Assembly: GCA_020851635.1 (NCBI GenBank)
Contig: JADZCJ010000048.1
Location: forward strand, 1 to 64,000
Source of the DNA: Anaerolineae bacterium
Lineage (GTDB): Bacteria > Chloroflexota > Anaerolineae > UBA4142 > SHND01
Direction of reading: 5' to 3'
Length of the DNA: 64,000 nucleotides
The notes beneath the pieces are model-generated. The model searched no databases and was not told where the DNA came from. It saw only the letters and a program-made list of their open reading frames with translations. Position 1 is the stretch's first letter; each line of letters starts with the position of its first letter. This document shows positions 1-64,000 of the stretch, one piece after another. The position numbers and the translations under genes are program-made.

Positions 1-34
1 CGAATCTCCACAAAATGCTTGGGACAAAATAAAA
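1..34. repeat. 34-bp dispersed repeat, copy 1
   Basis: These 34 bases are identical to 31045-31078, about 31 kb away. In both places the block follows or includes a CGAATC start and ends in AAATAAAA. Neither copy lies in a gene. It looks like one member of the genome's dispersed intergenic repeats; the left end may be cut by the window edge. Confidence 0.85.
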
Positions 35-73
35 TTCGCGTAAATTCGTAATGATTCGCGAGGATTCGCGTTT
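34..73. repeat. 10-bp ATTCGCG-type tandem array
   Basis: Four 10-bp units read ATTCGCGTAA, ATTCGTAATG, ATTCGCGAGG and ATTCGCGTTT. Similar decamer arrays recur at about 13398, 46900, 48295 and in 50100-50200. The stretch 74-157 before the etfA stop holds nothing else I can recognise. Confidence 0.75.
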
Positions 74-157
74 TCCAGTCTCTGGCTCATTCAAGCAAAT
101 TCGGGAAATTGTAAATTTACGGATCCTCAGTGATGCGTTCGGACAGTCCGGAACCTT

Positions 158-1126
158 TTAGCCGCGTCTTGCCTTGATTTCGGCAATGATGGCGGGCACG
201 ACCTGATGCAAATCTCCGATCACCACATAGTCCGCTTTGGACATGATGGGCGCATCGGCGTCGGTGTTGATGGCGAGGATATGTTTCGCCGCTTTTGCTC
301 CGACCATGTGCTGGATCGCTCCGCTGATGCCGCACGAGATATACAGCTCGGGCGCGATGCGAGTCCCTGTCTGTCCGATCTGGTCGTGATGCGGACGCCA
401 GCCGAGCCCCGTGACGACGCGCGAGCCGCCCACCGCGCCGCCCAACAGGTCCGCCAATTCCTCGAGCTCTCGAAAACCCTCGGCGCTGCCCACCCCGCGC
501 CCGCCCCCCACAACCACGCGCGCGCTGGCAAGCGAGACCTTGCCCGCTGCGGTTTCCACGCGCGCGGTCACGCGCGCGCGATAATCGCGTTCGGACAGCT
601 GCGGCGCAAACGACTGCACCGTGACGCGCGTCGGTTCGACAGTCGCAAGCGGAACAGAATTGGGCGCGATCGTCAAGAGTTTGCTCGTCCCCGTCAATTT
701 TGCCTCTTCGAGCAAACTTCCGCCCCACCTTAGCCGCGTCACGATCAAATCCGCGCCGGGTTGGACGTCAGTACAATTCGCCGCCAACGGCAAATTCGCC
801 CGCGCCGCGACATGCGCCATAATCTCGTTGCCGCGTTCCGTGCCCGCCGCTATCACCGCTTGGGGCTTGGAATTGTCGAGCAATTCGACCAGACAGACCG
901 CATACGCGGCGGGAGCATAGGTGTCCGGCTGCGCCAACTCGGCTGCATATAGGACCGTCACGCCAAACTCACCCGCGCGCGCCACAATTTCGTCAGCCGC
1001 AGACCCGACGAGCGCGCCATGCAGCGGGACATTCATCTTGTCGGCGAGCTGCCGCCCCACCGTCAACGCTTCGAGCGATGTGTCGTCAATCCTGCGGTTT
1101 GAATGTTCGATAAAAACCAGAATCAT
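158..1126 (-). CDS. etfA: Electron transfer flavoprotein, alpha subunit
   Basis: This 322-residue protein is the FAD-binding large subunit of ETF, a soluble heterodimer that takes electrons from flavin dehydrogenases and passes them towards the quinone pool. The N-terminal half is the alpha/beta ETF domain. The C-terminal FAD domain (from about residue 195) carries GRGVGSAEGF, GQTGTRIAPELYISCGISGA and AINTDADAPI, all typical of the family. I chose ATG 1126 because it overlaps the etfB stop as ATGA; a longer reading frame upstream has arginine-rich, unconserved sequence. It is the last gene of the dehydrogenase-etfB-etfA operon. The ETF:quinone oxidoreductase is not in this window. Confidence 0.95.
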   Translation of the reverse strand: MILVFIEHSNRRIDDTSLEALTVGRQLADKMNVPLHGALVGSAADEIVARAGEFGVTVLYAAELAQPDTYAPAAYAVCLVELLDNSKPQAVIAAGTERGNEIMAHVAARANLPLAANCTDVQPGADLIVTRLRWGGSLLEEAKLTGTSKLLTIAPNSVPLATVEPTRVTVQSFAPQLSERDYRARVTARVETAAGKVSLASARVVVGGGRGVGSAEGFRELEELADLLGGAVGGSRVVTGLGWRPHHDQIGQTGTRIAPELYISCGISGAIQHMVGAKAAKHILAINTDADAPIMSKADYVVIGDLHQVVPAIIAEIKARRG

Positions 1127-1890
1127 AGTAACCCAAGCCGTTCCAGCACATCCACCACACGCGGCGCGGCGTCCGCGCCTTTGCCAAGCATCTCGGCTTG
1201 ATGCGTTTGTTCGGGCGGCAGTTTGAGCTGCAGTTTTTCGAGTCCGCCGTCGCGCCATGCGAGCGATGACGTGACGATGGGTTTCTTTTTCGCTTTCAAG
1301 CGTCCCGGCAGAGAGGGATAGCGCGGCAGGTTCAATCCCTCTTTGACCGTGACCACGGCGGGCAGGGGCAGTTCAAAAATCTCCATGCCGCCCGCCGTCT
1401 CGCGTTTCGCCGTCAGCATGTTTCCATTCACCTCCAGCCCCTTGACGCCGGTGACACAGGGCAGGTCGAGGGTGTGCGCGACGCGGATGCCCACCTGATA
1501 GCCGCCGCTGTCTGCCGCTTCGTTGCCAAACAAGAGCAGATCAAACGCCGCGCCGTCGGCGCGAATGGCGTCCGCGATTGCGCCCGCCGTGGCGAGCGGG
1601 TCCCATTCGGGCGCGTTGTCGTCCGCGCCCGTCACGAGGTGTATCGCGCGATCTATCCCGATTGCCATCGCGTCGCGCAGTTGTTCGGTCGCGGGTTCGA
1701 CCCCCAGCGTCAGCGCGACCGAGCTGCCGCCGTATTTTTCAACCAGACGCACCGCTTCCTCAACCGCACATTCTTCGTGCGGGCTGATGGTAAAGCCCAG
1801 CAGGCGCGTGTCCAGCGTCTGCGCATCGGGCGTGAGCACAAGCTTGTCGCCGGTGAGGGGCACGCGTTTGATACAGACAAGAATGTTCAT
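1123..1890 (-). CDS. etfB: Electron transfer flavoprotein, beta subunit
   Basis: This 255-residue small ETF subunit, of normal family length, opens with MNILVCIKRVP and contains the conserved ISPHEECAVEEAVRL and FGNEAADSGGYQVG segments of the AMP-binding ETF beta fold. It pairs with the alpha subunit encoded directly downstream with a 4-bp overlap. The upstream gene, a choline-degradation-type demethylating dehydrogenase, ends 6 bp before its start. Dimethylglycine and sarcosine dehydrogenases are classical ETF donors, so this ETF probably serves that enzyme in particular. Confidence 0.95.
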   Translation of the reverse strand: MNILVCIKRVPLTGDKLVLTPDAQTLDTRLLGFTISPHEECAVEEAVRLVEKYGGSSVALTLGVEPATEQLRDAMAIGIDRAIHLVTGADDNAPEWDPLATAGAIADAIRADGAAFDLLLFGNEAADSGGYQVGIRVAHTLDLPCVTGVKGLEVNGNMLTAKRETAGGMEIFELPLPAVVTVKEGLNLPRYPSLPGRLKAKKKPIVTSSLAWRDGGLEKLQLKLPPEQTHQAEMLGKGADAAPRVVDVLERLGLL

Positions 1891-1896
1891 GGGTCT

Positions 1897-4416
1897 TTAC
1901 GCTTTCACCCGCTCGTTGCTTGGATCAAAGAGCGGGGTTGCGCCAACCGCCGCGACCGTCACAGGATACTGTTCGCCAAAATATTCGACCTTGAGTTTGG
2001 TCCCCGGCTTGGCATAGGCGGGCGGGAGATAGCTCATCAAAATATGTTTGCCGATGGATGGACCGCCGCCCGCGCTCGTCACATACGACCGCCGCCCGTG
2101 CGCGTCAACCAGCGGCTCGCCCTCGAGATCGAGTATCGGCTCGCGTCCCATCATGTAGCGTTTGACTCCGGACGCTGACGTATTATCATCCACGGTCAGC
2201 GTGCAAAGGACAGCTGCGGGTGGCTTGGCGCGCTGCTCCAGATAGGCAGCTTTGCCGATAAAGTCCTGCGATTTGACCTGCGGGCGCTGCATCCCCGCTT
2301 CCACCAGGTTGTATTCCTGCTCCAACTCGTTCCCATAGGCGCGATACCCTTTTTCGAGACGCCCGGTCGTTGCATAGACGCCGATCCCCACAGGGACGAT
2401 GCCGAATTTCTGTCCCGCTTCCCAGACCAGATCCCACAACCGCGCGCCCTGCTCGAACGGCACATACAATTCCCAACCCGATTCACCCACATACGAAATG
2501 CGCGACGCAAGCACGCGCACCGTCTCGATCTCGAGCCATTGGCACGTCCCGAACGGGAATGCCTTGTTGGACAAATCGGTTTCGGTGATGGACTGCAAGA
2601 GCGCGCGCGCCTGCGGGCCCCAAACGCCCAACGTTGCCCACGCAGAAGTAAGGTCACTCAATTGAACGGTGCCGTCCTCCGGGAGATGGTCGGTGAACCA
2701 TTTCTTGTCGCGCATCCCGTCAAACCCGCCCGTGACCACACGATAATGGTCGGGCCCGAGCCGCATGATCGTCAAATCTGCTTTGATGCCGCCGTGCTCG
2801 TTCAACAGCGAGGTATAGACCACGCGCCCGACCGGCACATCCATCTGCGCGACCGCCATTTTCTGCATATAGTCACACGTGCCGGGTCCCGTGACATCAA
2901 AGATCGCAAACGCGCTCAGGTCCACCATCCCGACTCGTTCGCGCATCGCCAGATGTTCGGCGTTAATGATCGGCGACCACCAGCGCGCGTCCCACTCGTT
3001 GGCGCGGGGCATCGTGCGGTCGCCATAGCCGGTGAGCAGCTTGCGGTTGGACTCGTACCAGTTGGGGCGTTCCCAGCCCGCCGTCTCGAAAAATACTGCG
3101 CCCAGTTCTCGTTCGCGGGTATAGAATGGCGAGAGCCGCACCTGTCGGTTCGTTGACCACTGTTCGCGCGGGTGAACGATGCCATACGTCTTGTTAAAAC
3201 CCTCCGCGCTGCGCGCCTTGGCGTGGAATTTTGTCTTCTGATGATCGTAAAATCGCGCGATATCCGAGCCACTTGGGTCAATTTCGGGATTGCCGTTCGT
3301 CATCCATTCGGCGACCGCGCGCGCAATCCCCGGCGCTTCTTTGATCCAGACCGCCGCGACCGACCACAGCCCTTTGACCTCGGGCGTCTCGCCCAGGATC
3401 GGAAACCCATCGGGCGTCAGCGAAAGCAGTCCGTTGATCGCATAGCGGATGCCCACTTGTTCGTTGCCGAGAATGTCGGGCATGAGCTCCAGCGCCTGTT
3501 CCATCTGCAGATCAAAATCCGGTTTCGTAAAGGGTAATTCGGTGGGCGACAATGCCGCTTGTTCGATGGATGGAATATCGTCCGGTTCCCACAAGATCGG
3601 ACGATGCGCATACGAACCCACTTCCATATCGCCGCCGTGCTGACGCTCGTACATGTTCGTGTCCATATCGCGCACGATTGGAAATTCGATTTCGCCGACC
3701 GTATTCGCAAACTGCGGCACGGGACCTACGCTGATCATTTGATGCACGGCGGGCGTGAGGGAAATGTGCGCCCCTGCCATGCGCGCGATGCGCGGGCTCC
3801 AGATGCCGCAGGCGATAATGACCGTGTTGGCATGGATCGTCCCTTTGTTTGTCTGCACGGCGCGAATGTGTCCGTTCTCGACCTTCAGCCCCGTGATTTC
3901 GGTGTTGGGAAATACCTGCAGCGCGCCAATGCCCTGGGCGTATTCGCGCATCAACGTTCCCGCGCGCAGAGAATCCACCGTGCCGATGCCGTGCGTATAA
4001 AAACCGCCGAGAATCACATTCGAATCCAGAAACGGCACGTGCTGCTTGACCTCTTGCGGCGACAGCAGCTCCATCTCTTGAACGCCCCACGATTTGCCCG
4101 ACGCGACGCGCCGCTTGAGCTCTTCCATCCGTTCGGGCGTGCGCGCAACTTCGATCCCGCCGCTGCGCGTAAACACGCCGAGCTCCTTGTATTGTTTCAC
4201 GCTGTCGAGCGTGAATTTGCACATTTCTTTGGAATGGTCTACGAGGAAAATAAAATTCGAGGCGTGCCCGGTCGAGCCGCCGGGATTGGGGAGAGGACCC
4301 TTGTCGAGCAGGACGATATCGCGCCAGCCCAACTTGCTCAGGTGAAAAGCCATGCTGTTGCCGACAATACCTGCTCCAATTACGACGACGTTAGCTTGCG
4401 TGGGGAATTCGCTCAT
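1897..4416 (-). CDS. Dimethylglycine/sarcosine dehydrogenase-like flavoprotein (DAO + GcvT domains)
   Basis: This 839-residue protein has the mitochondrial DMGDH architecture. Residues 9-400 are an FAD-dependent DAO domain with the dinucleotide motif VVVIGAGIVG and GSTGHASN, where His51 aligns with the histidine that binds FAD covalently in DMGDH and SDH. A central FAO-type domain and a C-terminal GcvT/tetrahydrofolate-binding domain (about 430-835) follow. It is predicted to demethylate an N-methylglycine, give the methyl group to tetrahydrofolate as methylene-THF and pass electrons to the ETF encoded downstream. ATG 4416 has AGGAG upstream. The exact substrate (dimethylglycine, sarcosine or another N-methyl amine) cannot be read from sequence. 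Confidence 0.88.
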   Translation of the reverse strand: MSEFPTQANVVVIGAGIVGNSMAFHLSKLGWRDIVLLDKGPLPNPGGSTGHASNFIFLVDHSKEMCKFTLDSVKQYKELGVFTRSGGIEVARTPERMEELKRRVASGKSWGVQEMELLSPQEVKQHVPFLDSNVILGGFYTHGIGTVDSLRAGTLMREYAQGIGALQVFPNTEITGLKVENGHIRAVQTNKGTIHANTVIIACGIWSPRIARMAGAHISLTPAVHQMISVGPVPQFANTVGEIEFPIVRDMDTNMYERQHGGDMEVGSYAHRPILWEPDDIPSIEQAALSPTELPFTKPDFDLQMEQALELMPDILGNEQVGIRYAINGLLSLTPDGFPILGETPEVKGLWSVAAVWIKEAPGIARAVAEWMTNGNPEIDPSGSDIARFYDHQKTKFHAKARSAEGFNKTYGIVHPREQWSTNRQVRLSPFYTRERELGAVFFETAGWERPNWYESNRKLLTGYGDRTMPRANEWDARWWSPIINAEHLAMRERVGMVDLSAFAIFDVTGPGTCDYMQKMAVAQMDVPVGRVVYTSLLNEHGGIKADLTIMRLGPDHYRVVTGGFDGMRDKKWFTDHLPEDGTVQLSDLTSAWATLGVWGPQARALLQSITETDLSNKAFPFGTCQWLEIETVRVLASRISYVGESGWELYVPFEQGARLWDLVWEAGQKFGIVPVGIGVYATTGRLEKGYRAYGNELEQEYNLVEAGMQRPQVKSQDFIGKAAYLEQRAKPPAAVLCTLTVDDNTSASGVKRYMMGREPILDLEGEPLVDAHGRRSYVTSAGGGPSIGKHILMSYLPPAYAKPGTKLKVEYFGEQYPVTVAAVGATPLFDPSNERVKA

Positions 4417-4778
4417 AATATAGCTCCTGAGATGGCTTGCTCAACCGAGATGCTTCTCGTAACTGCCAGAGATGCTTGCCGCGGATCATCGGCGAGGGAT
4501 GCCTTGAATGATATGCGGATGCAAAAATGCCGCACGTCTGATTTTACTAGAGGAGAATGGACTGCACAAGGGTACATCACCCGGCGCTGTGCGCTAGGGA
4601 CAATTGCCCCGAAACGCGTGGGATAAAGCATCCGAATTTGGACAGGGGTTCGAACGAAAATGCGCCGAAATCGTGTAATCTGGTTTACTCTTTTTTGGGC
4701 AAACTTTCCGCCGTCGTGGTACAATCAAGCCGTCGTGGCGCGCGAATTGGGCGCCGCCGACGAAATGGGAGAGTTTCA
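4417..4778. promoter_or_regulatory. Divergent intergenic region between the dehydrogenase operon and the histidine kinase
   Basis: This 362-bp gap holds both promoters. On the plus strand TACAAT (4720-4725) is a fair -10 with a weak -35, giving a leader of about 47 nt before the kinase. On the dehydrogenase side, GAGATGC-like words repeat at 4429, 4447, 4469 and 4496, one inside a small hairpin (CGAGA/TCTCG). These may be binding sites or leader structure. I could not fit the glycine riboswitch pattern. Confidence 0.35.
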
Positions 4779-6068
4779 ATGGCTGTCGAGACACGGACAT
4801 CCGACATTTTTTATAAAATCGCGCAGCTCGCCGTCGCGAGTGGTGACGAACCGGACCGCCAAGAGTTGTTTCTTGCGCGCTTACTGGAACAATTTACCAC
4901 GGCGGATGCGGCGAGCATCTGGTTCTATTTTCCCGACCAATCTGCGCTGATATTTGGCGCCGCGCGGGGCTATCGGGAACCGCCGCCGGACCGGATCGAG
5001 CTGCCCTTTGGCGCGAACGCCGAGCGCTCCCGCTTAACCGGACAGGCAATCCTCAAGACAGCGCCCTCCGATGCCGCGACGCGGGACAACGAAATGTCGT
5101 TTCCACAACGCGCCTTGTATCAGGCGGCGGGCGTCGAGCATCCCCACAGCGCCATCGGCGCGCCGCTGCGCGTGGGCGAGACCCGGCTCGGCGTTGTGGT
5201 TGTCGAGAATCTGACCCGTGCGGCACAGTTCACCGCCGATGATTTGAAATGGCTGCAAGTCGCCGCCAATTTCCTCGCGCTCTCGATGTCACATGCGCGC
5301 GTGAAACAATCGCTGCGCGAGGCGCAGACCGTTATCGAGACGAGCGGCGTCACCCGCGAGTCCATTGCTTTTTTGGCGCACGAGATGCGGACACCGCTCA
5401 CATCAATCAAGGGTTCTGCCACCGCGCTCATGATGGAGGATGTCGAGTTCGAGCCGGCAGCGCAGCGCGAATTCTTGGAGAGCATTGATCGCGAGTGCGA
5501 TTCCCTCATCGGGTTGATTCAAGACCTGCTCGAATCATCCGTGTTGGACGCCGGGATTCTGGAAATCGAAATCCAGCCCGTGCGGGTGCCGCGCATCGTT
5601 CAAGGAGTGATTGACGAGATTCGTCACACGACCCTCCGTCACCGTTTTGTAGTAGAGTTCTCGGGCGAGATCCCGCCGGTTCCCGCCGACCCGGTGCGCC
5701 TCGCGCAGGTGGTTCGCAACCTGCTCGAAAACGCCGTCAAATATTCGCCGCAAGGCGGATTGATTGTCGTCCATGGCGAAACCCAGCCCGGTCAAATCGT
5801 CGTCAGCATCGCCGACCAGGGGATAGGGATTGCGCCCGAGCATCTCAATCGTTTGTTTGAAAAATTCTTTCGCGTCAAGACCGGCGCCGCGCAGGGGACG
5901 GTCGGTTCCGGCTTGGGGTTGCCCATTGCGCGCAGTATTGTCGAAGCGCATGGTGGGCAAATCTGGGCAGAGAGCCAGTTGGGACAGGGCACAATATTCT
6001 ATTTTACCCTGCCGCTGGAACAGCCGCACATTCTTTCGGAGCGTTCGAGGCAGATAGATAATGAATGA
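4779..6068 (+). CDS. GAF-domain sensor histidine kinase
   Basis: This 429-residue kinase lacks membrane segments, so it is probably cytoplasmic. Residues 1-185 contain a GAF-type sensor domain. The dimerisation box LAHEMRTPLTSIKGSA carries the phosphorylated His201. The ATPase domain shows the N box (RNLLENAVKYS), G1 (DQGIGIAPEHL) and G2 (GSGLGLPIA). ATG 4779 was chosen because GGGAGAG lies just upstream; the frame is open further 5' but that part is not protein-like. The response regulator gene overlaps its end by 8 bp, so the two form a translationally coupled two-component pair. The ligand is unknown. Confidence 0.92.
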   Translation: MAVETRTSDIFYKIAQLAVASGDEPDRQELFLARLLEQFTTADAASIWFYFPDQSALIFGAARGYREPPPDRIELPFGANAERSRLTGQAILKTAPSDAATRDNEMSFPQRALYQAAGVEHPHSAIGAPLRVGETRLGVVVVENLTRAAQFTADDLKWLQVAANFLALSMSHARVKQSLREAQTVIETSGVTRESIAFLAHEMRTPLTSIKGSATALMMEDVEFEPAAQREFLESIDRECDSLIGLIQDLLESSVLDAGILEIEIQPVRVPRIVQGVIDEIRHTTLRHRFVVEFSGEIPPVPADPVRLAQVVRNLLENAVKYSPQGGLIVVHGETQPGQIVVSIADQGIGIAPEHLNRLFEKFFRVKTGAAQGTVGSGLGLPIARSIVEAHGGQIWAESQLGQGTIFYFTLPLEQPHILSERSRQIDNE

Positions 6069-6771
6069 GAAAATTCTCGTCGTTGACGATGACCCGCGCG
6101 TGGTGCGTCTCGTAACCCAGGTGCTTGCTGCGGTGGGCTATCGGGTGCTGGACACTTTTAGTGGCGAGCTCGCGCTCGAGCTGGTTGCGCTCGAACAGCC
6201 GGACCTTGTGCTGCTCGATATCATGCTCCGCGACGGACCCGATGGCTATGCCATCTGTCGGCGCTTGCGCGAGTTCTCGGACGTCCCCGTAATCATGCTG
6301 ACCGCCAAAGCGCGTGACGCAGACAAGATCGAGGGGTTTAACGCAGGGGCGGACGATTATCTGACCAAACCATTCAACTCGAAAGAGCTCCTGGCGCGCG
6401 TGCGCGCGGTCTTGCGTCGGACCCAACGAAACGAAGAGACCATCACCGCGCCGCGCCATTGCGGCGAAATCGAAATTGACTATGCCCATTACGCCGTCCG
6501 CGTGCGCGATACAGCCATCGCGCTCACGCGCACCGAATTTGCGCTGCTGCGCGAGTTGATGCTCAACGCAGACCGAGTCGTCCTGCATCAGGATTTGTTG
6601 ACCAAGGTCTGGGGTCCCGAATATCGCGATGATATTGATTACTTGCGCGCTTATATTCGCTATCTGCGACGCAAAATCGAGAGCGATCCCGGAAGCCCGC
6701 GCTATATTCTCACCGCGCCGGGGATTGGCTATATGCTCAAATGCCAAGACCGGACGCCGGACGACACTTGA
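6061..6771 (+). CDS. OmpR/PhoB-family response regulator
   Basis: This 236-residue protein has a receiver domain (1-120) with the acidic pair Asp10/Asp11, phosphoacceptor Asp53, Thr81 and Lys103, and a C-terminal winged-helix DNA-binding domain (about 135-230) ending near YIRYLRRKIE and GIGYML. It is the partner of the upstream histidine kinase, whose gene it overlaps. A strong terminator follows, so the CBS and DksA-like genes downstream are transcribed separately and are candidate rather than proven targets. Confidence 0.95.
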   Translation: MNEKILVVDDDPRVVRLVTQVLAAVGYRVLDTFSGELALELVALEQPDLVLLDIMLRDGPDGYAICRRLREFSDVPVIMLTAKARDADKIEGFNAGADDYLTKPFNSKELLARVRAVLRRTQRNEETITAPRHCGEIEIDYAHYAVRVRDTAIALTRTEFALLRELMLNADRVVLHQDLLTKVWGPEYRDDIDYLRAYIRYLRRKIESDPGSPRYILTAPGIGYMLKCQDRTPDDT

Positions 6772-6802
6772 CATAATAGGCACACGCTCACGACTGCAGC
6801 CC

Positions 6803-6851
6803 GCGCGCTGCGTCCCAAAAATCATAGATTTGGGGCGCAGCGCGTTTTTTT
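6803..6851 (+). terminator. Rho-independent terminator after the two-component operon
   Basis: A 16-bp stem (6803-6818 with 6829-6844, one G-T type irregularity allowed) and a 10-nt loop are followed by seven Ts. It lies 31 bp after the response regulator stop. Confidence 0.9.
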
Positions 6852-7072
6852 ATCCTTTTTTCATGTTCCCCCGGACTTTTGTATGCCTTTCTCACCGTAA
6901 ATCGAGTAGAGTGCAGATGAGTGCCCGACAGACCGCGAAAAGCAAGCGAATTTTTTTCTTGGGCTTGATTTTGACGGCGGTGGCGTCATTTCTCGATTGT
7001 CGGGCGCTCTCCAATCTCAAGCTCAGAACACAATCTCAAAAGGGCCTGATAGAGTTGGTCAAGGGAGACCAA

Positions 7073-7594
7073 ATGAAAGCGAATCCAACGCTTTTCAAGC
7101 TAGACCGTCGAGCGGAACTCGCAACCCCGCAAACGCCCGGCGAGGATTTGGTCAAATGGTGGCGCATGGTGCATGTCGGAGACATCATGTCCAGCCCTGC
7201 CATTTGCATTGATAGTGAGAGCAAACTGCCCGAAGCGGCGGAATTGATGCAAGCGCATGAGGTGCGCCGTTTGCCCGTGCTCCGAGAACGGGAACTGGTT
7301 GGAATCATTACTCTGGGAGATCTGCGCGGCGCGTTGCCCTCCGAAGTGACTACGCTCAATCGCAGTGAACTCGGATTCTTGATGGACCAGGTCAAGGTGG
7401 AGCGGGTGATGCGCCACCCGGTCATCACCGTGACGCCCGAAACCAAATTGGCGGACGCCGCGCGCCTGATGGTAGAGCATCGCATCAGCGGACTGCCCGT
7501 CCTCTCTGCGGATCATGTCGTGGTCGGACTCGTGACCGAATCCGACATCTTTCGCATTTTGATTGACATGCTCGACCCCGAGAGCGACGCTTAA
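7073..7594 (+). CDS. CBS-domain pair protein
   Basis: This 173-residue protein consists of two CBS motifs (about residues 35-90 and 105-165): VGDIMSSPAICIDSESKLPE ... LVGIITLGDL and VMRHPVITVTPETKLAD ... VVGLVTESDI. A CBS pair usually binds adenine nucleotides and works as an energy or ligand sensor. I chose ATG 7073 because AAGGGAGA precedes it. The open frame extends upstream, including an ATG at 6917 with a hydrophobic stretch, but this part starts within the terminator region and looks non-coding. Neighbouring DksA-like and universal stress genes suggest a stress role. Confidence 0.85.
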   Translation: MKANPTLFKLDRRAELATPQTPGEDLVKWWRMVHVGDIMSSPAICIDSESKLPEAAELMQAHEVRRLPVLRERELVGIITLGDLRGALPSEVTTLNRSELGFLMDQVKVERVMRHPVITVTPETKLADAARLMVEHRISGLPVLSADHVVVGLVTESDIFRILIDMLDPESDA

Positions 7595-7645
7595 CGGATT
7601 GCCGATAGAGGTCCGCTTTGTCGCAGGCACAGGATATTCTTGAAC

Positions 7646-8329
7646 ATGACACGCGAACGACACGAACAACCAGTTCAGTGGCCCAAACTCAAGCCGGCTC
7701 CGGCTGTCGTGGCTCTGTATACCAGTGATGCCCGCGCCATTGCAGAGATCATTGTTGGCAATACGCTCGAATGGGCGAGCGCGCGATTGCAGTGTGAGCT
7801 CGACGAGGTCATCCAATCTCTCAACAATGGTGACCTGACCGTGCAGCGTGAGCTCAAGCTCGGGCTTGCCCATTTTGTCGCCGAGTATCTCGGTTTTCTG
7901 GATCGCGATGTAAAAGCGGTCTATATCGCCAACTCTGCCGACCCCGACAGGGATCGGACCCGGGACACGGCGCCCCCCTTGATGATCCAGCTCGTCGTCT
8001 ATGCCGAGCCCAAGACCGCTGCGCTCGCATCACTGATCGGCGCGCTCAACCGTGCCCTCACCGCCGTCCTGCAAGCATCCGTCGCGTCTGTCGGACACGA
8101 CCGCTTTCTCGACGTGCAGCTCGTAAACGCCGCGGACCGAGAAAAGCTGGCGCGCTATGCCGCTTTGCTGACCCCGCCCATCCAATACGGTATGCGAATC
8201 TGGGAGCGCAAGCCATCCGCTCCGGGTCCGCGGGCGCGAGTCGCCTTGTCCGGCGATGGCAAACCGCTAACAGTCAAATCCGGGCGGACAGAACAGGTCA
8301 TGCCCGACCCAGCTTTACAAAAAGGTTGA
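7646..8329 (+). CDS. Hypothetical protein, family not recognised
   Basis: This 227-residue soluble, mixed alpha/beta protein has no signal peptide, membrane segment or motif that I recognise. Its middle part alternates helices with strands such as PPLMIQLVVYAE and FLDVQLVNAAD, and its last 30 residues are basic and low in complexity. The start is ATG 7646, with TTG 7640 possible in the same frame. It ends 1 bp before the DksA-like gene, so the two are probably co-transcribed and may act together. Confidence 0.7.
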   Translation: MTRERHEQPVQWPKLKPAPAVVALYTSDARAIAEIIVGNTLEWASARLQCELDEVIQSLNNGDLTVQRELKLGLAHFVAEYLGFLDRDVKAVYIANSADPDRDRTRDTAPPLMIQLVVYAEPKTAALASLIGALNRALTAVLQASVASVGHDRFLDVQLVNAADREKLARYAALLTPPIQYGMRIWERKPSAPGPRARVALSGDGKPLTVKSGRTEQVMPDPALQKG

Positions 8330-8330
8330 C

Positions 8331-8744
8331 ATGATAATTTCAAAACCGATCGCGGTCCAATCCCGGACCCGAGAATCCAAGAACAAATCCAAACCCTCCC
8401 GCCGCACGGCGCACCTCCGCGCCATGCTCACACAAGAGCTCGAGGGCTTGACGGAAAAACTCGACGCACAGGCGACCGCAATGATCCCGGAAGCAAACGG
8501 CGAGAGCGACACCGCGGACCTCGCCAGCACTTTTGTTGGACAGTCCAACCTTGCCGCCACGGAACGTCTCTTGCAGGGCAAAAAGCAGGAGGTCGAACGC
8601 GCGCTGGCTCGCCTGGAAGAGGGGACCTACGGTTTGTGCTCACACTGCGGCGTCGAGATTCCCGAAGAGCGGTTGATGGTCATGCCTTCGGCTCTCCTGT
8701 GCATTGACTGTGCGCGGCGTCGTGTGCCGGGTCGCGCGAACTAG
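8331..8744 (+). CDS. DksA/TraR-family zinc-finger protein
   Basis: This 137-residue protein has a long helical coiled-coil part (about 25-95) followed by a four-cysteine zinc finger, Cys103-Cys106 and Cys124-Cys127, inside [15 protein letters not shown] ... [10 protein letters not shown]. This is the DksA/TraR fold, which binds the RNA polymerase secondary channel in E. coli; a similar role here is inferred. The N-terminal 25 residues are basic and not part of the fold. The gene follows the unknown gene almost without a gap and is ended by a shared bidirectional terminator. Confidence 0.88.
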
Positions 8745-8767
8745 GGTCATCGCGATCACGCGCGAAC

Positions 8768-8820
8768 AAAAAAAAAGAAAAAGACACTCGTCGAGCAATC
8801 GCTCGACGAGTGTCTGCTTT
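8768..8820. terminator. Bidirectional terminator between dksA-like and usp genes
   Basis: A perfect 15-bp stem (8782-8796 with 8801-8815) and AATC loop has an A-rich flank on the left and a short T tract on the right. It can end the plus-strand DksA-like transcript and the minus-strand universal stress gene. Confidence 0.9.
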
Positions 8821-8841
8821 TATCAGACACACCCGTTCCTC

Positions 8842-9765
8842 TCACACCCTGACAACCTCGACCGAACAGGTCGCGCGGGCTGCGACTGCGGTCGAGACAC
8901 TTCCAAGCAAAAACCGCTCCAGCGCGCCAAGCCCCCGCGCCCCCACAAAAATACAGTCCGCCTGCCAGACCGCTGCCTCGCGCAGCAACAGCTCTCTGGG
9001 GTCCCCCTCGAGCACAAGCGTAGACACATTCAACCCGCCCTGACGCAGAGTGTCGGCGGCAGCTTTTGCCATCCGCCGGACCCAGGCATGTTCATCCTCA
9101 TCGCCGGCATCTGCCCATTTACGAGGTCCCGGGGACATGGGCGCATAGTTCAATGACATGTGTTGGTCCAACGCCGTGATGATGCGCGCCTCACTGCCCG
9201 GAGGCCAATGACGCGCGGCAACGGCGGCAAGGGCGCGTTCCGCATCTTCGGAACCATCCGTGCCGACAATCAAACGGATCGGACGAGAGCCGTCGTGGAC
9301 TTGGGCGCGTCCGATTCGCACCGAACAATGCGCGTGTTCGAGGACTTTGTTTGATACGCTGCCAAGCAGAAACCGGGTCGCCGGAGATTGCCCTTGCGAG
9401 CCGACGACGATGAGGTCTGCGCCCCATTCCCGGGCTTTGAGAATGATTGTCCAACTCGGATTTCCGGCAGCTGCTTCTGGCTCCACGTTCCAGCCCGGAA
9501 ACATTGTCTGAACTTGCCGACTCGTCTCTTTGGCTCTTTCCAGCGCCTGCTCCACCGCTTGTGCCGAAGCTTTATGCGCGCGTTCGATTGCCTTGGCAAT
9601 CTTTTTGGGCATCACCGGCACACCGTTGTCCGATTTGGGCGGGATAAAAACATCGGCGACGGTCAACACGAGCGCCCGGGCTGTCACGGGCAGACCCGCG
9701 CGTTCCAGGTCCCTGATCGCCGCTTTCGAACATTCCGAACCATCATGTGCTGCTAATATTTTCAT
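8842..9765 (-). CDS. Universal stress protein with tandem UspA domains
   Basis: This 307-residue protein is two fused UspA domains (about 1-150 and 160-307). Both carry the ATP-binding signature G-2x-G-9x-[17 protein letters not shown] in the first and [15 protein letters not shown] in the second, so both are predicted to bind ATP. Tandem Usp proteins typically respond to starvation, oxygen or energy stress. A 47-residue membrane protein gene lies upstream on the same strand, 98 bp away. Confidence 0.92.
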
Positions 9766-9863
9766 TCTTGCGTCACATTAATCGCAGATTTGTCTCCGCC
9801 GGGCTTGCGGGCGGGCGCTTGCATTACAATACCACGCGACGTGATTTCGCGCCAAATCTGAAT

Positions 9864-10007
9864 TCAATCTCGAATTCGGATGGACACACTGTTCGGCTCA
9901 TCGCGCGGCGTCAACACCCGGAACCTCAGCCACGCTCCGATGCCCAGCAGGACGAGCCAAAACCCGACCACCAGATGATACCGGATCTCCCACAACGCAT
10001 TTAACAT
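9864..10007 (-). CDS. Small single-pass membrane protein (47 aa)
   Basis: This short frame begins at ATG 10007 and ends at TGA 9864-9866. An excellent ribosome binding site, AAGGAGGTG, sits just upstream (about 10014-10022). The product has one hydrophobic helix, LVVGFWLVLLGIGAWLRF (about residues 12-29), then a charged tail of about 18 residues. Coding is supported by the strong SD, the clean membrane segment and the position upstream of the usp gene on the same strand; no family is known to me. The rest of 9766-10180 holds only an inverted repeat (10081-10105) and the arsR operator region. Confidence 0.65.
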   Translation of the reverse strand: MLNALWEIRYHLVVGFWLVLLGIGAWLRFRVLTPRDEPNSVSIRIRD

Positions 10008-10137
10008 GACAAACACCTCCTTGTCGTGTCTATGCTTTCAATATAACAGAACCGGCAAGAGAATCACACATAAATCTGCGATTTCATGTGAAAAAAACAT
10101 GAAATTCGGCATGGAAACTCGCGCGATAAAACAGTAT

Positions 10138-10159
10138 TTAAGTATCGACTTAATTAAGT
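10138..10159. promoter_or_regulatory. Likely ArsR-family operator
   Basis: TTAAGT-ATCG-ACTTAA (10138-10153) overlaps a second palindrome ACTTAATTAAGT (10148-10159), 22 bp before the arsR start. Overlapping AT-rich inverted repeats next to the gene are what an autoregulating ArsR/SmtB repressor would need. Confidence 0.55.
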
Positions 10160-10180
10160 AAATGGTTTATAAGGTCCTCA

Positions 10181-10516
10181 ATGGATCCCTTCTCTGCCCT
10201 TGCAGACCCGACACGGCGACAGATTGTCGAGTTGCTGGCGAGTCGGGGTGAATTGTCGGCGAGCGAAATCTATAAACAATTCCCGACAAGCCCCCCGGCA
10301 ATTTCCCAACATCTCAAGGTGCTCCGCGAGGCAAAATTGGTGGATATGGAAAAAAGGGCACAACACCGTATTTACCGGTTGGACCCCGACGGCATGGCAC
10401 AGGTCCAGTTGTGGGTGGACAAAATGGCAGAGCAGGTCAATGCTCGCTTTGAGCGGTTGGACGAATTGCTGCAGGCAGAGCAAACCAGAATCCAAAGAGG
10501 AGATGAGAAAAAATGA
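10181..10516 (+). CDS. ArsR-family transcriptional regulator
   Basis: This 111-residue winged-helix repressor opens MDPFSALADPTRRQIVELLA and has its recognition helix around SPPAISQHLKVLREAKLV (about residues 47-64). It lacks the metal-binding Cys pairs of ArsR or SmtB, placing it in the metal-independent subgroup usually encoded with SRPBCC proteins. The SRPBCC gene overlaps its stop as ATGA. Autoregulation through the palindromes at 10138-10159 is inferred. Confidence 0.92.
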   Translation: MDPFSALADPTRRQIVELLASRGELSASEIYKQFPTSPPAISQHLKVLREAKLVDMEKRAQHRIYRLDPDGMAQVQLWVDKMAEQVNARFERLDELLQAEQTRIQRGDEKK

Positions 10517-10992
10517 ACCAGACTGTCATCAACGCCGAACCCGACAGGCAGGACTATACTATCACCCGCGAGTTTGACGCCCCGCGCGAACTTGTCTTTC
10601 GAGCGCACGTTGACCCCGGGTTGTTTGTGCAGTGGATGGGTCCGCGCGGGCTGCAAACCACGCTCGAACGGTTTGAACCCCAGTCCGGCGGCGAATACCG
10701 CTTTGTGCAAAAGGACGCAGAGGGCAACACCTATTCCTTTTACGGTGTATTTCACGACGTCACCGCCCCCGAACGCATCATTCAAACATTCGAATTCGAA
10801 GGGCTGCCGGAGCGCGGGCACGTGTGCCTCTCGACTCAGCGGTTTGAAGCGCTGCCCAACAATCGCACCCGCCTGACCATCCTCGATGTCTACCAGTCCG
10901 GCGCAGACCGCGACGGGATGCTCGCCTCGGGCATGGAATCCGGGGTGAATGACGGCTATGAGCGGCTCGACGAATTGCTCGCAAAAAAATAA
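10513..10992 (+). CDS. SRPBCC (AHSA1-like) domain protein
   Basis: This 159-residue protein is a single START/Bet v1-like ligand-binding domain of the AHSA1 subfamily, with the typical opening ITREFDAPRELVFRAHVDP and the WMGPRG turn. ArsR-SRPBCC gene pairs are common; the SRPBCC partner is thought to bind a small hydrophobic ligand, but the ligand is unknown. It is translationally coupled to arsR and followed by a strong terminator. Confidence 0.88.
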   Translation: MNQTVINAEPDRQDYTITREFDAPRELVFRAHVDPGLFVQWMGPRGLQTTLERFEPQSGGEYRFVQKDAEGNTYSFYGVFHDVTAPERIIQTFEFEGLPERGHVCLSTQRFEALPNNRTRLTILDVYQSGADRDGMLASGMESGVNDGYERLDELLAKK

Positions 10993-11000
10993 AATTGCCT

Positions 11001-11050
11001 GTTATCACAAAAAACACCAGCGACAATCGGCTGGTGTTTTTTGTGATAAC
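11001..11050. terminator. Bidirectional terminator between convergent SRPBCC genes
   Basis: A perfect 21-bp stem (11001-11021 with 11030-11050) with an 8-nt loop contains A/T tracts in its arms, so it can end transcripts from both sides. Confidence 0.9.
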
Positions 11051-11059
11051 GATATCTTT

Positions 11060-11569
11060 TTATTTTGCGTTCGCCAGGACCTCGGACATTTTGTCGAGCG
11101 ACTCGTGCATCCCCGCATAGGCAAATACCGCCATCGGGCTTGCCGTCCAGTGCGATTCGGTAATGATCAGCTCGGTCAATTCGCCCTTGCGAATGAATTG
11201 GATGACCGTGTTCATCTCTTGAGGAAAATCCGGCGGCAAACCCAACGTCTGGGGGTTGACGCGCGTGCCGTCCTTGTCGGACATGCCCTGCGTAAATTCG
11301 AGACGTTCGTACGGCACGATCTTGGTATAGACGCCCGACGTATAGCTGTCTTGACCGCCTTGCTCGGCGGGAGCGCGCATGCTAAAGATGAACTTGCCTC
11401 CGACGCGCAGGTCAATTTTTGCCGAGGGCGAGGTATAGTGTTTTGGACCCCACCAGCGCATCACATGCGCGGGATCGGTCCACGCCTGCCACACGAGCTC
11501 GACCGGCGCATCATTGATGCGCCGAATGACGAGCCCCTCTTGCGGCGCGGTCTTGTCAGGAGCCGTCAT
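11060..11569 (-). CDS. SRPBCC (AHSA1-like) domain protein
   Basis: This 169-residue protein is another Bet v1-like domain: INDAPVELVWQAWTDPAHVM, RWWGPKHYTSP and a C-terminal helix HESLDKMSEVLA. I chose ATG 11569, which has GAGG upstream and overlaps the stop of a truncated VOC reading frame. VOC-SRPBCC neighbours are common, so this gene was probably once second in such an operon. It now has no intact upstream partner. Confidence 0.88.
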   Translation of the reverse strand: MTAPDKTAPQEGLVIRRINDAPVELVWQAWTDPAHVMRWWGPKHYTSPSAKIDLRVGGKFIFSMRAPAEQGGQDSYTSGVYTKIVPYERLEFTQGMSDKDGTRVNPQTLGLPPDFPQEMNTVIQFIRKGELTELIITESHWTASPMAVFAYAGMHESLDKMSEVLANAK

Positions 11570-11665
11570 GTGCCCTCTGCAAACCCGCAACCTCGGTCTT
11601 GTTCATGCCCAACATCGCCTGCACCACGCGCTGTGCCTTGGCGGGGTCGGGTTTGCTATCGCTTT
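11556..11665 (-). pseudogene. C-terminal remnant of a VOC (PhnB/glyoxalase-like) gene
   Basis: Reading the minus strand from about 11665 gives SDSKPDPAKAQRVVQAMLGM followed by NKTEVAGLQRAHDGS and a stop at 11556-11558. This closely resembles the tail of PhnB-like VOC proteins (DP-x-K-x-QR-V-MQAML-x-M-K-K-x-DIA). No upstream part of the gene is present; the sequence changes to the CHAT gene's promoter. The stop overlaps the SRPBCC start, an old operon junction. Confidence 0.6.
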
Positions 11666-11670
11666 CAGCA

Positions 11671-11700
11671 TTGACAACCCTTCCCCGCGCGTGCTACAGT
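11671..11700 (+). promoter_or_regulatory. Sigma-70 promoter of the CHAT gene, predicted leaderless
   Basis: TTGACA (11671-11676) and TACAGT (11695-11700) are 18 bp apart. Transcription should begin close to 11707, which is the ATG of the CHAT gene, and no Shine-Dalgarno sequence lies between. A leaderless mRNA is the simplest reading. Confidence 0.7.
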
Positions 11701-11706
11701 CAGTGC

Positions 11707-13317
11707 ATGTCCAAACGCGCCTATCTCACTCTCGATCTGCTCATCGAGCGCGCCGGAGACAGCTACCGCGCCCTCATCGTTGACTCGCCCGTCGGGCAGG
11801 CGAACGCCGCGTTTGCGTCTCCTTTCCAGCCCCCGGAACTGGACTCGTTTATGGCGCGCATCGGTCGCCGCGCCCCCATTTCGGGCGCCAACGCCACGCC
11901 CGAGGAAATGCTCAAACAGTTCGGCAAAACCCTGTTCAATGCGGTCTTTCACGATGAGGTCTTGACCAGCTTTCGCCGCAGCCGTGACGCCGCCGACAAT
12001 GCGGACAAGGGCTTGCGGATCAAACTCCGTCTTGACGAGGTTCCCGAACTCGCCGACTTGCCGTGGGAGTATCTTTACGATGCCACGCGCGAAAATTTTC
12101 TCGCGCTGTCAAGGGAAACGCCCATCGTCCGTTTCCTCGCTCTGCCCGAACCTGTCGAACCGCTCGCCGCACCCTCGCCCCTGAATTTGCTCGCCGTTCT
12201 CGCAAGTCCCACGGATTACGAGACCCTCGACGTGCAAGGCGAATGGCGTCGTCTACAGGATGCCACCCTCGAACTGCGCGCCGACAACAAACTGACTCTC
12301 ACGCGCGTCGAGCCGCCCACCTTTGATGCCCTCCAGCGTCAGCTCCGCAAGGGCGACTATCACCTCTTGCATTTTATCGGTCATGGCGAATACGACGCCG
12401 CGACCCAACACGGCGCATTGGTGTTCGAGGACGCTCAAAAGCAGGGGCGCGCGGTGCGCGACGAACTCGTCGCCACGCTCCTGCATGATGCCGATTCGAT
12501 GCGCGTGGTCCTGCTCAACGCCTGCGAGGGGGCGCGCACTTCGGCAAAAAATCCGTTCACGGGTGTTGCGCCGCGTCTCGTGCAAAAAGGCATCCCCGCC
12601 GTCATCGCCATGCAGTTCCCCATCAGCGACCCTGCGGCGATTCTATTCTCGTCCGAAGTTTATCGCACTCTGGCGGACGGGTTTCCGATGGATGCGGCAG
12701 TCAACGAGGCGCGCCGCGCCATCTATTTTGGCGGCAGTGTGTTGGAATGGGGCACGCCGGTCCTTTTCATGCGCGCTGCGGACGGCACAATTTTTGCCGG
12801 GGAGGATGAAATGGCAGACGAGAAAAAATCTGGCAAATCGGGCGGCGGTATCAACATCGGGGGCAACGCGCGCGTCAGCGTTGGACGTGATATGATCGGC
12901 GGCGACAAAAACGTGCAAGGAGACGACATTTTCGCCGAGGGCGATATCAACACCGTCACCATCGGCGCGGGCGCGACCGTCGGTCAGGTCGCCGCGGGAC
13001 GCAACAACACCCAGATCAATCAGGGCGCAGACCTCAAGGACCTCGCCGCGTTGTTTCAGACCGTCTACAAACAGGTGGATGCGCGCCCCGACGACCCCGA
13101 CATTGACAAGGACGAGATCAAGGCCAAGGTCAAACAAGTCGAGTCCGAAGCCAACAAGGGCGAACAAGCCAACGCCAAAAAAATCGAACGCTGGCTCACC
13201 GACCTCAAAAACATCGCCCCCGACATTCTCGAAATCACCGCCGCCGCGCTTCTCAATCCCATCGCCGGAGTAGCCCTCGCCGTCGCCAAAATCGCCGAAC
13301 GCTTCCGCACCACGTAG
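11707..13317 (+). CDS. CHAT-domain protease-like protein with glycine-rich beta module
   Basis: This 536-residue protein has three parts. Residues 1-150 are an N-terminal alpha/beta region. Residues about 155-360 are a CHAT (caspase-like) domain with the catalytic dyad His226 in HFIGHGEY and Cys273 in LLNACEGAR. After a linker (DEKKSGKSGGG) comes a glycine/asparagine-rich beta repeat (about 378-441: NIGGNARVSVGRDMIGGDKN, TVTIGAGATVGQVAAGRN) and a helical tail ending in a hydrophobic segment (NPIAGVALAVAKIAE). CHAT proteins are cysteine proteases that often act in bacterial conflict or cell-death systems. There is no signal peptide, so it is cytoplasmic. The start fits the leaderless promoter. 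It is first of three co-directional genes. Confidence 0.85.
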   Translation: MSKRAYLTLDLLIERAGDSYRALIVDSPVGQANAAFASPFQPPELDSFMARIGRRAPISGANATPEEMLKQFGKTLFNAVFHDEVLTSFRRSRDAADNADKGLRIKLRLDEVPELADLPWEYLYDATRENFLALSRETPIVRFLALPEPVEPLAAPSPLNLLAVLASPTDYETLDVQGEWRRLQDATLELRADNKLTLTRVEPPTFDALQRQLRKGDYHLLHFIGHGEYDAATQHGALVFEDAQKQGRAVRDELVATLLHDADSMRVVLLNACEGARTSAKNPFTGVAPRLVQKGIPAVIAMQFPISDPAAILFSSEVYRTLADGFPMDAAVNEARRAIYFGGSVLEWGTPVLFMRAADGTIFAGEDEMADEKKSGKSGGGINIGGNARVSVGRDMIGGDKNVQGDDIFAEGDINTVTIGAGATVGQVAAGRNNTQINQGADLKDLAALFQTVYKQVDARPDDPDIDKDEIKAKVKQVESEANKGEQANAKKIERWLTDLKNIAPDILEITAAALLNPIAGVALAVAKIAERFRTT

Positions 13318-13336
13318 GGGCGGGGTTTCCCCGCCC
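13314..13336. repeat. GTAGGGGCGGGG palindromic repeat, copy 1
   Basis: This 23-bp hairpin repeat (8-bp stem GGGCGGGG/CCCCGCCC) overlaps the CHAT stop codon: the repeat's own TAG is the stop. A second copy differing by one base in the loop lies at 25556-25578. Confidence 0.8.
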
Positions 13337-13354
13337 ATTTCCGCGCGAATTTCT

Positions 13355-13417
13355 GTTACGCTTTACGTAACGACGAATTTGGTTCTCATTGGCAAAGATT
13401 CGCGTTGATTCGCGGGG
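13355..13417. repeat. GTTACG hairpin repeat and two ATTCGCG decamers
   Basis: GTTACG-CTTTA-CGTAAC (13355-13371) followed by GACGAA matches 50061-50077, where the loop is CTTTG. Two decamers, ATTCGCGTTG and ATTCGCGGGG, follow at 13398-13417. All lie in the gap between the CHAT gene and the next gene. Confidence 0.75.
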
Positions 13418-13466
13418 AGAAAACTCTTTCGCTAACTCGAATTGCATCGGTTAACTTGCTTTACTA

Positions 13467-15158
13467 ATGTCTTCCCCCACCCCCCCCGACCCCAACACAC
13501 CGCCCCCGAACGATGCAGCACAACCAAAACCCTCTCCGCGCGATGACCGCGCACCGACCGTCGTTGGCGACGTGAATCGCGTCAACGTCGGAGCGGGCGC
13601 GCAGGTTGACCAGCTCGCCGTCGGTCGCAACATCCTTCAGGCAAAAATCAACATCGGCTCGTTCGTCGTGCCCGTCCGCTTTTTGCTCGTTCTCCTCGCG
13701 GTGGCGTTGGTCCTCGCCGTGGCGGTCTGGTGGATCATCACACCCTCCCAAATGGCAGAAGGCGCATCCGCATCGAACGTCGCCATTGTCCAGTTTGGCG
13801 AGCAGGATGCCAACGGCAATGTGACCAACTCGGCGCAGGGGACGTATCTTGCCGACTGGCTCTATAACCGTCTCAATTCGGAACTCGCGGACCTCGATCC
13901 TGCCGACCGTCCCACCATCTGGCATCTGGCGACCGGGTTTGATCCCATCCATCTTTTTCAAAAACGCACGACCGCGCCCATCTTGAACCAGGCGGACGCC
14001 GAACGCGTGGCAAAACAGGTGGACGCGCGCATCGTCATTTACGGCAACCTGGTGCCCGGACAGAGCACGGTGAGTTTTGTCCCGCAGTTTTACATCGAAC
14101 AGCGCGCGGGCGAAGCGGACGAATTGAGCGGCAGCCAGCAGCTCGGTCAGCCTATCCCCATGCCCGACCCGGTCAATGACGAATATTTGCGAGCGACCTT
14201 GCAGCCAATTGGACGCGCCCTCGTCTGGTTTTCGCGCGGTCTGCAAAACGATTTGAACGGACGCTATGATCTGGCGTACAAGGTGTTGAAAGAAGGAGAA
14301 GCAAATCTGGGGGATTGGGACGAGAATCAGGGCAAAGAGGTCTTGTATTATTTTATCGGGCGCGAAGCGCTGTTTCTTGCCAACTGCGAGAGTGACGCCG
14401 CGCTGATTTTCAAACCGGGCGCGGGCGAGACCGCCGTCCAACTGGCACTGAACGACGCCGAACAAAATTTCAAGCGCGCGCAGGACATTGCCTTACGCAA
14501 TGGGCGCACCTACGCCCGCGCGGACTTTGGGTTGGGACAGGTCGCCTTGCAGCGCGCCCAGCGCCTGTTAATTCCCGCCGGTTCCGCGAACGCGGGGCAG
14601 TGCCGCATCAACACCCCGGCCGCAAATCTGCCCTGTCCGCAAGCTCCCGCGCCGCCGACCGACCCCGCCATCCTGCAAAACGCGCGTACCGAGCTCGACC
14701 GCGCCATCGTCTTTTTAGACCGGGCGCGCGCCGAATTGCCCAACCCCGCCCCCTCCCGCCTTGACGGCAGAATCAGCGGAGCTCGCGCCAATGCCGACGC
14801 TCTGGTGGGACAATTATTGCTGCTCGGGCAAAACCCGACGGATGCCGAACCCTATTTCCAAAACGCCGCGCGCGCTTTGCTTGGACTGACCCAAACCACA
14901 CCGGCAGAGGACAGCCGTACCCTGGCAGTGGCGTGGCTGAGTCTCGGCGCCGCACAGCGCGCCAACGGCGTCGCACATTTGATGCAGGGGGATTCCGCGT
15001 CGGCGCGGGCGGAACTGCAAAATGCGGTGGACAGTTTTGCCGCCTGCGTCAAAATGATTCCGGCAGACGAGCCGGACGTCTTTTTGCGCTCGAATGTTTT
15101 GCCAAACTGCGTCTGCGCGCAGCAGAGCACGCAAAATATGCTGGACACCGTGAAATGA
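13467..15158 (+). CDS. Membrane-anchored protein with shared beta motif, FlgO/TolB-like and helical-repeat regions
   Basis: This 563-residue protein starts with a Pro-rich cytoplasmic segment. Residues 31-65 hold the motif VNRVNVGAGAQVDQLAVGRN, nearly the same as in the CHAT protein upstream. One membrane helix (about 70-92) follows. Outside the membrane is an alpha/beta domain (NVAIVQFGEQD, LADWLYNRL, RIVIYGNLVPG) resembling FlgO/TolB N-terminal folds, then a long TPR-like helical part (about 245-560). No Shine-Dalgarno precedes ATG 13467. The domain calls outside the motif and membrane helix rest on pattern only. It probably presents the beta motif to the cytoplasm as an anchor or sensor for the CHAT protein. 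Confidence 0.75.
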   Translation: MSSPTPPDPNTPPPNDAAQPKPSPRDDRAPTVVGDVNRVNVGAGAQVDQLAVGRNILQAKINIGSFVVPVRFLLVLLAVALVLAVAVWWIITPSQMAEGASASNVAIVQFGEQDANGNVTNSAQGTYLADWLYNRLNSELADLDPADRPTIWHLATGFDPIHLFQKRTTAPILNQADAERVAKQVDARIVIYGNLVPGQSTVSFVPQFYIEQRAGEADELSGSQQLGQPIPMPDPVNDEYLRATLQPIGRALVWFSRGLQNDLNGRYDLAYKVLKEGEANLGDWDENQGKEVLYYFIGREALFLANCESDAALIFKPGAGETAVQLALNDAEQNFKRAQDIALRNGRTYARADFGLGQVALQRAQRLLIPAGSANAGQCRINTPAANLPCPQAPAPPTDPAILQNARTELDRAIVFLDRARAELPNPAPSRLDGRISGARANADALVGQLLLLGQNPTDAEPYFQNAARALLGLTQTTPAEDSRTLAVAWLSLGAAQRANGVAHLMQGDSASARAELQNAVDSFAACVKMIPADEPDVFLRSNVLPNCVCAQQSTQNMLDTVK

Positions 15159-15166
15159 GGTGACTC

Positions 15167-16477
15167 GTGAGACTCTTGTATTCACTTGGCATTCTTGCCC
15201 TCGTTGCTGTATGTGCCGCTTGTACGACGACCCAAGGCGGCGTGACGCCTTCAAGACCTGCCGTCCAGATTCTTGTCCCTGCCTTTGGCGCGACGTTCCT
15301 CGAGGGACAACCCGTCGGGATTCAGTCTGTCTCGACCGATCCCACCGGCATCACGCGCGTCGAACTGAGTATTGACGGGCAGCCGGTCAAGACCGATCAG
15401 GCAGTTACGCAAGGACAGACTCAATTCAATGTGGTGCAGGTATGGACGGCACAAGGCGTCGGCGCGCACGCCGTGCTTGTGCGGGCGTTCAACACCGCCA
15501 ACGTTTCAGCCGAAGCATCCATCCCCATTGCGGTGAGCGCGGCCATCGCCGATCTGCCAACAGCAACTCAAGCGCCGATTGTCATAGTGGTTACCGCGAC
15601 GCCGCCCCAGCCGACTGACGCGCCAATCGTCTTTGTCCCGCCTTTTCCCGCAACACAAACAGCTCTACCGCCCACGCTTCCGCCGCCCACCCCCATACCA
15701 CCCACGCCCATCCCACCCACGCTCCCGCCGCTTGTCTTTCTTCCCCCATTTGATGGCGGAATGAATGTGGTGGTTGATTGGGACGGCGAACAAATGCAGC
15801 TCGAAGCGACCGCCAACGACACCCTCGTCGGCGGTGACGATGGCGACGGTATCGCCTATATCGAGTTTTTTATTCAGGATTTGCAGGGCAATGTGATTGC
15901 GACCAAACGCGAAAACAACAAACCCTACTGTTTCTTTGGTGAATCCGATGGTCAGTGCACGTTCGGGCGACAGGGTGAACCAAATTTCCGGTGGAGTCCC
16001 GACAAACCGATTCAGAGCGGTTGGTATTTTATTCGCGCTGTGGCGCACACCCGCGACAATCGCATCCAGGTTGCCGAACGTCCGCTCTATGTAAATTTGG
16101 GCGACGCCCCCCCCGAATCGCTTTTTGTCAATCTCACCGAGCCGAGCAATTTCAATTTGGAAAAGGAACTGACGATCCGCGCCGAGACCGATGGTCCCAG
16201 CTCCAATTCCGGGATTGACCATGTTGATTTCTTTGTCGTCACCTATGACAGCAAAATCGTCCACAAGCGCACCGAACAGTCTGCCGACTATTGCGGTTTT
16301 GGCGGCGGCGAAAACAATCAACCCTGCAACACCTACAATTTCAAACAAAACGGTCTCAAATGGCTCAACGGCGACCCCGTGTTTCCGACCCAGTATATCG
16401 TGCGCGCGATTGCCTATGCCCGCGACGGCGCCATCGCCGCCAACACGGTCTTTTTCCAGATTGACCGTGTTCAATAG
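15167..16477 (+). CDS. Surface lipoprotein with Ig-like domain and Pro/Thr-rich linker
   Basis: This 436-residue protein starts at GTG 15167, with GAGGTGA just upstream. It has a lipoprotein-type signal, LGILALVAVCAAC, with Cys19 the probable lipidated residue. An Ig-like domain (about 30-125: IQILVPAFGATFLEGQPVG-like opening) is followed by a Pro/Thr-rich linker (150-190, PPTPIPPTPIPPT) and a beta-rich C-terminal part with two similar segments containing CFFGESDGQC and CGFGGGENNQPC. It lies 8 bp after the membrane protein gene, so it is probably the extracellular member of the three-gene set. Confidence 0.82.
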   Translation: MRLLYSLGILALVAVCAACTTTQGGVTPSRPAVQILVPAFGATFLEGQPVGIQSVSTDPTGITRVELSIDGQPVKTDQAVTQGQTQFNVVQVWTAQGVGAHAVLVRAFNTANVSAEASIPIAVSAAIADLPTATQAPIVIVVTATPPQPTDAPIVFVPPFPATQTALPPTLPPPTPIPPTPIPPTLPPLVFLPPFDGGMNVVVDWDGEQMQLEATANDTLVGGDDGDGIAYIEFFIQDLQGNVIATKRENNKPYCFFGESDGQCTFGRQGEPNFRWSPDKPIQSGWYFIRAVAHTRDNRIQVAERPLYVNLGDAPPESLFVNLTEPSNFNLEKELTIRAETDGPSSNSGIDHVDFFVVTYDSKIVHKRTEQSADYCGFGGGENNQPCNTYNFKQNGLKWLNGDPVFPTQYIVRAIAYARDGAIAANTVFFQIDRVQ

Positions 16478-16485
16478 ATCACCAA

Positions 16486-16522
16486 AAAAACCGCCGACCT
16501 GCATTTCAGGTCGGCGGTTTTT
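16486..16522. terminator. Bidirectional terminator after the CHAT operon
   Basis: A perfect 16-bp stem (16486-16501 with 16507-16522) has A and T tracts at its base. It ends the plus-strand operon and overlaps the stop of the convergent FAH gene, with which it is shared. Confidence 0.9.
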
Positions 16523-17435
16523 ATTTGTCTGTTTCGCCCCATTGTTTCACCGGATTCTTCAAGACTCCGATCGGCGGAATCTCGATTTCCACAATATCGC
16601 CCTGTCTTAGCGCCGCTTCTTGCGGCACAATGATTCCCGTCCCCGTGCACAAAACGCTCGCGCCGGGGACCGGGTTGTCGCATACAAGATAGTTGATCAA
16701 TTCCTCGAATGTGCGTTTCAAGCGCGAGGTGTTGGACGATTCCTGAAAAATCACTCTGCCCTCGCGGATGATGCGGCAGTGAATCTCCAGCTCGTACGGG
16801 TTCGGCAGCTCGTCCGGTGTCACAATGCTCGGACCCAGCGCACACGCCCCGCGAAAGATTTTTGATTGTGGCAGATACAGCGGATTGTCGCGCTCGATAT
16901 CCCACGCGCTCACATCATTCGCAATCGTGTACGCAATAACGTCGCCGCGATGCCCCAGCACCAGCGCCAGTTCGGGTTCCGGCGCGGTAAATTTTGAATC
17001 GCGGCGGATGCCCACCGGTTGATTCGGTCCCACACAGCGCGTCGTCGTCCCTTTGAAAAAGATTTCGGGACGCGGTTCGCTGTGCGCGCGGTCATAGATT
17101 GATTCGCCCGTTTCGTTGTCGCGGAATTCCGCGCTCTTTTTATACGTCACCCCCGCCGCCCACACTTCCGGCGGCATCAGCGGCAGCGCCAGATGCGGCG
17201 CGTACAGATCGCGCGCGGTATCCAGCTCGCTCCAGCTATAGACGGCGCGCGGCTGTGCGCTCAATACGCGCTCGACAAACTCCGCCAGCAGCAGACCTCC
17301 CGCGGCGGCGTTCTCGATAAAGTCATTTGTGCTTTTGAGACCCACCTCGGGCGCGGTAATATCAACCACGTTCTCGTTTCGAACCAGACCGACACGATAA
17401 CCCAGATTGGGTCGCCAGAATTGGACAAGTTTCAC
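16521..17435 (-). CDS. Fumarylacetoacetate hydrolase (FAH) family enzyme
   Basis: This 304-residue protein has the FAH metal-binding core: the acidic motif APEPELALVLG and NDVSAWDIERDNPLYLPQSK, ending with the GTGIIVPQE loop. The segment AAGVTYKKSAEFRDNE with YDRAHSEPRPEIFFKG resembles sugar-acid dehydratases and fumarylpyruvate-type hydrolases of this superfamily, so a 2-keto-acid substrate is likely; I cannot choose between dehydratase and hydrolase. The start is GTG 17435 with no clear SD. It stands alone, ending at a shared terminator. Confidence 0.85.
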   Translation of the reverse strand: MKLVQFWRPNLGYRVGLVRNENVVDITAPEVGLKSTNDFIENAAAGGLLLAEFVERVLSAQPRAVYSWSELDTARDLYAPHLALPLMPPEVWAAGVTYKKSAEFRDNETGESIYDRAHSEPRPEIFFKGTTTRCVGPNQPVGIRRDSKFTAPEPELALVLGHRGDVIAYTIANDVSAWDIERDNPLYLPQSKIFRGACALGPSIVTPDELPNPYELEIHCRIIREGRVIFQESSNTSRLKRTFEELINYLVCDNPVPGASVLCTGTGIIVPQEAALRQGDIVEIEIPPIGVLKNPVKQWGETDK

Positions 17436-17480
17436 GCGGCGAATTCTAATACAAGTGCGGGGAAAAAAACAGAGGGTAGG

Positions 17481-18719
17481 TCACCGGTAATTCCGCAGCG
17501 CCGGCACCTTCCACGCCGTCAGCCCCACCAGCACAATCGTCGCCGCGCCGCCCAACGCCACCGCAATCGGCGCGGTCAAGATCGCCGCCGCAATCCCCGC
17601 CTCCAACTCACCCAACTGCGGACCCCCCATAAAAAAGATCATGTTGATGCTCGTCATGCGCCCGCGGATATAGTCCGGCGTCAACAACTGGCGAATCGTC
17701 GAGCGCAAAATCGCGCTGACCGTGTCGCTTGCGCCCACGATCATGAGAAAAAAGATCGAGGCGTAAAATACATTGGACAATCCAAAACAGATCGTAGCCG
17801 CGCCATACACCGCCACCGCAGCCAGCAGCACCATCCCTTTGGCTTTGATATCCCCATACAGCGAAACGATAAATCCCGTAATCACCGAACCCGCCGACTC
17901 GGCGGCGGCGAGAATTCCAAACCCCTGCGCGCCCACCTTGAGAATGTCCGCCGCAAAAATCGGCAGCAGCGTGTTTGCGCCCGAAAAAAACGTCGCAAAA
18001 AAATCCAGGAGCATCGTGGAAAAAATAGTGCGTTCCTTGAACACAAAGCGCAGCCCTTCGAGCATCGTCTTGACATTCGCTTCGCTCGCCTTTAATTGCG
18101 CGGGCGTCGGCGTTCGCATCAAAATGATTGCGCCAATCAAAGCAATATAAGATAACCCATTGATCCAATAAATCAGTCCCACCCCATGGCGCGCGATCAG
18201 CACGCCCGCAATCCCCGGACCCAGAATCGTCGCAATTTGAAAGACCATGCTGCTCAACGTGATCGCATTCGTCAGGTCTTCGCGCGGCACCAGATTGGGC
18301 GTCAGAGACTGGCGCGAGGGCAAATCAAACGCCGCCGCGCCCGCATTCACAAATCCCACGCCATAAATCCACCACACATTGACAAGCCCCAAAAAGGTCA
18401 CGGTCGCCAGCACAAACGCGCTCAACATCATGATGCTCTGTGTCACGACCATCACCTTGCGCCGGTTGCGCGTGTCCGCAACGACCCCGCCGACCAGCGA
18501 AAAAAAGACAATCGGGATCAAGCGCGTCAACCCCAACCCGCCCAGCGCCAGCGCCGAACCTGTCAATTCATACGTCTGCCAGTTGATGGCAATGTTTTGC
18601 ATCTGCGACCCGGCAACGGAAATCAACAGCCCAAACCACAACAGCCGGTAATCGCGATGCCGGAACGCGCTCCAGGCGCGTCGTTTCTGCGTCGCTCCTC
18701 CTGCGGCACTCGACCTCAT
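17481..18719 (-). CDS. MFS exporter (EntS/MFS_3-like)
   Basis: This 412-residue protein has about 12 hydrophobic segments. The loop VADTRNRRKVMVVTQ after the second helix is the MFS motif-A equivalent, and the opening FRHRDYRLLWFGLLIS is typical of EntS-like (MFS_3) permeases, which export siderophores or drugs. The substrate is unknown. An ABC exporter operon on the same strand ends 51 bp upstream, so the genes may share a transcript. Confidence 0.88.
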   Translation of the reverse strand: MRSSAAGGATQKRRAWSAFRHRDYRLLWFGLLISVAGSQMQNIAINWQTYELTGSALALGGLGLTRLIPIVFFSLVGGVVADTRNRRKVMVVTQSIMMLSAFVLATVTFLGLVNVWWIYGVGFVNAGAAAFDLPSRQSLTPNLVPREDLTNAITLSSMVFQIATILGPGIAGVLIARHGVGLIYWINGLSYIALIGAIILMRTPTPAQLKASEANVKTMLEGLRFVFKERTIFSTMLLDFFATFFSGANTLLPIFAADILKVGAQGFGILAAAESAGSVITGFIVSLYGDIKAKGMVLLAAVAVYGAATICFGLSNVFYASIFFLMIVGASDTVSAILRSTIRQLLTPDYIRGRMTSINMIFFMGGPQLGELEAGIAAAILTAPIAVALGGAATIVLVGLTAWKVPALRNYR

Positions 18720-18770
18720 TTCAACTCCCCCTCCTCGACAGAGCGGCCCTTGGGGGGGGGTGAATATGTC

Positions 18771-19586
18771 TTATTTCCACCGCGTCAATATCCGTTCGCG
18801 TTGAAACAACCTGACCCCGAGCCGCAGGATCAAAAGGTCCAGCGCTCCGACCAGCACGGCGCCCAACAGAAAGGTTGTCGTATTGAGCAGGATCAGCCCT
18901 GCCGTTTGCGCCACGCCGAGAATCACGATCGGCAGGACAATAAACCCGCCGATTTGCTGCACCGCGCGCGTGTCGTTGACCCGCGCCGAAATTGTCACCG
19001 CAATGCTCACCGACAACAGCGACAGCAGGGGCGCAAGCACGATCATTGCCACCAGCCATTTCGGATTCAACAACGCCGAGTAAACGCGTTCACTCGGAAT
19101 CATAAAGCGCCCCAGCACAAGAAACACAATATACGCCGCCCAGGTCGCCCCCAGCGCAGGCACGACCGCGGACGTCGCTTTGGCAAAGAGTAATTCGCCG
19201 GTCCGAATCGGCGTCGCCAACAGCGGTTCCAGACTCTTGTTCTGCTTTTCACCTACGATGCTTTGTCCCGCGATGGACATGGGAATCACCAGCGGCATCA
19301 TCAAAAAAAAGGTCAGAAATTGCTGCAGGATGATAAAGACCGTCACCTCACCCGCCGTCCAATCGCGCAGCTCGGGCATCATTTGCAGTATCTGTCCCAA
19401 ATCGCCCGAACTGCTCGACATCGCCGGCTCCGACTCGATCAGCCGCCCCAAAAAGCCGACCCCGATCAATGGGAGGGTTGTGATCAAGAGCGGCGGCAAA
19501 AAAATTGCCATCAACAACCCGCGACTTTTTGAAATTTCCTGCATTTCCCGTCGCAGCACCGCAGCGACACGACTGAAATTCATCAT
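18771..19586 (-). CDS. ABC-2 type transporter permease (NatB-like)
   Basis: This 271-residue permease has six or so membrane segments with a large outside loop after the first, as in NatB/ABC-2 exporters. The EKQNKSLEPLLATPI segment is the conserved coupling loop of this family. ATG 19586 overlaps the ATPase stop by one base (TGATG), with AGAGGG upstream; a TTG three bases earlier is possible. Together with the ATPase it forms an exporter of unknown substrate. Confidence 0.9.
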   Translation of the reverse strand: MMNFSRVAAVLRREMQEISKSRGLLMAIFLPPLLITTLPLIGVGFLGRLIESEPAMSSSSGDLGQILQMMPELRDWTAGEVTVFIILQQFLTFFLMMPLVIPMSIAGQSIVGEKQNKSLEPLLATPIRTGELLFAKATSAVVPALGATWAAYIVFLVLGRFMIPSERVYSALLNPKWLVAMIVLAPLLSLLSVSIAVTISARVNDTRAVQQIGGFIVLPIVILGVAQTAGLILLNTTTFLLGAVLVGALDLLILRLGVRLFQRERILTRWK

Positions 19587-20503
19587 CAACCCTCTTTTCC
19601 CACCAAATCCAGATACACAGCTTCCAGCGACGCGCGTTCCTGCCGCACCTCCAAAATTGCCGCGCCCGCCGCGACGAGGGCATTCACCACCTGCGGCGTC
19701 ATGCCTTCCGGGTCATCCAGCGCAATCGAAATACTGTTGCCGTTTCGCGTGACATCGTGCGCAAAGGGCAGCGCTTGCAGCGCGCCGATCTGCGCGTCTG
19801 TCAGCTCGCGCGCGCGAAACAACACCCGTTGTCCATACAACGTGCGGCGGAGGTTTTCCGGTGTGTCCACCTGGATCAAGCGCCGCTTGAAAACTCCAAC
19901 CCGGTCCGCCAGCCGGTCCGCTTCGTCCAGATTGTGTGTGCACAGAAAAATTGTGCGCCCCTCGCTCTTGAGCTCTGCAATAAAATCGCGCACCACTTTG
20001 GCGGACTCGGGGTCCAGCGCGCTCGTCGGCTCGTCAAAAAACACTACTTGCGGCTCGTGCAGCACCGCGCGCGCGATCGAAAGTTTCTGTTTCATCCCTT
20101 TCGAAAAATTGCCGACCGGTTCCTTGCGTCGGTCGCCCAATCCCAAAATGTCCAGATACCGCGTGATTTGCCGATTGCGCGTCGTCGCATCCAGCCCGTG
20201 GAGCCGTCCAAAAAAATCGAGGTTTTGCACCGCGTTCAATTTTTCATACAATCCGGGCGTTTCCGTCAAAATGCCGATGCGCGCGCGAATCTCGTCGTCG
20301 TCCCGCCCGACTCGAAAGCCCGCGACCGTCGCCTCGCCCGTTGTCGGTCCGATTAAACACGCCAGCATCCGCATCGTCGTCGTCTTGCCCGCGCCGTTCG
20401 GTCCCAGAAATGCAAAAATCTCGCCCGATTGAACGGCGAGATCCAAGTCCTCGACGGCGGTGAATTTGTCAAACGTTTTGCTCAGGTGATGGGTTTCTAT
20501 CAT
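19586..20503 (-). CDS. ABC transporter ATP-binding protein (NatA-like)
   Basis: This 305-residue ATPase shows Walker A GPNGAGKTTT, the signature FSKGMKQKLSIARA, Walker B VVFFDEPTSALD and the switch histidine in LCTHNLDEA. The C-terminal about 80 residues form the regulatory extension seen in NatA/CcmA-type exporters. It is translationally coupled to the permease gene downstream. The 121 bp between it and the next upstream-region gene show nothing notable. Confidence 0.93.
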   Translation of the reverse strand: MIETHHLSKTFDKFTAVEDLDLAVQSGEIFAFLGPNGAGKTTTMRMLACLIGPTTGEATVAGFRVGRDDDEIRARIGILTETPGLYEKLNAVQNLDFFGRLHGLDATTRNRQITRYLDILGLGDRRKEPVGNFSKGMKQKLSIARAVLHEPQVVFFDEPTSALDPESAKVVRDFIAELKSEGRTIFLCTHNLDEADRLADRVGVFKRRLIQVDTPENLRRTLYGQRVLFRARELTDAQIGALQALPFAHDVTRNGNSISIALDDPEGMTPQVVNALVAAGAAILEVRQERASLEAVYLDLVGKEG

Positions 20504-20624
20504 GGTTCGAGACCGGAATCATAGCACAAATCAAGATACGCTCTTGTACAGACGGTGACAAAATCCCACGACGCAGGTCCCTTTCGAGACCAGACCTTGC
20601 CGCGGAGCTTGGTATCCATCACGC

Positions 20625-23570
20625 TCATTTGCTCAACACCACGTGTTGGTCCAGCGTCACAAAATCCCCAATCCCGCTCCCGTTCTCGTCCAGCGCCTGC
20701 AAGCGCGCAAACGATGGGTCAGCGGAATCGTACCACCCGATCAACACCTGATACTCTCCGGGCGGCACATCGGGCTTGATTTCTACTGTATACGGGTCGG
20801 TCAAAAATTCCCCTTCCACCCATGTATCGGTCGGACGCCCGCCGTTCAGCGGCTGCGAGTCTTTTTGTGCCACAGGCGGCGGCGCACCGCCCAGCAGCTG
20901 CACAAAGACCGTATATGGTTTTTCGGGCTGCCCCAACGCCTTCCAATACAACGTCACCGTCAGCGGCTCACCCGCTTTCAGTTCCGTCGCCGACAAATCA
21001 TACCCGACCAAGCCGATAAGGTTGTTGAAATTCGCGTCCTGCCTTACTTGCGGTGTCGGTTCGGTGAAATTGCGGTCGGTCCTGGTCAGGACAAACGGTT
21101 GCTGCAAATCGGTGACGCGTTCGTTCCCCTCCGCCGCGAGTTTTAGCGAGAGATTTCCGTTCCACGCATTCCCATCCGGCGGCGCCTGCACCTCGTACTG
21201 TCCGCGCACAAATTCCCCCGCGCTCCACTGCGAGGTCGGATACGCTGCGTTCGCCAACGGCTGCGGCGTCGAGAACGCGTCCCCAAAGCCCAGTTGGAAT
21301 GTATAGTCCGCGTCCGGTTTCTTGTCGGCGCGCCAAAACAGCGTCAGCGGCACACTCTCCCCCGTGCTTGCCCCTTCGCGTCCGATTTGATACCCGAGCA
21401 GCGTGAACGGTTCAAGCGGCGTCGAAAGCGAGTGTTGAATTTTCAGGTCAACGACCTGCGGCTGCTTTTCCGATGGCAGAATCTTGATGGGACCCACGCG
21501 CACGCTCTTGCCCAACGGCGCGCCGTTCGGAGCCAGCATATCCAGCCCCGTCTCGTTCTGCTTGGTAAACATCGTCACCGTCGCGTAATAATCGCCCGCG
21601 GGCGTTCCGGGTAACAATTCCGCCACATACTCTCCCGCGACGATTTCGCCTTCCTTCCATCGCATCGTCGGATAATTCAACCCGGCGGGACGCCGGTCCA
21701 CCTTGCCCCAGAATGTCCCGTTCTCGTCCACGATCCGAATCGCCACATTGTAATCATCGGGCGTCGTCTCGAGCGCCTGCCAAAACAATCGCAGCGCCGC
21801 GCCCTTGTCCGCGCTGGTAGCTTTGGGTTGGTCCCAGCCCAACAACTTGAACGTATTTTGAAAATTTGATTCCTGTGCGTTTGCGATTTCCGGCGTGGAA
21901 GGCAGTGGGGCAAATCCATCGGGAAATGTCCAGTGCCGCAGCCGCACCTGCCAGAAAGCCGCGTCCTGCGGTTGTTCCTCCCCGCGCGACGACAGTAGCA
22001 TCGGAACCACGCCGTTCGGGTCTGCCACCTCGTCCTGCCACAATACCACCCACGCCCCGCGCTTGCCGTTCAACCCGCGATTCAATTCATTCGCCGCCTC
22101 GAACGTCAGCACATTGTCCGCGTTGAGCGTCGCCTCGTCGGGCAAGCGCAGCTCGGGCAGTTTTGCATCTTGATAATAATAATCAAATGCGGGGAACAGA
22201 TGCCCGCTCGTCAGCACAATCGCCTCGTCGTCCTGCGCGTGCGCCGCAATATATTGCGCCACGCCGCGAAAATCCGCTTTGGTGAATGCCGGGTCAAAAT
22301 ACGCGTTCGAAAGCGCATACAACGACGAGAGGACAAGAAAACCGAGGGTTACGACCATCGCCGCCGCCGCCGCAACCTTTGTCAACACATTTTTCGACCG
22401 CGCCAGCACCAACAAACTCGCCAGCCCCGCCCCCAACAGCAAATAGAATCCGGGCGATGCCAGCATCAAATACCGCGCATTAAATTTCGGATTCCGCGAA
22501 AACAAAAACAACAGCAGCACCAACGGAATCACCAGATACAACAGCGTAAACACAAGCCCATTCGCTGTCGGCTTTCCTTCACCCTTTGTCCTTCGTCCTT
22601 CGTCGTTCGTCCGTCGTCCCTCATCCTTCGTCGTTCGTCCGTCGTCCGTCGTCCCTCGTCCCTCAACCTTCGTCGTTCGCCCTTCATCGTTTGTCCTTCG
22701 TCCTTCGTCCTTCGTCCCCAGTCTAGCGTCCACCACCACCGCCGCCACCGCAATCGCCAGTCCCGCCAGCCAGCCGAGCGCAATGTATTGTGCGATCCCT
22801 TCCAGCACCGATTCCCCGACCGCAAAATTGATGGCGATATGCCGCAGCGCCTCGTCCAGTTTCAAATCGCCGCGAAAATAACTCGCATCCTCGCCCAGCC
22901 GATTCAGCATAAACGGCACCCACGGCAAAAACGCTACCAGAATTACCGCAAACGAAACCAGGATTGCCCGCAGCGCCTTGAGCTGATAACGAAAATTCGC
23001 CCACAGCGCATACACGATCTGGAACGCCAACGGCGCAAACGCAAAATAGTGCGTATACACCGCCGCGAGGTTGGCGACCACAAACACGATCCACCACCGC
23101 CGACCCCCTCCCGCGCCGCCAAGCCCGCGCAGCAGCGCATAACTCGACAACAGACCGAGAAACGTGATCAGCGTATACATCCGCGCTTCTTGCGAATACC
23201 ACAAATACAGCGCCGACAGCGTCGCAATCAATGCCGCAAACAAAGCCGCGTTTTGCCCAAACAACCGCCTGGCGGTCACAAACATCAGCGGCACGATGAG
23301 AACCCCAAAAAACAGCGACAGGAACCGCACCGCAAATTCCGAATCGCCCGCCCCCGTCATCCACAAATTCAACAAATAATAGTACAACGGCGGCTGGATA
23401 TCCGCGGCCGTGCGCGCCGTAATCGTCGCGAGGTCAAATCGCGCCAGATACACGCTGAATGCCTCGTCATACCAAAAACTTTGTTTTGCCAGCTCGAACG
23501 TCCGCAGCCCGAATGCCGCCAGCGTCAGGACCGAGCCGACCCACAGAGAACGGTTCAATAATGTAGACAC
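20625..23570 (-). CDS. GT39-like membrane glycosyltransferase with heptad insert and C-terminal beta domains
   Basis: This 981-residue protein begins with a GT-C core (about 1-430, some 10-12 membrane helices). The first outside loop carries the acidic motif FWYDEAFSVYL and the second PPLYYYLLNLW, as in the PMT/ArnT glycosyltransferase family that uses polyprenyl-phosphate sugars. Residues 283-332 are a hydrophilic insert of DEGRRTK-like 7-residue repeats encoded by a perfect 7-bp DNA array. After the core come about three similar beta-sandwich domains, each with a W-x-E-G-E and PPGEY pattern. Start GTG 23570. It is last in a four-gene operon. Confidence 0.82.
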   Translation of the reverse strand: MSTLLNRSLWVGSVLTLAAFGLRTFELAKQSFWYDEAFSVYLARFDLATITARTAADIQPPLYYYLLNLWMTGAGDSEFAVRFLSLFFGVLIVPLMFVTARRLFGQNAALFAALIATLSALYLWYSQEARMYTLITFLGLLSSYALLRGLGGAGGGRRWWIVFVVANLAAVYTHYFAFAPLAFQIVYALWANFRYQLKALRAILVSFAVILVAFLPWVPFMLNRLGEDASYFRGDLKLDEALRHIAINFAVGESVLEGIAQYIALGWLAGLAIAVAAVVVDARLGTKDEGRRTNDEGRTTKVEGRGTTDDGRTTKDEGRRTNDEGRRTKGEGKPTANGLVFTLLYLVIPLVLLLFLFSRNPKFNARYLMLASPGFYLLLGAGLASLLVLARSKNVLTKVAAAAAMVVTLGFLVLSSLYALSNAYFDPAFTKADFRGVAQYIAAHAQDDEAIVLTSGHLFPAFDYYYQDAKLPELRLPDEATLNADNVLTFEAANELNRGLNGKRGAWVVLWQDEVADPNGVVPMLLSSRGEEQPQDAAFWQVRLRHWTFPDGFAPLPSTPEIANAQESNFQNTFKLLGWDQPKATSADKGAALRLFWQALETTPDDYNVAIRIVDENGTFWGKVDRRPAGLNYPTMRWKEGEIVAGEYVAELLPGTPAGDYYATVTMFTKQNETGLDMLAPNGAPLGKSVRVGPIKILPSEKQPQVVDLKIQHSLSTPLEPFTLLGYQIGREGASTGESVPLTLFWRADKKPDADYTFQLGFGDAFSTPQPLANAAYPTSQWSAGEFVRGQYEVQAPPDGNAWNGNLSLKLAAEGNERVTDLQQPFVLTRTDRNFTEPTPQVRQDANFNNLIGLVGYDLSATELKAGEPLTVTLYWKALGQPEKPYTVFVQLLGGAPPPVAQKDSQPLNGGRPTDTWVEGEFLTDPYTVEIKPDVPPGEYQVLIGWYDSADPSFARLQALDENGSGIGDFVTLDQHVVLSK
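22576..22722. repeat. Heptanucleotide array, 21 units, inside a coding region
   Basis: The plus strand reads as 21 contiguous 7-bp units without a phase break (CCTTCGT most often, also CGTTCGT, CCGTCGT, CCCTCGT; last unit CCCCAGT). Because three units make 21 bp, the gene on the other strand reads a 7-residue repeat (DEGRRTK type) for 49 residues. Confidence 0.92.
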
Positions 23571-23577
23571 AGTAGAG

Positions 23578-25548
23578 TCACTCTCTCCATTTTAAATACT
23601 CACTCCCCTCTTTCCTGAACTCTCCCAACTCTACCCACGTCCCGTCCACCACCTTTAGATTTGACGGTTCGACCCTCTCCACCTTGAGCCGCGAATCTTT
23701 ATCATTCCAATCAAACCCGTCCACCACACCCACGCCGAGCCGCACGCGGTCGCCCCAGTCCAGCGGTATCGTTTTCCCGACCACGATCTCATCCTGCTTC
23801 CATGCCGCGCTCGGATGCCAAAACAAAACCGTCATCGGAAAATTAAAGTCCGCGAGCGGCGCGCCCTCCTCGTCCGCCAGGAATGGAAACAAATAATAAT
23901 TCTTGTCCAATGGCTGCAATCTCTGCCAGTATGTTTTCAGATACGGGCGCCCGTATTGGTTCTCGGCAATATCGTATCCGAGAAACCGCACCTTGCCGCC
24001 AAAATCAATCTGCGCGGGAAATTGCGGCGTCACGTTCGGCGCGCGAAACAACGTATAAAAATCATCGGGCAAATTCTGCGGCGGCGCATTCCGTCGCAGC
24101 AGCACATACCCGTCTTGCGCATCCACGACCCCGAACCCCTCGTCCAACAGCTCGTTATACCGCACCCGAAACTCGCTCGGTATCCCGCGGTCCGACTCGT
24201 TCACATCCAGCATCACATAATCCGCATCCTCGACCACGGGGTAACGATACAAATATTCGCGGTGGCTCAAATGCGGGTGCAGCGAAGGCGTCGTCGAAAC
24301 TTTGGCGCCCGGCGGAATCTGCGCCGCAAATTTGGCAAACAATTCGTTCCGCGCGGTAATTTCCGGAAACGTATATGCGCCAGCCACCGGCGTATACCCC
24401 ACCACAAGATGATACCCCAGCGCCAGCACAAACGCCGCGCCCACCACCGTCACAAACGCATTCGCAATCCCGCGCCCTTGCAGTTTTCGCGTCAACCACG
24501 CGCTCCCGCCGATAGCTGCCAGCACAAAATACGGGACCACCGGCGCGGCATAATGAAATGTCCCCGAATATTGCGCGGGATAATTGCTGATCACATTTGC
24601 CAGAATCAGCGGCGAGCCGAGCAGCAGCGAAATCGGGTCCAAAATGGACACAAACCCCGATGACGCAAACAACTGTGCCAGATACCGCAGCCGTTCCGGC
24701 AGCAGCAGTCCGCGCACCACTTCGGGACAATCCTCGCTCACCACATACCGGCACGTATACGGCGACCGTCCCAGCGTATTGAATTGCGGAATGATCACAA
24801 ACACCGTCACCACAAACCAGACCACCCCCAGCGCCGCAAAAAACATCGGCACCCTCGGCGCGCTCTTTAGATACGCGAGGAACCGCGCAGGCAAGGTTTT
24901 CCAATCAGCAATCAAAAATCTAAAATCAACAATCGCAAAATATCCCCCCATCATCACTACCAATAACGCCACCTCTTCCTTGACCATCAGCGTCCACAGC
25001 GCCAACACCGCAAACCAGCCCCACTTTTTCTCCAACCCAAAATGATACATAAACAACACGAGCGCGGGCACGAACGTTACCGCGTGAAATTCCGCGAGAT
25101 TTGCCGCTTGCAGCGCGGGAAACAGCAAATACATGGCGGCAAACAACACCCCCGCAAACGGCGCATGCCATTCGACCCGTCCCGCGATGGGCGCGAGTTT
25201 TGCGTGCGCAATCCAAAACACCGCCAGCGCGCCGATGGCGATCACAAAACTCTGCAAGATCAACAGCGCTTCGACGCTGTCATACAAATAAAACACGGGC
25301 GAGATCAAAACAAACAACGGCTCGACATGGTCCGTCAGCCGCACGCTCTGTTCGCCCGTCCGCCGCGTAAACTCTAACGCCCTTCCCTGCGACGTGTTCC
25401 AGACCGCCTGGTCTATCTGCCCCAGGTCCGACGCGTTCGTCAAAAACGCGCGATGCCGCCTCACCGACAGCGCCGAAAAGTAAATGCCATACGCAAAAAT
25501 CAACACCCAAACTATGGCGAGAGCTGCAAAATAGGCGCGCGTTTTCAT
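23578..25548 (-). CDS. DUF2079 family polytopic membrane protein
   Basis: This 656-residue protein has about 11 membrane helices in its first 410 residues and the DUF2079 signature near the start: FLTNASDLGQIDQAVWNTS and TDHVEPLFVLISPVFYLY. DUF2079 proteins look like GT-C glycosyltransferases but no activity is proven. The C-terminal 120 residues form one beta domain like those of the neighbouring GT39-like protein. It overlaps the flippase-like gene upstream by 4 bp and ends 7 bp before the next gene, so the operon is tight. Confidence 0.85.
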   Translation of the reverse strand: MKTRAYFAALAIVWVLIFAYGIYFSALSVRRHRAFLTNASDLGQIDQAVWNTSQGRALEFTRRTGEQSVRLTDHVEPLFVLISPVFYLYDSVEALLILQSFVIAIGALAVFWIAHAKLAPIAGRVEWHAPFAGVLFAAMYLLFPALQAANLAEFHAVTFVPALVLFMYHFGLEKKWGWFAVLALWTLMVKEEVALLVVMMGGYFAIVDFRFLIADWKTLPARFLAYLKSAPRVPMFFAALGVVWFVVTVFVIIPQFNTLGRSPYTCRYVVSEDCPEVVRGLLLPERLRYLAQLFASSGFVSILDPISLLLGSPLILANVISNYPAQYSGTFHYAAPVVPYFVLAAIGGSAWLTRKLQGRGIANAFVTVVGAAFVLALGYHLVVGYTPVAGAYTFPEITARNELFAKFAAQIPPGAKVSTTPSLHPHLSHREYLYRYPVVEDADYVMLDVNESDRGIPSEFRVRYNELLDEGFGVVDAQDGYVLLRRNAPPQNLPDDFYTLFRAPNVTPQFPAQIDFGGKVRFLGYDIAENQYGRPYLKTYWQRLQPLDKNYYLFPFLADEEGAPLADFNFPMTVLFWHPSAAWKQDEIVVGKTIPLDWGDRVRLGVGVVDGFDWNDKDSRLKVERVEPSNLKVVDGTWVELGEFRKEGSEYLKWRE

Positions 25549-26591
25549 TTCGCTCGTAGGGGCGGGGTTGCCCCGCCCTGTATCTCCCCGCCCTGTATCT
25601 CCCCGCCCTGTATCTCCCCGCCCTGTATCTCCCCACTCTCATCCCGGGTCGGTATCTGCTTTGCCTCGCGCGGCTTCCATGCCACCGCCAGCGCGACGCC
25701 CAGGAATTCCCCCGCAATGCTCCATATCCGCGCGAGAAATGCAATCGCCACCGCAACGGGCGGCGGAAAATATGCCGACAAAAAGTAGGCGAGGGTCGCC
25801 TCGCGGAACCCCAATCCGCTTGGCGTAATAAACGACGCATACCCCACAAAATACGCCGCCGCATTCATCCCGATAAACGCGGGCAGCACCTCGATCGAAA
25901 TATCCGTCATCGAGCGCACAAACAACCAGAACGCCAGCCCGTTAAGCGTCCACATGATCACCGAACAGACCGGCGGCACGAGGTTGTGCCGGAACGTCGT
26001 CGTCACCCGCGGCGCAGTGATTTCCGAATTGCGTCGCACCTTGCGCACAAGCCATGTCGTCACGTTCAACATCAACCGGAACACGGCGGGCATCGCAAAC
26101 AACAAAATCATTGCCGCAAACGCCACCGCCACCCACGGGATCGCTTCGGGCGGCAGCGGCAGCAGCGTCAACCCATACAGCGCGGCGACCGACAACGCAA
26201 TCCCCGCATACACCGCCTGGCTCAGCACCACGTTCACTTTGGAGACCCCCGCGCCATCCGTCAGCATCATCATCGCCGCCAGTTGAAACACATTTCCCGG
26301 AATAAAGCGCGCGAGATTAGAGATGAACCAGGCATAGATCGCAAAGCGAAACGAAATTGAATTTCCCAGCGCGCGCAAAATCCGCCGCCATGCCTCGACC
26401 GCAAAACTGCGGCTCGGCACCAGCAAAAGCGTTGACAAGACCAGCAGCGGCAGATTGAAATCGAACGTATACCCGCTTTGACCCACCTGTGCCCAGGTGC
26501 TCCACAGTGTGCGTCCCAGAAAGATCAGGATCGCAACCGCGAGCGCCCAACCAACCGCGCGCCGCCACGTCATATTCTTCAACATTGTCAT
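25545..26591 (-). CDS. Flippase-like LPG synthase TM domain protein (UPF0104 type)
   Basis: This 348-residue integral membrane protein has about eight helices and the family's ARFIPGNVFQLAAMMMLTDG and ITPSGLGFREA segments, as in the lysylphosphatidylglycerol-synthase membrane domain. Stand-alone members are thought to move lipid-linked molecules across the membrane. The last 30 residues are a SGEIQGGEIQGGEIQ repeat made by 15-bp units attached to a palindromic repeat; this tail is probably dispensable and recently acquired. Genes on both sides are glycan membrane proteins. Confidence 0.82.
   Translation of the reverse strand: MTMLKNMTWRRAVGWALAVAILIFLGRTLWSTWAQVGQSGYTFDFNLPLLVLSTLLLVPSRSFAVEAWRRILRALGNSISFRFAIYAWFISNLARFIPGNVFQLAAMMMLTDGAGVSKVNVVLSQAVYAGIALSVAALYGLTLLPLPPEAIPWVAVAFAAMILLFAMPAVFRLMLNVTTWLVRKVRRNSEITAPRVTTTFRHNLVPPVCSVIMWTLNGLAFWLFVRSMTDISIEVLPAFIGMNAAAYFVGYASFITPSGLGFREATLAYFLSAYFPPPVAVAIAFLARIWSIAGEFLGVALAVAWKPREAKQIPTRDESGEIQGGEIQGGEIQGGEIQGGATPPLRAK
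25556..25635. repeat. GTAGGGGCGGGG palindrome copy 2 with four 15-bp units
   Basis: The palindrome (25556-25578) matches 13314-13336 except for one loop base. Four units of CCCTGTATCTCCCCG (25576-25635) follow directly. The whole block lies in the 3' end of the flippase-like gene and encodes its GGEIQ repeats. Confidence 0.88.
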
Positions 26592-26594
26592 ACG

Positions 26595-29531
26595 TTATTT
26601 CCGAATCATCACAAACGGTCCAAGCGCCAGCGTCACTTGCGGCTGTGTCACGTTTCGTCCAATCGAGACGGTCGCGGACGCGTGCGCGTTCAAATCTTCC
26701 ACCGCTTGCCCGGGATTCAACCCTTTGATCCCGACAAAGGCGTGCCCCGCGCGAAACTGCCCGCGCAGGTCGCCCGCCACGCCCAGCGCTTGCAGCGCGC
26801 CGAACCCTTCGGGCGTCAGATTCTGCGATGCATCATCAATTGCCGCTCCGGCGACGATTTCCCCTTGCGCCAGCGACTGGACAAACTCTGCCATCCTCGT
26901 CGAAGCGTTCGGGTCGGCAAACGTATCGAACGAACCCACCGCGTCCACCGTGCCCGTCTGCGGATTCACCGCGACGAGATGATACCCGCGCTTGTTCGGG
27001 ATTTGGCTCACGCCCGCCACATAAATTTCGCCATACTTGCCCGCATCAAACCCTGCCCCCGTCGCCGAAATATCCACCGGCGAAGCCACGCCCGTCCCGC
27101 CAATCGTTCGGTCATCCATCGCCGCATCCTCGAGCGCCACCGCGTCTGACCTAAACTCTATCGAGTCCAACCCGGCTTTGACCGCGCCTTTCGGCGCTTG
27201 TGCCGTATATTCGCCCCACGTCTCGCTCACGCGCCACTTGGCAAGATATTCTCCGTTCACGCGCAGCTGCACCTCTTGGTCGGGTCGCGCACCGCGCAAG
27301 CGAAACGTCAATTCATAATCCGCGTCGTCCAGCGGCAGCCACAACCGCGAGCTCTCATTCATCCCCCAGCGATAGCCGAACCCCGCATTGTCCTCTTGCG
27401 CGTGCCCCCAACTGTCGTCAAAATTCAAGCGCGCCGCATCCGATGCGGGGTCTACCTCGGTGCGCGCGGAGGCAGGGTCTGCCATCACGCGATACACCGC
27501 GCGCTCTCCATCCGCATACACCTCTTGCAGTGGAAAATTCTCGCGCACAAACGCCATCGTCTCGGGCGCGACCTGCGGCAAATACACGCTCACATATCGG
27601 ATATCGAAAAAGCGCAGAAAATTCTGCGCCGCGGCGCGGTCGGCCTCCAACTGCGTCTCGTCCACCGCGCGTCCCTCCTCCAGCGCATTCAGCGTACGCA
27701 AAACGGGCGCTTGATCAAAATAGCGCAGCTTCAAATCGGGAAAGCGAGAAGTAATCCCACCCAAACGCCGCTTGTGGTCTGTCGTCTGAAAGAATTGTGC
27801 CACGTCGTCCGTCTCGCCCTGCATCACAATGCTCCCGCGCCAGCCTAGCGGCAGTTCCAGGACCGTAAAATCGCCCGGCTCGTCCCTGATCGTTTCAAAA
27901 ATCGCGGGCGGCTCGATTTTGGTAAGCGGAATCGGCGCGACCAACTGTTCGAAAACTACAAGCCCGACCAGTGCGGCGAGCGCAATTTTTCCGACCGCGC
28001 CCCGCGCATTCCACAACGCGAAAATCCCCCACGCAAACAACGGCAGCAGTGTCAGCATCAACATCACATTGAACCGCGCAGGGTAGCGGTTGGCGTTCAC
28101 AAACGGAATCATCCGCAGCAGCGCAAACGGCATCGGCACTTTGGTGTTTTCACCGCCGACATACAGCGTCGAGCCAAACATCAACAGCCCGAACGCCAGC
28201 GCGCTCAAAAGCCAGAACCACGCCGCGCCTGATTTACGTCTCGCATAAAACCCAATGGCGACCAGCGCAATCACCGCCCAGCCGATGAACGCATAACTCG
28301 TGTTGGCGGTCGTGATGCTCTCCGACCACGCGCCGAGCAGGGGATGTTGTCCCGACGGCAGAAAAAACGAAATCGGTTCCGCCGAAAAAATCTGAATCCG
28401 TCCCACCCCCGCCGTGAGATAATACCCGTAGCGTTGAAAATCCGCCGCCAGCGACAACACCAGCGGCAGCATCCCCACCAGCGCCGCCACGCTCACCACC
28501 ACCAACTTACCCACCACTCCCCAAAAAACGCGCGCGCCTGTCCTTTCGAGATCGTCAGCCCGCGCAGGCTGTTTGGGCAGAGAACTGTCATTTCGAACAG
28601 AGTGAGAAATCTCACGCGGGTTCAAGTGACATGTTCTGTGCGGGCGCGTTTTCCGCCCGGAGAAATCGCCCCCGGTTGATGTCATTTCGACGGACGTTTT
28701 CCGCGCCGAGAAATCTCTCTTCCCCCCCTTGAGAGCAACCGCGAGATACACAAGATAAAACCCCGTCAACAGCGCCAAAAACGGCACAAACGTCAACTCT
28801 GTCCACGCCGTCAAAATCAAAAACAGCGCCAACAATCCCGCATCACGCCATCGCCCGCGCGACAGCCGCACCAGATACAAGGCATAGAACGGCAGCCACT
28901 GGTTGCTGATGAGCATAAAATGCCCCGCCACCACATAATTCAAATGCCACGCCCCAAACCCAAACAGCGCGCCCGCCGCCACCGCCGCAATCTCCCATAG
29001 TAACGACTCTAGTCCTTCATCGCCCGCCCCTCGTCCTCCGTCCTTCGTCCTTCGTCCTTCGTCGCCCGTCCTCCGTCCTTCATCGCCCGTCCTCCGTCCT
29101 TCGTCCTCCCTCCTTCGTCCTTCGTCCTCCGTCCTTGGTCCGCTCCCGCCCCCCATCACCTCGCGCACAAACAAATACGCCCCGAACGCCCCCGTCACCA
29201 GCGCAAAATACACCATCGCGTTCTGCGCCGGGATCACTCCAAATGCCAACTGCAGAGGAATCGAGAGCAGCCCGTTCAGAAAAACCGGCGTATACGCCAC
29301 CAGGTTCAGCCCGAACGGATAAAACAAGTAATCCGTCGTGAACGGCGCACGCCCCAGGTCCAACAGCGCATAGCGCGTCCACCAGAGACTCCACGTTTGC
29401 GCGGGTCCGTCCGTATCATGCCCCGGAATGTGGGTCGAAAAATTCAGCGCGAGTGGATAGGTGAGGACCAGCGCGAGGAGCAAATAAAACGCGAGGATGG
29501 CGAGGTATTTTCGGATGTCTGCGTGCTTCAT
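26595..29531 (-). CDS. Polytopic membrane protein (GT-C-like) with C-terminal ILEI/FAM3-type domain
   Basis: This 978-residue protein has about 12-14 membrane helices in residues 10-510. Its N-terminus (LTYPLALNFSTHIPGHDTDG, FYPFGLNLVAYTP) matches the paralogue at 55308-58193. Two hydrophilic inserts, residues about 131-173 (DEGRR repeats) and 270-320, coincide with repeat DNA. The C-terminal region has beta domains and, near 850-960, an ILEI-like domain (GYHLVAVNPQTGTVDAVGSF, FDTFADPNAS, VAGAAIDDASQNLT, HAFVGIKG). It is probably an envelope glycan enzyme; the reaction is unknown. First gene of a four-gene operon with 3-bp spacing to the next. Confidence 0.78.
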   Translation of the reverse strand: MKHADIRKYLAILAFYLLLALVLTYPLALNFSTHIPGHDTDGPAQTWSLWWTRYALLDLGRAPFTTDYLFYPFGLNLVAYTPVFLNGLLSIPLQLAFGVIPAQNAMVYFALVTGAFGAYLFVREVMGGGSGPRTEDEGRRREDEGRRTGDEGRRTGDEGRRTKDGGRGAGDEGLESLLWEIAAVAAGALFGFGAWHLNYVVAGHFMLISNQWLPFYALYLVRLSRGRWRDAGLLALFLILTAWTELTFVPFLALLTGFYLVYLAVALKGGKRDFSARKTSVEMTSTGGDFSGRKTRPHRTCHLNPREISHSVRNDSSLPKQPARADDLERTGARVFWGVVGKLVVVSVAALVGMLPLVLSLAADFQRYGYYLTAGVGRIQIFSAEPISFFLPSGQHPLLGAWSESITTANTSYAFIGWAVIALVAIGFYARRKSGAAWFWLLSALAFGLLMFGSTLYVGGENTKVPMPFALLRMIPFVNANRYPARFNVMLMLTLLPLFAWGIFALWNARGAVGKIALAALVGLVVFEQLVAPIPLTKIEPPAIFETIRDEPGDFTVLELPLGWRGSIVMQGETDDVAQFFQTTDHKRRLGGITSRFPDLKLRYFDQAPVLRTLNALEEGRAVDETQLEADRAAAQNFLRFFDIRYVSVYLPQVAPETMAFVRENFPLQEVYADGERAVYRVMADPASARTEVDPASDAARLNFDDSWGHAQEDNAGFGYRWGMNESSRLWLPLDDADYELTFRLRGARPDQEVQLRVNGEYLAKWRVSETWGEYTAQAPKGAVKAGLDSIEFRSDAVALEDAAMDDRTIGGTGVASPVDISATGAGFDAGKYGEIYVAGVSQIPNKRGYHLVAVNPQTGTVDAVGSFDTFADPNASTRMAEFVQSLAQGEIVAGAAIDDASQNLTPEGFGALQALGVAGDLRGQFRAGHAFVGIKGLNPGQAVEDLNAHASATVSIGRNVTQPQVTLALGPFVMIRK
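28587..28719. repeat. Dispersed GTCATTTCGA...GAGAAATCTC repeats inside a coding region
   Basis: Two related segments, 28587-28613 (GTCATTTCGAACAGAGTGAG then AAATCTC) and 28681-28719 (GTCATTTCGACGGACG ... GAGAAATCTC), both have the ends of a repeat usually found between genes. They lie in frame in a predicted loop of the 978-residue membrane protein and encode a basic, low-quality segment absent from the paralogue. Confidence 0.7.
29014..29139. repeat. Heptanucleotide array, 18 units, inside a coding region
   Basis: Eighteen 7-bp units in constant phase (CCTTCGT, CCTCCGT, CGCCCGT, CCTTCAT) encode residues about 131-173 (EDEGRR/GDEGRR repeats) of the membrane protein on the other strand. Just before it lies TAGTAACGACTCTAGTCCTT (28998-29017), nearly the same as the sequence before the array at 57712. 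Confidence 0.9.
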
Positions 29532-29757
29532 TGCGGGTTCAAGCGTGCAAGCGCAGATGATAGCACAAAATCAAAAAACCCCATTTCCGACCGAGAGGGA
29601 AATGTCCATCCGCTGCGCGGACGCGGGTGTGACGGTGTATGTCGCCAAATGCCATTGACAGGACATATCAGAGGAGGCGAGGGGCGGTAACGTATCGAGA
29701 ACGCATGCCCGCCGCACAATCCCGAGTTGCAATTTGGTAAATTTCCGAAAAAATGCG

Positions 29758-29786
29758 TTGACTTTGTGTTTCAACAGCGCGATAAT
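29758..29786 (+). promoter_or_regulatory. Sigma-70 promoter of the secreted-protein gene
   Basis: TTGACT (29758-29763) and GATAAT (29781-29786) are 17 bp apart. Transcription from about 29793 gives a 47-nt leader with CTGGAGG before ATG 29840. The rest of the 308-bp divergent gap 29532-29839 shows no gene. Confidence 0.6.
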
Positions 29787-29839
29787 GCCGCAACTAAAAT
29801 AAAGTTTTTTTGGATTCGTCGGCTCAACTGGAGGCCACA

Positions 29840-30850
29840 ATGCAACGTCAACATGTCTTGGCCGCACTTGCTGTCCTAGTTCTTGGTATCGTTGGGTTTT
29901 CGCAATCTGCTCAGGCGCAGGGCGGTGATCGTATTCGGCTCTGGGTTGAAAATACTTCGGATGGGTGCGCCAATATCTATATCTATGTTAATGCCCCCTG
30001 GGGTTGGCCCTATCTGGCTCTGAATAGCGGGGGTGGTGAGGAAGCGCCGCTGGAGGCGTACGAAGTCCAACCCAAGATTGTCTGTCCCTTGAAGAATCGC
30101 GGTGTGCGGCATGTTGACTATACTATGACCGCCCGCTTCTCCGACAGCTATGTCGAATCCCGACGATTCTACTATGATGCCAATGGAAGTTTCCCCACTT
30201 CAGGCGCTATCCCTCCGGTCGTTGTGAATCCGCAACCAGGCGGAGTCCCCCCGGTCGTTGTGAATCCGCAACCAGGCGCAATCCCCCCAATGCAGGGAGG
30301 GTTCTTTTACGCCAATCCGCCGGTGATTGCGCCGGGTCAATGTTCTCTTTTGCGTTGGGATATTGACGGGGTGCGACAAATCTACTTTTCCGGCATTGGC
30401 GTCACCGGACACGAGGGGCGCTGTGTCTATCCATCCACCACGACGACTTTTTATTTGCGAGTCATCCGGTATGATGGGACCGAATTTTATCCGACGGCTA
30501 CCGTATATGTGGCTACGAACCCCTATCCCTGTCCGCCATACTGCAATGTGCAGCAGACGTGTCCGCCTTATTGCGGACCAAGCACCGCGCCTGTGCCTGT
30601 AAGCGGACCGATTGATGCGATGGGTGAAAAACTGATGAATCTGGATGGCTATTGCAGCGCGGTTTATGGCGGAGGCGCGCGCGCCAGCTTTACCAGTAAA
30701 ACGGATGCGTATACCTGGGGCTGCTACAGCGGCAACTCACGGATCGGCGGTATTGACATGAATGCGGTCTGCCGTTCCCAGCACCCAACACATCCTCGCG
30801 CGGTCATGACCGATCGCGGTAACATCTATAGTTGGGTCTGTCGTCCTTGA
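29840..30850 (+). CDS. Secreted protein with Pro-rich repeats, family not recognised
   Basis: This 336-residue protein has a signal peptide (VLAALAVLVLGIVGFSQSAQA, cut near residue 27). A beta-rich domain (28-125) is followed by two 12-residue Pro-rich repeats (PPVVVNPQPGGV) encoded by a 36-bp DNA duplication, then an Ig-like segment (PPVIAPGQCSLLRWDIDG), a Cys/Pro hinge (CPPYCNVQQTCPPYC) and a C-terminal Cys-containing domain (LDGYCSAVYGGG ... SWVCRP). The longer reading frame from TTG 29810 has no SD, whereas ATG 29840 has CTGGAGG. It is single, with its own promoter and terminator. Confidence 0.82.
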   Translation: MQRQHVLAALAVLVLGIVGFSQSAQAQGGDRIRLWVENTSDGCANIYIYVNAPWGWPYLALNSGGGEEAPLEAYEVQPKIVCPLKNRGVRHVDYTMTARFSDSYVESRRFYYDANGSFPTSGAIPPVVVNPQPGGVPPVVVNPQPGAIPPMQGGFFYANPPVIAPGQCSLLRWDIDGVRQIYFSGIGVTGHEGRCVYPSTTTTFYLRVIRYDGTEFYPTATVYVATNPYPCPPYCNVQQTCPPYCGPSTAPVPVSGPIDAMGEKLMNLDGYCSAVYGGGARASFTSKTDAYTWGCYSGNSRIGGIDMNAVCRSQHPTHPRAVMTDRGNIYSWVCRP

Positions 30851-30901
30851 GATTTCGCCGGCACGAACAAGACCCGATCCACAACTGAATACTGTTGAAA
30901 G

Positions 30902-30935
30902 AAAACCCCGTCGGATGGTAGACGGGGTTTTGCTT
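30902..30935 (+). terminator. Terminator of the secreted-protein gene
   Basis: An 11-bp stem, AAAACCCCGTC (30902-30912) with GACGGGGTTTT (30921-30931), has an 8-nt loop and ends in Ts. Confidence 0.85.
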
Positions 30936-31023
30936 GGTCTGCTTTAGGGTTCGTACAAGTATAACTTGCTTGCCGAAACGGAAACCAGTGTTAATCCCTG
31001 GAACGCGAATCGGCGCGAATCGT

Positions 31024-31078
31024 TCGCCAAACTGCGACTTGGCACGAATCTCCACAAAATGCTTGGGACAAAATAAAA
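31024..31078. repeat. GCCAA-ACTGCG hairpin repeat plus 34-bp repeat, copy 2
   Basis: TCGCCAAACTGCGACTTGGC (31024-31043) forms a GCCAA/TTGGC hairpin and matches 50031-50050 with one change. It runs straight into the 34-bp block 31045-31078 that is identical to 1-34. Confidence 0.85.
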
Positions 31079-31101
31079 GTGGTCTGACCCGATGCGGCAT
31101 T

Positions 31102-32766
31102 TTATGGGATTGGCGCATACGCGATGTGCGGGGTCTGTCGCGCCAGATACTCGCGAACGTTGTATGGCAGTGCGCCCGGGTCGGGCAAGCGCGGATTCTC
31201 GACGAGACGCATGGCGCCCGAGAGGTTGCTGCCAAAACGAGCATCGGTGATCTGGAATTCGATTTTTCCGCGCGCGCCCGACAACCCTTCGCGAAAGCGA
31301 CTGTCCATCGTAAAGGTCGAACCGGTCAGCCAGTAGCCGACGGTGTTGCCGGTAAAGTAAATGACATTACGCACAAAGACATTTCCCTCGGTTGCCACAG
31401 CTTCAACGCCGTTCCATTCCGCCGCCAAGTTGTTTTCGACAAAGAAATTATAGTGACCGCCGCCTCCGCCGGGCAGCTTGTTATTACAGATCACAAAAAC
31501 CCCGGTCCCGCCGCTGATCCAATTCCCATGTCCGGGTAGCCCAATCATATTGTTCCGTGATGCGCTCCCGTCCGCCGCATATGTGATGGCAACCCCTGCC
31601 GAATCGCAGCCATTGCACAAGTCTCCCGTGCCGGGCACAAGCCCTTGACGAATATTGTTTACGATGACATTGTCAACGACGACATTTTCACTGCCGCCCG
31701 CAATAATCAAGCCAAAAATATTTCCGTTCAGCCGACTGTCAGCAACGAGGGTGCCTGTATTATCCAAGAGGGTAATCCCCGAGACCCCCGCGCTGTGGCT
31801 CGCCCCGTCCGTGCTGCCATCGGCTCCTACAATCGTTACCTTTTCGATATGACCATTTTTGACATTCGAGAAAAGAACTCCCCCGTATTTGGGGTCCGCA
31901 AAGATGTGGTTTGTGATATCGGCGTACCATTTCCATTGGTCTTGAGCCAGCGTGCTTGTTTGGATGTTTATAAACGCAACGCGGGGCGAATCCACACCTT
32001 CTGCGCTGATGCCGTATGTGCCTGCGGGAGGAATGATCGTTGGGGGATTGTTGATGTCGCCGATGATCTGGACGTTGGCTCGCAGAATCTGAAACCTCAA
32101 GTTCTCGTACCGGGCGCCGGCGATCAATCGAACAGAGCTCCCAAGTCCCACAATTCCGTTATTCCGTGCCGCCAAAGACCGCGCGGCATCCGGATATAGA
32201 ACCGCAGCAGGTCCGCGCGCAAATGGGGCGGCGGCTTTAGGCAAATCAGAGCCGGGAGGCGCCGACGGGTCAACGGCGGGGGTGACAGGGGCCGGGGCAG
32301 AGTTTGAATCGTCGGGCGAATTGCGCGCAATGGAAACTGCGGGACCCGACACCAAGAGACGATATGTCACCGGGATTGCCATCAAATTGCGGACGACAAC
32401 ATAGTATGTTCCGCGTCCATTGAAATGACCAGCCCAGGTGAGCGGGCGGTTTGGGATTCCGCCCGCTCGCGTGATTTGTCCAACCGACTGGAGCCGCGTG
32501 CCCCGTAACCAGCTTTCGATCTGTTCCGGCGTATAAATCGTAAAGCGGATGTCTGCAAGCCCGCTATCCGTCAGTTCAACCAGAATTGCGCTCCCTTTGC
32601 GACCATAATCAAAGCGATACCATATATCGGTCCCTGCGGCAAGGGTGCGCAGCGCACCATCGGGCGCTATTGCGGTAGCCAGGTCGTTCCCGGAGGCAAG
32701 AGCAGCTTGGGGCAGTAACAAGAGAATGCCGAGCAGCAACTGGGCGGCAATGACAGCATTTCGCAC
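31102..32766 (-). CDS. Secreted beta-helix protein with PPC-like N-terminal domain
   Basis: This 554-residue protein starts at GTG 32766 with AGGGGGA upstream and has a signal peptide (LLLGILLLLPQAALA). Residues 30-140 look like a PPC-type beta-sandwich (DIWYRFDYGRKGSAILVELT ... GTYYVVVRN). A linker leads to a right-handed parallel beta-helix (about 200-470) with repeats such as NGHIEKVTIVGA, DNVIVNNIRQG and GNVFVRNVIYF, the fold of NosD and polysaccharide lyases. No catalytic residues can be assigned, so it may bind or cleave glycans. It lies 47 bp after the next gene upstream and probably shares its transcript. Confidence 0.8.
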   Translation of the reverse strand: MRNAVIAAQLLLGILLLLPQAALASGNDLATAIAPDGALRTLAAGTDIWYRFDYGRKGSAILVELTDSGLADIRFTIYTPEQIESWLRGTRLQSVGQITRAGGIPNRPLTWAGHFNGRGTYYVVVRNLMAIPVTYRLLVSGPAVSIARNSPDDSNSAPAPVTPAVDPSAPPGSDLPKAAAPFARGPAAVLYPDAARSLAARNNGIVGLGSSVRLIAGARYENLRFQILRANVQIIGDINNPPTIIPPAGTYGISAEGVDSPRVAFINIQTSTLAQDQWKWYADITNHIFADPKYGGVLFSNVKNGHIEKVTIVGADGSTDGASHSAGVSGITLLDNTGTLVADSRLNGNIFGLIIAGGSENVVVDNVIVNNIRQGLVPGTGDLCNGCDSAGVAITYAADGSASRNNMIGLPGHGNWISGGTGVFVICNNKLPGGGGGHYNFFVENNLAAEWNGVEAVATEGNVFVRNVIYFTGNTVGYWLTGSTFTMDSRFREGLSGARGKIEFQITDARFGSNLSGAMRLVENPRLPDPGALPYNVREYLARQTPHIAYAPIP

Positions 32767-32813
32767 GAGAGCATCCCCCTATTGTGATGTACGAGTGGCG
32801 CGCCGGCAGCGAT

Positions 32814-33989
32814 CTATTGCTGCAGCAAACTGGGCAAAAACTCTTCGCAGAATGCCGGGTCCTTGGACTCGCATGTCTCGAAATCAAACTCGTTGCCATG
32901 ACATGAGGTGCAAAAATCTCTCAAGCGACTGTTGACTTTGGCAGAATCAACGGTGATGGGTATCGAAACGTCGGTCTTGTTTGTCACGCGGGCGTACCAT
33001 GTGCCCGCACCGGGCGCGCGTCCCGTCCAAAAGAGGTCTTTGCCCTCGTTGCGATTCTTGGACCCGAGCCCCACCGGTTTCGAGCCCCAAAAGTTTGTCG
33101 TGTCCGGCGGAAAGATCGCCAGCTCGATCCCCTGTTGTCCCCCCGTGTCAACCCACACATAGAGCCGTTGGCGGGTAAACATCTTGTACCATAGAATTTG
33201 TCCCGGCTCGATATATTCCATCGTGCCATTCGGTTCCTGCGCGGCTTCGGGAAATACCGCGCCGGTTCGCGGAGCTTCGGGCGCGGTTGCCGCCGCGGGC
33301 GGTGGCGCCATCGGCGGGGCAGGTTGGCTGACAGGCGCCGGCTTGGTCGTGTCCCCTGTCCCAAACGCAAAACTGAGATTGGGCCGATATTCCTGTCCGC
33401 CGTCCGTCGCAGTCCGTGTGACCAGATTATAGGGCACCGAAAAATCGTTATCGTTTCTCAGTTTGAAATACCACGTGCCGTTTTCGCGTACCGAGCCGCT
33501 CCACCATAGGTCGAATCCATTCTCCCGGGTCCCATGTCCGATTGCGTTCGCGCTTTGAACATCGTGCTGTTCCGGAGAATATACCGACAATTCGAGCCCG
33601 GCTTGGTTGTGGCTGTCCACGCCGACGGTCAAACGTTTGATCTCGGTCTCGGTTTTGAACCAGACCGTCGAACCGGGTCCGATATGCACCCACGTGTTTT
33701 GCGCCGCTGCCACATTCACGGTCGCCGGATCATCCATCTGCGGTTGTTTGCCCGCTTTGTTGCCCTGATTCGCAAATGCGGTCAGGTTCTGTTTCATTTC
33801 GGCGCGGTTCGCCGCCAACGGTCGCATCAAGCTCGATGCTTGAATCACTGACACGGCTTTGATGCCCTCGACGGATGTCTCACAACTTTCGTTTTCAAGT
33901 GGATTACAACCAAAAGTAGTGGGTGTCAAAAGAAAAGCGCACGCGACGGCGGCAATGATGGCAAGGAATAAATGACGTCTCGAAAACAT
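32814..33989 (-). CDS. Secreted protein with two PPC-like domains and a C-terminal CXXCH motif
   Basis: This 391-residue protein has a signal peptide (FLAIIAAVACAFLL). Two similar beta domains (about 95-195 and 255-345) share the pattern GP/GQ-x-x-WFK/WYKM ... GLELSVYSPE / GIELAIFPPD ... GTWYFKLRN / GTWYARVTN. A Pro/Ala linker separates them. The C-terminus has Cys360-Thr-Ser-Cys363-His364 (FCTSCHGNEF), a heme c attachment pattern, with two more cysteines nearby. The CXXCH could bind one heme or be part of a disulfide tail. ATG 33989 has GGGGAG upstream. Confidence 0.8.
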   Translation of the reverse strand: MFSRRHLFLAIIAAVACAFLLTPTTFGCNPLENESCETSVEGIKAVSVIQASSLMRPLAANRAEMKQNLTAFANQGNKAGKQPQMDDPATVNVAAAQNTWVHIGPGSTVWFKTETEIKRLTVGVDSHNQAGLELSVYSPEQHDVQSANAIGHGTRENGFDLWWSGSVRENGTWYFKLRNDNDFSVPYNLVTRTATDGGQEYRPNLSFAFGTGDTTKPAPVSQPAPPMAPPPAAATAPEAPRTGAVFPEAAQEPNGTMEYIEPGQILWYKMFTRQRLYVWVDTGGQQGIELAIFPPDTTNFWGSKPVGLGSKNRNEGKDLFWTGRAPGAGTWYARVTNKTDVSIPITVDSAKVNSRLRDFCTSCHGNEFDFETCESKDPAFCEEFLPSLLQQ

Positions 33990-34028
33990 GACAAACTCCC
34001 CCTCTCGTCAGCATCAAATCAGAATATG

Positions 34029-34062
34029 AAAAAAAAGCGCCCGCTGCCCGTGCGGTGCGGGC
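34029..34062 (-). terminator. Terminator downstream of the cupin gene
   Basis: On the minus strand GCCCGC ... GCGGGC is followed two bases later by eight Ts (complement of 34029-34036). It separates the cupin operon from the secreted-protein operon. The remaining bases to 34186 contain only a small GTTTGC/GCAAAC hairpin. Confidence 0.65.
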
Positions 34063-34186
34063 AGTGAGATCGCTTGCGAAAATGGCAGTTTGCCTGAAAG
34101 CAAACCGGTTCTTGCGGTTATGATACACAAACTCGAAACCGTTGACAAGACCCCTTTTGGGCGATTATGGCTTTTGCAAGAGGTTC

Positions 34187-34585
34187 CTATCCTCCCAGAT
34201 ACTCTTCTTCACTCACCTGTTCCATCCAGTCCACCACACGACCATCGAGGTGCTCCTGAACCGCAATGTGCGACATGGCGGTGGTTGCCGTCGCGCCGTG
34301 CCAGTGCTTTTCACCCGGTGCGAACCAGACCACATCCCCCGGATGAATTTCCTCCTTCGGCCCGCCCTTGCGCTGCGCCCAGCCGCACCCCGAGGTCACA
34401 ATCAGCGTCTGACCCAGCGGATGCGTGTGCCATGCTGTCCGCGCTCCCGGCTCAAACGTCACAGCCGCGCCGCGCGCTTGGGCGGGATCGGGCGCCTCAA
34501 ACAAGGGGTCAATCCGTACAGAACCCGTAAACCAGTCAGCGGGTCCTTTCTCCGAAGAACGTGATCCAATCCTTTTGATGTCCAT
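34187..34585 (-). CDS. Cupin-domain protein (hydroxynitrile lyase/TM1287-like)
   Basis: This 132-residue single cupin has motif 1 [20 protein letters not shown] with two metal-ligand histidines and motif 2 [19 protein letters not shown] with a further histidine. The length and opening ([20 protein letters not shown]) fit the small cupins related to bacterial hydroxynitrile lyases and AraC-associated cupins. The natural substrate is unknown. ATG 34585 has GAGGAG upstream. DUF2255 and aldo/keto reductase genes precede it on the same strand. Confidence 0.88.
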
Positions 34586-34641
34586 CCTGGATACTCCTCT
34601 CTAACAATGATACGACCACTCGTATTTCAGGTCTTGTTAGC

Positions 34642-34665
34642 ACAAATTTCTAAATTTGTCCCACT
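34642..34665. repeat. ACAAATTT-AAATTTGT palindromic repeat, copy 1
   Basis: ACAAATTT-CT-AAATTTGT followed by CCCACT resembles the 22-bp perfect palindrome at 44015-44036, which is also followed by CACT. It lies between the cupin and DUF2255 genes. Confidence 0.7.
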
Positions 34666-34699
34666 GGACCATCTACATCTGGCAAACCCATGTATTGCT

Positions 34700-35092
34700 C
34701 TATCTGCTCGTTGCACGTGGGACCAACTTGACCGTCGCGGCCAGTGCCTGCGGCGTCAGCGTTGTGTTGACGATATTGGCGGCATAGCGGCTGTATTTTT
34801 TGCGATACACGTCATCAATCCGGTCGTGGATCTTGTCGTCTGCGCCCACCTCTTCAAAACGCACATCCTTGTCCACTCCGCTCGCTTTGATCCGACCTTC
34901 ATGGCACGTCAAAACGCCGCGGAACCAGTCAGAGTCCCGCCCGTTCACCGACCGCACATACAGGTCGTTACCGACCCGCACAACCCAAATTGTTCTTGAC
35001 TTGCGCATCGTCCCGTCCTTTCGGAGCGACGCGATTTCCAATTCTTCTGCGTTTCCTACCTTGTCGAGCTCACTGCTCGTCCATGTTGTCAT
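34700..35092 (-). CDS. DUF2255 family protein
   Basis: This 130-residue soluble protein matches DUF2255: WTSSELDKVGNAEELEIASL at the start, then TIWVVRVGNDLYVRSVNGRD and SDWFRG. This fold belongs to the flavin/split-barrel-like small enzymes, but no reaction is established. AAAGGA precedes ATG 35092. Neighbours (cupin, aldo/keto reductase) suggest a small redox or detoxification cluster. Confidence 0.85.
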   Translation of the reverse strand: MTTWTSSELDKVGNAEELEIASLRKDGTMRKSRTIWVVRVGNDLYVRSVNGRDSDWFRGVLTCHEGRIKASGVDKDVRFEEVGADDKIHDRIDDVYRKKYSRYAANIVNTTLTPQALAATVKLVPRATSR

Positions 35093-35171
35093 TGCCGTGT
35101 TTCCTTTCTACTGTCGGTTGCGCTGACCGCGCTCGCGGCAGCTCTCCCTTTGTCCTTGTGTACCAAATCTC

Positions 35172-38110
<2,939 letters not shown>

Positions 38111-39275
38111 ACACCTGAAAAAACTGCTCTGCCACGCGTTCCGGCGTAAACCGTTCCATCACCCGCGCCCGCCCCGCCTGCGCCAACCGCGCCGCATAGT
38201 GTGGCTCGCGCGCATAGCGTTCCAAAGCATCCGCCAGCGCGTTTGCGTCCCGTTCGGGAAACAACAACCCCGTCTCCCCATCGCGCACAATATCCGTCAC
38301 CCCCCCCGAGTTTGTCGCAATCACCGGCGCGCCGCACAACAACGCCTCTGCCAGCACCAGCCCCATCCCTTCGCGCACCGACGGCAGCACAAACACATCG
38401 CATTCCGCATACAGGGCAGGGAGCTCGCTCTGCGGCGCGAGTCCGAGAAATTGCACAAAAGCTTCCAATCCCGCTGCCCGCGCCTTTTCCTGCAAACTCT
38501 GCCGTTGGTCCCCGTCCCCCGCGATTTTGAGCCGCGCCGCGATTCCCCTCGCGCGCAAAATTGCAATCGCCTCGATCAGCGTTTCAATATTTTTCTGCCG
38601 TGTCAGCCGCGCCACCGCCAAAATCTCAAACTCCTCGCCCTTTTTCTTGCTTTCGGGCGCTTGAGCTTGCGCAAACAACGGATTCACGGGCATCGGAATC
38701 ACTCGAATCCGTTCGGGGTCCGCGACCCCTTGCCGCGCCAATTCTTTTCGCAGATACTCGGACCCGCACGTGATCGCGCTCGCCTGTCCAAACGCAAAAC
38801 GCGCGAGTGTTTTTGCCCACCCCGCGCGTTCCAGCTGCGCCACATCCGTCCCGTGCGTCGTAATCACCAACGGCGTCCCCGTCAGTTTCGACACGACCGC
38901 GCCGACAAACCCGCCCGGCAGCCACCAATGCGCGTGAATCACCTGCGGTTTGTTGCTTGTCACCGCGCGCCGCGCCGCATGCAAATACGCCCGCACAAAC
39001 TGTGCAAACCGTGTCTTGCCTTTCGTGTCCCGCGCCACCTGCTCGTGCATCACCCCCGTATACGCCAGCGTCTCGTCCGCCTCGCGCGCATAATGAAAGC
39101 GTGTCACGCAAATGCCGCCCACCATCTCCTTGTCTGCCACCCCCGCCGCATGTGGCGCCACGACGAGCATCTCGACCCGTGGTCCGAGCGCCTGCCCTAG
39201 ATGCAACAAAAACGCGCCCAGCGGGTCAGCTGCGGCGCGCGGAAAAACATGGGTCAACACGACAACGCGCATAAT

Positions 39276-40262
39276 CTATTTTTCTTCCTCACGCTCGCGC
39301 AGTGCTCTCTCCATATCCTCCACGCGGTCCGACTGCGAAACCACCAACTCTGCCAAAAACCCGCCGATAAACAACAAAATCCCGGCGATCAAGATAAACC
39401 CGGCAAACGTAAACAACGGTCGCTGCTGCATATTGCCGGGCGTATTGAAATACAGAATCGTCAGATACCCCCAGATCACAAACGCCGAGATAATCGCCAG
39501 CGCGCCCAGCCCGCCAAAAAACAACATCGGCTTGCGTGAAAACGTCATCAAAAATTTCACGACCAGCACATCCAGAAACGAAATCGGGATGCGCGCAAAC
39601 CCGAAATTGCTCTTGCCCTTTTTGCGCGGGTAAAAATTCACCGGCACTTCACCAATCTTGTACCCTTTTTCCGCCGCAATATGCAAAATAAAGCGGTGCC
39701 AGTCCGACCGCAAATGCAGATCGTCCAGCACCTCGCGGCGAAACGCCTTGATCCAGTTCATATCATGCGCGTCCAAATGAAACAGCGCGCGCGACACTGC
39801 GTTATACACCTGCGAGGCAAACATTTTGCCGTCGTTGCGTCCCTGCCGCCAGCCCGCGACCACATCATACCCTTCGTCCAACTTGCTCAGCAGTTTTGGA
39901 ATATCCTCTTCCGGGTCCGATTCCAGGTCCGCGGGCAAAAACACCACCACCTCGCCGCGCACGTGGCGAAACCCGGTCCGCATTGCCTCCGTCAACCCGA
40001 ACGACCGCCGGTGCCGGTACAACCGCACAAAAGGATATTGTTCCGCCGCCGCCACCGCCTCATTCCACGTCGCATCCGTCGAGCCGTCGTCCACAAAAAT
40101 CACTTCGGCGTCCAGCGCGTGCGCGCGAAACGTGCGCGCCAATTTTTCCATCAACGGCGGCACATTCCCCGCCTCATTCCGTGCCGGAATAAACACCGAC
40201 AAATAAGGCTGTGCCGATGATGCGGCCGTGTCGAGCAAGGGAGCTGTAAGGGTCCTTTCCAT
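39276..40262 (-). CDS. Glycosyltransferase family 2 (DPM1/GtrB-like)
   Basis: This 328-residue GT-A enzyme has SVFIPARNEAGNV, the donor-site motif VIFVDDGSTDAT and the metal-binding DLESDPEEDIPKLL. Two C-terminal membrane helices (about 235-305) are as in polyisoprenyl-phosphate glycosyltransferases of the GtrB/DPM type, so it probably makes the lipid-linked sugar used by the GT-C proteins here. I start at ATG 40262, which avoids overlap with the pabB gene; ATG 40325 is possible in the same frame but its extra residues are not conserved. Confidence 0.9.
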   Translation of the reverse strand: MERTLTAPLLDTAASSAQPYLSVFIPARNEAGNVPPLMEKLARTFRAHALDAEVIFVDDGSTDATWNEAVAAAEQYPFVRLYRHRRSFGLTEAMRTGFRHVRGEVVVFLPADLESDPEEDIPKLLSKLDEGYDVVAGWRQGRNDGKMFASQVYNAVSRALFHLDAHDMNWIKAFRREVLDDLHLRSDWHRFILHIAAEKGYKIGEVPVNFYPRKKGKSNFGFARIPISFLDVLVVKFLMTFSRKPMLFFGGLGALAIISAFVIWGYLTILYFNTPGNMQQRPLFTFAGFILIAGILLFIGGFLAELVVSQSDRVEDMERALREREEEK

Positions 40263-40276
40263 CTCTATTTGCAAGA

Positions 40277-42007
40277 TTATATCACGACCGCTTTCTGCCA
40301 CCCGCGCACCGCATTGATCCGCCACAGCGCGCGCGCGTCAATCAACTCTTGCCACGTAAATACCCGTTCCCGAATCTTGTTCTGGTCCAGCAGCGCCGCC
40401 CGGAAGGTCCCGTTCAAAAGCCCGCATTCGACCGGCGGCGTAAACAATTCCTCCCCAAATTGCGCCACGACATTCCCATTGCACGTCTCCGTCATCTCGC
40501 CGCGCTCGTTCCACAACAGCACGTCGTCCGCCGTCCCGCGTCCCGCGAGCGCGGCATCATACACCTGCCTCTGCGTGGTTTTGTGAAACAAAAACTTGTC
40601 ACTCGCCTGCACGGGACCCTGCGCCAAAACCAATCGCACCGGCTCGCTCTGCGTTCCCAGGGGCTGTGCCGACAACGTCACCGCCCCATCCCGCGCCAGC
40701 AGCAGCCGCACCTTGTGCCCGCTGCCGTCGAGCATCGCCGCAAAACGCTCCAATTCTGCAACCACCCGCGCCTGCTCGTACGCAAAATCAAAATAGTCCG
40801 CCGAATCCCGCAGCCGTCGCAAATGATAATCGAGCAGCCAATAGCCCTCTTTCGGCGTGAATCGAAATGACTCGAGCAGCGAAAACTCTTGCGGCGTTTC
40901 TGTCAGCGCCCGCGCCTTGTGCCGTGTCTCGGCATACTCGTCCGTCGCCGTCGAGTCCCACACGATTCCCCCGCCCACCCCATACTCTGCGCGCTCTCTC
41001 TCCCTGTCCACCACCGCCGTCCGTATCGCCACATTAAACTGGGCGCGTCGCCCGGGCGCAACAAAACCAATCGCCCCCGTATACACCCCGCGCGGTTCCG
41101 GCTCCAGTTCCGTAATAATCTGCATCGTTCGCGCCTTGGGCGCGCCTGTAATCGAAGCGCACGGAAACGTCGCACACAATATCTCTGTTAATGTCGCCTC
41201 GCTCGTCGCCTGCACCGTCGAGGTCAGTTGCCACACCGTCGGATACCGTTCCGTCTCCCACAAGCGCGTGACATGCACGCTGCCCACATCCGCCACGCGC
41301 CCCAAATCATTCCGCGCCATGTCCACGATCATCACATTTTCGGCGCGATTCTTTTCCGAGTCATACAGCCAATTCGCCTGCGCGCGGTCCTCGCGCAAAA
41401 AACGCCCCCGCGGCGCGGTCCCCTTCATCGGTTTCATCGTCCATCGGCTGCCCTCGCGCCGCAAAAACAGTTCCGGCGACGCCGAGCATATCGCATAACG
41501 TCCCGTATCCGCAAACGCGGCATAACTGTTGGGTTGCGCGCGCAGCAAATGCAAAAACAGGTCCCACGGTTCGCCGCGGAACTCGGCGCGCAGCCGCATC
41601 GTATAATTCACCTGATACGTGTCGCCCCGCGCAATATATTCGCGCACGCGCGCAATCGCATCGTTATATGCCTCGCGCGTCACATTCGGGGTCCAATCGG
41701 TGTTCGAGAGGGGGGGGATTTTGCTCGCAGAAATGTTTGCGAGCGGAAAAGGAATCACGCGCGGCGCGTCATACAACCCGAACCACATCAATGGAAAATC
41801 GGTCGGCGCGTGCGCTCGCAGCGCGGCATCGAACGCGGGAGCCGCTTCGTAACTGATAAATCCTGCCGCGTAACCGTTTTCTTGTCTGACAAACGCTTCG
41901 ACCCGTTCCAGCGTCGGCAGCGCCTCGTCGAGCGTTTGGGCGCTCACTATCTCGCGCGGCGCGGCAAATTCCAACCACTCGTTCCGCAAAACGTCGCGCA
42001 GAATCAC
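40277..42007 (-). CDS. pabB-pabC: Aminodeoxychorismate synthase component I fused to aminodeoxychorismate lyase
   Basis: This 576-residue protein joins two folate-pathway enzymes. The N-terminal chorismate-binding domain (about 80-350) has the MKPMKGTAPRGR segment with the PabB lysine, ENVMIVDMARNDLGR and FPCASITGAPK. The C-terminal PLP fold-IV domain (about 365-576) has the lysine in FHKTTQRQVYDAAL and LLWNERGEMTETCNGNVV. Together they convert chorismate to 4-aminobenzoate, with a PabA partner elsewhere. GTG 42007 has GAGGGG upstream and 8 bp to the rhodanese stop; a longer frame would overlap that gene. Its place in a glycan operon is odd. Confidence 0.85.
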   Translation of the reverse strand: MILRDVLRNEWLEFAAPREIVSAQTLDEALPTLERVEAFVRQENGYAAGFISYEAAPAFDAALRAHAPTDFPLMWFGLYDAPRVIPFPLANISASKIPPLSNTDWTPNVTREAYNDAIARVREYIARGDTYQVNYTMRLRAEFRGEPWDLFLHLLRAQPNSYAAFADTGRYAICSASPELFLRREGSRWTMKPMKGTAPRGRFLREDRAQANWLYDSEKNRAENVMIVDMARNDLGRVADVGSVHVTRLWETERYPTVWQLTSTVQATSEATLTEILCATFPCASITGAPKARTMQIITELEPEPRGVYTGAIGFVAPGRRAQFNVAIRTAVVDRERERAEYGVGGGIVWDSTATDEYAETRHKARALTETPQEFSLLESFRFTPKEGYWLLDYHLRRLRDSADYFDFAYEQARVVAELERFAAMLDGSGHKVRLLLARDGAVTLSAQPLGTQSEPVRLVLAQGPVQASDKFLFHKTTQRQVYDAALAGRGTADDVLLWNERGEMTETCNGNVVAQFGEELFTPPVECGLLNGTFRAALLDQNKIRERVFTWQELIDARALWRINAVRGWQKAVVI

Positions 42008-42015
42008 CGTGCCCC

Positions 42016-42876
42016 TCAATACGGTTCTGCTCCTGTCACGATGGGCAGCGCGGGGTCGCGGCTCCATTCGCTGAACGACCCGGTATACATGCGCGTATTG
42101 TCATAGCCCGCCAGGTGCAGCGCAAAAATGTCTGCCGCCGCATTCACGCCGCTGCCGCAGTACGCCACGATATCGTCCGCGCCGTTTGCGCCCAGCGCGT
42201 CATAACGCTTGCGCAGCTCGGACACGTTGCGAAAACGAAAATCGCTCGCCGACCGCAAATTTCCCGCGACGGGCGCATTGCGCGCGCCGGGAATATGTCC
42301 CGCGCGCGCATCAACCGGCTCGCTCTTGCCTTCGAACCGTTCGGGCGCGCGCGCATCCAGGATCAGCGTCCGCCTGGCGCGCGTCAGCGCAATCATCTGC
42401 TGCTTGCTTACGACCATGTTCGGGTTCGCTTGCGCGCGGAACGTCGCCTGCGGAAAGGTCGGTATCTCGCTCGAAAGCGGACGTCCCTCCTCAACCCACT
42501 GGACCAGTCCCCCATCGAGCAGCGCCGCTCTTGCATGCCCGAAATAGCGCAGCAGCCACCACAACCGCGCGGCGGTCGCGCCCCCCGCATCGTCATAGGC
42601 GATCACGTGCGCGTCGTCGCCGATCCCCGCGCGCCCCATCGTTTCGGCAAATTCCTCCGTCGAGGGCAGTGGGTGCCGCCCTGTCGTCGCATCCGGCAGA
42701 GGCGCCGCCGCAAGGTGTTCGTCCACTCCCAGAAAAATCGCTTGCGGAATATGCCCGCGCCGATAATCTGCAGCGCCTTTGCCCGGCTCGGTCAAATACC
42801 ACCGCGTGTCCACCACGCGCACGTCCGCGTCATTCAAATGATGCGCAAGCCATTCCGTAGATACAAGATCACTCAT
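42016..42876 (-). CDS. Two-domain sulfurtransferase (rhodanese/3-mercaptopyruvate type)
   Basis: This 286-residue protein has two rhodanese domains. The C-terminal one carries the active Cys in VAYCGSGVNAAADIFAL; the N-terminal one is structural. The loop CGSGVN is closer to MPST-type enzymes (CGSGVTA) than to thiosulfate rhodaneses. It transfers sulfane sulfur to an acceptor in the cytoplasm. The aminotransferase stop immediately precedes its ATG (TGAATG), so translation is coupled, although a shared pathway is not obvious. Confidence 0.92.
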   Translation of the reverse strand: MSDLVSTEWLAHHLNDADVRVVDTRWYLTEPGKGAADYRRGHIPQAIFLGVDEHLAAAPLPDATTGRHPLPSTEEFAETMGRAGIGDDAHVIAYDDAGGATAARLWWLLRYFGHARAALLDGGLVQWVEEGRPLSSEIPTFPQATFRAQANPNMVVSKQQMIALTRARRTLILDARAPERFEGKSEPVDARAGHIPGARNAPVAGNLRSASDFRFRNVSELRKRYDALGANGADDIVAYCGSGVNAAADIFALHLAGYDNTRMYTGSFSEWSRDPALPIVTGAEPY

Positions 42877-43992
42877 TCAATTATTCCTGTAGAAATCGCG
42901 CATGGTCTCCACCACGCGCTCCATCTGCCCGTGCGTCAATTCCGGATACAGCGGCAGCGAAAGAATTTCCCCCGCCGCGCGTTCCGCTTCCGGAAACGCC
43001 CCCCGCGCATATCCCAGATCCCTGTATACGGGCTGCAGGTGCAGCGGCACCGGGTAATGGATCCCCGCCTCTATCTCTTGCGTTTTCAGACACTTGAGCA
43101 ATTCATCACGTCCCCGCGTCCGGATCACAAACAGGTGATACACCCCTTTGATGTGTGCGGGTTCATAGGGCAGCACGATTGAATCATCCAGGTTTGTCAG
43201 CAGTTCGGTATAGTAATCGGCATGTGCCCGCCGCTGTTTATTCCATTCGGGCAAATGTTTCAACTTGGCATCCAGAATCGCGCCCTGTATCCCATCCAGC
43301 CGGTAGCCATATCCCGTTATCTCGTGTTCGTATTTCGACGTGCGCCCGTGGTCGCGCAACATCCGGATTCTTCCTGCCAATTCGTCGTCATTCGTCACCA
43401 GCGCGCCCGCGTCGCCGTATGCGCCCAGGTTCTTGCCGGGATAAAAACTAAAACACGCCATCGTCCCCATCGAACCCGCTCTTTTTCCGCGATACGTTGC
43501 TCCGTGCGCCTGTGCCGCATCCTCGATCACCGGAATATTGTGTTTCCGTCCAATTTCCAAAATCGGGTCCAGTTCCGCGGGTTGTCCGTACAAATGCACC
43601 GGGATGATCGCCCTGGTGCGCGGCGTAATCGCCGCTTCCAGCTGTGCGGGGTCCATGTTGTATGTGCGCGGATCAATATCCACAAACACCGGACGCGCCC
43701 CTTGCAGCGATACCGGCTCTGCCGTCGCCACAAATGTATGCGTCGTCGTAATTACCTCGTCGCCCGCGCCCACACCCAGCGCAATCAACGCCAAATGCAG
43801 CGCCGCCGTCCCCGAATCCAGCCCGATCGCATGTTTCACCCCGCAAAACTCTGCGAAATGCTCCTCAAACTGCTTTGCTTCCGGTCCCAAAATAAATGCT
43901 GTCCGGTCAATCGCTCGTTGGATCGCCGCATCAATCTCCGGCTTGATTGTCTCGTACTGTGCTTTCAAATCCACCAATGGAATCTTTGACAT
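42877..43992 (-). CDS. DegT/DnrJ/EryC1 sugar aminotransferase (WbpE/QdtB-like)
   Basis: This 371-residue PLP enzyme has the family start PLVDLKAQYETIKPEIDAAI, the DEVITTTHTFVATAEP loop and the PLP lysine in FSFYPGKNLGAYGDAGALVT. It transaminates a nucleotide-bound keto sugar. WbpE/QdtB-type members act on 3-keto sugars, which fits the Gfo/Idh oxidoreductase and hexapeptide acetyltransferase encoded at 47.7-49.4 kb. It is first in the operon running down to 36.2 kb. Confidence 0.92.
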   Translation of the reverse strand: MSKIPLVDLKAQYETIKPEIDAAIQRAIDRTAFILGPEAKQFEEHFAEFCGVKHAIGLDSGTAALHLALIALGVGAGDEVITTTHTFVATAEPVSLQGARPVFVDIDPRTYNMDPAQLEAAITPRTRAIIPVHLYGQPAELDPILEIGRKHNIPVIEDAAQAHGATYRGKRAGSMGTMACFSFYPGKNLGAYGDAGALVTNDDELAGRIRMLRDHGRTSKYEHEITGYGYRLDGIQGAILDAKLKHLPEWNKQRRAHADYYTELLTNLDDSIVLPYEPAHIKGVYHLFVIRTRGRDELLKCLKTQEIEAGIHYPVPLHLQPVYRDLGYARGAFPEAERAAGEILSLPLYPELTHGQMERVVETMRDFYRNN

Positions 43993-44014
43993 AAATTCTC
44001 ATGTGTCACCGGCA

Positions 44015-44040
44015 GGACAAATTTATAAATTTGTCCCACT
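44015..44040. repeat. 22-bp perfect palindrome repeat, copy 2
   Basis: GGACAAATTT-AT-AAATTTGTCC (44015-44036) reads the same on both strands and is followed by CACT. The related copy is at 34642-34665. It lies in the 52-bp gap before the aminotransferase gene. Confidence 0.8.
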
Positions 44041-44044
44041 CGCG

Positions 44045-45085
44045 CTATCTCTTGAACTCGCCCACACCCACAAACTGCCATTTGCCGTTTGGCGCGCGCA
44101 CAAACACCCCATCCTTGCCCACGGCTGCAACCACATGGCGCGTGTTTGGGTCAAACTCGACGTCATAAATGACCGCAGACGGGTCAATTTTGACCTCTCC
44201 TTGCAGTCCGCTCGAGTTCGAGGCGCGCCGCTTGATGGTGTCAGGATAAACCCAGTACTCGACCCCCCAAGTCAATGGGTCTTGATAGATCAACTGCTTG
44301 GGCTCTTGAAAATATCGTCTCTCGCAGTCAAAATCCAGTCGGCGTTCCGTATTCATCTGCTGCCATGTCATGCCGCCGTCTGTGCTGCGAAAATCAAACG
44401 CATATGTGCCTGCAATGAGCGCATTGTCCTCTATTCGCAAACACACAATCCCGGAGGTCGGTAGTGCCGCGACCCGCGCCTCTTGCGTTTGCGCTGCTTT
44501 TGTCGGAGCGAGAAAAATACGGGTGGCTGCTTCCGCCGTCCGCGTCGGCGCTTGTTCCGCAATGCGTGTCAGCGTGGGCGGCGCGGGCGTCGGCGCGGGA
44601 CTGTCCGCGAGCAGCGCGACCAGCGCCAGTGCCAGCGGTGCCGTTTTCAAAAACATGTTTGGCTGCCCACGCCACTCGAACGGGTGCTGCCAGATCATCC
44701 ATGCAGCGGCGAGCGCGGGCAGGGCCAACAGGTCCGTCGCGTCAAACGTCGCTTTGACGGGCAAATTCGCGGCGACAAATGCGTTCACCGGTTCAATCAA
44801 TTTCACCGCCGCAAACACCCCGCCTGTAATCGCTATTGCCAGGGCGCCCACCCACTCGACGCGCTGTATCACAAGCGCAAGCGGCAGTGCCACCACAAAG
44901 GGGATAAACACCAGTCCCGCAGCATCGCCCAACTTGCCGCTGAACCACGAAGGATAAAACGGTTGCAGAACTGCCGCGTTCACCGTCAACAGCGCAATCG
45001 CCGCCAGCGCCGCCGGATGCTCCAGCGACCCAATTGCGCGCGCCCACCCCCCGGGGAATCTATCTTTATCGCACCAATGTCTCAT
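44045..45085 (-). CDS. Membrane protein with C-terminal beta-propeller-like region
   Basis: This 346-residue protein has about four to five membrane helices in residues 20-175, then a Thr/Ala/Pro linker, then a soluble beta-rich part with STDGGMTWQQM (a BNR/sialidase Asp-box pattern) and IYDVEFDPNTRHVVAAVGKD. Its function is not known. ATG 45085 overlaps the stop of the DUF2330 gene as ATGA; a longer frame from 45169 would overlap more and is arginine/glycine-rich. The coupling suggests the two products work together at the membrane. Confidence 0.72.
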   Translation of the reverse strand: MRHWCDKDRFPGGWARAIGSLEHPAALAAIALLTVNAAVLQPFYPSWFSGKLGDAAGLVFIPFVVALPLALVIQRVEWVGALAIAITGGVFAAVKLIEPVNAFVAANLPVKATFDATDLLALPALAAAWMIWQHPFEWRGQPNMFLKTAPLALALVALLADSPAPTPAPPTLTRIAEQAPTRTAEAATRIFLAPTKAAQTQEARVAALPTSGIVCLRIEDNALIAGTYAFDFRSTDGGMTWQQMNTERRLDFDCERRYFQEPKQLIYQDPLTWGVEYWVYPDTIKRRASNSSGLQGEVKIDPSAVIYDVEFDPNTRHVVAAVGKDGVFVRAPNGKWQFVGVGEFKR

Positions 45086-46137
45086 CCTACCGCCACCCTC
45101 TGCCTCCGTGAAATCACGATCGCCAGTAGTCCTACCCCGATCACCCCCAGCGCGACCAACCCCAGGCACGCCAACAGCGCAATTCCGCTGATATCCTGCT
45201 GCACCCGTCGCACAATGACCTCGCGATACTGTGTATCTTGCGGCGCAAACGCAAATTGAAAATCACTATCCACCTGTGATGGAATCACCGTATCCACAAA
45301 TTTCGTCATAAACATCCGTTTTGTCACAAACGGCAGCAGCGCGGAGCCTGCGGGCAGCGCGGATGCGTCCACCCAATCCGCATACGCCACGCGCGAATCC
45401 CCAAAAGCATTCTCCTTGTTGACGCGATGGTCTGCCAGCACATACAAATACAACGTTTGCGAATTCTCTGCGTTTGCCGACGCCCGCATCGGATACACCA
45501 GCTTGTCCGAATCAAACGAAATCGTCAGTGGCTGTAAATCCCCCCCCAACTCCTCGCCCGCCACGTCGGGCCTCATCCGCACCGCGACAAACGTCCAATT
45601 GTCCTCCACATACGGCTGCATCAGCGCCGTGACGCCCTCGTCCATCTCAAACCCGTTCTCATCCAGCCAACCCTGCAGCGCATCCGTATCAATCGCCGCC
45701 AGATTCGCCACGTCGAACGGACCCACGGTCTGCCGTGACAGGACCGACACCGGCGGCGCGCCCCTGACCATCGCTCCCGGCGCGCCCGCGCCCACACCCT
45801 CCGTGCCAAGCCCCCAGACCCACTCGATTTTCTCGCGCTCCAGCGGCTTGGTCATTTCCGCCAGCTCGTCAAACAAATCCAATTCCGCCAACTGCACCTC
45901 GGCGGGCGCGGGCACGGGCATAATGATCGCCGCTTCTTTGGATGCGCCCAGCACCCCCAGCGACATGACGATATCCTCGCGCTGTCCATCCCACCGCACC
46001 AGCGCCCGTTCCTGCCCCACGTTCACCTCACCCTCGCGCGGAATATAAATCCCGCACCCGCACGCATACGCGGTTGACGCACTGAACGCAGCCAACATTA
46101 CGCCGACGGCAATCCCAATCTTGAGCAATAGGCGCAT
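45082..46137 (-). CDS. DUF2330 domain protein
   Basis: This 351-residue protein starts with a signal peptide (IGIAVGVMLAAFSASTAYAC) followed by CGCGIYIP, the typical DUF2330 beginning with paired cysteines. The globular part includes RALVRWDGQREDIVMSLGV and VAVRMRPDVAGEELGGDLQP. A C-terminal membrane helix (about 322-345) anchors it, so it faces the outside. ATG 46137 has GGAGGTG upstream. The role of DUF2330 is unknown. A minus-strand promoter may lie near 46155-46185 (TACAAT on that strand). Confidence 0.82.
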   Translation of the reverse strand: MRLLLKIGIAVGVMLAAFSASTAYACGCGIYIPREGEVNVGQERALVRWDGQREDIVMSLGVLGASKEAAIIMPVPAPAEVQLAELDLFDELAEMTKPLEREKIEWVWGLGTEGVGAGAPGAMVRGAPPVSVLSRQTVGPFDVANLAAIDTDALQGWLDENGFEMDEGVTALMQPYVEDNWTFVAVRMRPDVAGEELGGDLQPLTISFDSDKLVYPMRASANAENSQTLYLYVLADHRVNKENAFGDSRVAYADWVDASALPAGSALLPFVTKRMFMTKFVDTVIPSQVDSDFQFAFAPQDTQYREVIVRRVQQDISGIALLACLGLVALGVIGVGLLAIVISRRQRVAVG

Positions 46138-46258
46138 AACGACACCTCCTCCCCGCCGATAATATTGTAACATTGAACCCAACCCGCAATAAAAAAACCG
46201 CCATTATCCCGTACGGCGGTCTATAAAAATCTGTTGCGTGCGCGCTGTAACAAATCAC

Positions 46259-46300
46259 TCCCCTCGCCCATTGGGAGAGGGGGCGGGGGTGAGGAGGCGG
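46259..46300. repeat. CCCCTCGCCCATTGGGAGAG dispersed repeat
   Basis: TCCCCTCGCCCATTGGGAGA continuing into GGGGGCGGGGGTGAGG forms a C/G-rich hairpin and is of a type widely scattered between bacterial genes. A truncated copy starts at 46808. The rest of the 284-bp gap holds an ACCGCC/GGCGGT hairpin near 46198-46220. Confidence 0.7.
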
Positions 46301-46421
46301 GGTGGCGGACATCTCAAGCGGTCAGCCTTTCAGCGATCATGCGCTATAATAAATCGCATCGCGAACCGAACGTCCGATGAAAAATTGAGCCCGAACCGAA
46401 AGTGAGGAACCAGAAAACATC

Positions 46422-46760
46422 ATGCCGGTAACCGAATCCGGGAGCCAACCCGCTCCCCAAATAAAAAACCTCAAAAACCTTTTACAATTTCAACCCGCTT
46501 CCATCGTCAGCCGGGTCCTGCTCAAAAACCCGGGTGGCACTGTCACCTTGTTTGCGTTTGGTCAAGGCGAAGGGCTAAGCGAGCATACCGCGCCTTTCGA
46601 TGCGCTCGTAATTTGTGTCGAAGGTGACGCACAGATAGTAATAGCGGGGAACCAGTACAACTTGCGGGAAGGCGAGACCATCACCATGCCCGCGAACCAA
46701 CCCCATGCCATCCACGCCGCCAGCGATTTCAAAATGCTCCTGGTCATGCTCAAGACATAA
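46422..46760 (+). CDS. Small cupin-domain protein
   Basis: This 112-residue cupin has motif 1 near GQGEGLSEHTAPFDALVICV and motif 2 YNLREGETITMPANQPHAIH. It resembles the small stand-alone cupins annotated as cupin_2. Only some of the usual metal histidines are present, so metal binding is uncertain. ATG 46422 is preceded by TGAGGA. It is one of the few plus-strand genes in this part of the window and is flanked by repeats on both sides. Confidence 0.85.
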   Translation: MPVTESGSQPAPQIKNLKNLLQFQPASIVSRVLLKNPGGTVTLFAFGQGEGLSEHTAPFDALVICVEGDAQIVIAGNQYNLREGETITMPANQPHAIHAASDFKMLLVMLKT

Positions 46761-46807
46761 AGAGGTCAGGTGTACGCGCGCCATTCCTGCGGACCATCCG
46801 CTTGCTA

Positions 46808-46940
46808 ACTCCCCTCGCCCATTATTCCATCTCACCAAAATTGTTTGACAATATTCCTGACCGTACGGGAGCGGAAATCGCGAATCTTCGCTAATTTTCA
46901 CATTTATTCGCGAAGATTCGCGTAGATTCGCGGTTAAAAA
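46808..46940. repeat. Truncated CCCCTCGCCC repeat and ATTCGCG decamer array
   Basis: ACTCCCCTCGCCCATT (46808-46823) is a cut copy of the 46259 repeat. Three decamers, ATTCGCGAAG, ATTCGCGTAG and ATTCGCGGTT, lie at about 46907-46936. No gene is evident in 46761-47015. Confidence 0.72.
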
Positions 46941-47015
46941 TGTTAGGCAAATAAAGCTACCCGGAATAGGAAAGGGGTGACGAGTCGAGACGCGTCTGCT
47001 ATCTGCCATCTGCTA

Positions 47016-47657
47016 TCACGGCGCCAACCGCTCTCGCACCCAAACATCCCCCACGCCCCGCGTATATTGCAGCCGGTCGTGCATTCGGTTCTCGCGCCCC
47101 TGCCAAAACTCAAATACATCCGGGATCACGCGATATCCGCCCCAATGTGGGGGACGCAAGACCCGGTTCGGAAACCGCGCTTCCAATTCTTTGACGCGCG
47201 CTTCCAGCACATCACGGTTCGGAATCACCGCGCTCTGCGGCGAAGCCGCCGAAGCCAGCTGGCTCCCGCGCGGGCGCGAATCAAAATACGCGTCCGATTC
47301 CGCCGCCGCAATCCGTTCCACGCGCCCCTCGACCCGAATTTGGCGATGCAGTGGCTGCCAGAAAAAAACCAGTGCCGCAAACGGATTGCTCTCTAGCTCT
47401 TTGCCCTTGCGGCTTGCATAATTTGTAAAAAAGACCAGCCCCCGTTCGTCCATCTCGCGCAGTAGCGCCACTCGCGCCGAAGGTTTCCCGTCCAGCGCCG
47501 CCGTCGCCACCAGCATCGCATTCGGTTCGGGCAAATTTTCCGCAAACGCCCTGTCCAGCCACTCGCGAAACAACGCCAACGGGTCTTTCGGCGCATCCTG
47601 TTCGTTCAAGACGCCCGCCCTGTATTCGATCCGCAAATTTCGTTCGCTGTCGCTCAT
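47016..47657 (-). CDS. pdxH: Pyridoxamine 5'-phosphate oxidase
   Basis: This 213-residue FMN enzyme makes pyridoxal phosphate from pyridoxine or pyridoxamine phosphate. It shows the FMN-binding RVALLREMDERGLVFFTNYA, the SRKGKELESNPFAALVFFW strand pair, VEGRVERI and the C-terminal FEFWQGRENRMHDRLQYTR. The length is normal for the family. It supplies PLP, which the nearby DegT aminotransferase and PabC domain need, but the link may be coincidental. Its start is 3 bp after the acetyltransferase stop. Confidence 0.95.
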   Translation of the reverse strand: MSDSERNLRIEYRAGVLNEQDAPKDPLALFREWLDRAFAENLPEPNAMLVATAALDGKPSARVALLREMDERGLVFFTNYASRKGKELESNPFAALVFFWQPLHRQIRVEGRVERIAAAESDAYFDSRPRGSQLASAASPQSAVIPNRDVLEARVKELEARFPNRVLRPPHWGGYRVIPDVFEFWQGRENRMHDRLQYTRGVGDVWVRERLAP

Positions 47658-47660
47658 ATG

Positions 47661-48302
47661 CTAATCCGGTCGCAAGCCCCGCGCATAGTCCGGAATCGCC
47701 GTCACTCGATTCACCACTCGCGCCGGGTTACCAATCACCACCGCGCCGTCGGGCACATCATGCGTCACCATCGCGCCCGCGCCCACCAGCGCATTTTCGC
47801 CAATTACGACGCCGGGAAGGATCGTCACGTTCGCCCCGATTTTTGCGCCGCGCTTGATGTGCGCGCCCTGCAGATGTTCTTTGGCTCTTGGCGAAAGCGG
47901 ATAACGCGCGTTCGTAATCACCACGTGCGGACCCAGCCAGCATCCGTCTTCCAGAATAGAATACTCGGGCACAAACACCCCCGAATGGAGCCGCACATCA
48001 TTCCCGATCCTCACATGATGCTCCACAATCGAATGTGACCCGATGCTCACATTGTCCCCAATATAATTTTCCTCGCGCACCAGCACCCCGTGCCCCGTCT
48101 GAAAATCATCCCCGATCACATTCCCCGCATAAATCACCGTGTGCGAACGGATCACCGCCCGCGCCCCGATGCGCGTCTCCACCTCGCCCGCCGCCATACC
48201 ACGCGCCGGTTCACCGACAATGAAGAACGCGCCGAGAGTGGGTTCATTCGCAAAAAACACGTTCGGAAAAATGTTTGAATCCAATTTGGCCTCGATTCGC
48301 AA
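47661..48302 (-). CDS. Hexapeptide-repeat acetyltransferase (WbpD/WlbB-like)
   Basis: This roughly 213-residue protein is a left-handed beta-helix with hexapeptide repeats ([68 protein letters not shown]). It is like the N-acetyltransferases that act on UDP-3-amino sugars. The start is uncertain: TTG 48302 is in frame but lies inside a decamer repeat, and the nearest ATG (48306) is out of frame. This suggests that repeat insertion altered the 5' end. The stop lies 3 bp before pdxH. Confidence 0.82.
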
Positions 48303-48324
48303 ACATTCGCGCAGATTAGCGTTT
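48295..48324. repeat. ATTCGCG decamer array across a gene junction
   Basis: Units ATTCGCAAAC, ATTCGCGCAG and ATTAGCGTTT span the stop codon of the Gfo/Idh gene (TAA, 48316-48318) and the start of the acetyltransferase gene. Confidence 0.75.
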
Positions 48325-49362
48325 CCCGACCTGACTCACAAGCCCCTCGTCAATTTTCACCGCCGCCCCCCCTCGCCGCAGCGACTCTTGCGCCGCTTCC
48401 AGCACGCGCACCACGCGCAGCCCGCTCTCTCCGTCGGTGCGCGGCGTCTTGTTCTCGCGCACACATTCCAGAAAATGCGCGCACTCGTACTTGAGCGGCT
48501 CGGTCAAATCAATTTTCGGAATCGAAATATCCCCACTCCGCACACGCAGTTGAAATTCCCCAAACGCGTCGCCGCGTTTGTAAACCCCTTTATCATAAAT
48601 TTTCAATTTCGCTTCCGGGTCCACATCATCATATACAATCATCTTGTCCGAGCCGACCAGCGTCATCTGTCGCGTCTTGCTCGGGTCCAGCCACGACGCG
48701 TGAATGTGCCCGATGATATTGTGAGGAAAATTCAACAGCGCAAACACCACGTCTTCGACGCCCGGGTTCACATACGTCGCCCCGTGCGCCGAGACCGAAA
48801 GCGGCATGTTTTTTAACAGCGCGAGCAAAATCGAAACATCGTGCGGCGCAATGCTCCACAGCGCGTTAATGTCCGACTGCACCCGCCCCAGGTTCACGCG
48901 GTTCGAATAGATATAAAACAATTCCCCCAGCGCGCCCGCGTCCAACAGTTCCTGTATCTTCCACACGGCGGGATTGTACTCGAACGTATGCCCCACCATC
49001 AGCACCCGTCCGCATTTGCGCGCCAGCCCGGTCAATTCACGCGCCTCTGCGCTCGACAGCGCCAACGGTTTCTCCACCAGCACATGCTTGCCCGCCTCTA
49101 ACGCTTGTGAAACAAGCAAAAAATGCGAACGCGCCGGTGTCGCTATCACCAGCGCGTCCAACGTCGGATTCTCGATCAATTCGCGCGCCTCACGCGCCGC
49201 CTGTTTGATCGTTGGATACAGCCGCGTCGCTTCATTCAACCGTGCCTCGTCCGCATCCGCACACGCGGCCAGCCACGCCTCGGGCAGTTGGTGAAAATTC
49301 CGCGCCAGGTTGGGACCCCAATACCCATACCCCACCAACCCGATCCGAATCCGCGAGTCCAT
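48316..49362 (-). CDS. Gfo/Idh/MocA oxidoreductase (WbpB/WlbA-like)
   Basis: This 348-residue NAD(P)-dependent oxidoreductase has the Rossmann motif [17 protein letters not shown], the [15 protein letters not shown] segment with the conserved EKP, and [16 protein letters not shown]. It resembles the 3-dehydrogenases acting on UDP-GlcNAc uronates. I start at ATG 49362 (AAGGA upstream); the frame extends into a heptamer repeat that would add an artificial FEFRISNF peptide. With the acetyltransferase and DegT aminotransferase it can complete a 3-acetamido-sugar pathway. Confidence 0.88.
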
Positions 49363-49366
49363 AATC

Positions 49367-49422
49367 CTTAATCGGAAATCGAAATTCGAAATTCGAAATT
49401 CGAAAATCTGCAATCCGCAATC
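49367..49422. repeat. Heptanucleotide array, 8 units, at the cysC stop
   Basis: Units read CTTAATC, GGAAATC, GAAATTC (three times), GAAAATC, TGCAATC, CGCAATC. The array ends at the cysC stop (49421-49423), using its last bases, and reaches to 5 bp before the Gfo/Idh start on the other side. Confidence 0.9.
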
Positions 49423-49969
49423 ACTGCGCCATTTCGCGCATCGGAATCAACTCCATCTCTTCCAGCTTTTTCAAAATCTTGTTTGCCGATTCCTCGACCG
49501 TCTCCCTGTCCGAATGATACGTCACTTCGGCGTTCTCGGGCGCTTCGTACGGGTCGCTCACGCCCGTAAAATTCTTGATCTCGCCCGCCAACGCCTTTTT
49601 ATACAACCCTTTGACATCCCGTTCCGCCAAAACCGGAATCGGACACTCGGCATACACCTCGACAAAATTCTCGACCTTGCCGCGAATCTCGTCCCGAATT
49701 TCTCGATACGGCGAAATCGCCGCGGCGATGGCGACCACCCCGTTGCGCGACAGCACTTCGCACACCCAACCGATCCGACGGATATTTGTATCGCGGTCCT
49801 CTTTGGAAAAACCCAACCCCTTGGACAGGTTCTCGCGCACCACATCCCCGTCCAGCACCTCGACCTTCATCCCGCGTTCGCGCAGTTCTTGCTCGATCAC
49901 GCGCGAGACCGTCGTCTTGCCCGCCCCGGATAACCCGGTAAACCACAATGTAAAGCCCTGATGTTCCAC
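49421..49969 (-). CDS. cysC: Adenylylsulfate (APS) kinase
   Basis: This 182-residue kinase phosphorylates APS to PAPS. It has the P-loop [13 protein letters not shown], the APS-binding [20 protein letters not shown] and the [20 protein letters not shown] lid region of the family. The start is GTG 49969 with AAGGAG about 12 bases upstream. ATP sulfurylase, the preceding step, is encoded 2.2 kb away on the same strand. No PAPS reductase is in the window, which points to sulfation rather than only assimilation. Confidence 0.95.
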
Positions 49970-50235
49970 CGTTCGATTCCTCTCCTTTTATCGAGTAGCT
50001 TTTATTGACTGACACAAGGAAACGCGAATTTCGCCAAACTGCGGCTTGGCGCGAATCATTGTTACGCTTTGCGTAACGACGAACAAGGATCAAGATTAGC
50101 CCAAATTCGCAAAGATTCGCGTTTACCTCCGAGTTGTCAAGACCGAATCCCGCCAGAGTGACGACCCATCTTTGCAAAAATTCGCGCAGATTCGCGGTTT
50201 CGCCCCGCAGACAATCCGAAATGCAGGACTGTGCG
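49970..50235. repeat. Repeat-rich gap: GCCAA hairpin, GTTACG hairpin and decamers
   Basis: This 266-bp gap between the sulfatase-like gene and cysC holds the GCCAA/TTGGC hairpin (50033-50050), the GTTACG/CGTAAC hairpin (50061-50077) and four ATTCGC decamers near 50105-50205. The pieces match those at 31024 and 13355, so they are dispersed units rather than a leader specific to cysC. Confidence 0.75.
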
Positions 50236-51654
50236 TTACGCCTCGCTCCGAATGATCTTGCCGATCATATCGCTCGGCACATGCAACCCAAACTCATTCA
50301 ACACCGTCGGCGCAATATCCACCAACTTGCTCCCCTTGAGCTCGCGCCCGCCCAGGTTTCGTTTCGGGTCAAAGTAAATATACATCCCCATCTGTGCGTG
50401 ATTCGCGTCGTCGGGTCCCGTATCATTCTCGAACGTATGCAGCGCACCATGTCCCAGCGAACCCACCCCGCGCCAGTATAAATCGCCCCATATCACGATC
50501 AGGTCAGGGGCGATATTGTTCGATTTCACATAAATGTCCTGCGGTTTATACGCGCGCGTTTTCATCGGCTTGCCCGTGTGGTCGGGCAGCGCCTCGATCT
50601 TGGCGATCAACTCGTTCCGCACGTTTTCATACTCGCTTTGCGGAATAATCCCGTTCGGCTCGCGCCCCTGCACGTTCATAAAGATGCGCGAATAATAACC
50701 GCCTTCGCCCCACACCCGCGTCTTGTCCCAATTGATTTTCGCCTTCGACAGGGGAATGATGCCTTCCGGTTTTTCGTCCAGCAGCAGGTATCCTTCGTTC
50801 ACCAACCACTCGTTCACGGCGATACCGCCGTCCATCCGCTTGGCTCCGTGATCGCTCATCACAATCACGCTCGTCTCGTCGTCAATCAATTCCAGCGTCG
50901 CGCCGATCTGCTTGTCCAGCCACACATAATAATCGTGGATGCACGTCAACAGCGGATTGTTCGGCTCGTGTTTCATGTGCAGCGGGTCGTGATATTTCCA
51001 GAACCCGTGATGCAGACGGTCCACGCCGATCTCGACCGACATGAAATAGTCCCAGTCGCGCGTCTTGAGCAGGTGATTGATCACCTTGAACCGCGCCTCG
51101 GTCATCTCGTAGATTTTTTCCAAAAGCCACTGCTTGTTTTCCGTGCGAAAGTTGTCAACGTCCACCGCATAATTCGGCGCGACATTCAAGATTTCGTCAC
51201 GCAGATTTTCGGGATACGTAAATTTGCTGTTGACGTTGGGCGAAAGAAAACAGCCCACCATCCCCCCGTTCACCTGTCTGGGCGGATACGACGGCGGCAC
51301 CCCGATCAGATACGACTGCTTGCCCAGCCGTCCCAAATAATCCCAGACGGCGGGTTCGCGCACCGAGCGCGCGTTGGCGATCGTCATCTTTTCATACGAG
51401 TAATCGGCGCGGTTCCGAAACCCGTAAATGCCGAGCGTCCCCGGGTCTTTGGACGTCTGCGAGCACGCCCACGCCGGGACTGTGATGGGAGGATAGACCG
51501 ATTCCAACTCTCCCCACACTCCGTTCGACATCAGATAATTCAGATTCGGCAGCTCGCTGCGATACTGTTGAAACACCAGCGACGGTTCCGCGCAATCGAG
51601 CCCGATCACCAGCACCCGCTTTTTCTTGCCCTTGCCAAATTGAAAATTAGCCAT
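50236..51654 (-). CDS. Alkaline phosphatase superfamily protein (type I phosphodiesterase-like)
   Basis: This 472-residue soluble protein has the fold's metal motifs: VLVIGLDCAEPSL near the start, the nucleophile region ITVPAWACSQTS, VEIGVDRLHHGFWKYHDP, and SVIVMSDHGAKRMDGG. Such proteins hydrolyse or transfer phospho- or sulfo-groups. There is no signal peptide. It lies 3 bp after sat and shares family with the protein at 53543-55231, so both probably act in the sulfur or glycan pathway of this cluster. The substrate is unknown. Confidence 0.85.
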   Translation of the reverse strand: MANFQFGKGKKKRVLVIGLDCAEPSLVFQQYRSELPNLNYLMSNGVWGELESVYPPITVPAWACSQTSKDPGTLGIYGFRNRADYSYEKMTIANARSVREPAVWDYLGRLGKQSYLIGVPPSYPPRQVNGGMVGCFLSPNVNSKFTYPENLRDEILNVAPNYAVDVDNFRTENKQWLLEKIYEMTEARFKVINHLLKTRDWDYFMSVEIGVDRLHHGFWKYHDPLHMKHEPNNPLLTCIHDYYVWLDKQIGATLELIDDETSVIVMSDHGAKRMDGGIAVNEWLVNEGYLLLDEKPEGIIPLSKAKINWDKTRVWGEGGYYSRIFMNVQGREPNGIIPQSEYENVRNELIAKIEALPDHTGKPMKTRAYKPQDIYVKSNNIAPDLIVIWGDLYWRGVGSLGHGALHTFENDTGPDDANHAQMGMYIYFDPKRNLGGRELKGSKLVDIAPTVLNEFGLHVPSDMIGKIIRSEA

Positions 51655-51657
51655 CCG

Positions 51658-52860
51658 CTATCGCGCCGCTTTTTTCCGCGCAATCCCGTCAATCAACACC
51701 TGCGCTACTTCGGGACGCGTAAACTCGGGCGGCAGCATCTCGCCGCGTTCGAGCATCTGCCGCACCTGTGTGCCGCTCAGCACGATATGGTCCTCCGCGC
51801 CGTGCGGGCAAGTCTTGGACGACACAATCCCTCCGCATTTTTTGCAATAAAAAGTGTGCTCGAACTTGAGCGGAGTGATTCCGATTTCCTCGGGTGAAAA
51901 TTGGTCAAACAACTTTTGCGCGTCATACGTGCCGTAATATTTGCCCACCCCCGCATGATCGCGTCCGATGATCATGTGCGTGCAGCCATAATTCTTGCGG
52001 CAGAGCGCATGAAAAATCGCCTCGCGCGGACCCGCATACCGCATCGCCGCCGGAAACACCCCCAGCAGCACGCGGTCGGCGGGATAATAGTCGCGCAGCA
52101 GCGATTGATACGATTCCATCCGCACATCGGCGGGAATATCGTCCGCTTTCGTTTCCCCCACGAGCGGGTGCAAAAACAACCCATCCACGATTTCCAGCGC
52201 CGTCTTTTGAATATATTCGTGCGCGCGATGAATCGGGTTGCGTGTCTGGAATGCCACAATCCGTGTCCAGCCATTCTGCGCAAACATCTTGCGAGACTCC
52301 AGCGGCGTGTGCCGAAATTCCGGAAATTCCGTCCTGGCTTGATTCGGCATGTCTACCAGCCAGATGTCGCCCGCCAGATACACATCGCCCTGTGCGTACA
52401 ACCGCGCCACGCCGGGATGTTTGTCCTCATCCGTGCGATACACGTTCTTGGCTTCATGCGTCTTGTCGTAATCAAACTTTTCTTTCAATTCCAGCAGCCC
52501 GACGAGGTGTCCGTCCGACTCTACCAGCGCGATATCCTTGCCGATTTCATACGTGTCCGCCAGCTCGCGTGACACGGGCAGGGTGATTGGAATCGTCCAC
52601 GGCAGCCCGTTCGCCAGCCGCATCCGGTTCACCACCGACTCGTAATCCTGCTTGCCCATAAACCCGGTGAGCGGACTCATTGCGCCCACCGCGATCATTT
52701 CCATGTCCGCCAGGTTTACCGAATTGAGCGTGCGAAAATGATGCGCCGCTTTCGCAGCTTCCGCCCGCGCAATCATCTTGTCCTTGTCCGCGCCCGTCAC
52801 GACGCGATTGACGAGCGTCCCGCCGTGCGGCGCGATTTCTCCGACATAATTCTTTGCCAT
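51658..52860 (-). CDS. sat: Sulfate adenylyltransferase (ATP sulfurylase)
   Basis: This 400-residue enzyme makes APS from ATP and sulfate. It has the active-site [14 protein letters not shown] and [16 protein letters not shown]. The C-terminal part includes [16 protein letters not shown], a likely zinc-binding cysteine cluster found in the homo-oligomeric (dissimilatory/archaeal type) enzymes. No APS reductase genes are near. Together with cysC it would supply PAPS. Confidence 0.95.
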
Positions 52861-52893
52861 TTTGTTATTTGCTCTCCACTCCCTCTAAAATTG

Positions 52894-53460
52894 TTACAAC
52901 CACTCTACTTGAGCGTAAATCTCTTGCATCGAAATCTCCAAATCCAACGCGCGCAATTTCAAAACCGCATCCAATCCTTCCAGCGTCTCCAACACCCAAA
53001 AACGCCCTTCGCGGCGATACGATTCAATATACGGCTCCCTTTGGTCTATCATCACATAATGTTCCAGCGATGGGATGTTGCGATACATCTTGAATTTTTC
53101 GTTCCGGTCAAACCCCGCCGTCGAGTCCGACAGCACCTCGACCAGCACAATCGGATTCATCACCGTCTCTGGCTGTCGCGGGTCCGTTTGCGCCACCCCG
53201 CACACCAACATCACATCCGGATAAACATATGCATTGTGTCGCTCGATCCGCAGTCGCACATCTGCCATATAGGCAGTGCATCCGCGCGTGCCCGCTCGCT
53301 GACGCAGAGCAAGATAAACATTTCCGGCAATCAAATTATGATTACGAGACGCGCCCGCCATCATAAAAATTTCGCCGCGCCAATATTCGTGTCTTTCGCT
53401 CGCCTGCTCTTCGAGCATCAAATACTCCTCGACAGAAATGTGACGTTTTGCGTCGAGCAT
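52894..53460 (-). CDS. Uma2 family (DUF820) restriction-endonuclease-like protein
   Basis: This 188-residue protein has the Uma2 pattern: MLDAKRHISVEEYLMLEEQA, the acidic residue in YVYPDVMLVCG, and VLVEVLSDSTAGFDRNEKF with the D/E-x-V and lysine of a PD-(D/E)XK fold. Uma2 genes are numerous in Cyanobacteria and Chloroflexota but have no settled function. It lies between sat and a phosphodiesterase gene, next to a heptamer array that reaches 13 bp before its start. Confidence 0.9.
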   Translation of the reverse strand: MLDAKRHISVEEYLMLEEQASERHEYWRGEIFMMAGASRNHNLIAGNVYLALRQRAGTRGCTAYMADVRLRIERHNAYVYPDVMLVCGVAQTDPRQPETVMNPIVLVEVLSDSTAGFDRNEKFKMYRNIPSLEHYVMIDQREPYIESYRREGRFWVLETLEGLDAVLKLRALDLEISMQEIYAQVEWL

Positions 53461-53473
53461 CGTGCTTGCCCTT

Positions 53474-53543
53474 CACTAATCGAAAATCGAAAATCGAAAA
53501 TCGAAAATCGAAAATCGAAAATCGAAAATCTTCAATCCCCAAT
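53474..53543. repeat. Heptanucleotide array, 10 units, at a stop codon
   Basis: Units are CACTAAT, seven CGAAAAT, CTTCAAT and CCCCAAT. The last base starts the TCA that is the stop of the gene 53543-55231. The array fills most of the gap to the Uma2 gene. Confidence 0.92.
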
Positions 53544-55231
53544 CACCCCAGATACCCCAGCCCCGCCAACCTCTCCTCGATCTCTTTTTCTTCTGCCGCC
53601 GAATACTCGCCATCCATTTTGTTCTCAAACGCCGTCTCGAACGCATACTCGGGCGCGCGCGCATCCGTCAGCAGCTCGTTCAGCACCCTTCCATCCATGT
53701 CGCTCGGAATCGCTTCCCCCAACATCTGCAAAACGGTCGGCGCCAGGTCAATCAACTGCGGCGTAGCAGGAAATTTTGCGTGCGACGCAACCCCCTCACC
53801 GCTCCCAATCAAAATCCCATCCATTCGGTGCTGCCCCGAAGTATCACTTACAAACAACAATTGATTTCCGACCTTTTCCACCACGTTTTTGACTTGTCCG
53901 TTCGCCCCGCGCCAGTCCACAGCCGCAATATGATACGGTCCGTCAATCAACCCGATCACATCCGGCGCTTCTTCCAGCGCATCCCCGTTGTAAATCTCCT
54001 CGCGCCGATACACAAAATCAAAAATCGGACGCGCGGTCTCGGGATCGCGCAGTTCGCGCATCGCGGCAATCACCTCCGAGCGCGCTGCCTCGTACTCTGT
54101 CGGGTCCACCATCCCCTCCGGCTCGCGCCCGCGCACATTCAAATACACATTCCCCATCGTCCCTACCGCATACGCTTTTGTGTGCGCCCAATCCATATTC
54201 CCATACGCCATCGAATAGTGCAGGTTCGATTTCAATCTCGGCAGCGCCTCAAACACTTTGGCTTTGACCGCGCCCAACAGCGGATTGTTCAACCGTTTCA
54301 CCCCCGCCCGCATGGCTGACGCGAGCGTGCCGCTTTGCTGTTGTTTATATGCCAAAATCCCGCGCTGTGAAAAATACTGGTTCAAATACACCGCGTGCGT
54401 CAACGGTCCAAACCCGTGGTCCGACAGCACAATCACCGTCGTCTTTTCGTCGGCGTATTTTTCCAGAATCCGCGCATTATATTCGTCCAGATAGGCAAAA
54501 CAGTTGTTAATGACCTCGCCCCATTCCCCCGCTTCATTTTCGTCATACAGGGGATGCGTCGGGTCCTGATACCGCCAGAACTTGTGACACAAAATATCCG
54601 GCGCGCGATGCACCAGCATTCCAAAATCCCAATCCGGGTTCTTGTCCAGCAGCAGCTCGAATGCGCGCGTCTGCAGCTCGCTCATCCGCATGACCCGCGC
54701 TTCCAATTCGCCCAGCGACGTCGGACCCGATTCGCCGCGCTCGATATCCACATCAATAATATATTCGCCCAGCTCGGTCAGCAGCTCGTCTTTCAATTCG
54801 GGCGGATACGTGAATTGACTTGCCAATCCCGGCGTCATCAGTCCGCTCACCAACGCGCCATTGATCGCTTCTACGGGCCACGTCAGCGGCACATTCACCA
54901 CCACGCATTTTTTCTGCCGGTCACTCAAAATGCGCCACAACGTCGCCGCGCGGCGATGCGACGCATTGATATATTCCAACGCATACGAATTTTTCGCGCG
55001 CTGATAAAAACCATACAGCCCGAATTTGCCGTTCTGCTTGCCCGTCGCAAACGCGCTCCACGCCTGTTCGGAGGAGGGCTGAATACAGGAACGTAAAATC
55101 GAGCGCGAACCATTTTCGATTAACTTGCCCAGCGTTGGGAGTTTGTTTTGCGCGAGCAGCGGGTCGAGGAGTGTCCACGTTGCGCCGTCCAGACCCAGCA
55201 CGAGGACACGTGTTTTGGAGCTTGCCGTCAT
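53543..55231 (-). CDS. Alkaline phosphatase superfamily protein, second copy
   Basis: This 562-residue protein resembles the protein at 50236-51654: VLVLGLDGATWTLLDPLL, SSEQAWSAFATGKQNGKFGL, ALVSGLMTPGLASQFTYPPE, LVHRAPDILCHKFWRYQDP and TVIVLSDHGFGPL. These are the metal-binding and substrate-loop regions of nucleotide pyrophosphatase/phosphodiesterase-like enzymes. No signal peptide is seen. It could transfer or remove groups from lipid-linked glycans; the reaction is unknown. Confidence 0.85.
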   Translation of the reverse strand: MTASSKTRVLVLGLDGATWTLLDPLLAQNKLPTLGKLIENGSRSILRSCIQPSSEQAWSAFATGKQNGKFGLYGFYQRAKNSYALEYINASHRRAATLWRILSDRQKKCVVVNVPLTWPVEAINGALVSGLMTPGLASQFTYPPELKDELLTELGEYIIDVDIERGESGPTSLGELEARVMRMSELQTRAFELLLDKNPDWDFGMLVHRAPDILCHKFWRYQDPTHPLYDENEAGEWGEVINNCFAYLDEYNARILEKYADEKTTVIVLSDHGFGPLTHAVYLNQYFSQRGILAYKQQQSGTLASAMRAGVKRLNNPLLGAVKAKVFEALPRLKSNLHYSMAYGNMDWAHTKAYAVGTMGNVYLNVRGREPEGMVDPTEYEAARSEVIAAMRELRDPETARPIFDFVYRREEIYNGDALEEAPDVIGLIDGPYHIAAVDWRGANGQVKNVVEKVGNQLLFVSDTSGQHRMDGILIGSGEGVASHAKFPATPQLIDLAPTVLQMLGEAIPSDMDGRVLNELLTDARAPEYAFETAFENKMDGEYSAAEEKEIEERLAGLGYLG

Positions 55232-55307
55232 TTTTACAACATTGCGATTATAGCGCGTCCCCTATCAATCGAGAAATCCAACCCCTACCAATCTAGTAGA
55301 CTAAACT

Positions 55308-58193
55308 CTACTCTACCGGCTCCACCCTTATCACCCCCACGCTCGCCGCAATCTGCGGCGCGGTCAAAGGCACGTTCAACCACACCTGCGACACCTCCGT
55401 CTCGGACGCCATCTCGGACGCCGATCCCGGCAGCGCGCCCTTGACCCCAATCACCGCATGTGACCACCGAAATTTTCCGCGCAGGTCCTCTCGCGCCCCA
55501 ATCGTCCGCAGCGCCTCCACCGCTTCCGCCGTCAATTTTTCTGATGCCTCATCACTCGCCGCGACCGCAACCAGGTCCCCTTCCGCCACCCGATTCAAAA
55601 ACTGCGCCATGCGCGCCGCCTCGCGTTCGCTCAAAAACGTGTCAAAATTCTCGCGCGCCTGCACCTGTCCCGTCTTGGGTTCGATGACGACCACGTTATA
55701 CCCGCGCGCGTTCGGCGATTCGTCCACGCCGTTCACAAAAATATGCCCGAACGCGCCCTGCTCTTCGCCCGCGCTCCGCACCACAATTGACACCTTGCTA
55801 TCCGACAGGTCAGTCACGGGAACCGTCTCATCAAATGTCAGCTCGACCGTGTTCACTCCGCTCCTCAGCATACGCGTGGGCAGAGTTACATTGTATGCCC
55901 CATTCTCTATCGGAATCGGATTTACGTGCCCGATGTCCGTGCCGTTCACCCGCACCGCCAACCCTTGCCCCTGCGGCGGATACGGGCGCAAATCATTCAG
56001 CGTCAATTTCATGTCGCGCGGCTCACTGATTGGCAGGAACAATTTCGTCGCGTTCCGCTCCACCCAAAACGCATCGCCTCCCAACGCTCCCCAGCCCTCA
56101 CCCAGATACAATCGCGCCAGCGGGTCATTCGGACGCAAGACCAGCGTATCGTCCGCCTCCGTCTCGTTCACCCGATACACCGCCAAACCGCGCCCGTTCT
56201 CGTAACTTTCGCTGATTTTGGTCAGCGGCAACACCTCTTCGATGTATGTGCGCGTGCGGTCTGCCACGTCTCGATTTTCCTCTTCAAACGGCGCATGCCA
56301 GATCACAAACCGCGTCCCGAAAAAATCCAACACCCTTGGCGCCAATTCCTTGTCCCGTTCCCGCGTCGCCGCATCCACCGCGTGCCCTGTCTGGATTGCA
56401 ATCAACGAGTCCAGCACCGGCGCTTCCGCAAAATACTGAAACTTGAGCTCGGGATTGCGTGACGTGTTCCCGTTCAAAATCGGGTGCTGCTGTGTCGTCT
56501 GATACCACTGCGCCAGCATAAAAATACGGTCAATCGGACCCTGCGACCCGTTCCGATAGCTCCCCGTCACCCGAAACCCGTTCCGCCATGTCAGCGGCAG
56601 TTCCATCACCGAAAAATTCCCTACCTCTTGCCGAATCTGCGAATAAATCTCCGGCACCCGAAAATCCGACAGTGGCATCGGCGTCGCCAGATTCTCAAAC
56701 AAAATCACCGCGCCCAACACCGTCGCCACACCCAACAATCCCGTTCTATGGTCTCTTGCCTCCAATCTTCCACTGCCCGCCATCTGCCGTCCGCCATCTG
56801 CCGTCCGCCATCTGCCATCTGCCGTCCGCCATCTGCCATCTGCCGTCCGCCATCTGCCATCTGCCGTCCGCCATCTGCCATCTGCTATCCTGCCCAGCAC
56901 CCACGCCATCCCATACCCCACCAACACCGCCAGCGCCAGCGTCAACATTACGCTCCAGCGCGACGGGTAGCGGTTCCCCTTGATGAGCGGAATGTCCAAC
57001 AGCGCGTCGAACGGCATCGGCAAATCAAATTCCGCGCCGCCGAGCCGCAGGGTTGGTCCCAGCGCAATCAACCCAAATACCAGCGCCCACACACCCCAGA
57101 TGCGCGCCGCTTTGACCTTCCACACCGCGACGATGCCCAGCGCGAGCGCGACAAAACCCAGATACATAAAATTGATATACGGGAAATGGAATTGTGCTTC
57201 CAGCCCACCGAACAGCGGATGCAGATGCGACGGCACAAAAAATCCGAGCAAATCCGCCGAAAAGATATTCGCAAACCCCAATCCCTGTTGGATAAAATCG
57301 CCTTCCGCCAAAATGTCCGACACCATCGCCGTCAGAATTGGCGCCATCGTCACCGCAAACGCGAGCGCGGCGAGACCGAGGTTCAACATCGTCTGCTTAT
57401 ATCTGAATACCCGAAACCGAATCGTGACCAGCCAATAGAGGAAATAGGCGATAGTGAACAAAATGAGGAATGACGCAAAAATAAACTCGCTCAACGCTTG
57501 CGCCAGCAAAAACACCGCCAGCATCACCCCGTATTTGTACGGCGGCTTGGGCGTATCAAACAGCTTGATCAAAAACAACACATAAAACGGAATCCACTGC
57601 GACGACGCGATATTAAACTGTCCCAACGACGCATACAAAAACTTGCTCGCCGCAAACGCATACACCAGCCCCGCTGCAAACGCCGCGCACCCCCGTAGTA
57701 ACGACTCTGGTCGTTCGCCCTTTGTCTCAAAGCGCGCAGCGCCGAATCGTCCTTCGTCGTCCGTCGTCCGTTCTTCGTCCTTCGTTCGTCCTTCCTCCTT
57801 CGTCCTTCGTCGTTCATCGCCCAACATATAGTACGCCAACAGATACATCCCAAACCCGCTCAGCGTAAACGACATTACCAGATTCACGTTCGCCGCGGGG
57901 ATCAGACCAAAGCCAAATTGAAGGGGGACCGCGAGGAACGCGTTGAGGTAGGTGAGGGTATAAAAGCCGAGGTTCAGCCCGATCGGATAAAACATATAAT
58001 CCGTATAAATCGGATTCGTCCCCGCATCGAGCAGCGCATAGGGCACCCACCACAGATTCCACGCCAGCGCGGGATCATCGCTCCCGTCGCCCGCCACATG
58101 TGTGGTGAAATTCAATGCCAGAGGGTATGTTAAAACCAGCGTGAGGATCAAAAACGCCGCCAGTACGGCGATCTCACGACGATATTTTTGCAC
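55308..58193 (-). CDS. Polytopic membrane protein (GT-C-like) with C-terminal ILEI/FAM3-type domain, paralogue
   Basis: This 961-residue protein parallels the one at 26595-29531 from its N-terminus (LTYPLALNFTTHVAGDGSDD, FYPIGLNLGFYTLT) to its C-terminal ILEI-like domain (GYNVVVIEPKTGQVQARENF, VAVAASDEASEKLT, SHAVIGVKG, about residues 820-935). It has some 12-14 membrane helices. Two inserts come from heptamer arrays: residues about 124-160 (RRTKEEGRTKDEERTTDDEG) at the same loop as in the paralogue, and about 437-471 (RWRTADG repeats). Enzyme activity is inferred only from the GT-C look and context. Confidence 0.78.
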   Translation of the reverse strand: MQKYRREIAVLAAFLILTLVLTYPLALNFTTHVAGDGSDDPALAWNLWWVPYALLDAGTNPIYTDYMFYPIGLNLGFYTLTYLNAFLAVPLQFGFGLIPAANVNLVMSFTLSGFGMYLLAYYMLGDERRRTKEEGRTKDEERTTDDEGRFGAARFETKGERPESLLRGCAAFAAGLVYAFAASKFLYASLGQFNIASSQWIPFYVLFLIKLFDTPKPPYKYGVMLAVFLLAQALSEFIFASFLILFTIAYFLYWLVTIRFRVFRYKQTMLNLGLAALAFAVTMAPILTAMVSDILAEGDFIQQGLGFANIFSADLLGFFVPSHLHPLFGGLEAQFHFPYINFMYLGFVALALGIVAVWKVKAARIWGVWALVFGLIALGPTLRLGGAEFDLPMPFDALLDIPLIKGNRYPSRWSVMLTLALAVLVGYGMAWVLGRIADGRWRTADGRWRTADGRWRTADGRWRTADGGRQMAGSGRLEARDHRTGLLGVATVLGAVILFENLATPMPLSDFRVPEIYSQIRQEVGNFSVMELPLTWRNGFRVTGSYRNGSQGPIDRIFMLAQWYQTTQQHPILNGNTSRNPELKFQYFAEAPVLDSLIAIQTGHAVDAATRERDKELAPRVLDFFGTRFVIWHAPFEEENRDVADRTRTYIEEVLPLTKISESYENGRGLAVYRVNETEADDTLVLRPNDPLARLYLGEGWGALGGDAFWVERNATKLFLPISEPRDMKLTLNDLRPYPPQGQGLAVRVNGTDIGHVNPIPIENGAYNVTLPTRMLRSGVNTVELTFDETVPVTDLSDSKVSIVVRSAGEEQGAFGHIFVNGVDESPNARGYNVVVIEPKTGQVQARENFDTFLSEREAARMAQFLNRVAEGDLVAVAASDEASEKLTAEAVEALRTIGAREDLRGKFRWSHAVIGVKGALPGSASEMASETEVSQVWLNVPLTAPQIAASVGVIRVEPVE
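56780..56884. repeat. Heptanucleotide array, 15 units, inside a coding region
   Basis: Fifteen units alternate CCATCTG and CCGTCCG in constant phase (105 bp, five times 21). The gene on the opposite strand reads five RWRTADG repeats. The third base pattern is a higher-order 21-bp repeat, which suggests recent duplication. Confidence 0.93.
57712..57822. repeat. Heptanucleotide array with a 3-bp deletion, inside a coding region
   Basis: After CGTTCGC and CCTTTGT and a non-repeat stretch, units of CCTTCGT/CGTCCGT run from 57751. One unit is shortened to TCGT (57786-57789), a 3-bp loss that keeps the reading frame, and the phase resumes. GTAGTAACGACTCTGGTCGT (57695-57714) before it is shared with the array at 29014. 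Confidence 0.85.
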
Positions 58194-58200
58194 GTTACGT

Positions 58201-59664
58201 CTATTTCCCTACATATTCGAGCTTGTAGATCGTCCCCGGCGCTTCGGGGTCTGCCTTGCCGCCACGCATGTCCGCAATATACAGCGCGCCGTCCGGTCCG
58301 ACTGTCACCGCAATCGGGCGGTCCAACCCACCCAAAAACGGCTTTACCGTATAGACGGTCTCACCCTCTTTTTGTTCCGGCGCCACCCGCGCCACCTCAC
58401 GATACTGCATCCTCGAACCCGGCTGCCCCCGCCAATACAGCGCCGTAAAGATATTCCCGCGATACTCGGCGGGAAATTGCTCGGCGTCATACACGGTCAC
58501 TCCCGTCGGCGCGGTATGCGGCACAAAACGCACAATCGGCGCTGCCGTATCCGACCACGGGGGAGGATACCCGAAAAAATAAGGATAGCCGTAATCGCGT
58601 CCCGGCTCTACCAGATTCAACTCGTCGCCGTCCGGCGCCGGAATCGTTTCGTCGCCATTGTCCGTCGCAAACAATTTGCCGTCGCTACCGAACGCCAGGG
58701 CATACGGATTTCTCAGTCCTCGGGCGAACAATTTGGGATTCTTGCCGTCTGCGTCCGCCTGGATCACTCCCGCAAAAAACCAATCGTCGCGCGGTTGCCC
58801 CTGATACGAATACTCGTGATTCTCCAGCGTCAATTGTCCCACGCGCGGACCGCCGATCGCAATATACAATTTGCCGTCCGGTCCGAACGCAATTCCATTG
58901 TTCGAATGTTGAATGTCCAGCGAAAACAGCCCATCCATGATAACCTTGTTCTCGTCAGCCACTCGGTCGCCGTTCGTATCGCGCAGCGTATTGATTTGCC
59001 CCCGGCTTGCAACATACAACGTCCCATCGCGCCACGCCAGCCCGCGCGGGTTCTTGAAACCTGATGCAAATACCGTTCGTTCCTCGGCGCTCCCGTCGCC
59101 GTTCGTATCGCGCAAACGTACAATGTTCCCATCCACCAACTCGGAATAATACAGATTCCCGGCATCATCAAATGCCAGCGCATTGGGTTCTTGCAGTCCC
59201 GTCGCAAACTCGCGAATTCGAAAGCCCTCGGGCGTCACAATCTCTGCCATTCCGGGATGTTTGTTTGCGGTGGTCGGAGCAGGTGCCACAGCGCGCATCA
59301 TCGTGGCGCCCCAGAGCAGCAGCAGCAAGCTCACAGCCGCGCCAATCCCGATGCCCAACGCCAATTTTCGCCGCGTCCGCCCCAAAACAAAGATCGCAGC
59401 TGCGCCCCCGGCAGCCAGCACACCCACAGCTAATCCCACCAGCTCGCCCGTTGCCAGCGCGCGCAAATCGAGCCCGATGGGCAGCGCGCCAAAAAGCTGC
59501 ACTGCCGCGCCGCTCGCCAAAAAAAACAACGCGCCGAGCGCAGCCACCCCTATCACCGACCACAGCAGGGCAGCGCGCTGGCGCGTACGAAAATATTGGA
59601 CGAGACCCAGACTTGCAAATGTGAGAGAAAACGCGATCAGAGAGAGCGCGAGGAGCTTGAGCAA
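58201..59664 (-). CDS. PQQ-type sugar/sorbosone dehydrogenase-like protein with N-terminal membrane helices
   Basis: This 487-residue protein begins with four hydrophobic helices (about 1-140), then a six-bladed beta-propeller (150-487) with repeats such as EPNALAFDDAGNLYYSELVD, NNGIAFGPDGKLYIAIG and NPYALAFGSDGKLFATDNGD, typical of L-sorbosone and soluble-glucose dehydrogenase families. The propeller faces outside. TTG 59664 has AAGGAAG six bases upstream; an earlier ATG (59745) would overlap tdk by 50 bp. PQQ binding is not proven by sequence. Confidence 0.82.
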   Translation of the reverse strand: MLKLLALSLIAFSLTFASLGLVQYFRTRQRAALLWSVIGVAALGALFFLASGAAVQLFGALPIGLDLRALATGELVGLAVGVLAAGGAAAIFVLGRTRRKLALGIGIGAAVSLLLLLWGATMMRAVAPAPTTANKHPGMAEIVTPEGFRIREFATGLQEPNALAFDDAGNLYYSELVDGNIVRLRDTNGDGSAEERTVFASGFKNPRGLAWRDGTLYVASRGQINTLRDTNGDRVADENKVIMDGLFSLDIQHSNNGIAFGPDGKLYIAIGGPRVGQLTLENHEYSYQGQPRDDWFFAGVIQADADGKNPKLFARGLRNPYALAFGSDGKLFATDNGDETIPAPDGDELNLVEPGRDYGYPYFFGYPPPWSDTAAPIVRFVPHTAPTGVTVYDAEQFPAEYRGNIFTALYWRGQPGSRMQYREVARVAPEQKEGETVYTVKPFLGGLDRPIAVTVGPDGALYIADMRGGKADPEAPGTIYKLEYVGK

Positions 59665-59695
59665 CCGAAACTTCCTTTTGGAGAATGGCGCACCT

Positions 59696-60283
59696 TTAAC
59701 CCGTCCGCCGCGGCACCTGATGATGATGCCGGCAGCGCGCCTCATACATCTCGTTCGCGCCGACCATCACAAGGGGGTCATCATAGGCGGCGGGTTCGCC
59801 GTTCACCAAACGCTGCGTGCGCGAAGCCATCCCCCCGCACACCATACAGATCGCGTTCAGCTTGTCCACCTGTTCCGCCTGCGCCATCAAAATCGGCATC
59901 GGACCAAACGGCTCGCCGCGAAAATCCGTGTCCAGACCCGCCAGGATAACACGCGCCCCGCGCTGCGCCAGCTGCGCGACCACTTCGGCGATCTCCCAGT
60001 CAAAAAATTGCGCCTCGTCAATGGCGACCACATTCACATCGTCTGCCCAATACTCCCAAATATCAGCTGCTCGCTTGATCGGTTTCGCGTCCAGGTTCGC
60101 CCCGCTGTGCGAAGCGACGGTCGCGATCCCATAGCGAATATCAATCGCGCTGGTAAAAACCAGCACCTGCTGCCGCGCAATCTGCGCGCGCCGCACCCGA
60201 CGAATCAACTCTTCCGACTTGCCGCTAAACATCGAGCCGCAGATCAATTCGACGTGCCCTTGCGATACCGGAAAATGCTCCAT
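59696..60283 (-). CDS. tdk: Thymidine kinase
   Basis: This 195-residue type II thymidine kinase has the P-loop [14 protein letters not shown], the Asp in [12 protein letters not shown] and the zinc cysteines ICMVCGG and the later CRHHH. It salvages thymidine to dTMP. The length is normal. Its position next to rpmE is common in bacteria. The reading frame ends just before the SD of the downstream dehydrogenase gene. Confidence 0.95.
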
Positions 60284-60298
60284 GAGAGAGATTCACAC

Positions 60299-60336
60299 AA
60301 ACGCCCACGCCTCATAAATCAATGATGCGTGGGCGT
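60299..60336 (-). terminator. Hairpin terminator after rpmE
   Basis: AACGCCCACGC (60299-60309) pairs with GCGTGGGCGTT (60326-60336), with further pairing inside the loop. The T tract on the minus strand is short (TTTGTGTG), so termination may be partial and allow reading into tdk. Confidence 0.6.
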
Positions 60337-60365
60337 TATAAAATTCAAATCGTGGCGAGAGTGTA

Positions 60366-60941
60366 TTATTCGGCTTGCGCTTGATCGTCGCTTGTCGCAG
60401 GCGCTGCGGGCTCGGCTCGAGTTTCGCTTGCTGCCTCGCTCGCGCTTGCGGTGGGCGCAGCGGATTCCGCGCTGGCGCGCGGCTCGCGCGGTTTACGTTC
60501 GCGCGGCGGACGCGGTTTACGTTCACGCGGCGCCGGCGCAGCTGTCACAGCTTCCGCCTCTGCCGCGGGTCCACCTCCCGCCGCTTCCGCCACAGGTTCT
60601 GTGGCAACCGCCTCGGTCGCAACTTGCGCCTCCGGTTCAGCCGATGCCTCTTCCAGCATACCACTGCGCTTGGCGCGCTCCTGGGCGCGACGCTGTTTTT
60701 TGCTGCCCTTGACCTGACCCGCTTCCACCGCAGACTCGCGCGCCGCCAGCCGCTTGGTAAAGCGTTCCACCTGTCCGGCGGTATCTACAATCCGCTGGGT
60801 GCCCGTGAAAAAGGGATGACAGTTTGAGCAAATATCAACGTTCACCTGCTTTTTTGTCGAGCCGGTGCGCCAGGTCGTGCCGCACGAGCCGCAGGTATAC
60901 AACGCGTCCGGGTAAAACGTGGGATGAATTCCTTCTTTCAT
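60366..60941 (-). CDS. rpmE: Ribosomal protein L31 with a long low-complexity extension
   Basis: Residues 1-68 are a normal zinc-type L31 (MKEGIHPTFYPDALYTC, Cys17-Cys20 and Cys38-Cys41). About 123 further residues follow without a stop: a basic stretch (KGSKKQRRAQERAKRSG), then Ala/Glu/Pro-rich sequence with PRERKPRPPRERKPREPR. Normal L31 is about 70 residues. The extension is acidic-basic and probably disordered; it may interact with rRNA or be dispensable. Confidence 0.93.
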   Translation of the reverse strand: MKEGIHPTFYPDALYTCGSCGTTWRTGSTKKQVNVDICSNCHPFFTGTQRIVDTAGQVERFTKRLAARESAVEAGQVKGSKKQRRAQERAKRSGMLEEASAEPEAQVATEAVATEPVAEAAGGGPAAEAEAVTAAPAPRERKPRPPRERKPREPRASAESAAPTASASEAASETRAEPAAPATSDDQAQAE

Positions 60942-61028
60942 AACAGTCCTTTTTCCGCGCGCGTCTAGTCATGCCACAGCTGCGGAATCGTCACACAGGA
61001 TTTGTGCCGAACCAGACGCGACTTGTTG

Positions 61029-61322
61029 CTAATTTAGAATTGCTGGTTCCACAACCGCGCCCACGACCTGCTCGGCATAGACACTCACTTGTTTCTGCGT
61101 TTTCGAGTACGGCTCGAACTTGACGAACCCGTCAATCAGCGCAAAGAGAGTATAGTCCCGACCCAGACCTACGTTCCTGCCGGGTTTGATTTTCGTGCCG
61201 TGCTGGCGCATCAGGATCGAACCGCACCGCACATATTGTCCGTCAAAGCGCTTGACGCCGAGTCGCTGACCATTGCTGTCGCGCCCGTTGCGGCTTGAAC
61301 CGCCACCTTTTTTATGTGCCAT
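61029..61322 (-). CDS. rpmA: Ribosomal protein L27
   Basis: This 97-residue protein shows the family start [20 protein letters not shown] and LGVKRFDGQ, then [19 protein letters not shown]. The N-terminus begins MAHKKG as in most bacteria, so no propeptide is cut. It reaches the peptidyl-transferase centre. rplU precedes it in the usual order. Confidence 0.97.
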
Positions 61323-61386
61323 AAATGATCAACCACCGGTCCCAATCTTCAATAGTCAGCCGCGTACCAAACCCGCCATTCTCTAG

Positions 61387-61428
61387 CTGCTGACTACTGA
61401 CTACTGACACCTGACTACTAGCTACTCA
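61387..61428. repeat. Heptanucleotide array, 6 units, at the rplU stop
   Basis: Units read CTGCTGA, CTACTGA, CTACTGA, CACCTGA, CTACTAG and CTACTCA. The rplU stop (TAG, complement of 61418-61420) lies inside the fifth unit. The array fills part of the rplU-rpmA gap. Confidence 0.88.
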
Positions 61429-61729
61429 AAATAATATCCTTGATTTCCAAATGCGTTTCGATCTGGCGATGACCCCTGGTCGTGCGGCGGCGATGTTTGT
61501 TGCGATAATCAAACGCAATCACTTTTTTGCCCTTGCGTTCGTCCAGCACTTGGGCGATCACGCTCGCGCCCGCCAAATCTTTGCCGACCGTATACTTGTC
61601 CCCATCGCCGAGAAACAACACTTCCAATTTGACTTGGTCCCCCACCTGATTGGCGAGGCGCTCGACCGCGATGCGGTCGCCCTTTTCCACGCGATATTGT
61701 TTATTTCCGGTGCGAATAATGGCGTACAT
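61418..61729 (-). CDS. rplU: Ribosomal protein L21
   Basis: This 103-residue protein opens MYAIIRTGNKQYRVEKGDRI and has the GHRQIETHLEIKDI end typical of L21. ATG 61729 has GGAG upstream and gives the normal family length; a longer frame to 61756 is not conserved. Its last two codons and stop come from a heptamer array. It heads the rplU-rpmA pair and has its own promoter and a possible attenuator. Confidence 0.95.
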   Translation of the reverse strand: MYAIIRTGNKQYRVEKGDRIAVERLANQVGDQVKLEVLFLGDGDKYTVGKDLAGASVIAQVLDERKGKKVIAFDYRNKHRRRTTRGHRQIETHLEIKDIILSS

Positions 61730-61764
61730 GATTTTTCTCCCCGTTGGCGCCGTCAACAGGCGTC

Positions 61765-61792
61765 AAAAAAAGCGGCGCGTCCTGCCAGCCGC
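61765..61792 (-). terminator. Possible attenuator in the rplU leader
   Basis: On the minus strand GCGGC ... GCCGC is followed by seven Ts, 36 bases before the rplU start and after the promoter at 61807-61834. Since it lies between promoter and gene it should act as an attenuator, not as an end-of-operon terminator. The stem is short. Confidence 0.45.
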
Positions 61793-61806
61793 CTACAAGC
61801 CGAACA

Positions 61807-61834
61807 ATTATACGCAAACACGACTTTTTGGCAA
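61807..61834 (-). promoter_or_regulatory. Sigma-70 promoter of rplU
   Basis: On the minus strand TTGCCA (61829-61834) and TATAAT (61807-61812) are 16 bp apart. Transcription from about 61800 gives a leader of some 70 nt. Confidence 0.65.
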
Positions 61835-61904
61835 ATTCCGCCACCAGAGCCGCAGCTCGGACCGCTATTTCGCCCCCCAATCGCGACCCTCATGGGCGCA
61901 CTTT

Positions 61905-61988
61905 CTACTCCCTACTCCCTACTTCCCACTTCCCACTTCCCACTGATTTCTGACTACCGACTACTGTCTACTATCTACCATCTCTTCC
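61905..61988. repeat. Heptanucleotide array, 12 units, at the 3' end of the inositol-phosphatase-like gene
   Basis: Units include CTACTCC, CTACTTC, CCACTTC, CCACTGA, CTACCGA, CTACTGT, CTACTAT and CTACCAT in constant phase. The stop of the gene 61971-62759 and its last few codons lie in the array. Confidence 0.88.
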
Positions 61989-62759
61989 CAACAACAATCC
62001 CACCAATTCCCCCTGTATTTTCCCGTTCGACGCAATCCCAAACTGCATCCCCACAGCTTGCCCGTCCCCAAACAACTCGAATATCCCGCCCGCTTCCTTT
62101 ACAATCAAGCGCGCGGCTGAAATATCCCACGGTGACAGCCCAATATCACAATAGCCGTCCAGTCTCCCGCAAGCTACATTACAAATATCCAGCGCCGCGC
62201 TCCCGTTGATCCTCAGCGAACGCGCGCGCTTGACCAGCCGGATGATTTCCGCAATCCCGCGGTCGCTCTCCCACACATCATAGACCAATCCCGTCGCCAC
62301 AACGCTCTCGCTCAATGTCTGTGCCCCGCTGGGCGCAATCGCCGCGCCGTTCAAAAATGCCCCTCCCCCGCGCGTCGCCGTAAATAATTGGTCCATAATC
62401 GGGTCATACACCACCCCGACGATGCTCTCGCCGTTCTCTTCCAGTCCGATGGACACATTAAAATAGGGAAAATGATGAGCATAGTTCGTTGTCCCGTCAA
62501 TCGGATCGATCACCCAGCGATAGCGCGCTACCGTTCCGTGCGTGCCCGATTCTTCCGCCAGGATATCAAAATCCGGCGTCGCCGCGCGCAAAATGTCCAT
62601 CACCGCCGCTTCCGACGCGCGGTCCACCTCCGTCACCAGGTTCACCGCGCCCTTGAACTCGATATCATGCGTCTTGCCCCAGCCCTCGCGCATCACTATC
62701 CCCGCCGCGCGCGCCGCCTTTTCCGCCACTTGCAGTAATTCCGCATAGGTTCTATTCAT
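61971..62759 (-). CDS. Inositol monophosphatase family protein
   Basis: This 262-residue Mg-dependent phosphatase has LAEESG, the metal motif WVIDPIDGTTNYAHHFPYF and the second motif LDGYCDIGLSPWDISAARLI. Family members hydrolyse inositol-, histidinol- or fructose-bisphosphate-type substrates; the exact one is unknown. ATG 62759 is chosen because everything upstream in the frame is antisense to a tRNA. No SD is visible: the ATG is 6 bases after the T tract of the tRNA terminator, so expression may need read-through. Confidence 0.88.
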   Translation of the reverse strand: MNRTYAELLQVAEKAARAAGIVMREGWGKTHDIEFKGAVNLVTEVDRASEAAVMDILRAATPDFDILAEESGTHGTVARYRWVIDPIDGTTNYAHHFPYFNVSIGLEENGESIVGVVYDPIMDQLFTATRGGGAFLNGAAIAPSGAQTLSESVVATGLVYDVWESDRGIAEIIRLVKRARSLRINGSAALDICNVACGRLDGYCDIGLSPWDISAARLIVKEAGGIFELFGDGQAVGMQFGIASNGKIQGELVGLLLGRDGR

Positions 62760-62765
62760 AGACAC

Positions 62766-62798
62766 AAAAAAGGGTCGGGAGAACCAATCTTCCGACCC
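62766..62798 (-). terminator. Terminator of tRNA-Leu
   Basis: On the minus strand GGGTCGG (62792-62798) pairs with CCGACCC (62772-62778) and six Ts follow. It ends 6 bases before the next start codon. Confidence 0.85.
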
Positions 62799-62806
62799 AA
62801 CTCCAG

Positions 62807-62889
62807 TGCCCAAGGAGGGACTTGAACCCCCATGTCCTTGCGGACACAACACCCTGATTGTTGCGCGTCTGCCATTTCGCCACTTGGGC
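62807..62889 (-). tRNA. tRNA-Leu (anticodon CAG)
   Basis: The 83-nt minus-strand sequence folds with acceptor stem GCCCAAG/CTTGGGC, a D arm (GGCGAAATGGCAGACGC), an anticodon stem CAACA/TGTTG around loop ATCAGGG (anticodon CAG), a class II variable arm TGTCCGCAAGGACA and a T arm with GGTTCAAGTCC. The CCA end is not encoded. It reads CUG codons. Confidence 0.95.
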
Positions 62890-63075
62890 TTGCATACCGA
62901 TTCTACGCGAACGGCGTTCTTTGTCAATTCGGATTTTGCTTTTCCGGCTCCTTTCTTTGCCAGAGTTTCCACCCCGGTAGTTTTTATCTTGATGCCGCAA
63001 GGTGTAAAATAAATCGTTTTGTGTTAGAGCGATGCGCAACAAGTTGGCTAACGATATATTAGGAGTCTATATAGC

Positions 63076-64000
63076 ATGCATACAAAGGAACAGGCGCAAG
63101 ACCGCCTGGCAGACTTTACAACGGACCGCCGTGTTTTACTTCTCTCCGGTATGGCGGTGCTTATCGGCGCCGTCAGCGTAGGTGTGGCGTGGATTTTGAT
63201 CGAACTGATTTTATTGATGACCAACCTGGCGTTTTATCAACGCCTCTCGCTTCAAGAGGTATCACCCGCTGACAATCAACTCGGTGTTTTTGTCATCATC
63301 GTTCCCGTCATTGGCGGCTTGATCATTGGCTTGATGGCGCGTTATGGTTCGGAAAAAATTCGCGGGCACGGCATCCCCGAAGCGCTTGAAGCGATTTTGA
63401 TTGACCGCAGCAAAATGTCTCCCAAGGTTGCCGTGTTAAAACCGCTCTCGTCGGCAGTTTCCATTGGCACCGGCGGACCTTTTGGCGCGGAAGGTCCGAT
63501 TGTCATGACAGGTGGCGCCCTTGGCTCTTTGTTTGCCCAATTCTTTCATCTTTCCTCTGCCGAACGCAAGACTTTGCTTGTTGCCGGCGCCGCAGGCGGC
63601 ATGGCAGCTATCTTTGCCACGCCGGTTGCCGCCCTCTTGATTGCCGTCGAACTCCTGCTGTTCGAGCGCAAGCCCCGCTCGCTTATTCCGGTTGCAATTT
63701 CGGCAACGGTCGCCTTTGCGCTGCGCAGCTTTATTTTGGGCGCCGGACCCATTTTCCCCATTCCTCCACATCCCGTTCCGAATGGCTCGATCATTGCTAT
63801 TTCATTCGTTGTCGGCATTGTCGCCGGTTTGGCGGCGATTGTCACGACGAATCTCGTATATCTGTTCGAGAACGCTTTTACGCGGCTGCCGGTTCATTGG
63901 ATGTGGTGGCCCGCCATTGGTGGGCTTGTCGTCGGCATTGGCGGCTATCTCGAGCCGAATGTGCTTGGTGTAGGTTATGACCTGATTCACTCTCTGCTTC
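63076..64000 (+). CDS. ClC-family chloride channel/antiporter, 3' end outside the window
   Basis: The frame from ATG 63076 (AGGAG at 63061-63065) stays open to the window end, about 308 residues. It is highly hydrophobic and has the ClC landmarks: GHGIPEALEA (selectivity-filter start), GTGGPFGAEGPIVMTGG (the GxEGP motif) and GAAGGMAAIFATPVAALLIA. A glutamate at the gating position (AEGP) suggests a Cl-/H+ exchanger. C-terminal CBS domains, if any, lie beyond the window. It is divergent from the tRNA-Leu gene. Confidence 0.9.
   Translation, partial: MHTKEQAQDRLADFTTDRRVLLLSGMAVLIGAVSVGVAWILIELILLMTNLAFYQRLSLQEVSPADNQLGVFVIIVPVIGGLIIGLMARYGSEKIRGHGIPEALEAILIDRSKMSPKVAVLKPLSSAVSIGTGGPFGAEGPIVMTGGALGSLFAQFFHLSSAERKTLLVAGAAGGMAAIFATPVAALLIAVELLLFERKPRSLIPVAISATVAFALRSFILGAGPIFPIPPHPVPNGSIIAISFVVGIVAGLAAIVTTNLVYLFENAFTRLPVHWMWWPAIGGLVVGIGGYLEPNVLGVGYDLIHSLL

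Follow-up and report, generated by a model that had tools for sequence, protein, structure and literature searches.

Organization of the locus

Three genes follow each other on the plus strand of the window (the whole stretch of Anaerolineae DNA that was analysed, 64,000 nucleotides in length). Their presence had been proposed from the sequence alone, and analysis confirmed that all three are open and intact and that their order is kept in relatives. The first gene (11707..13317) codes for a CHAT protease of 536 aa, as judged from Pfam, the AlphaFold2 model and Foldseek. It is followed by P2 (13467..15158), coding for a putative single-pass membrane receptor of 563 aa, and by P3 (15167..16477), coding for a secreted protein or lipoprotein of 436 aa.

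A sigma-70-like promoter with an extended -10 element (TTGACA-18-TACAGT), predicted by consensus match only (10/12 positions), is located at 11671..11700 on the plus strand and stops 7 bp 5' of the CHAT ATG (11707). Since the expected transcription start falls at about this ATG, the CHAT mRNA is possibly leaderless. The gap between CHAT and P2 measures 149 bp, compared with 6-40 bp in relatives, and contains the palindrome GTAGGGGCGGGGTTTCCCCGCCC (13314..13336, plus strand), a second copy of which is found at 25556-25578. Because a gap of this length with a palindrome separates the two genes, their co-transcription is uncertain. The original prediction placed the operon between terminators. 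This is true downstream, where an intrinsic terminator with a 16-pair stem and a T tail is present on the plus strand (16486..16522), but not upstream, where the terminator at 11002-11049 is cut off from CHAT by a gene on the opposite strand.

Comparison with genome G005 revealed that the locus occupies a conserved chromosomal site amid ordinary genes. No recognisable defence island and no defence neighbours were seen around it, and no toxin-type substrate gene for the protease is encoded at the locus. MoxR ATPase and vWA genes are absent from the three-gene operon according to Pfam, which sets it apart from vWA-MoxR-VMAP systems.

CHAT protease

The first protein belongs to two Pfam families, CHAT (PF12770; 97.8 bits against a cut-off of 24, E 1e-27) and TCAD2 (PF19971; 80.3 bits against a cut-off of 27, E 1.2e-22). 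The TCAD2 domain is C-terminal (residues 449-534; 13051..13308, plus strand); neither this domain nor the motif common to CHAT and P2, described below, had been noticed in the original prediction. The catalytic dyad is intact as anticipated. His226 (codon 12382..12384, plus strand) lies within HFIGHG and Cys273 (codon 12523..12525, plus strand), the sole cysteine of the protein, within LLNACEG, both in alignment with CHAT relatives. Retention of the dyad among homologues had been suggested as a check of the proposed system, and both residues are indeed kept in relatives.

The AlphaFold2 model (pLDDT 78) has SAVED-CHAT, Craspase TPR-CHAT and separase as its best Foldseek matches. Residues 371-440, a linker that includes the motif, have pLDDT of 25-34 and are predicted to be disordered in the monomer. 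The best named relative is HetF from NCBIfam (1.3e-23), although the match is far under the cut-off. A PADLOC match to SAVED-CHAT and type III CRISPR effectors covers the CHAT part only; Pfam finds no SAVED domain in the window proteins, which sets the protease apart from such effectors.

Putative membrane receptor and lipoprotein

P2 had been described as a protein with one membrane helix and with TPR-like and FlgO/TolB-like parts outside. Helix and TPR-like part were both recovered. In the AlphaFold2 model (mean pLDDT 82), a disordered tail is followed by a transmembrane helix (residues 70-91; 13674..13739), which is also apparent from hydropathy, then by an alpha/beta domain (residues 104-232; 13776..14162) and by a TPR-type superhelix (residues 238-562; 14178..15152), all encoded on the plus strand. 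We infer that the tail resides in the cytosol and that the alpha/beta and TPR parts are exposed outside. TPR folds match the model at Z 17-19, and fold searches with the whole model are dominated by TPR proteins, DdvA being a weak match. Two cysteines, Cys527 and Cys548, are invariant across 23 relatives. Residues 238-562 also match the peptide receptors Rap and NprR at Z of about 17, the same level as other TPR proteins; the models allow for a peptide ligand but do not point to one.

In contrast, the FlgO/TolB-like assignment could not be confirmed. P2 has no FlgO (PF17680) match, and its relatives give only insignificant matches to LpoB and DUF3280. Comparison of the outer alpha/beta domain, which has no Pfam family, with the FlgO/TolB/LpoB-like fold yielded weak LpoB matches (E 0.11), and a PDB sequence search with this domain gave nothing. 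According to Pfam, there is no NTPase domain in P2 and no EAD domain in any of the window proteins.

P3 agrees with the proposed lipoprotein with an Ig-like domain: it has a signal peptide, a relaxed lipobox and a Big_7 domain at residues 31-79 (Pfam, 5e-9). Genes located 3' of P2 are of signal-peptide type in all 25 scorable loci, where "secreted/lipoprotein-like" is a call made by a lenient hydropathy rule, and similarity to P3 itself is found in 15. At a different locus, a bacterial SH3 domain is present in the lipoprotein that accompanies an EAD1 receptor (L096:5040-5984), a hint that partners of such receptors may bind the cell wall.

A motif shared by protease and receptor

A motif roughly 28 residues long, GDxNxVxIGAGAxVxQxAxGRN, is present both in the linker of CHAT and in the cytosolic tail of P2. 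The CHAT copy, GDINTVTIGAGATVGQVAAGRNNTQ, sits between the CHAT domain and TCAD2 (12940..13026, plus strand, GDINTVTIGAGATVGQVAAGRNNTQINQG; motif profile E 3.8e-11), and the P2 copy, GDVNRVNVGAGAQVDQLAVGRNILQ, lies in the tail (13566..13649, plus strand, GDVNRVNVGAGAQVDQLAVGRNILQAKINIG; E 7.1e-14). Similarity of the two copies reaches a score of 79, whereas shuffled sequences average 24 (sd 4). Glycine is abundant in the motif, and AlphaFold2 predicts disorder for it in both CHAT and P2 monomers. A genome-wide scan (5.8 Mb) with the motif profile detects only CHAT, P2, a paralogue of P2 (contig C89, 7e-14) and, weakly, one nSTAND1 protein. Conserved gene order together with these genome-wide motif counts excludes chance as the source of the pattern, and coupling of CHAT and P2 through the motif is, as far as sequence comparison can tell, well supported.

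The paralogue on contig C89 (L066:6924-8711) is part of a second P2-P3 pair, which has the motif and no adjoining protease gene; this pair may share the window CHAT in trans. The nSTAND1 NTPase (L126, contig C140 of the same genome) has a weak motif copy at its N-terminus and could feed the window CHAT from the cell interior.

Large motif proteins scanned in the genus, namely this nSTAND1 and nine proteins from sister genomes, are without exception STAND NTPases (10/10; nSTAND1, NACHT, NB-ARC) and carry the motif close to their N-terminus. Other carriers comprise a caspase in which the motif precedes TCAD2, a TIR-like protein and a NACHT protein. The caspase-motif-TCAD2 protein is encoded by L098:7032-8369. 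At L099:4663-7517, a motif-TCAD2 protein adjoins another motif carrier, which matches TIR weakly.

Conservation, fusions and exchange of cytosolic modules

Joint conservation of the three genes, proposed earlier as a check of their functional relation, was observed: among five further genomes of the genus, four have the order CHAT-P2-P3, and one begins instead with a gene for a 195-aa motif adaptor without a CHAT domain, followed by P2-P3. Relatives of P2 are present in 35 of 298 Anaerolineae genomes sampled and are patchily distributed across the class, with few matches beyond it in a phylum-wide sample. A scan of genome contigs with a closer receptor profile retrieved 7 loci, all from Anaerolineae or other Chloroflexota MAGs.

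In four loci (L090, L091, L092 and L093), which fall into three families, CHAT, transmembrane helix and ectodomain are fused in a single reading frame, and the junctions contain no sequence gaps. Natural fusions of this kind argue strongly for a joint function of the separate window proteins, and for a location of CHAT and outer domain on opposite sides of the membrane. An apparent CHAT-P2 fusion in G003 (L068) was rejected because its join consists of N positions in the assembly.

Homologous outer domains are combined with various cytosolic modules: the motif in the window and elsewhere, EAD7 in L079 and L080, EAD1 in L084 and L096, TIR in L088, and CHAT itself in L090-L093. In a tree of outer domains the module types are intermixed, deep forks of this tree being weak. 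The L088 protein (L088:6334-8430) is a P2-type receptor with an N-terminal TIR and a GDKI/GDKV repeat ahead of the membrane. Further, adaptor-like proteins with the motif at one end adjoin P2 at L076:2332-3255 and L087:5212-5919. The former carries EAD7 at the opposite end (Pfam, 4.6e-21), and the latter is its near copy by sequence; such a layout would be expected of a bridging adaptor that links the motif to EAD7.

Motif pairing and receptor replacement

Across 12 loci, similarity within cognate motif pairs adds up to 962, and permuted pairs reach 612 (sd 60; p about 1e-5); this test is confounded by shared ancestry. Clear locus-specific matching is seen in only some of the loci: in L086 (NIGTI...NIAAG on both sides) and L094 (GRDKI...GGDKV on both sides), and at L071 the receptor tail has the other half of the protease repeat (GGVNISGG...GDKI). 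Some receptors, window P2 included, score better with the partner of another locus than with their own.

Phylogenetic trees of the two proteins differ in topology. The CHAT tree groups the window with G005 (96/99), the P2 tree groups it with G002 and G003 (97/97), and CHAT data reject the latter grouping (p-AU 0.002). This conflict indicates an exchange of receptors between proteases. G005 carries the locus at the same chromosomal site; there, identity amounts to 67-85% for the flanking genes and 67% for CHAT, compared with 33% for P2 and 39% for P3, the last value extending over 159 aa only. Since the protease is conserved, P2 and P3 are divergent and the trees conflict, receptors have been replaced beneath a conserved protease.

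Relation to known systems

Bacterial amyloid signalling pairs consist of an NLR and a neighbouring effector with a motif in common, CHAT being one such effector (PMC7889193). The locus resembles these NLR-BASS pairs (PMC7889193, PMC8086366), whose effectors include CHAT and TIR: the same short motif is found in neighbouring genes for effector and receptor, N-terminal on the receptor and located after the effector domain, and the present motif also occurs at N-termini of STAND NTPases. Unlike in these pairs, the window receptor is a single-pass membrane protein without an NTPase, hence not an NLR or STAND protein, and the effector motif precedes TCAD2 instead of ending the protein.

Resemblance to EAD-coupled conflict systems (eLife 52696, PMC7159879; PMC8195603) consists in EAD1 or EAD7 carried by homologous P2 receptors; window P2 itself differs from them in having a short beta-type motif in place of an EAD. 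In the available text of PMC7159879 and PMC8195603, small adaptors are predicted to join effectors to receptors via homotypic contact; the same text contains no FlgO or TCAD term, and P2-type architecture was not encountered in it.

DdvA (PDB 8rot, 8rw5) is likewise a membrane protein, and its structure matches the model of CHAT at E 6.8e-9, with a weak match to that of P2 as well; in contrast to the window proteins, it is a transmembrane anti-sigma factor. Craspase TPR-CHAT (Csx29) and SAVED-CHAT share the CHAT fold and dyad with the window protease, but SAVED and CRISPR components are absent here. The triggers of both systems are intracellular, namely RNA or cyclic oligoadenylate.

Already known are CHAT proteases, EAD coupling and motif pairs of NLRs and effectors. 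The exact CHAT/receptor/lipoprotein architecture was not found in the literature searched, coverage of which is incomplete. Within the same limits, no description was found of a family of single-pass receptors whose coupling modules are swappable or of an NLR-type motif on a receptor without an NTPase.

Proposed mechanism and alternative explanations

We favour, with somewhat better than even confidence, the interpretation that the three genes constitute an outside-in proteolytic signalling unit in which P2 replaces the NLR and CHAT is activated by homotypic motif pairing. Comparative data that support it are the parts themselves, their kept order, a common motif near-exclusive in the genome, the fusions and the exchange of cytosolic modules. 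The originally predicted coupling of an outside domain through the membrane to a cytoplasmic CHAT is retained on the basis of gene linkage, dyad, four fusions and common motif, its FlgO/TolB element not being confirmed.

The unit might operate as follows. The outer alpha/beta and TPR parts of P2 would detect an event at the cell surface, with P3 probably acting as co-sensor or ligand presenter. The cytosolic tail would present the short motif, disordered in the monomer, and clustering of receptors would gather these motifs, which could then template or nucleate the matching motif of CHAT, presumably through self-assembly. CHAT domains brought together in this way would switch on His226/Cys273 proteolysis of a target encoded outside the operon. 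P2 would thus fill the role that NLR/STAND NTPases have in motif-coupled and EAD-coupled bacterial effector systems. Cell death or defence would be the likeliest outcome, because the other carriers of the motif are STAND, caspase and TIR-type proteins.

Absence of a defence island and of an encoded substrate, together with the stable site, whose neighbours are 67-85% identical between species, leaves room for a HetF-like regulatory role. In such a case the unit would sense the state of the envelope or of growth, and CHAT would trim a regulator with no relation to death or immunity. HetF acts in cyanobacterial division and heterocyst patterning, and its CHAT domain is related by sequence to that of the window, of which it is the best named relative. 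However, the window protein is far under the HetF equivalog cut-off, and HetF lacks the receptor, motif, TCAD2 and partners found here. Given also the company in which the motif otherwise occurs (STAND NTPases, caspases, a TIR-like protein) and the replacement and exchange of receptors, a pattern that fits conflict or recognition better than housekeeping, we regard a developmental or stress-related function as unlikely, though not negligible.

The same replacement could be read as a sign of kin or neighbour recognition, in which fast-changing outer domains and the lipoprotein would tell self from non-self and the protease would punish mismatch in filaments or aggregates. Both the conflict of receptor and protease trees and the low identity of P2 (33%) and P3 (39% over 159 aa) to their G005 counterparts at the same site, beside 67% for CHAT, fit this idea; the same divergence could equally stem from a phage arms race, and we consider the idea rather improbable. 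Mere adjacency of the genes, with the motif being no more than a common low-complexity linker that lacks a function, is very improbable: the motif is glycine-rich, predicted to be disordered and given no structure by AlphaFold, but it is near-exclusive in the genome, gene order is conserved, natural fusions exist, and homologous receptors have known coupling domains (EAD7, TIR) in its place.

Implications

To our knowledge, those bacterial CHAT or caspase-like systems whose triggers have been worked out (Craspase, SAVED-CHAT) answer intracellular signals. The outside-in signalling unit proposed here may instead be a bacterial counterpart of animal death receptors, that is, one sensor design of single-pass receptors that activate caspase-like proteases from outside the cell; we put this forward tentatively, with slightly less than even confidence. 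It is a comparably tentative suggestion, which we would accept almost as readily as reject, that the exchangeable modules of such a death-receptor-like family comprise a short NLR-type motif, EAD1, EAD7, TIR and CHAT, and include adaptors bridging the motif to EAD7.

If true, bacteria would possess an extrinsic pathway whose sensor, adaptor and caspase-like protease are arranged as in animal death receptors. Interpretation of the motif as a coupling element predicts which receptors pair with which effectors and is directly testable. The locus also points to an outer sensor domain without a Pfam family, belonging to receptors that are scattered over Anaerolineae.
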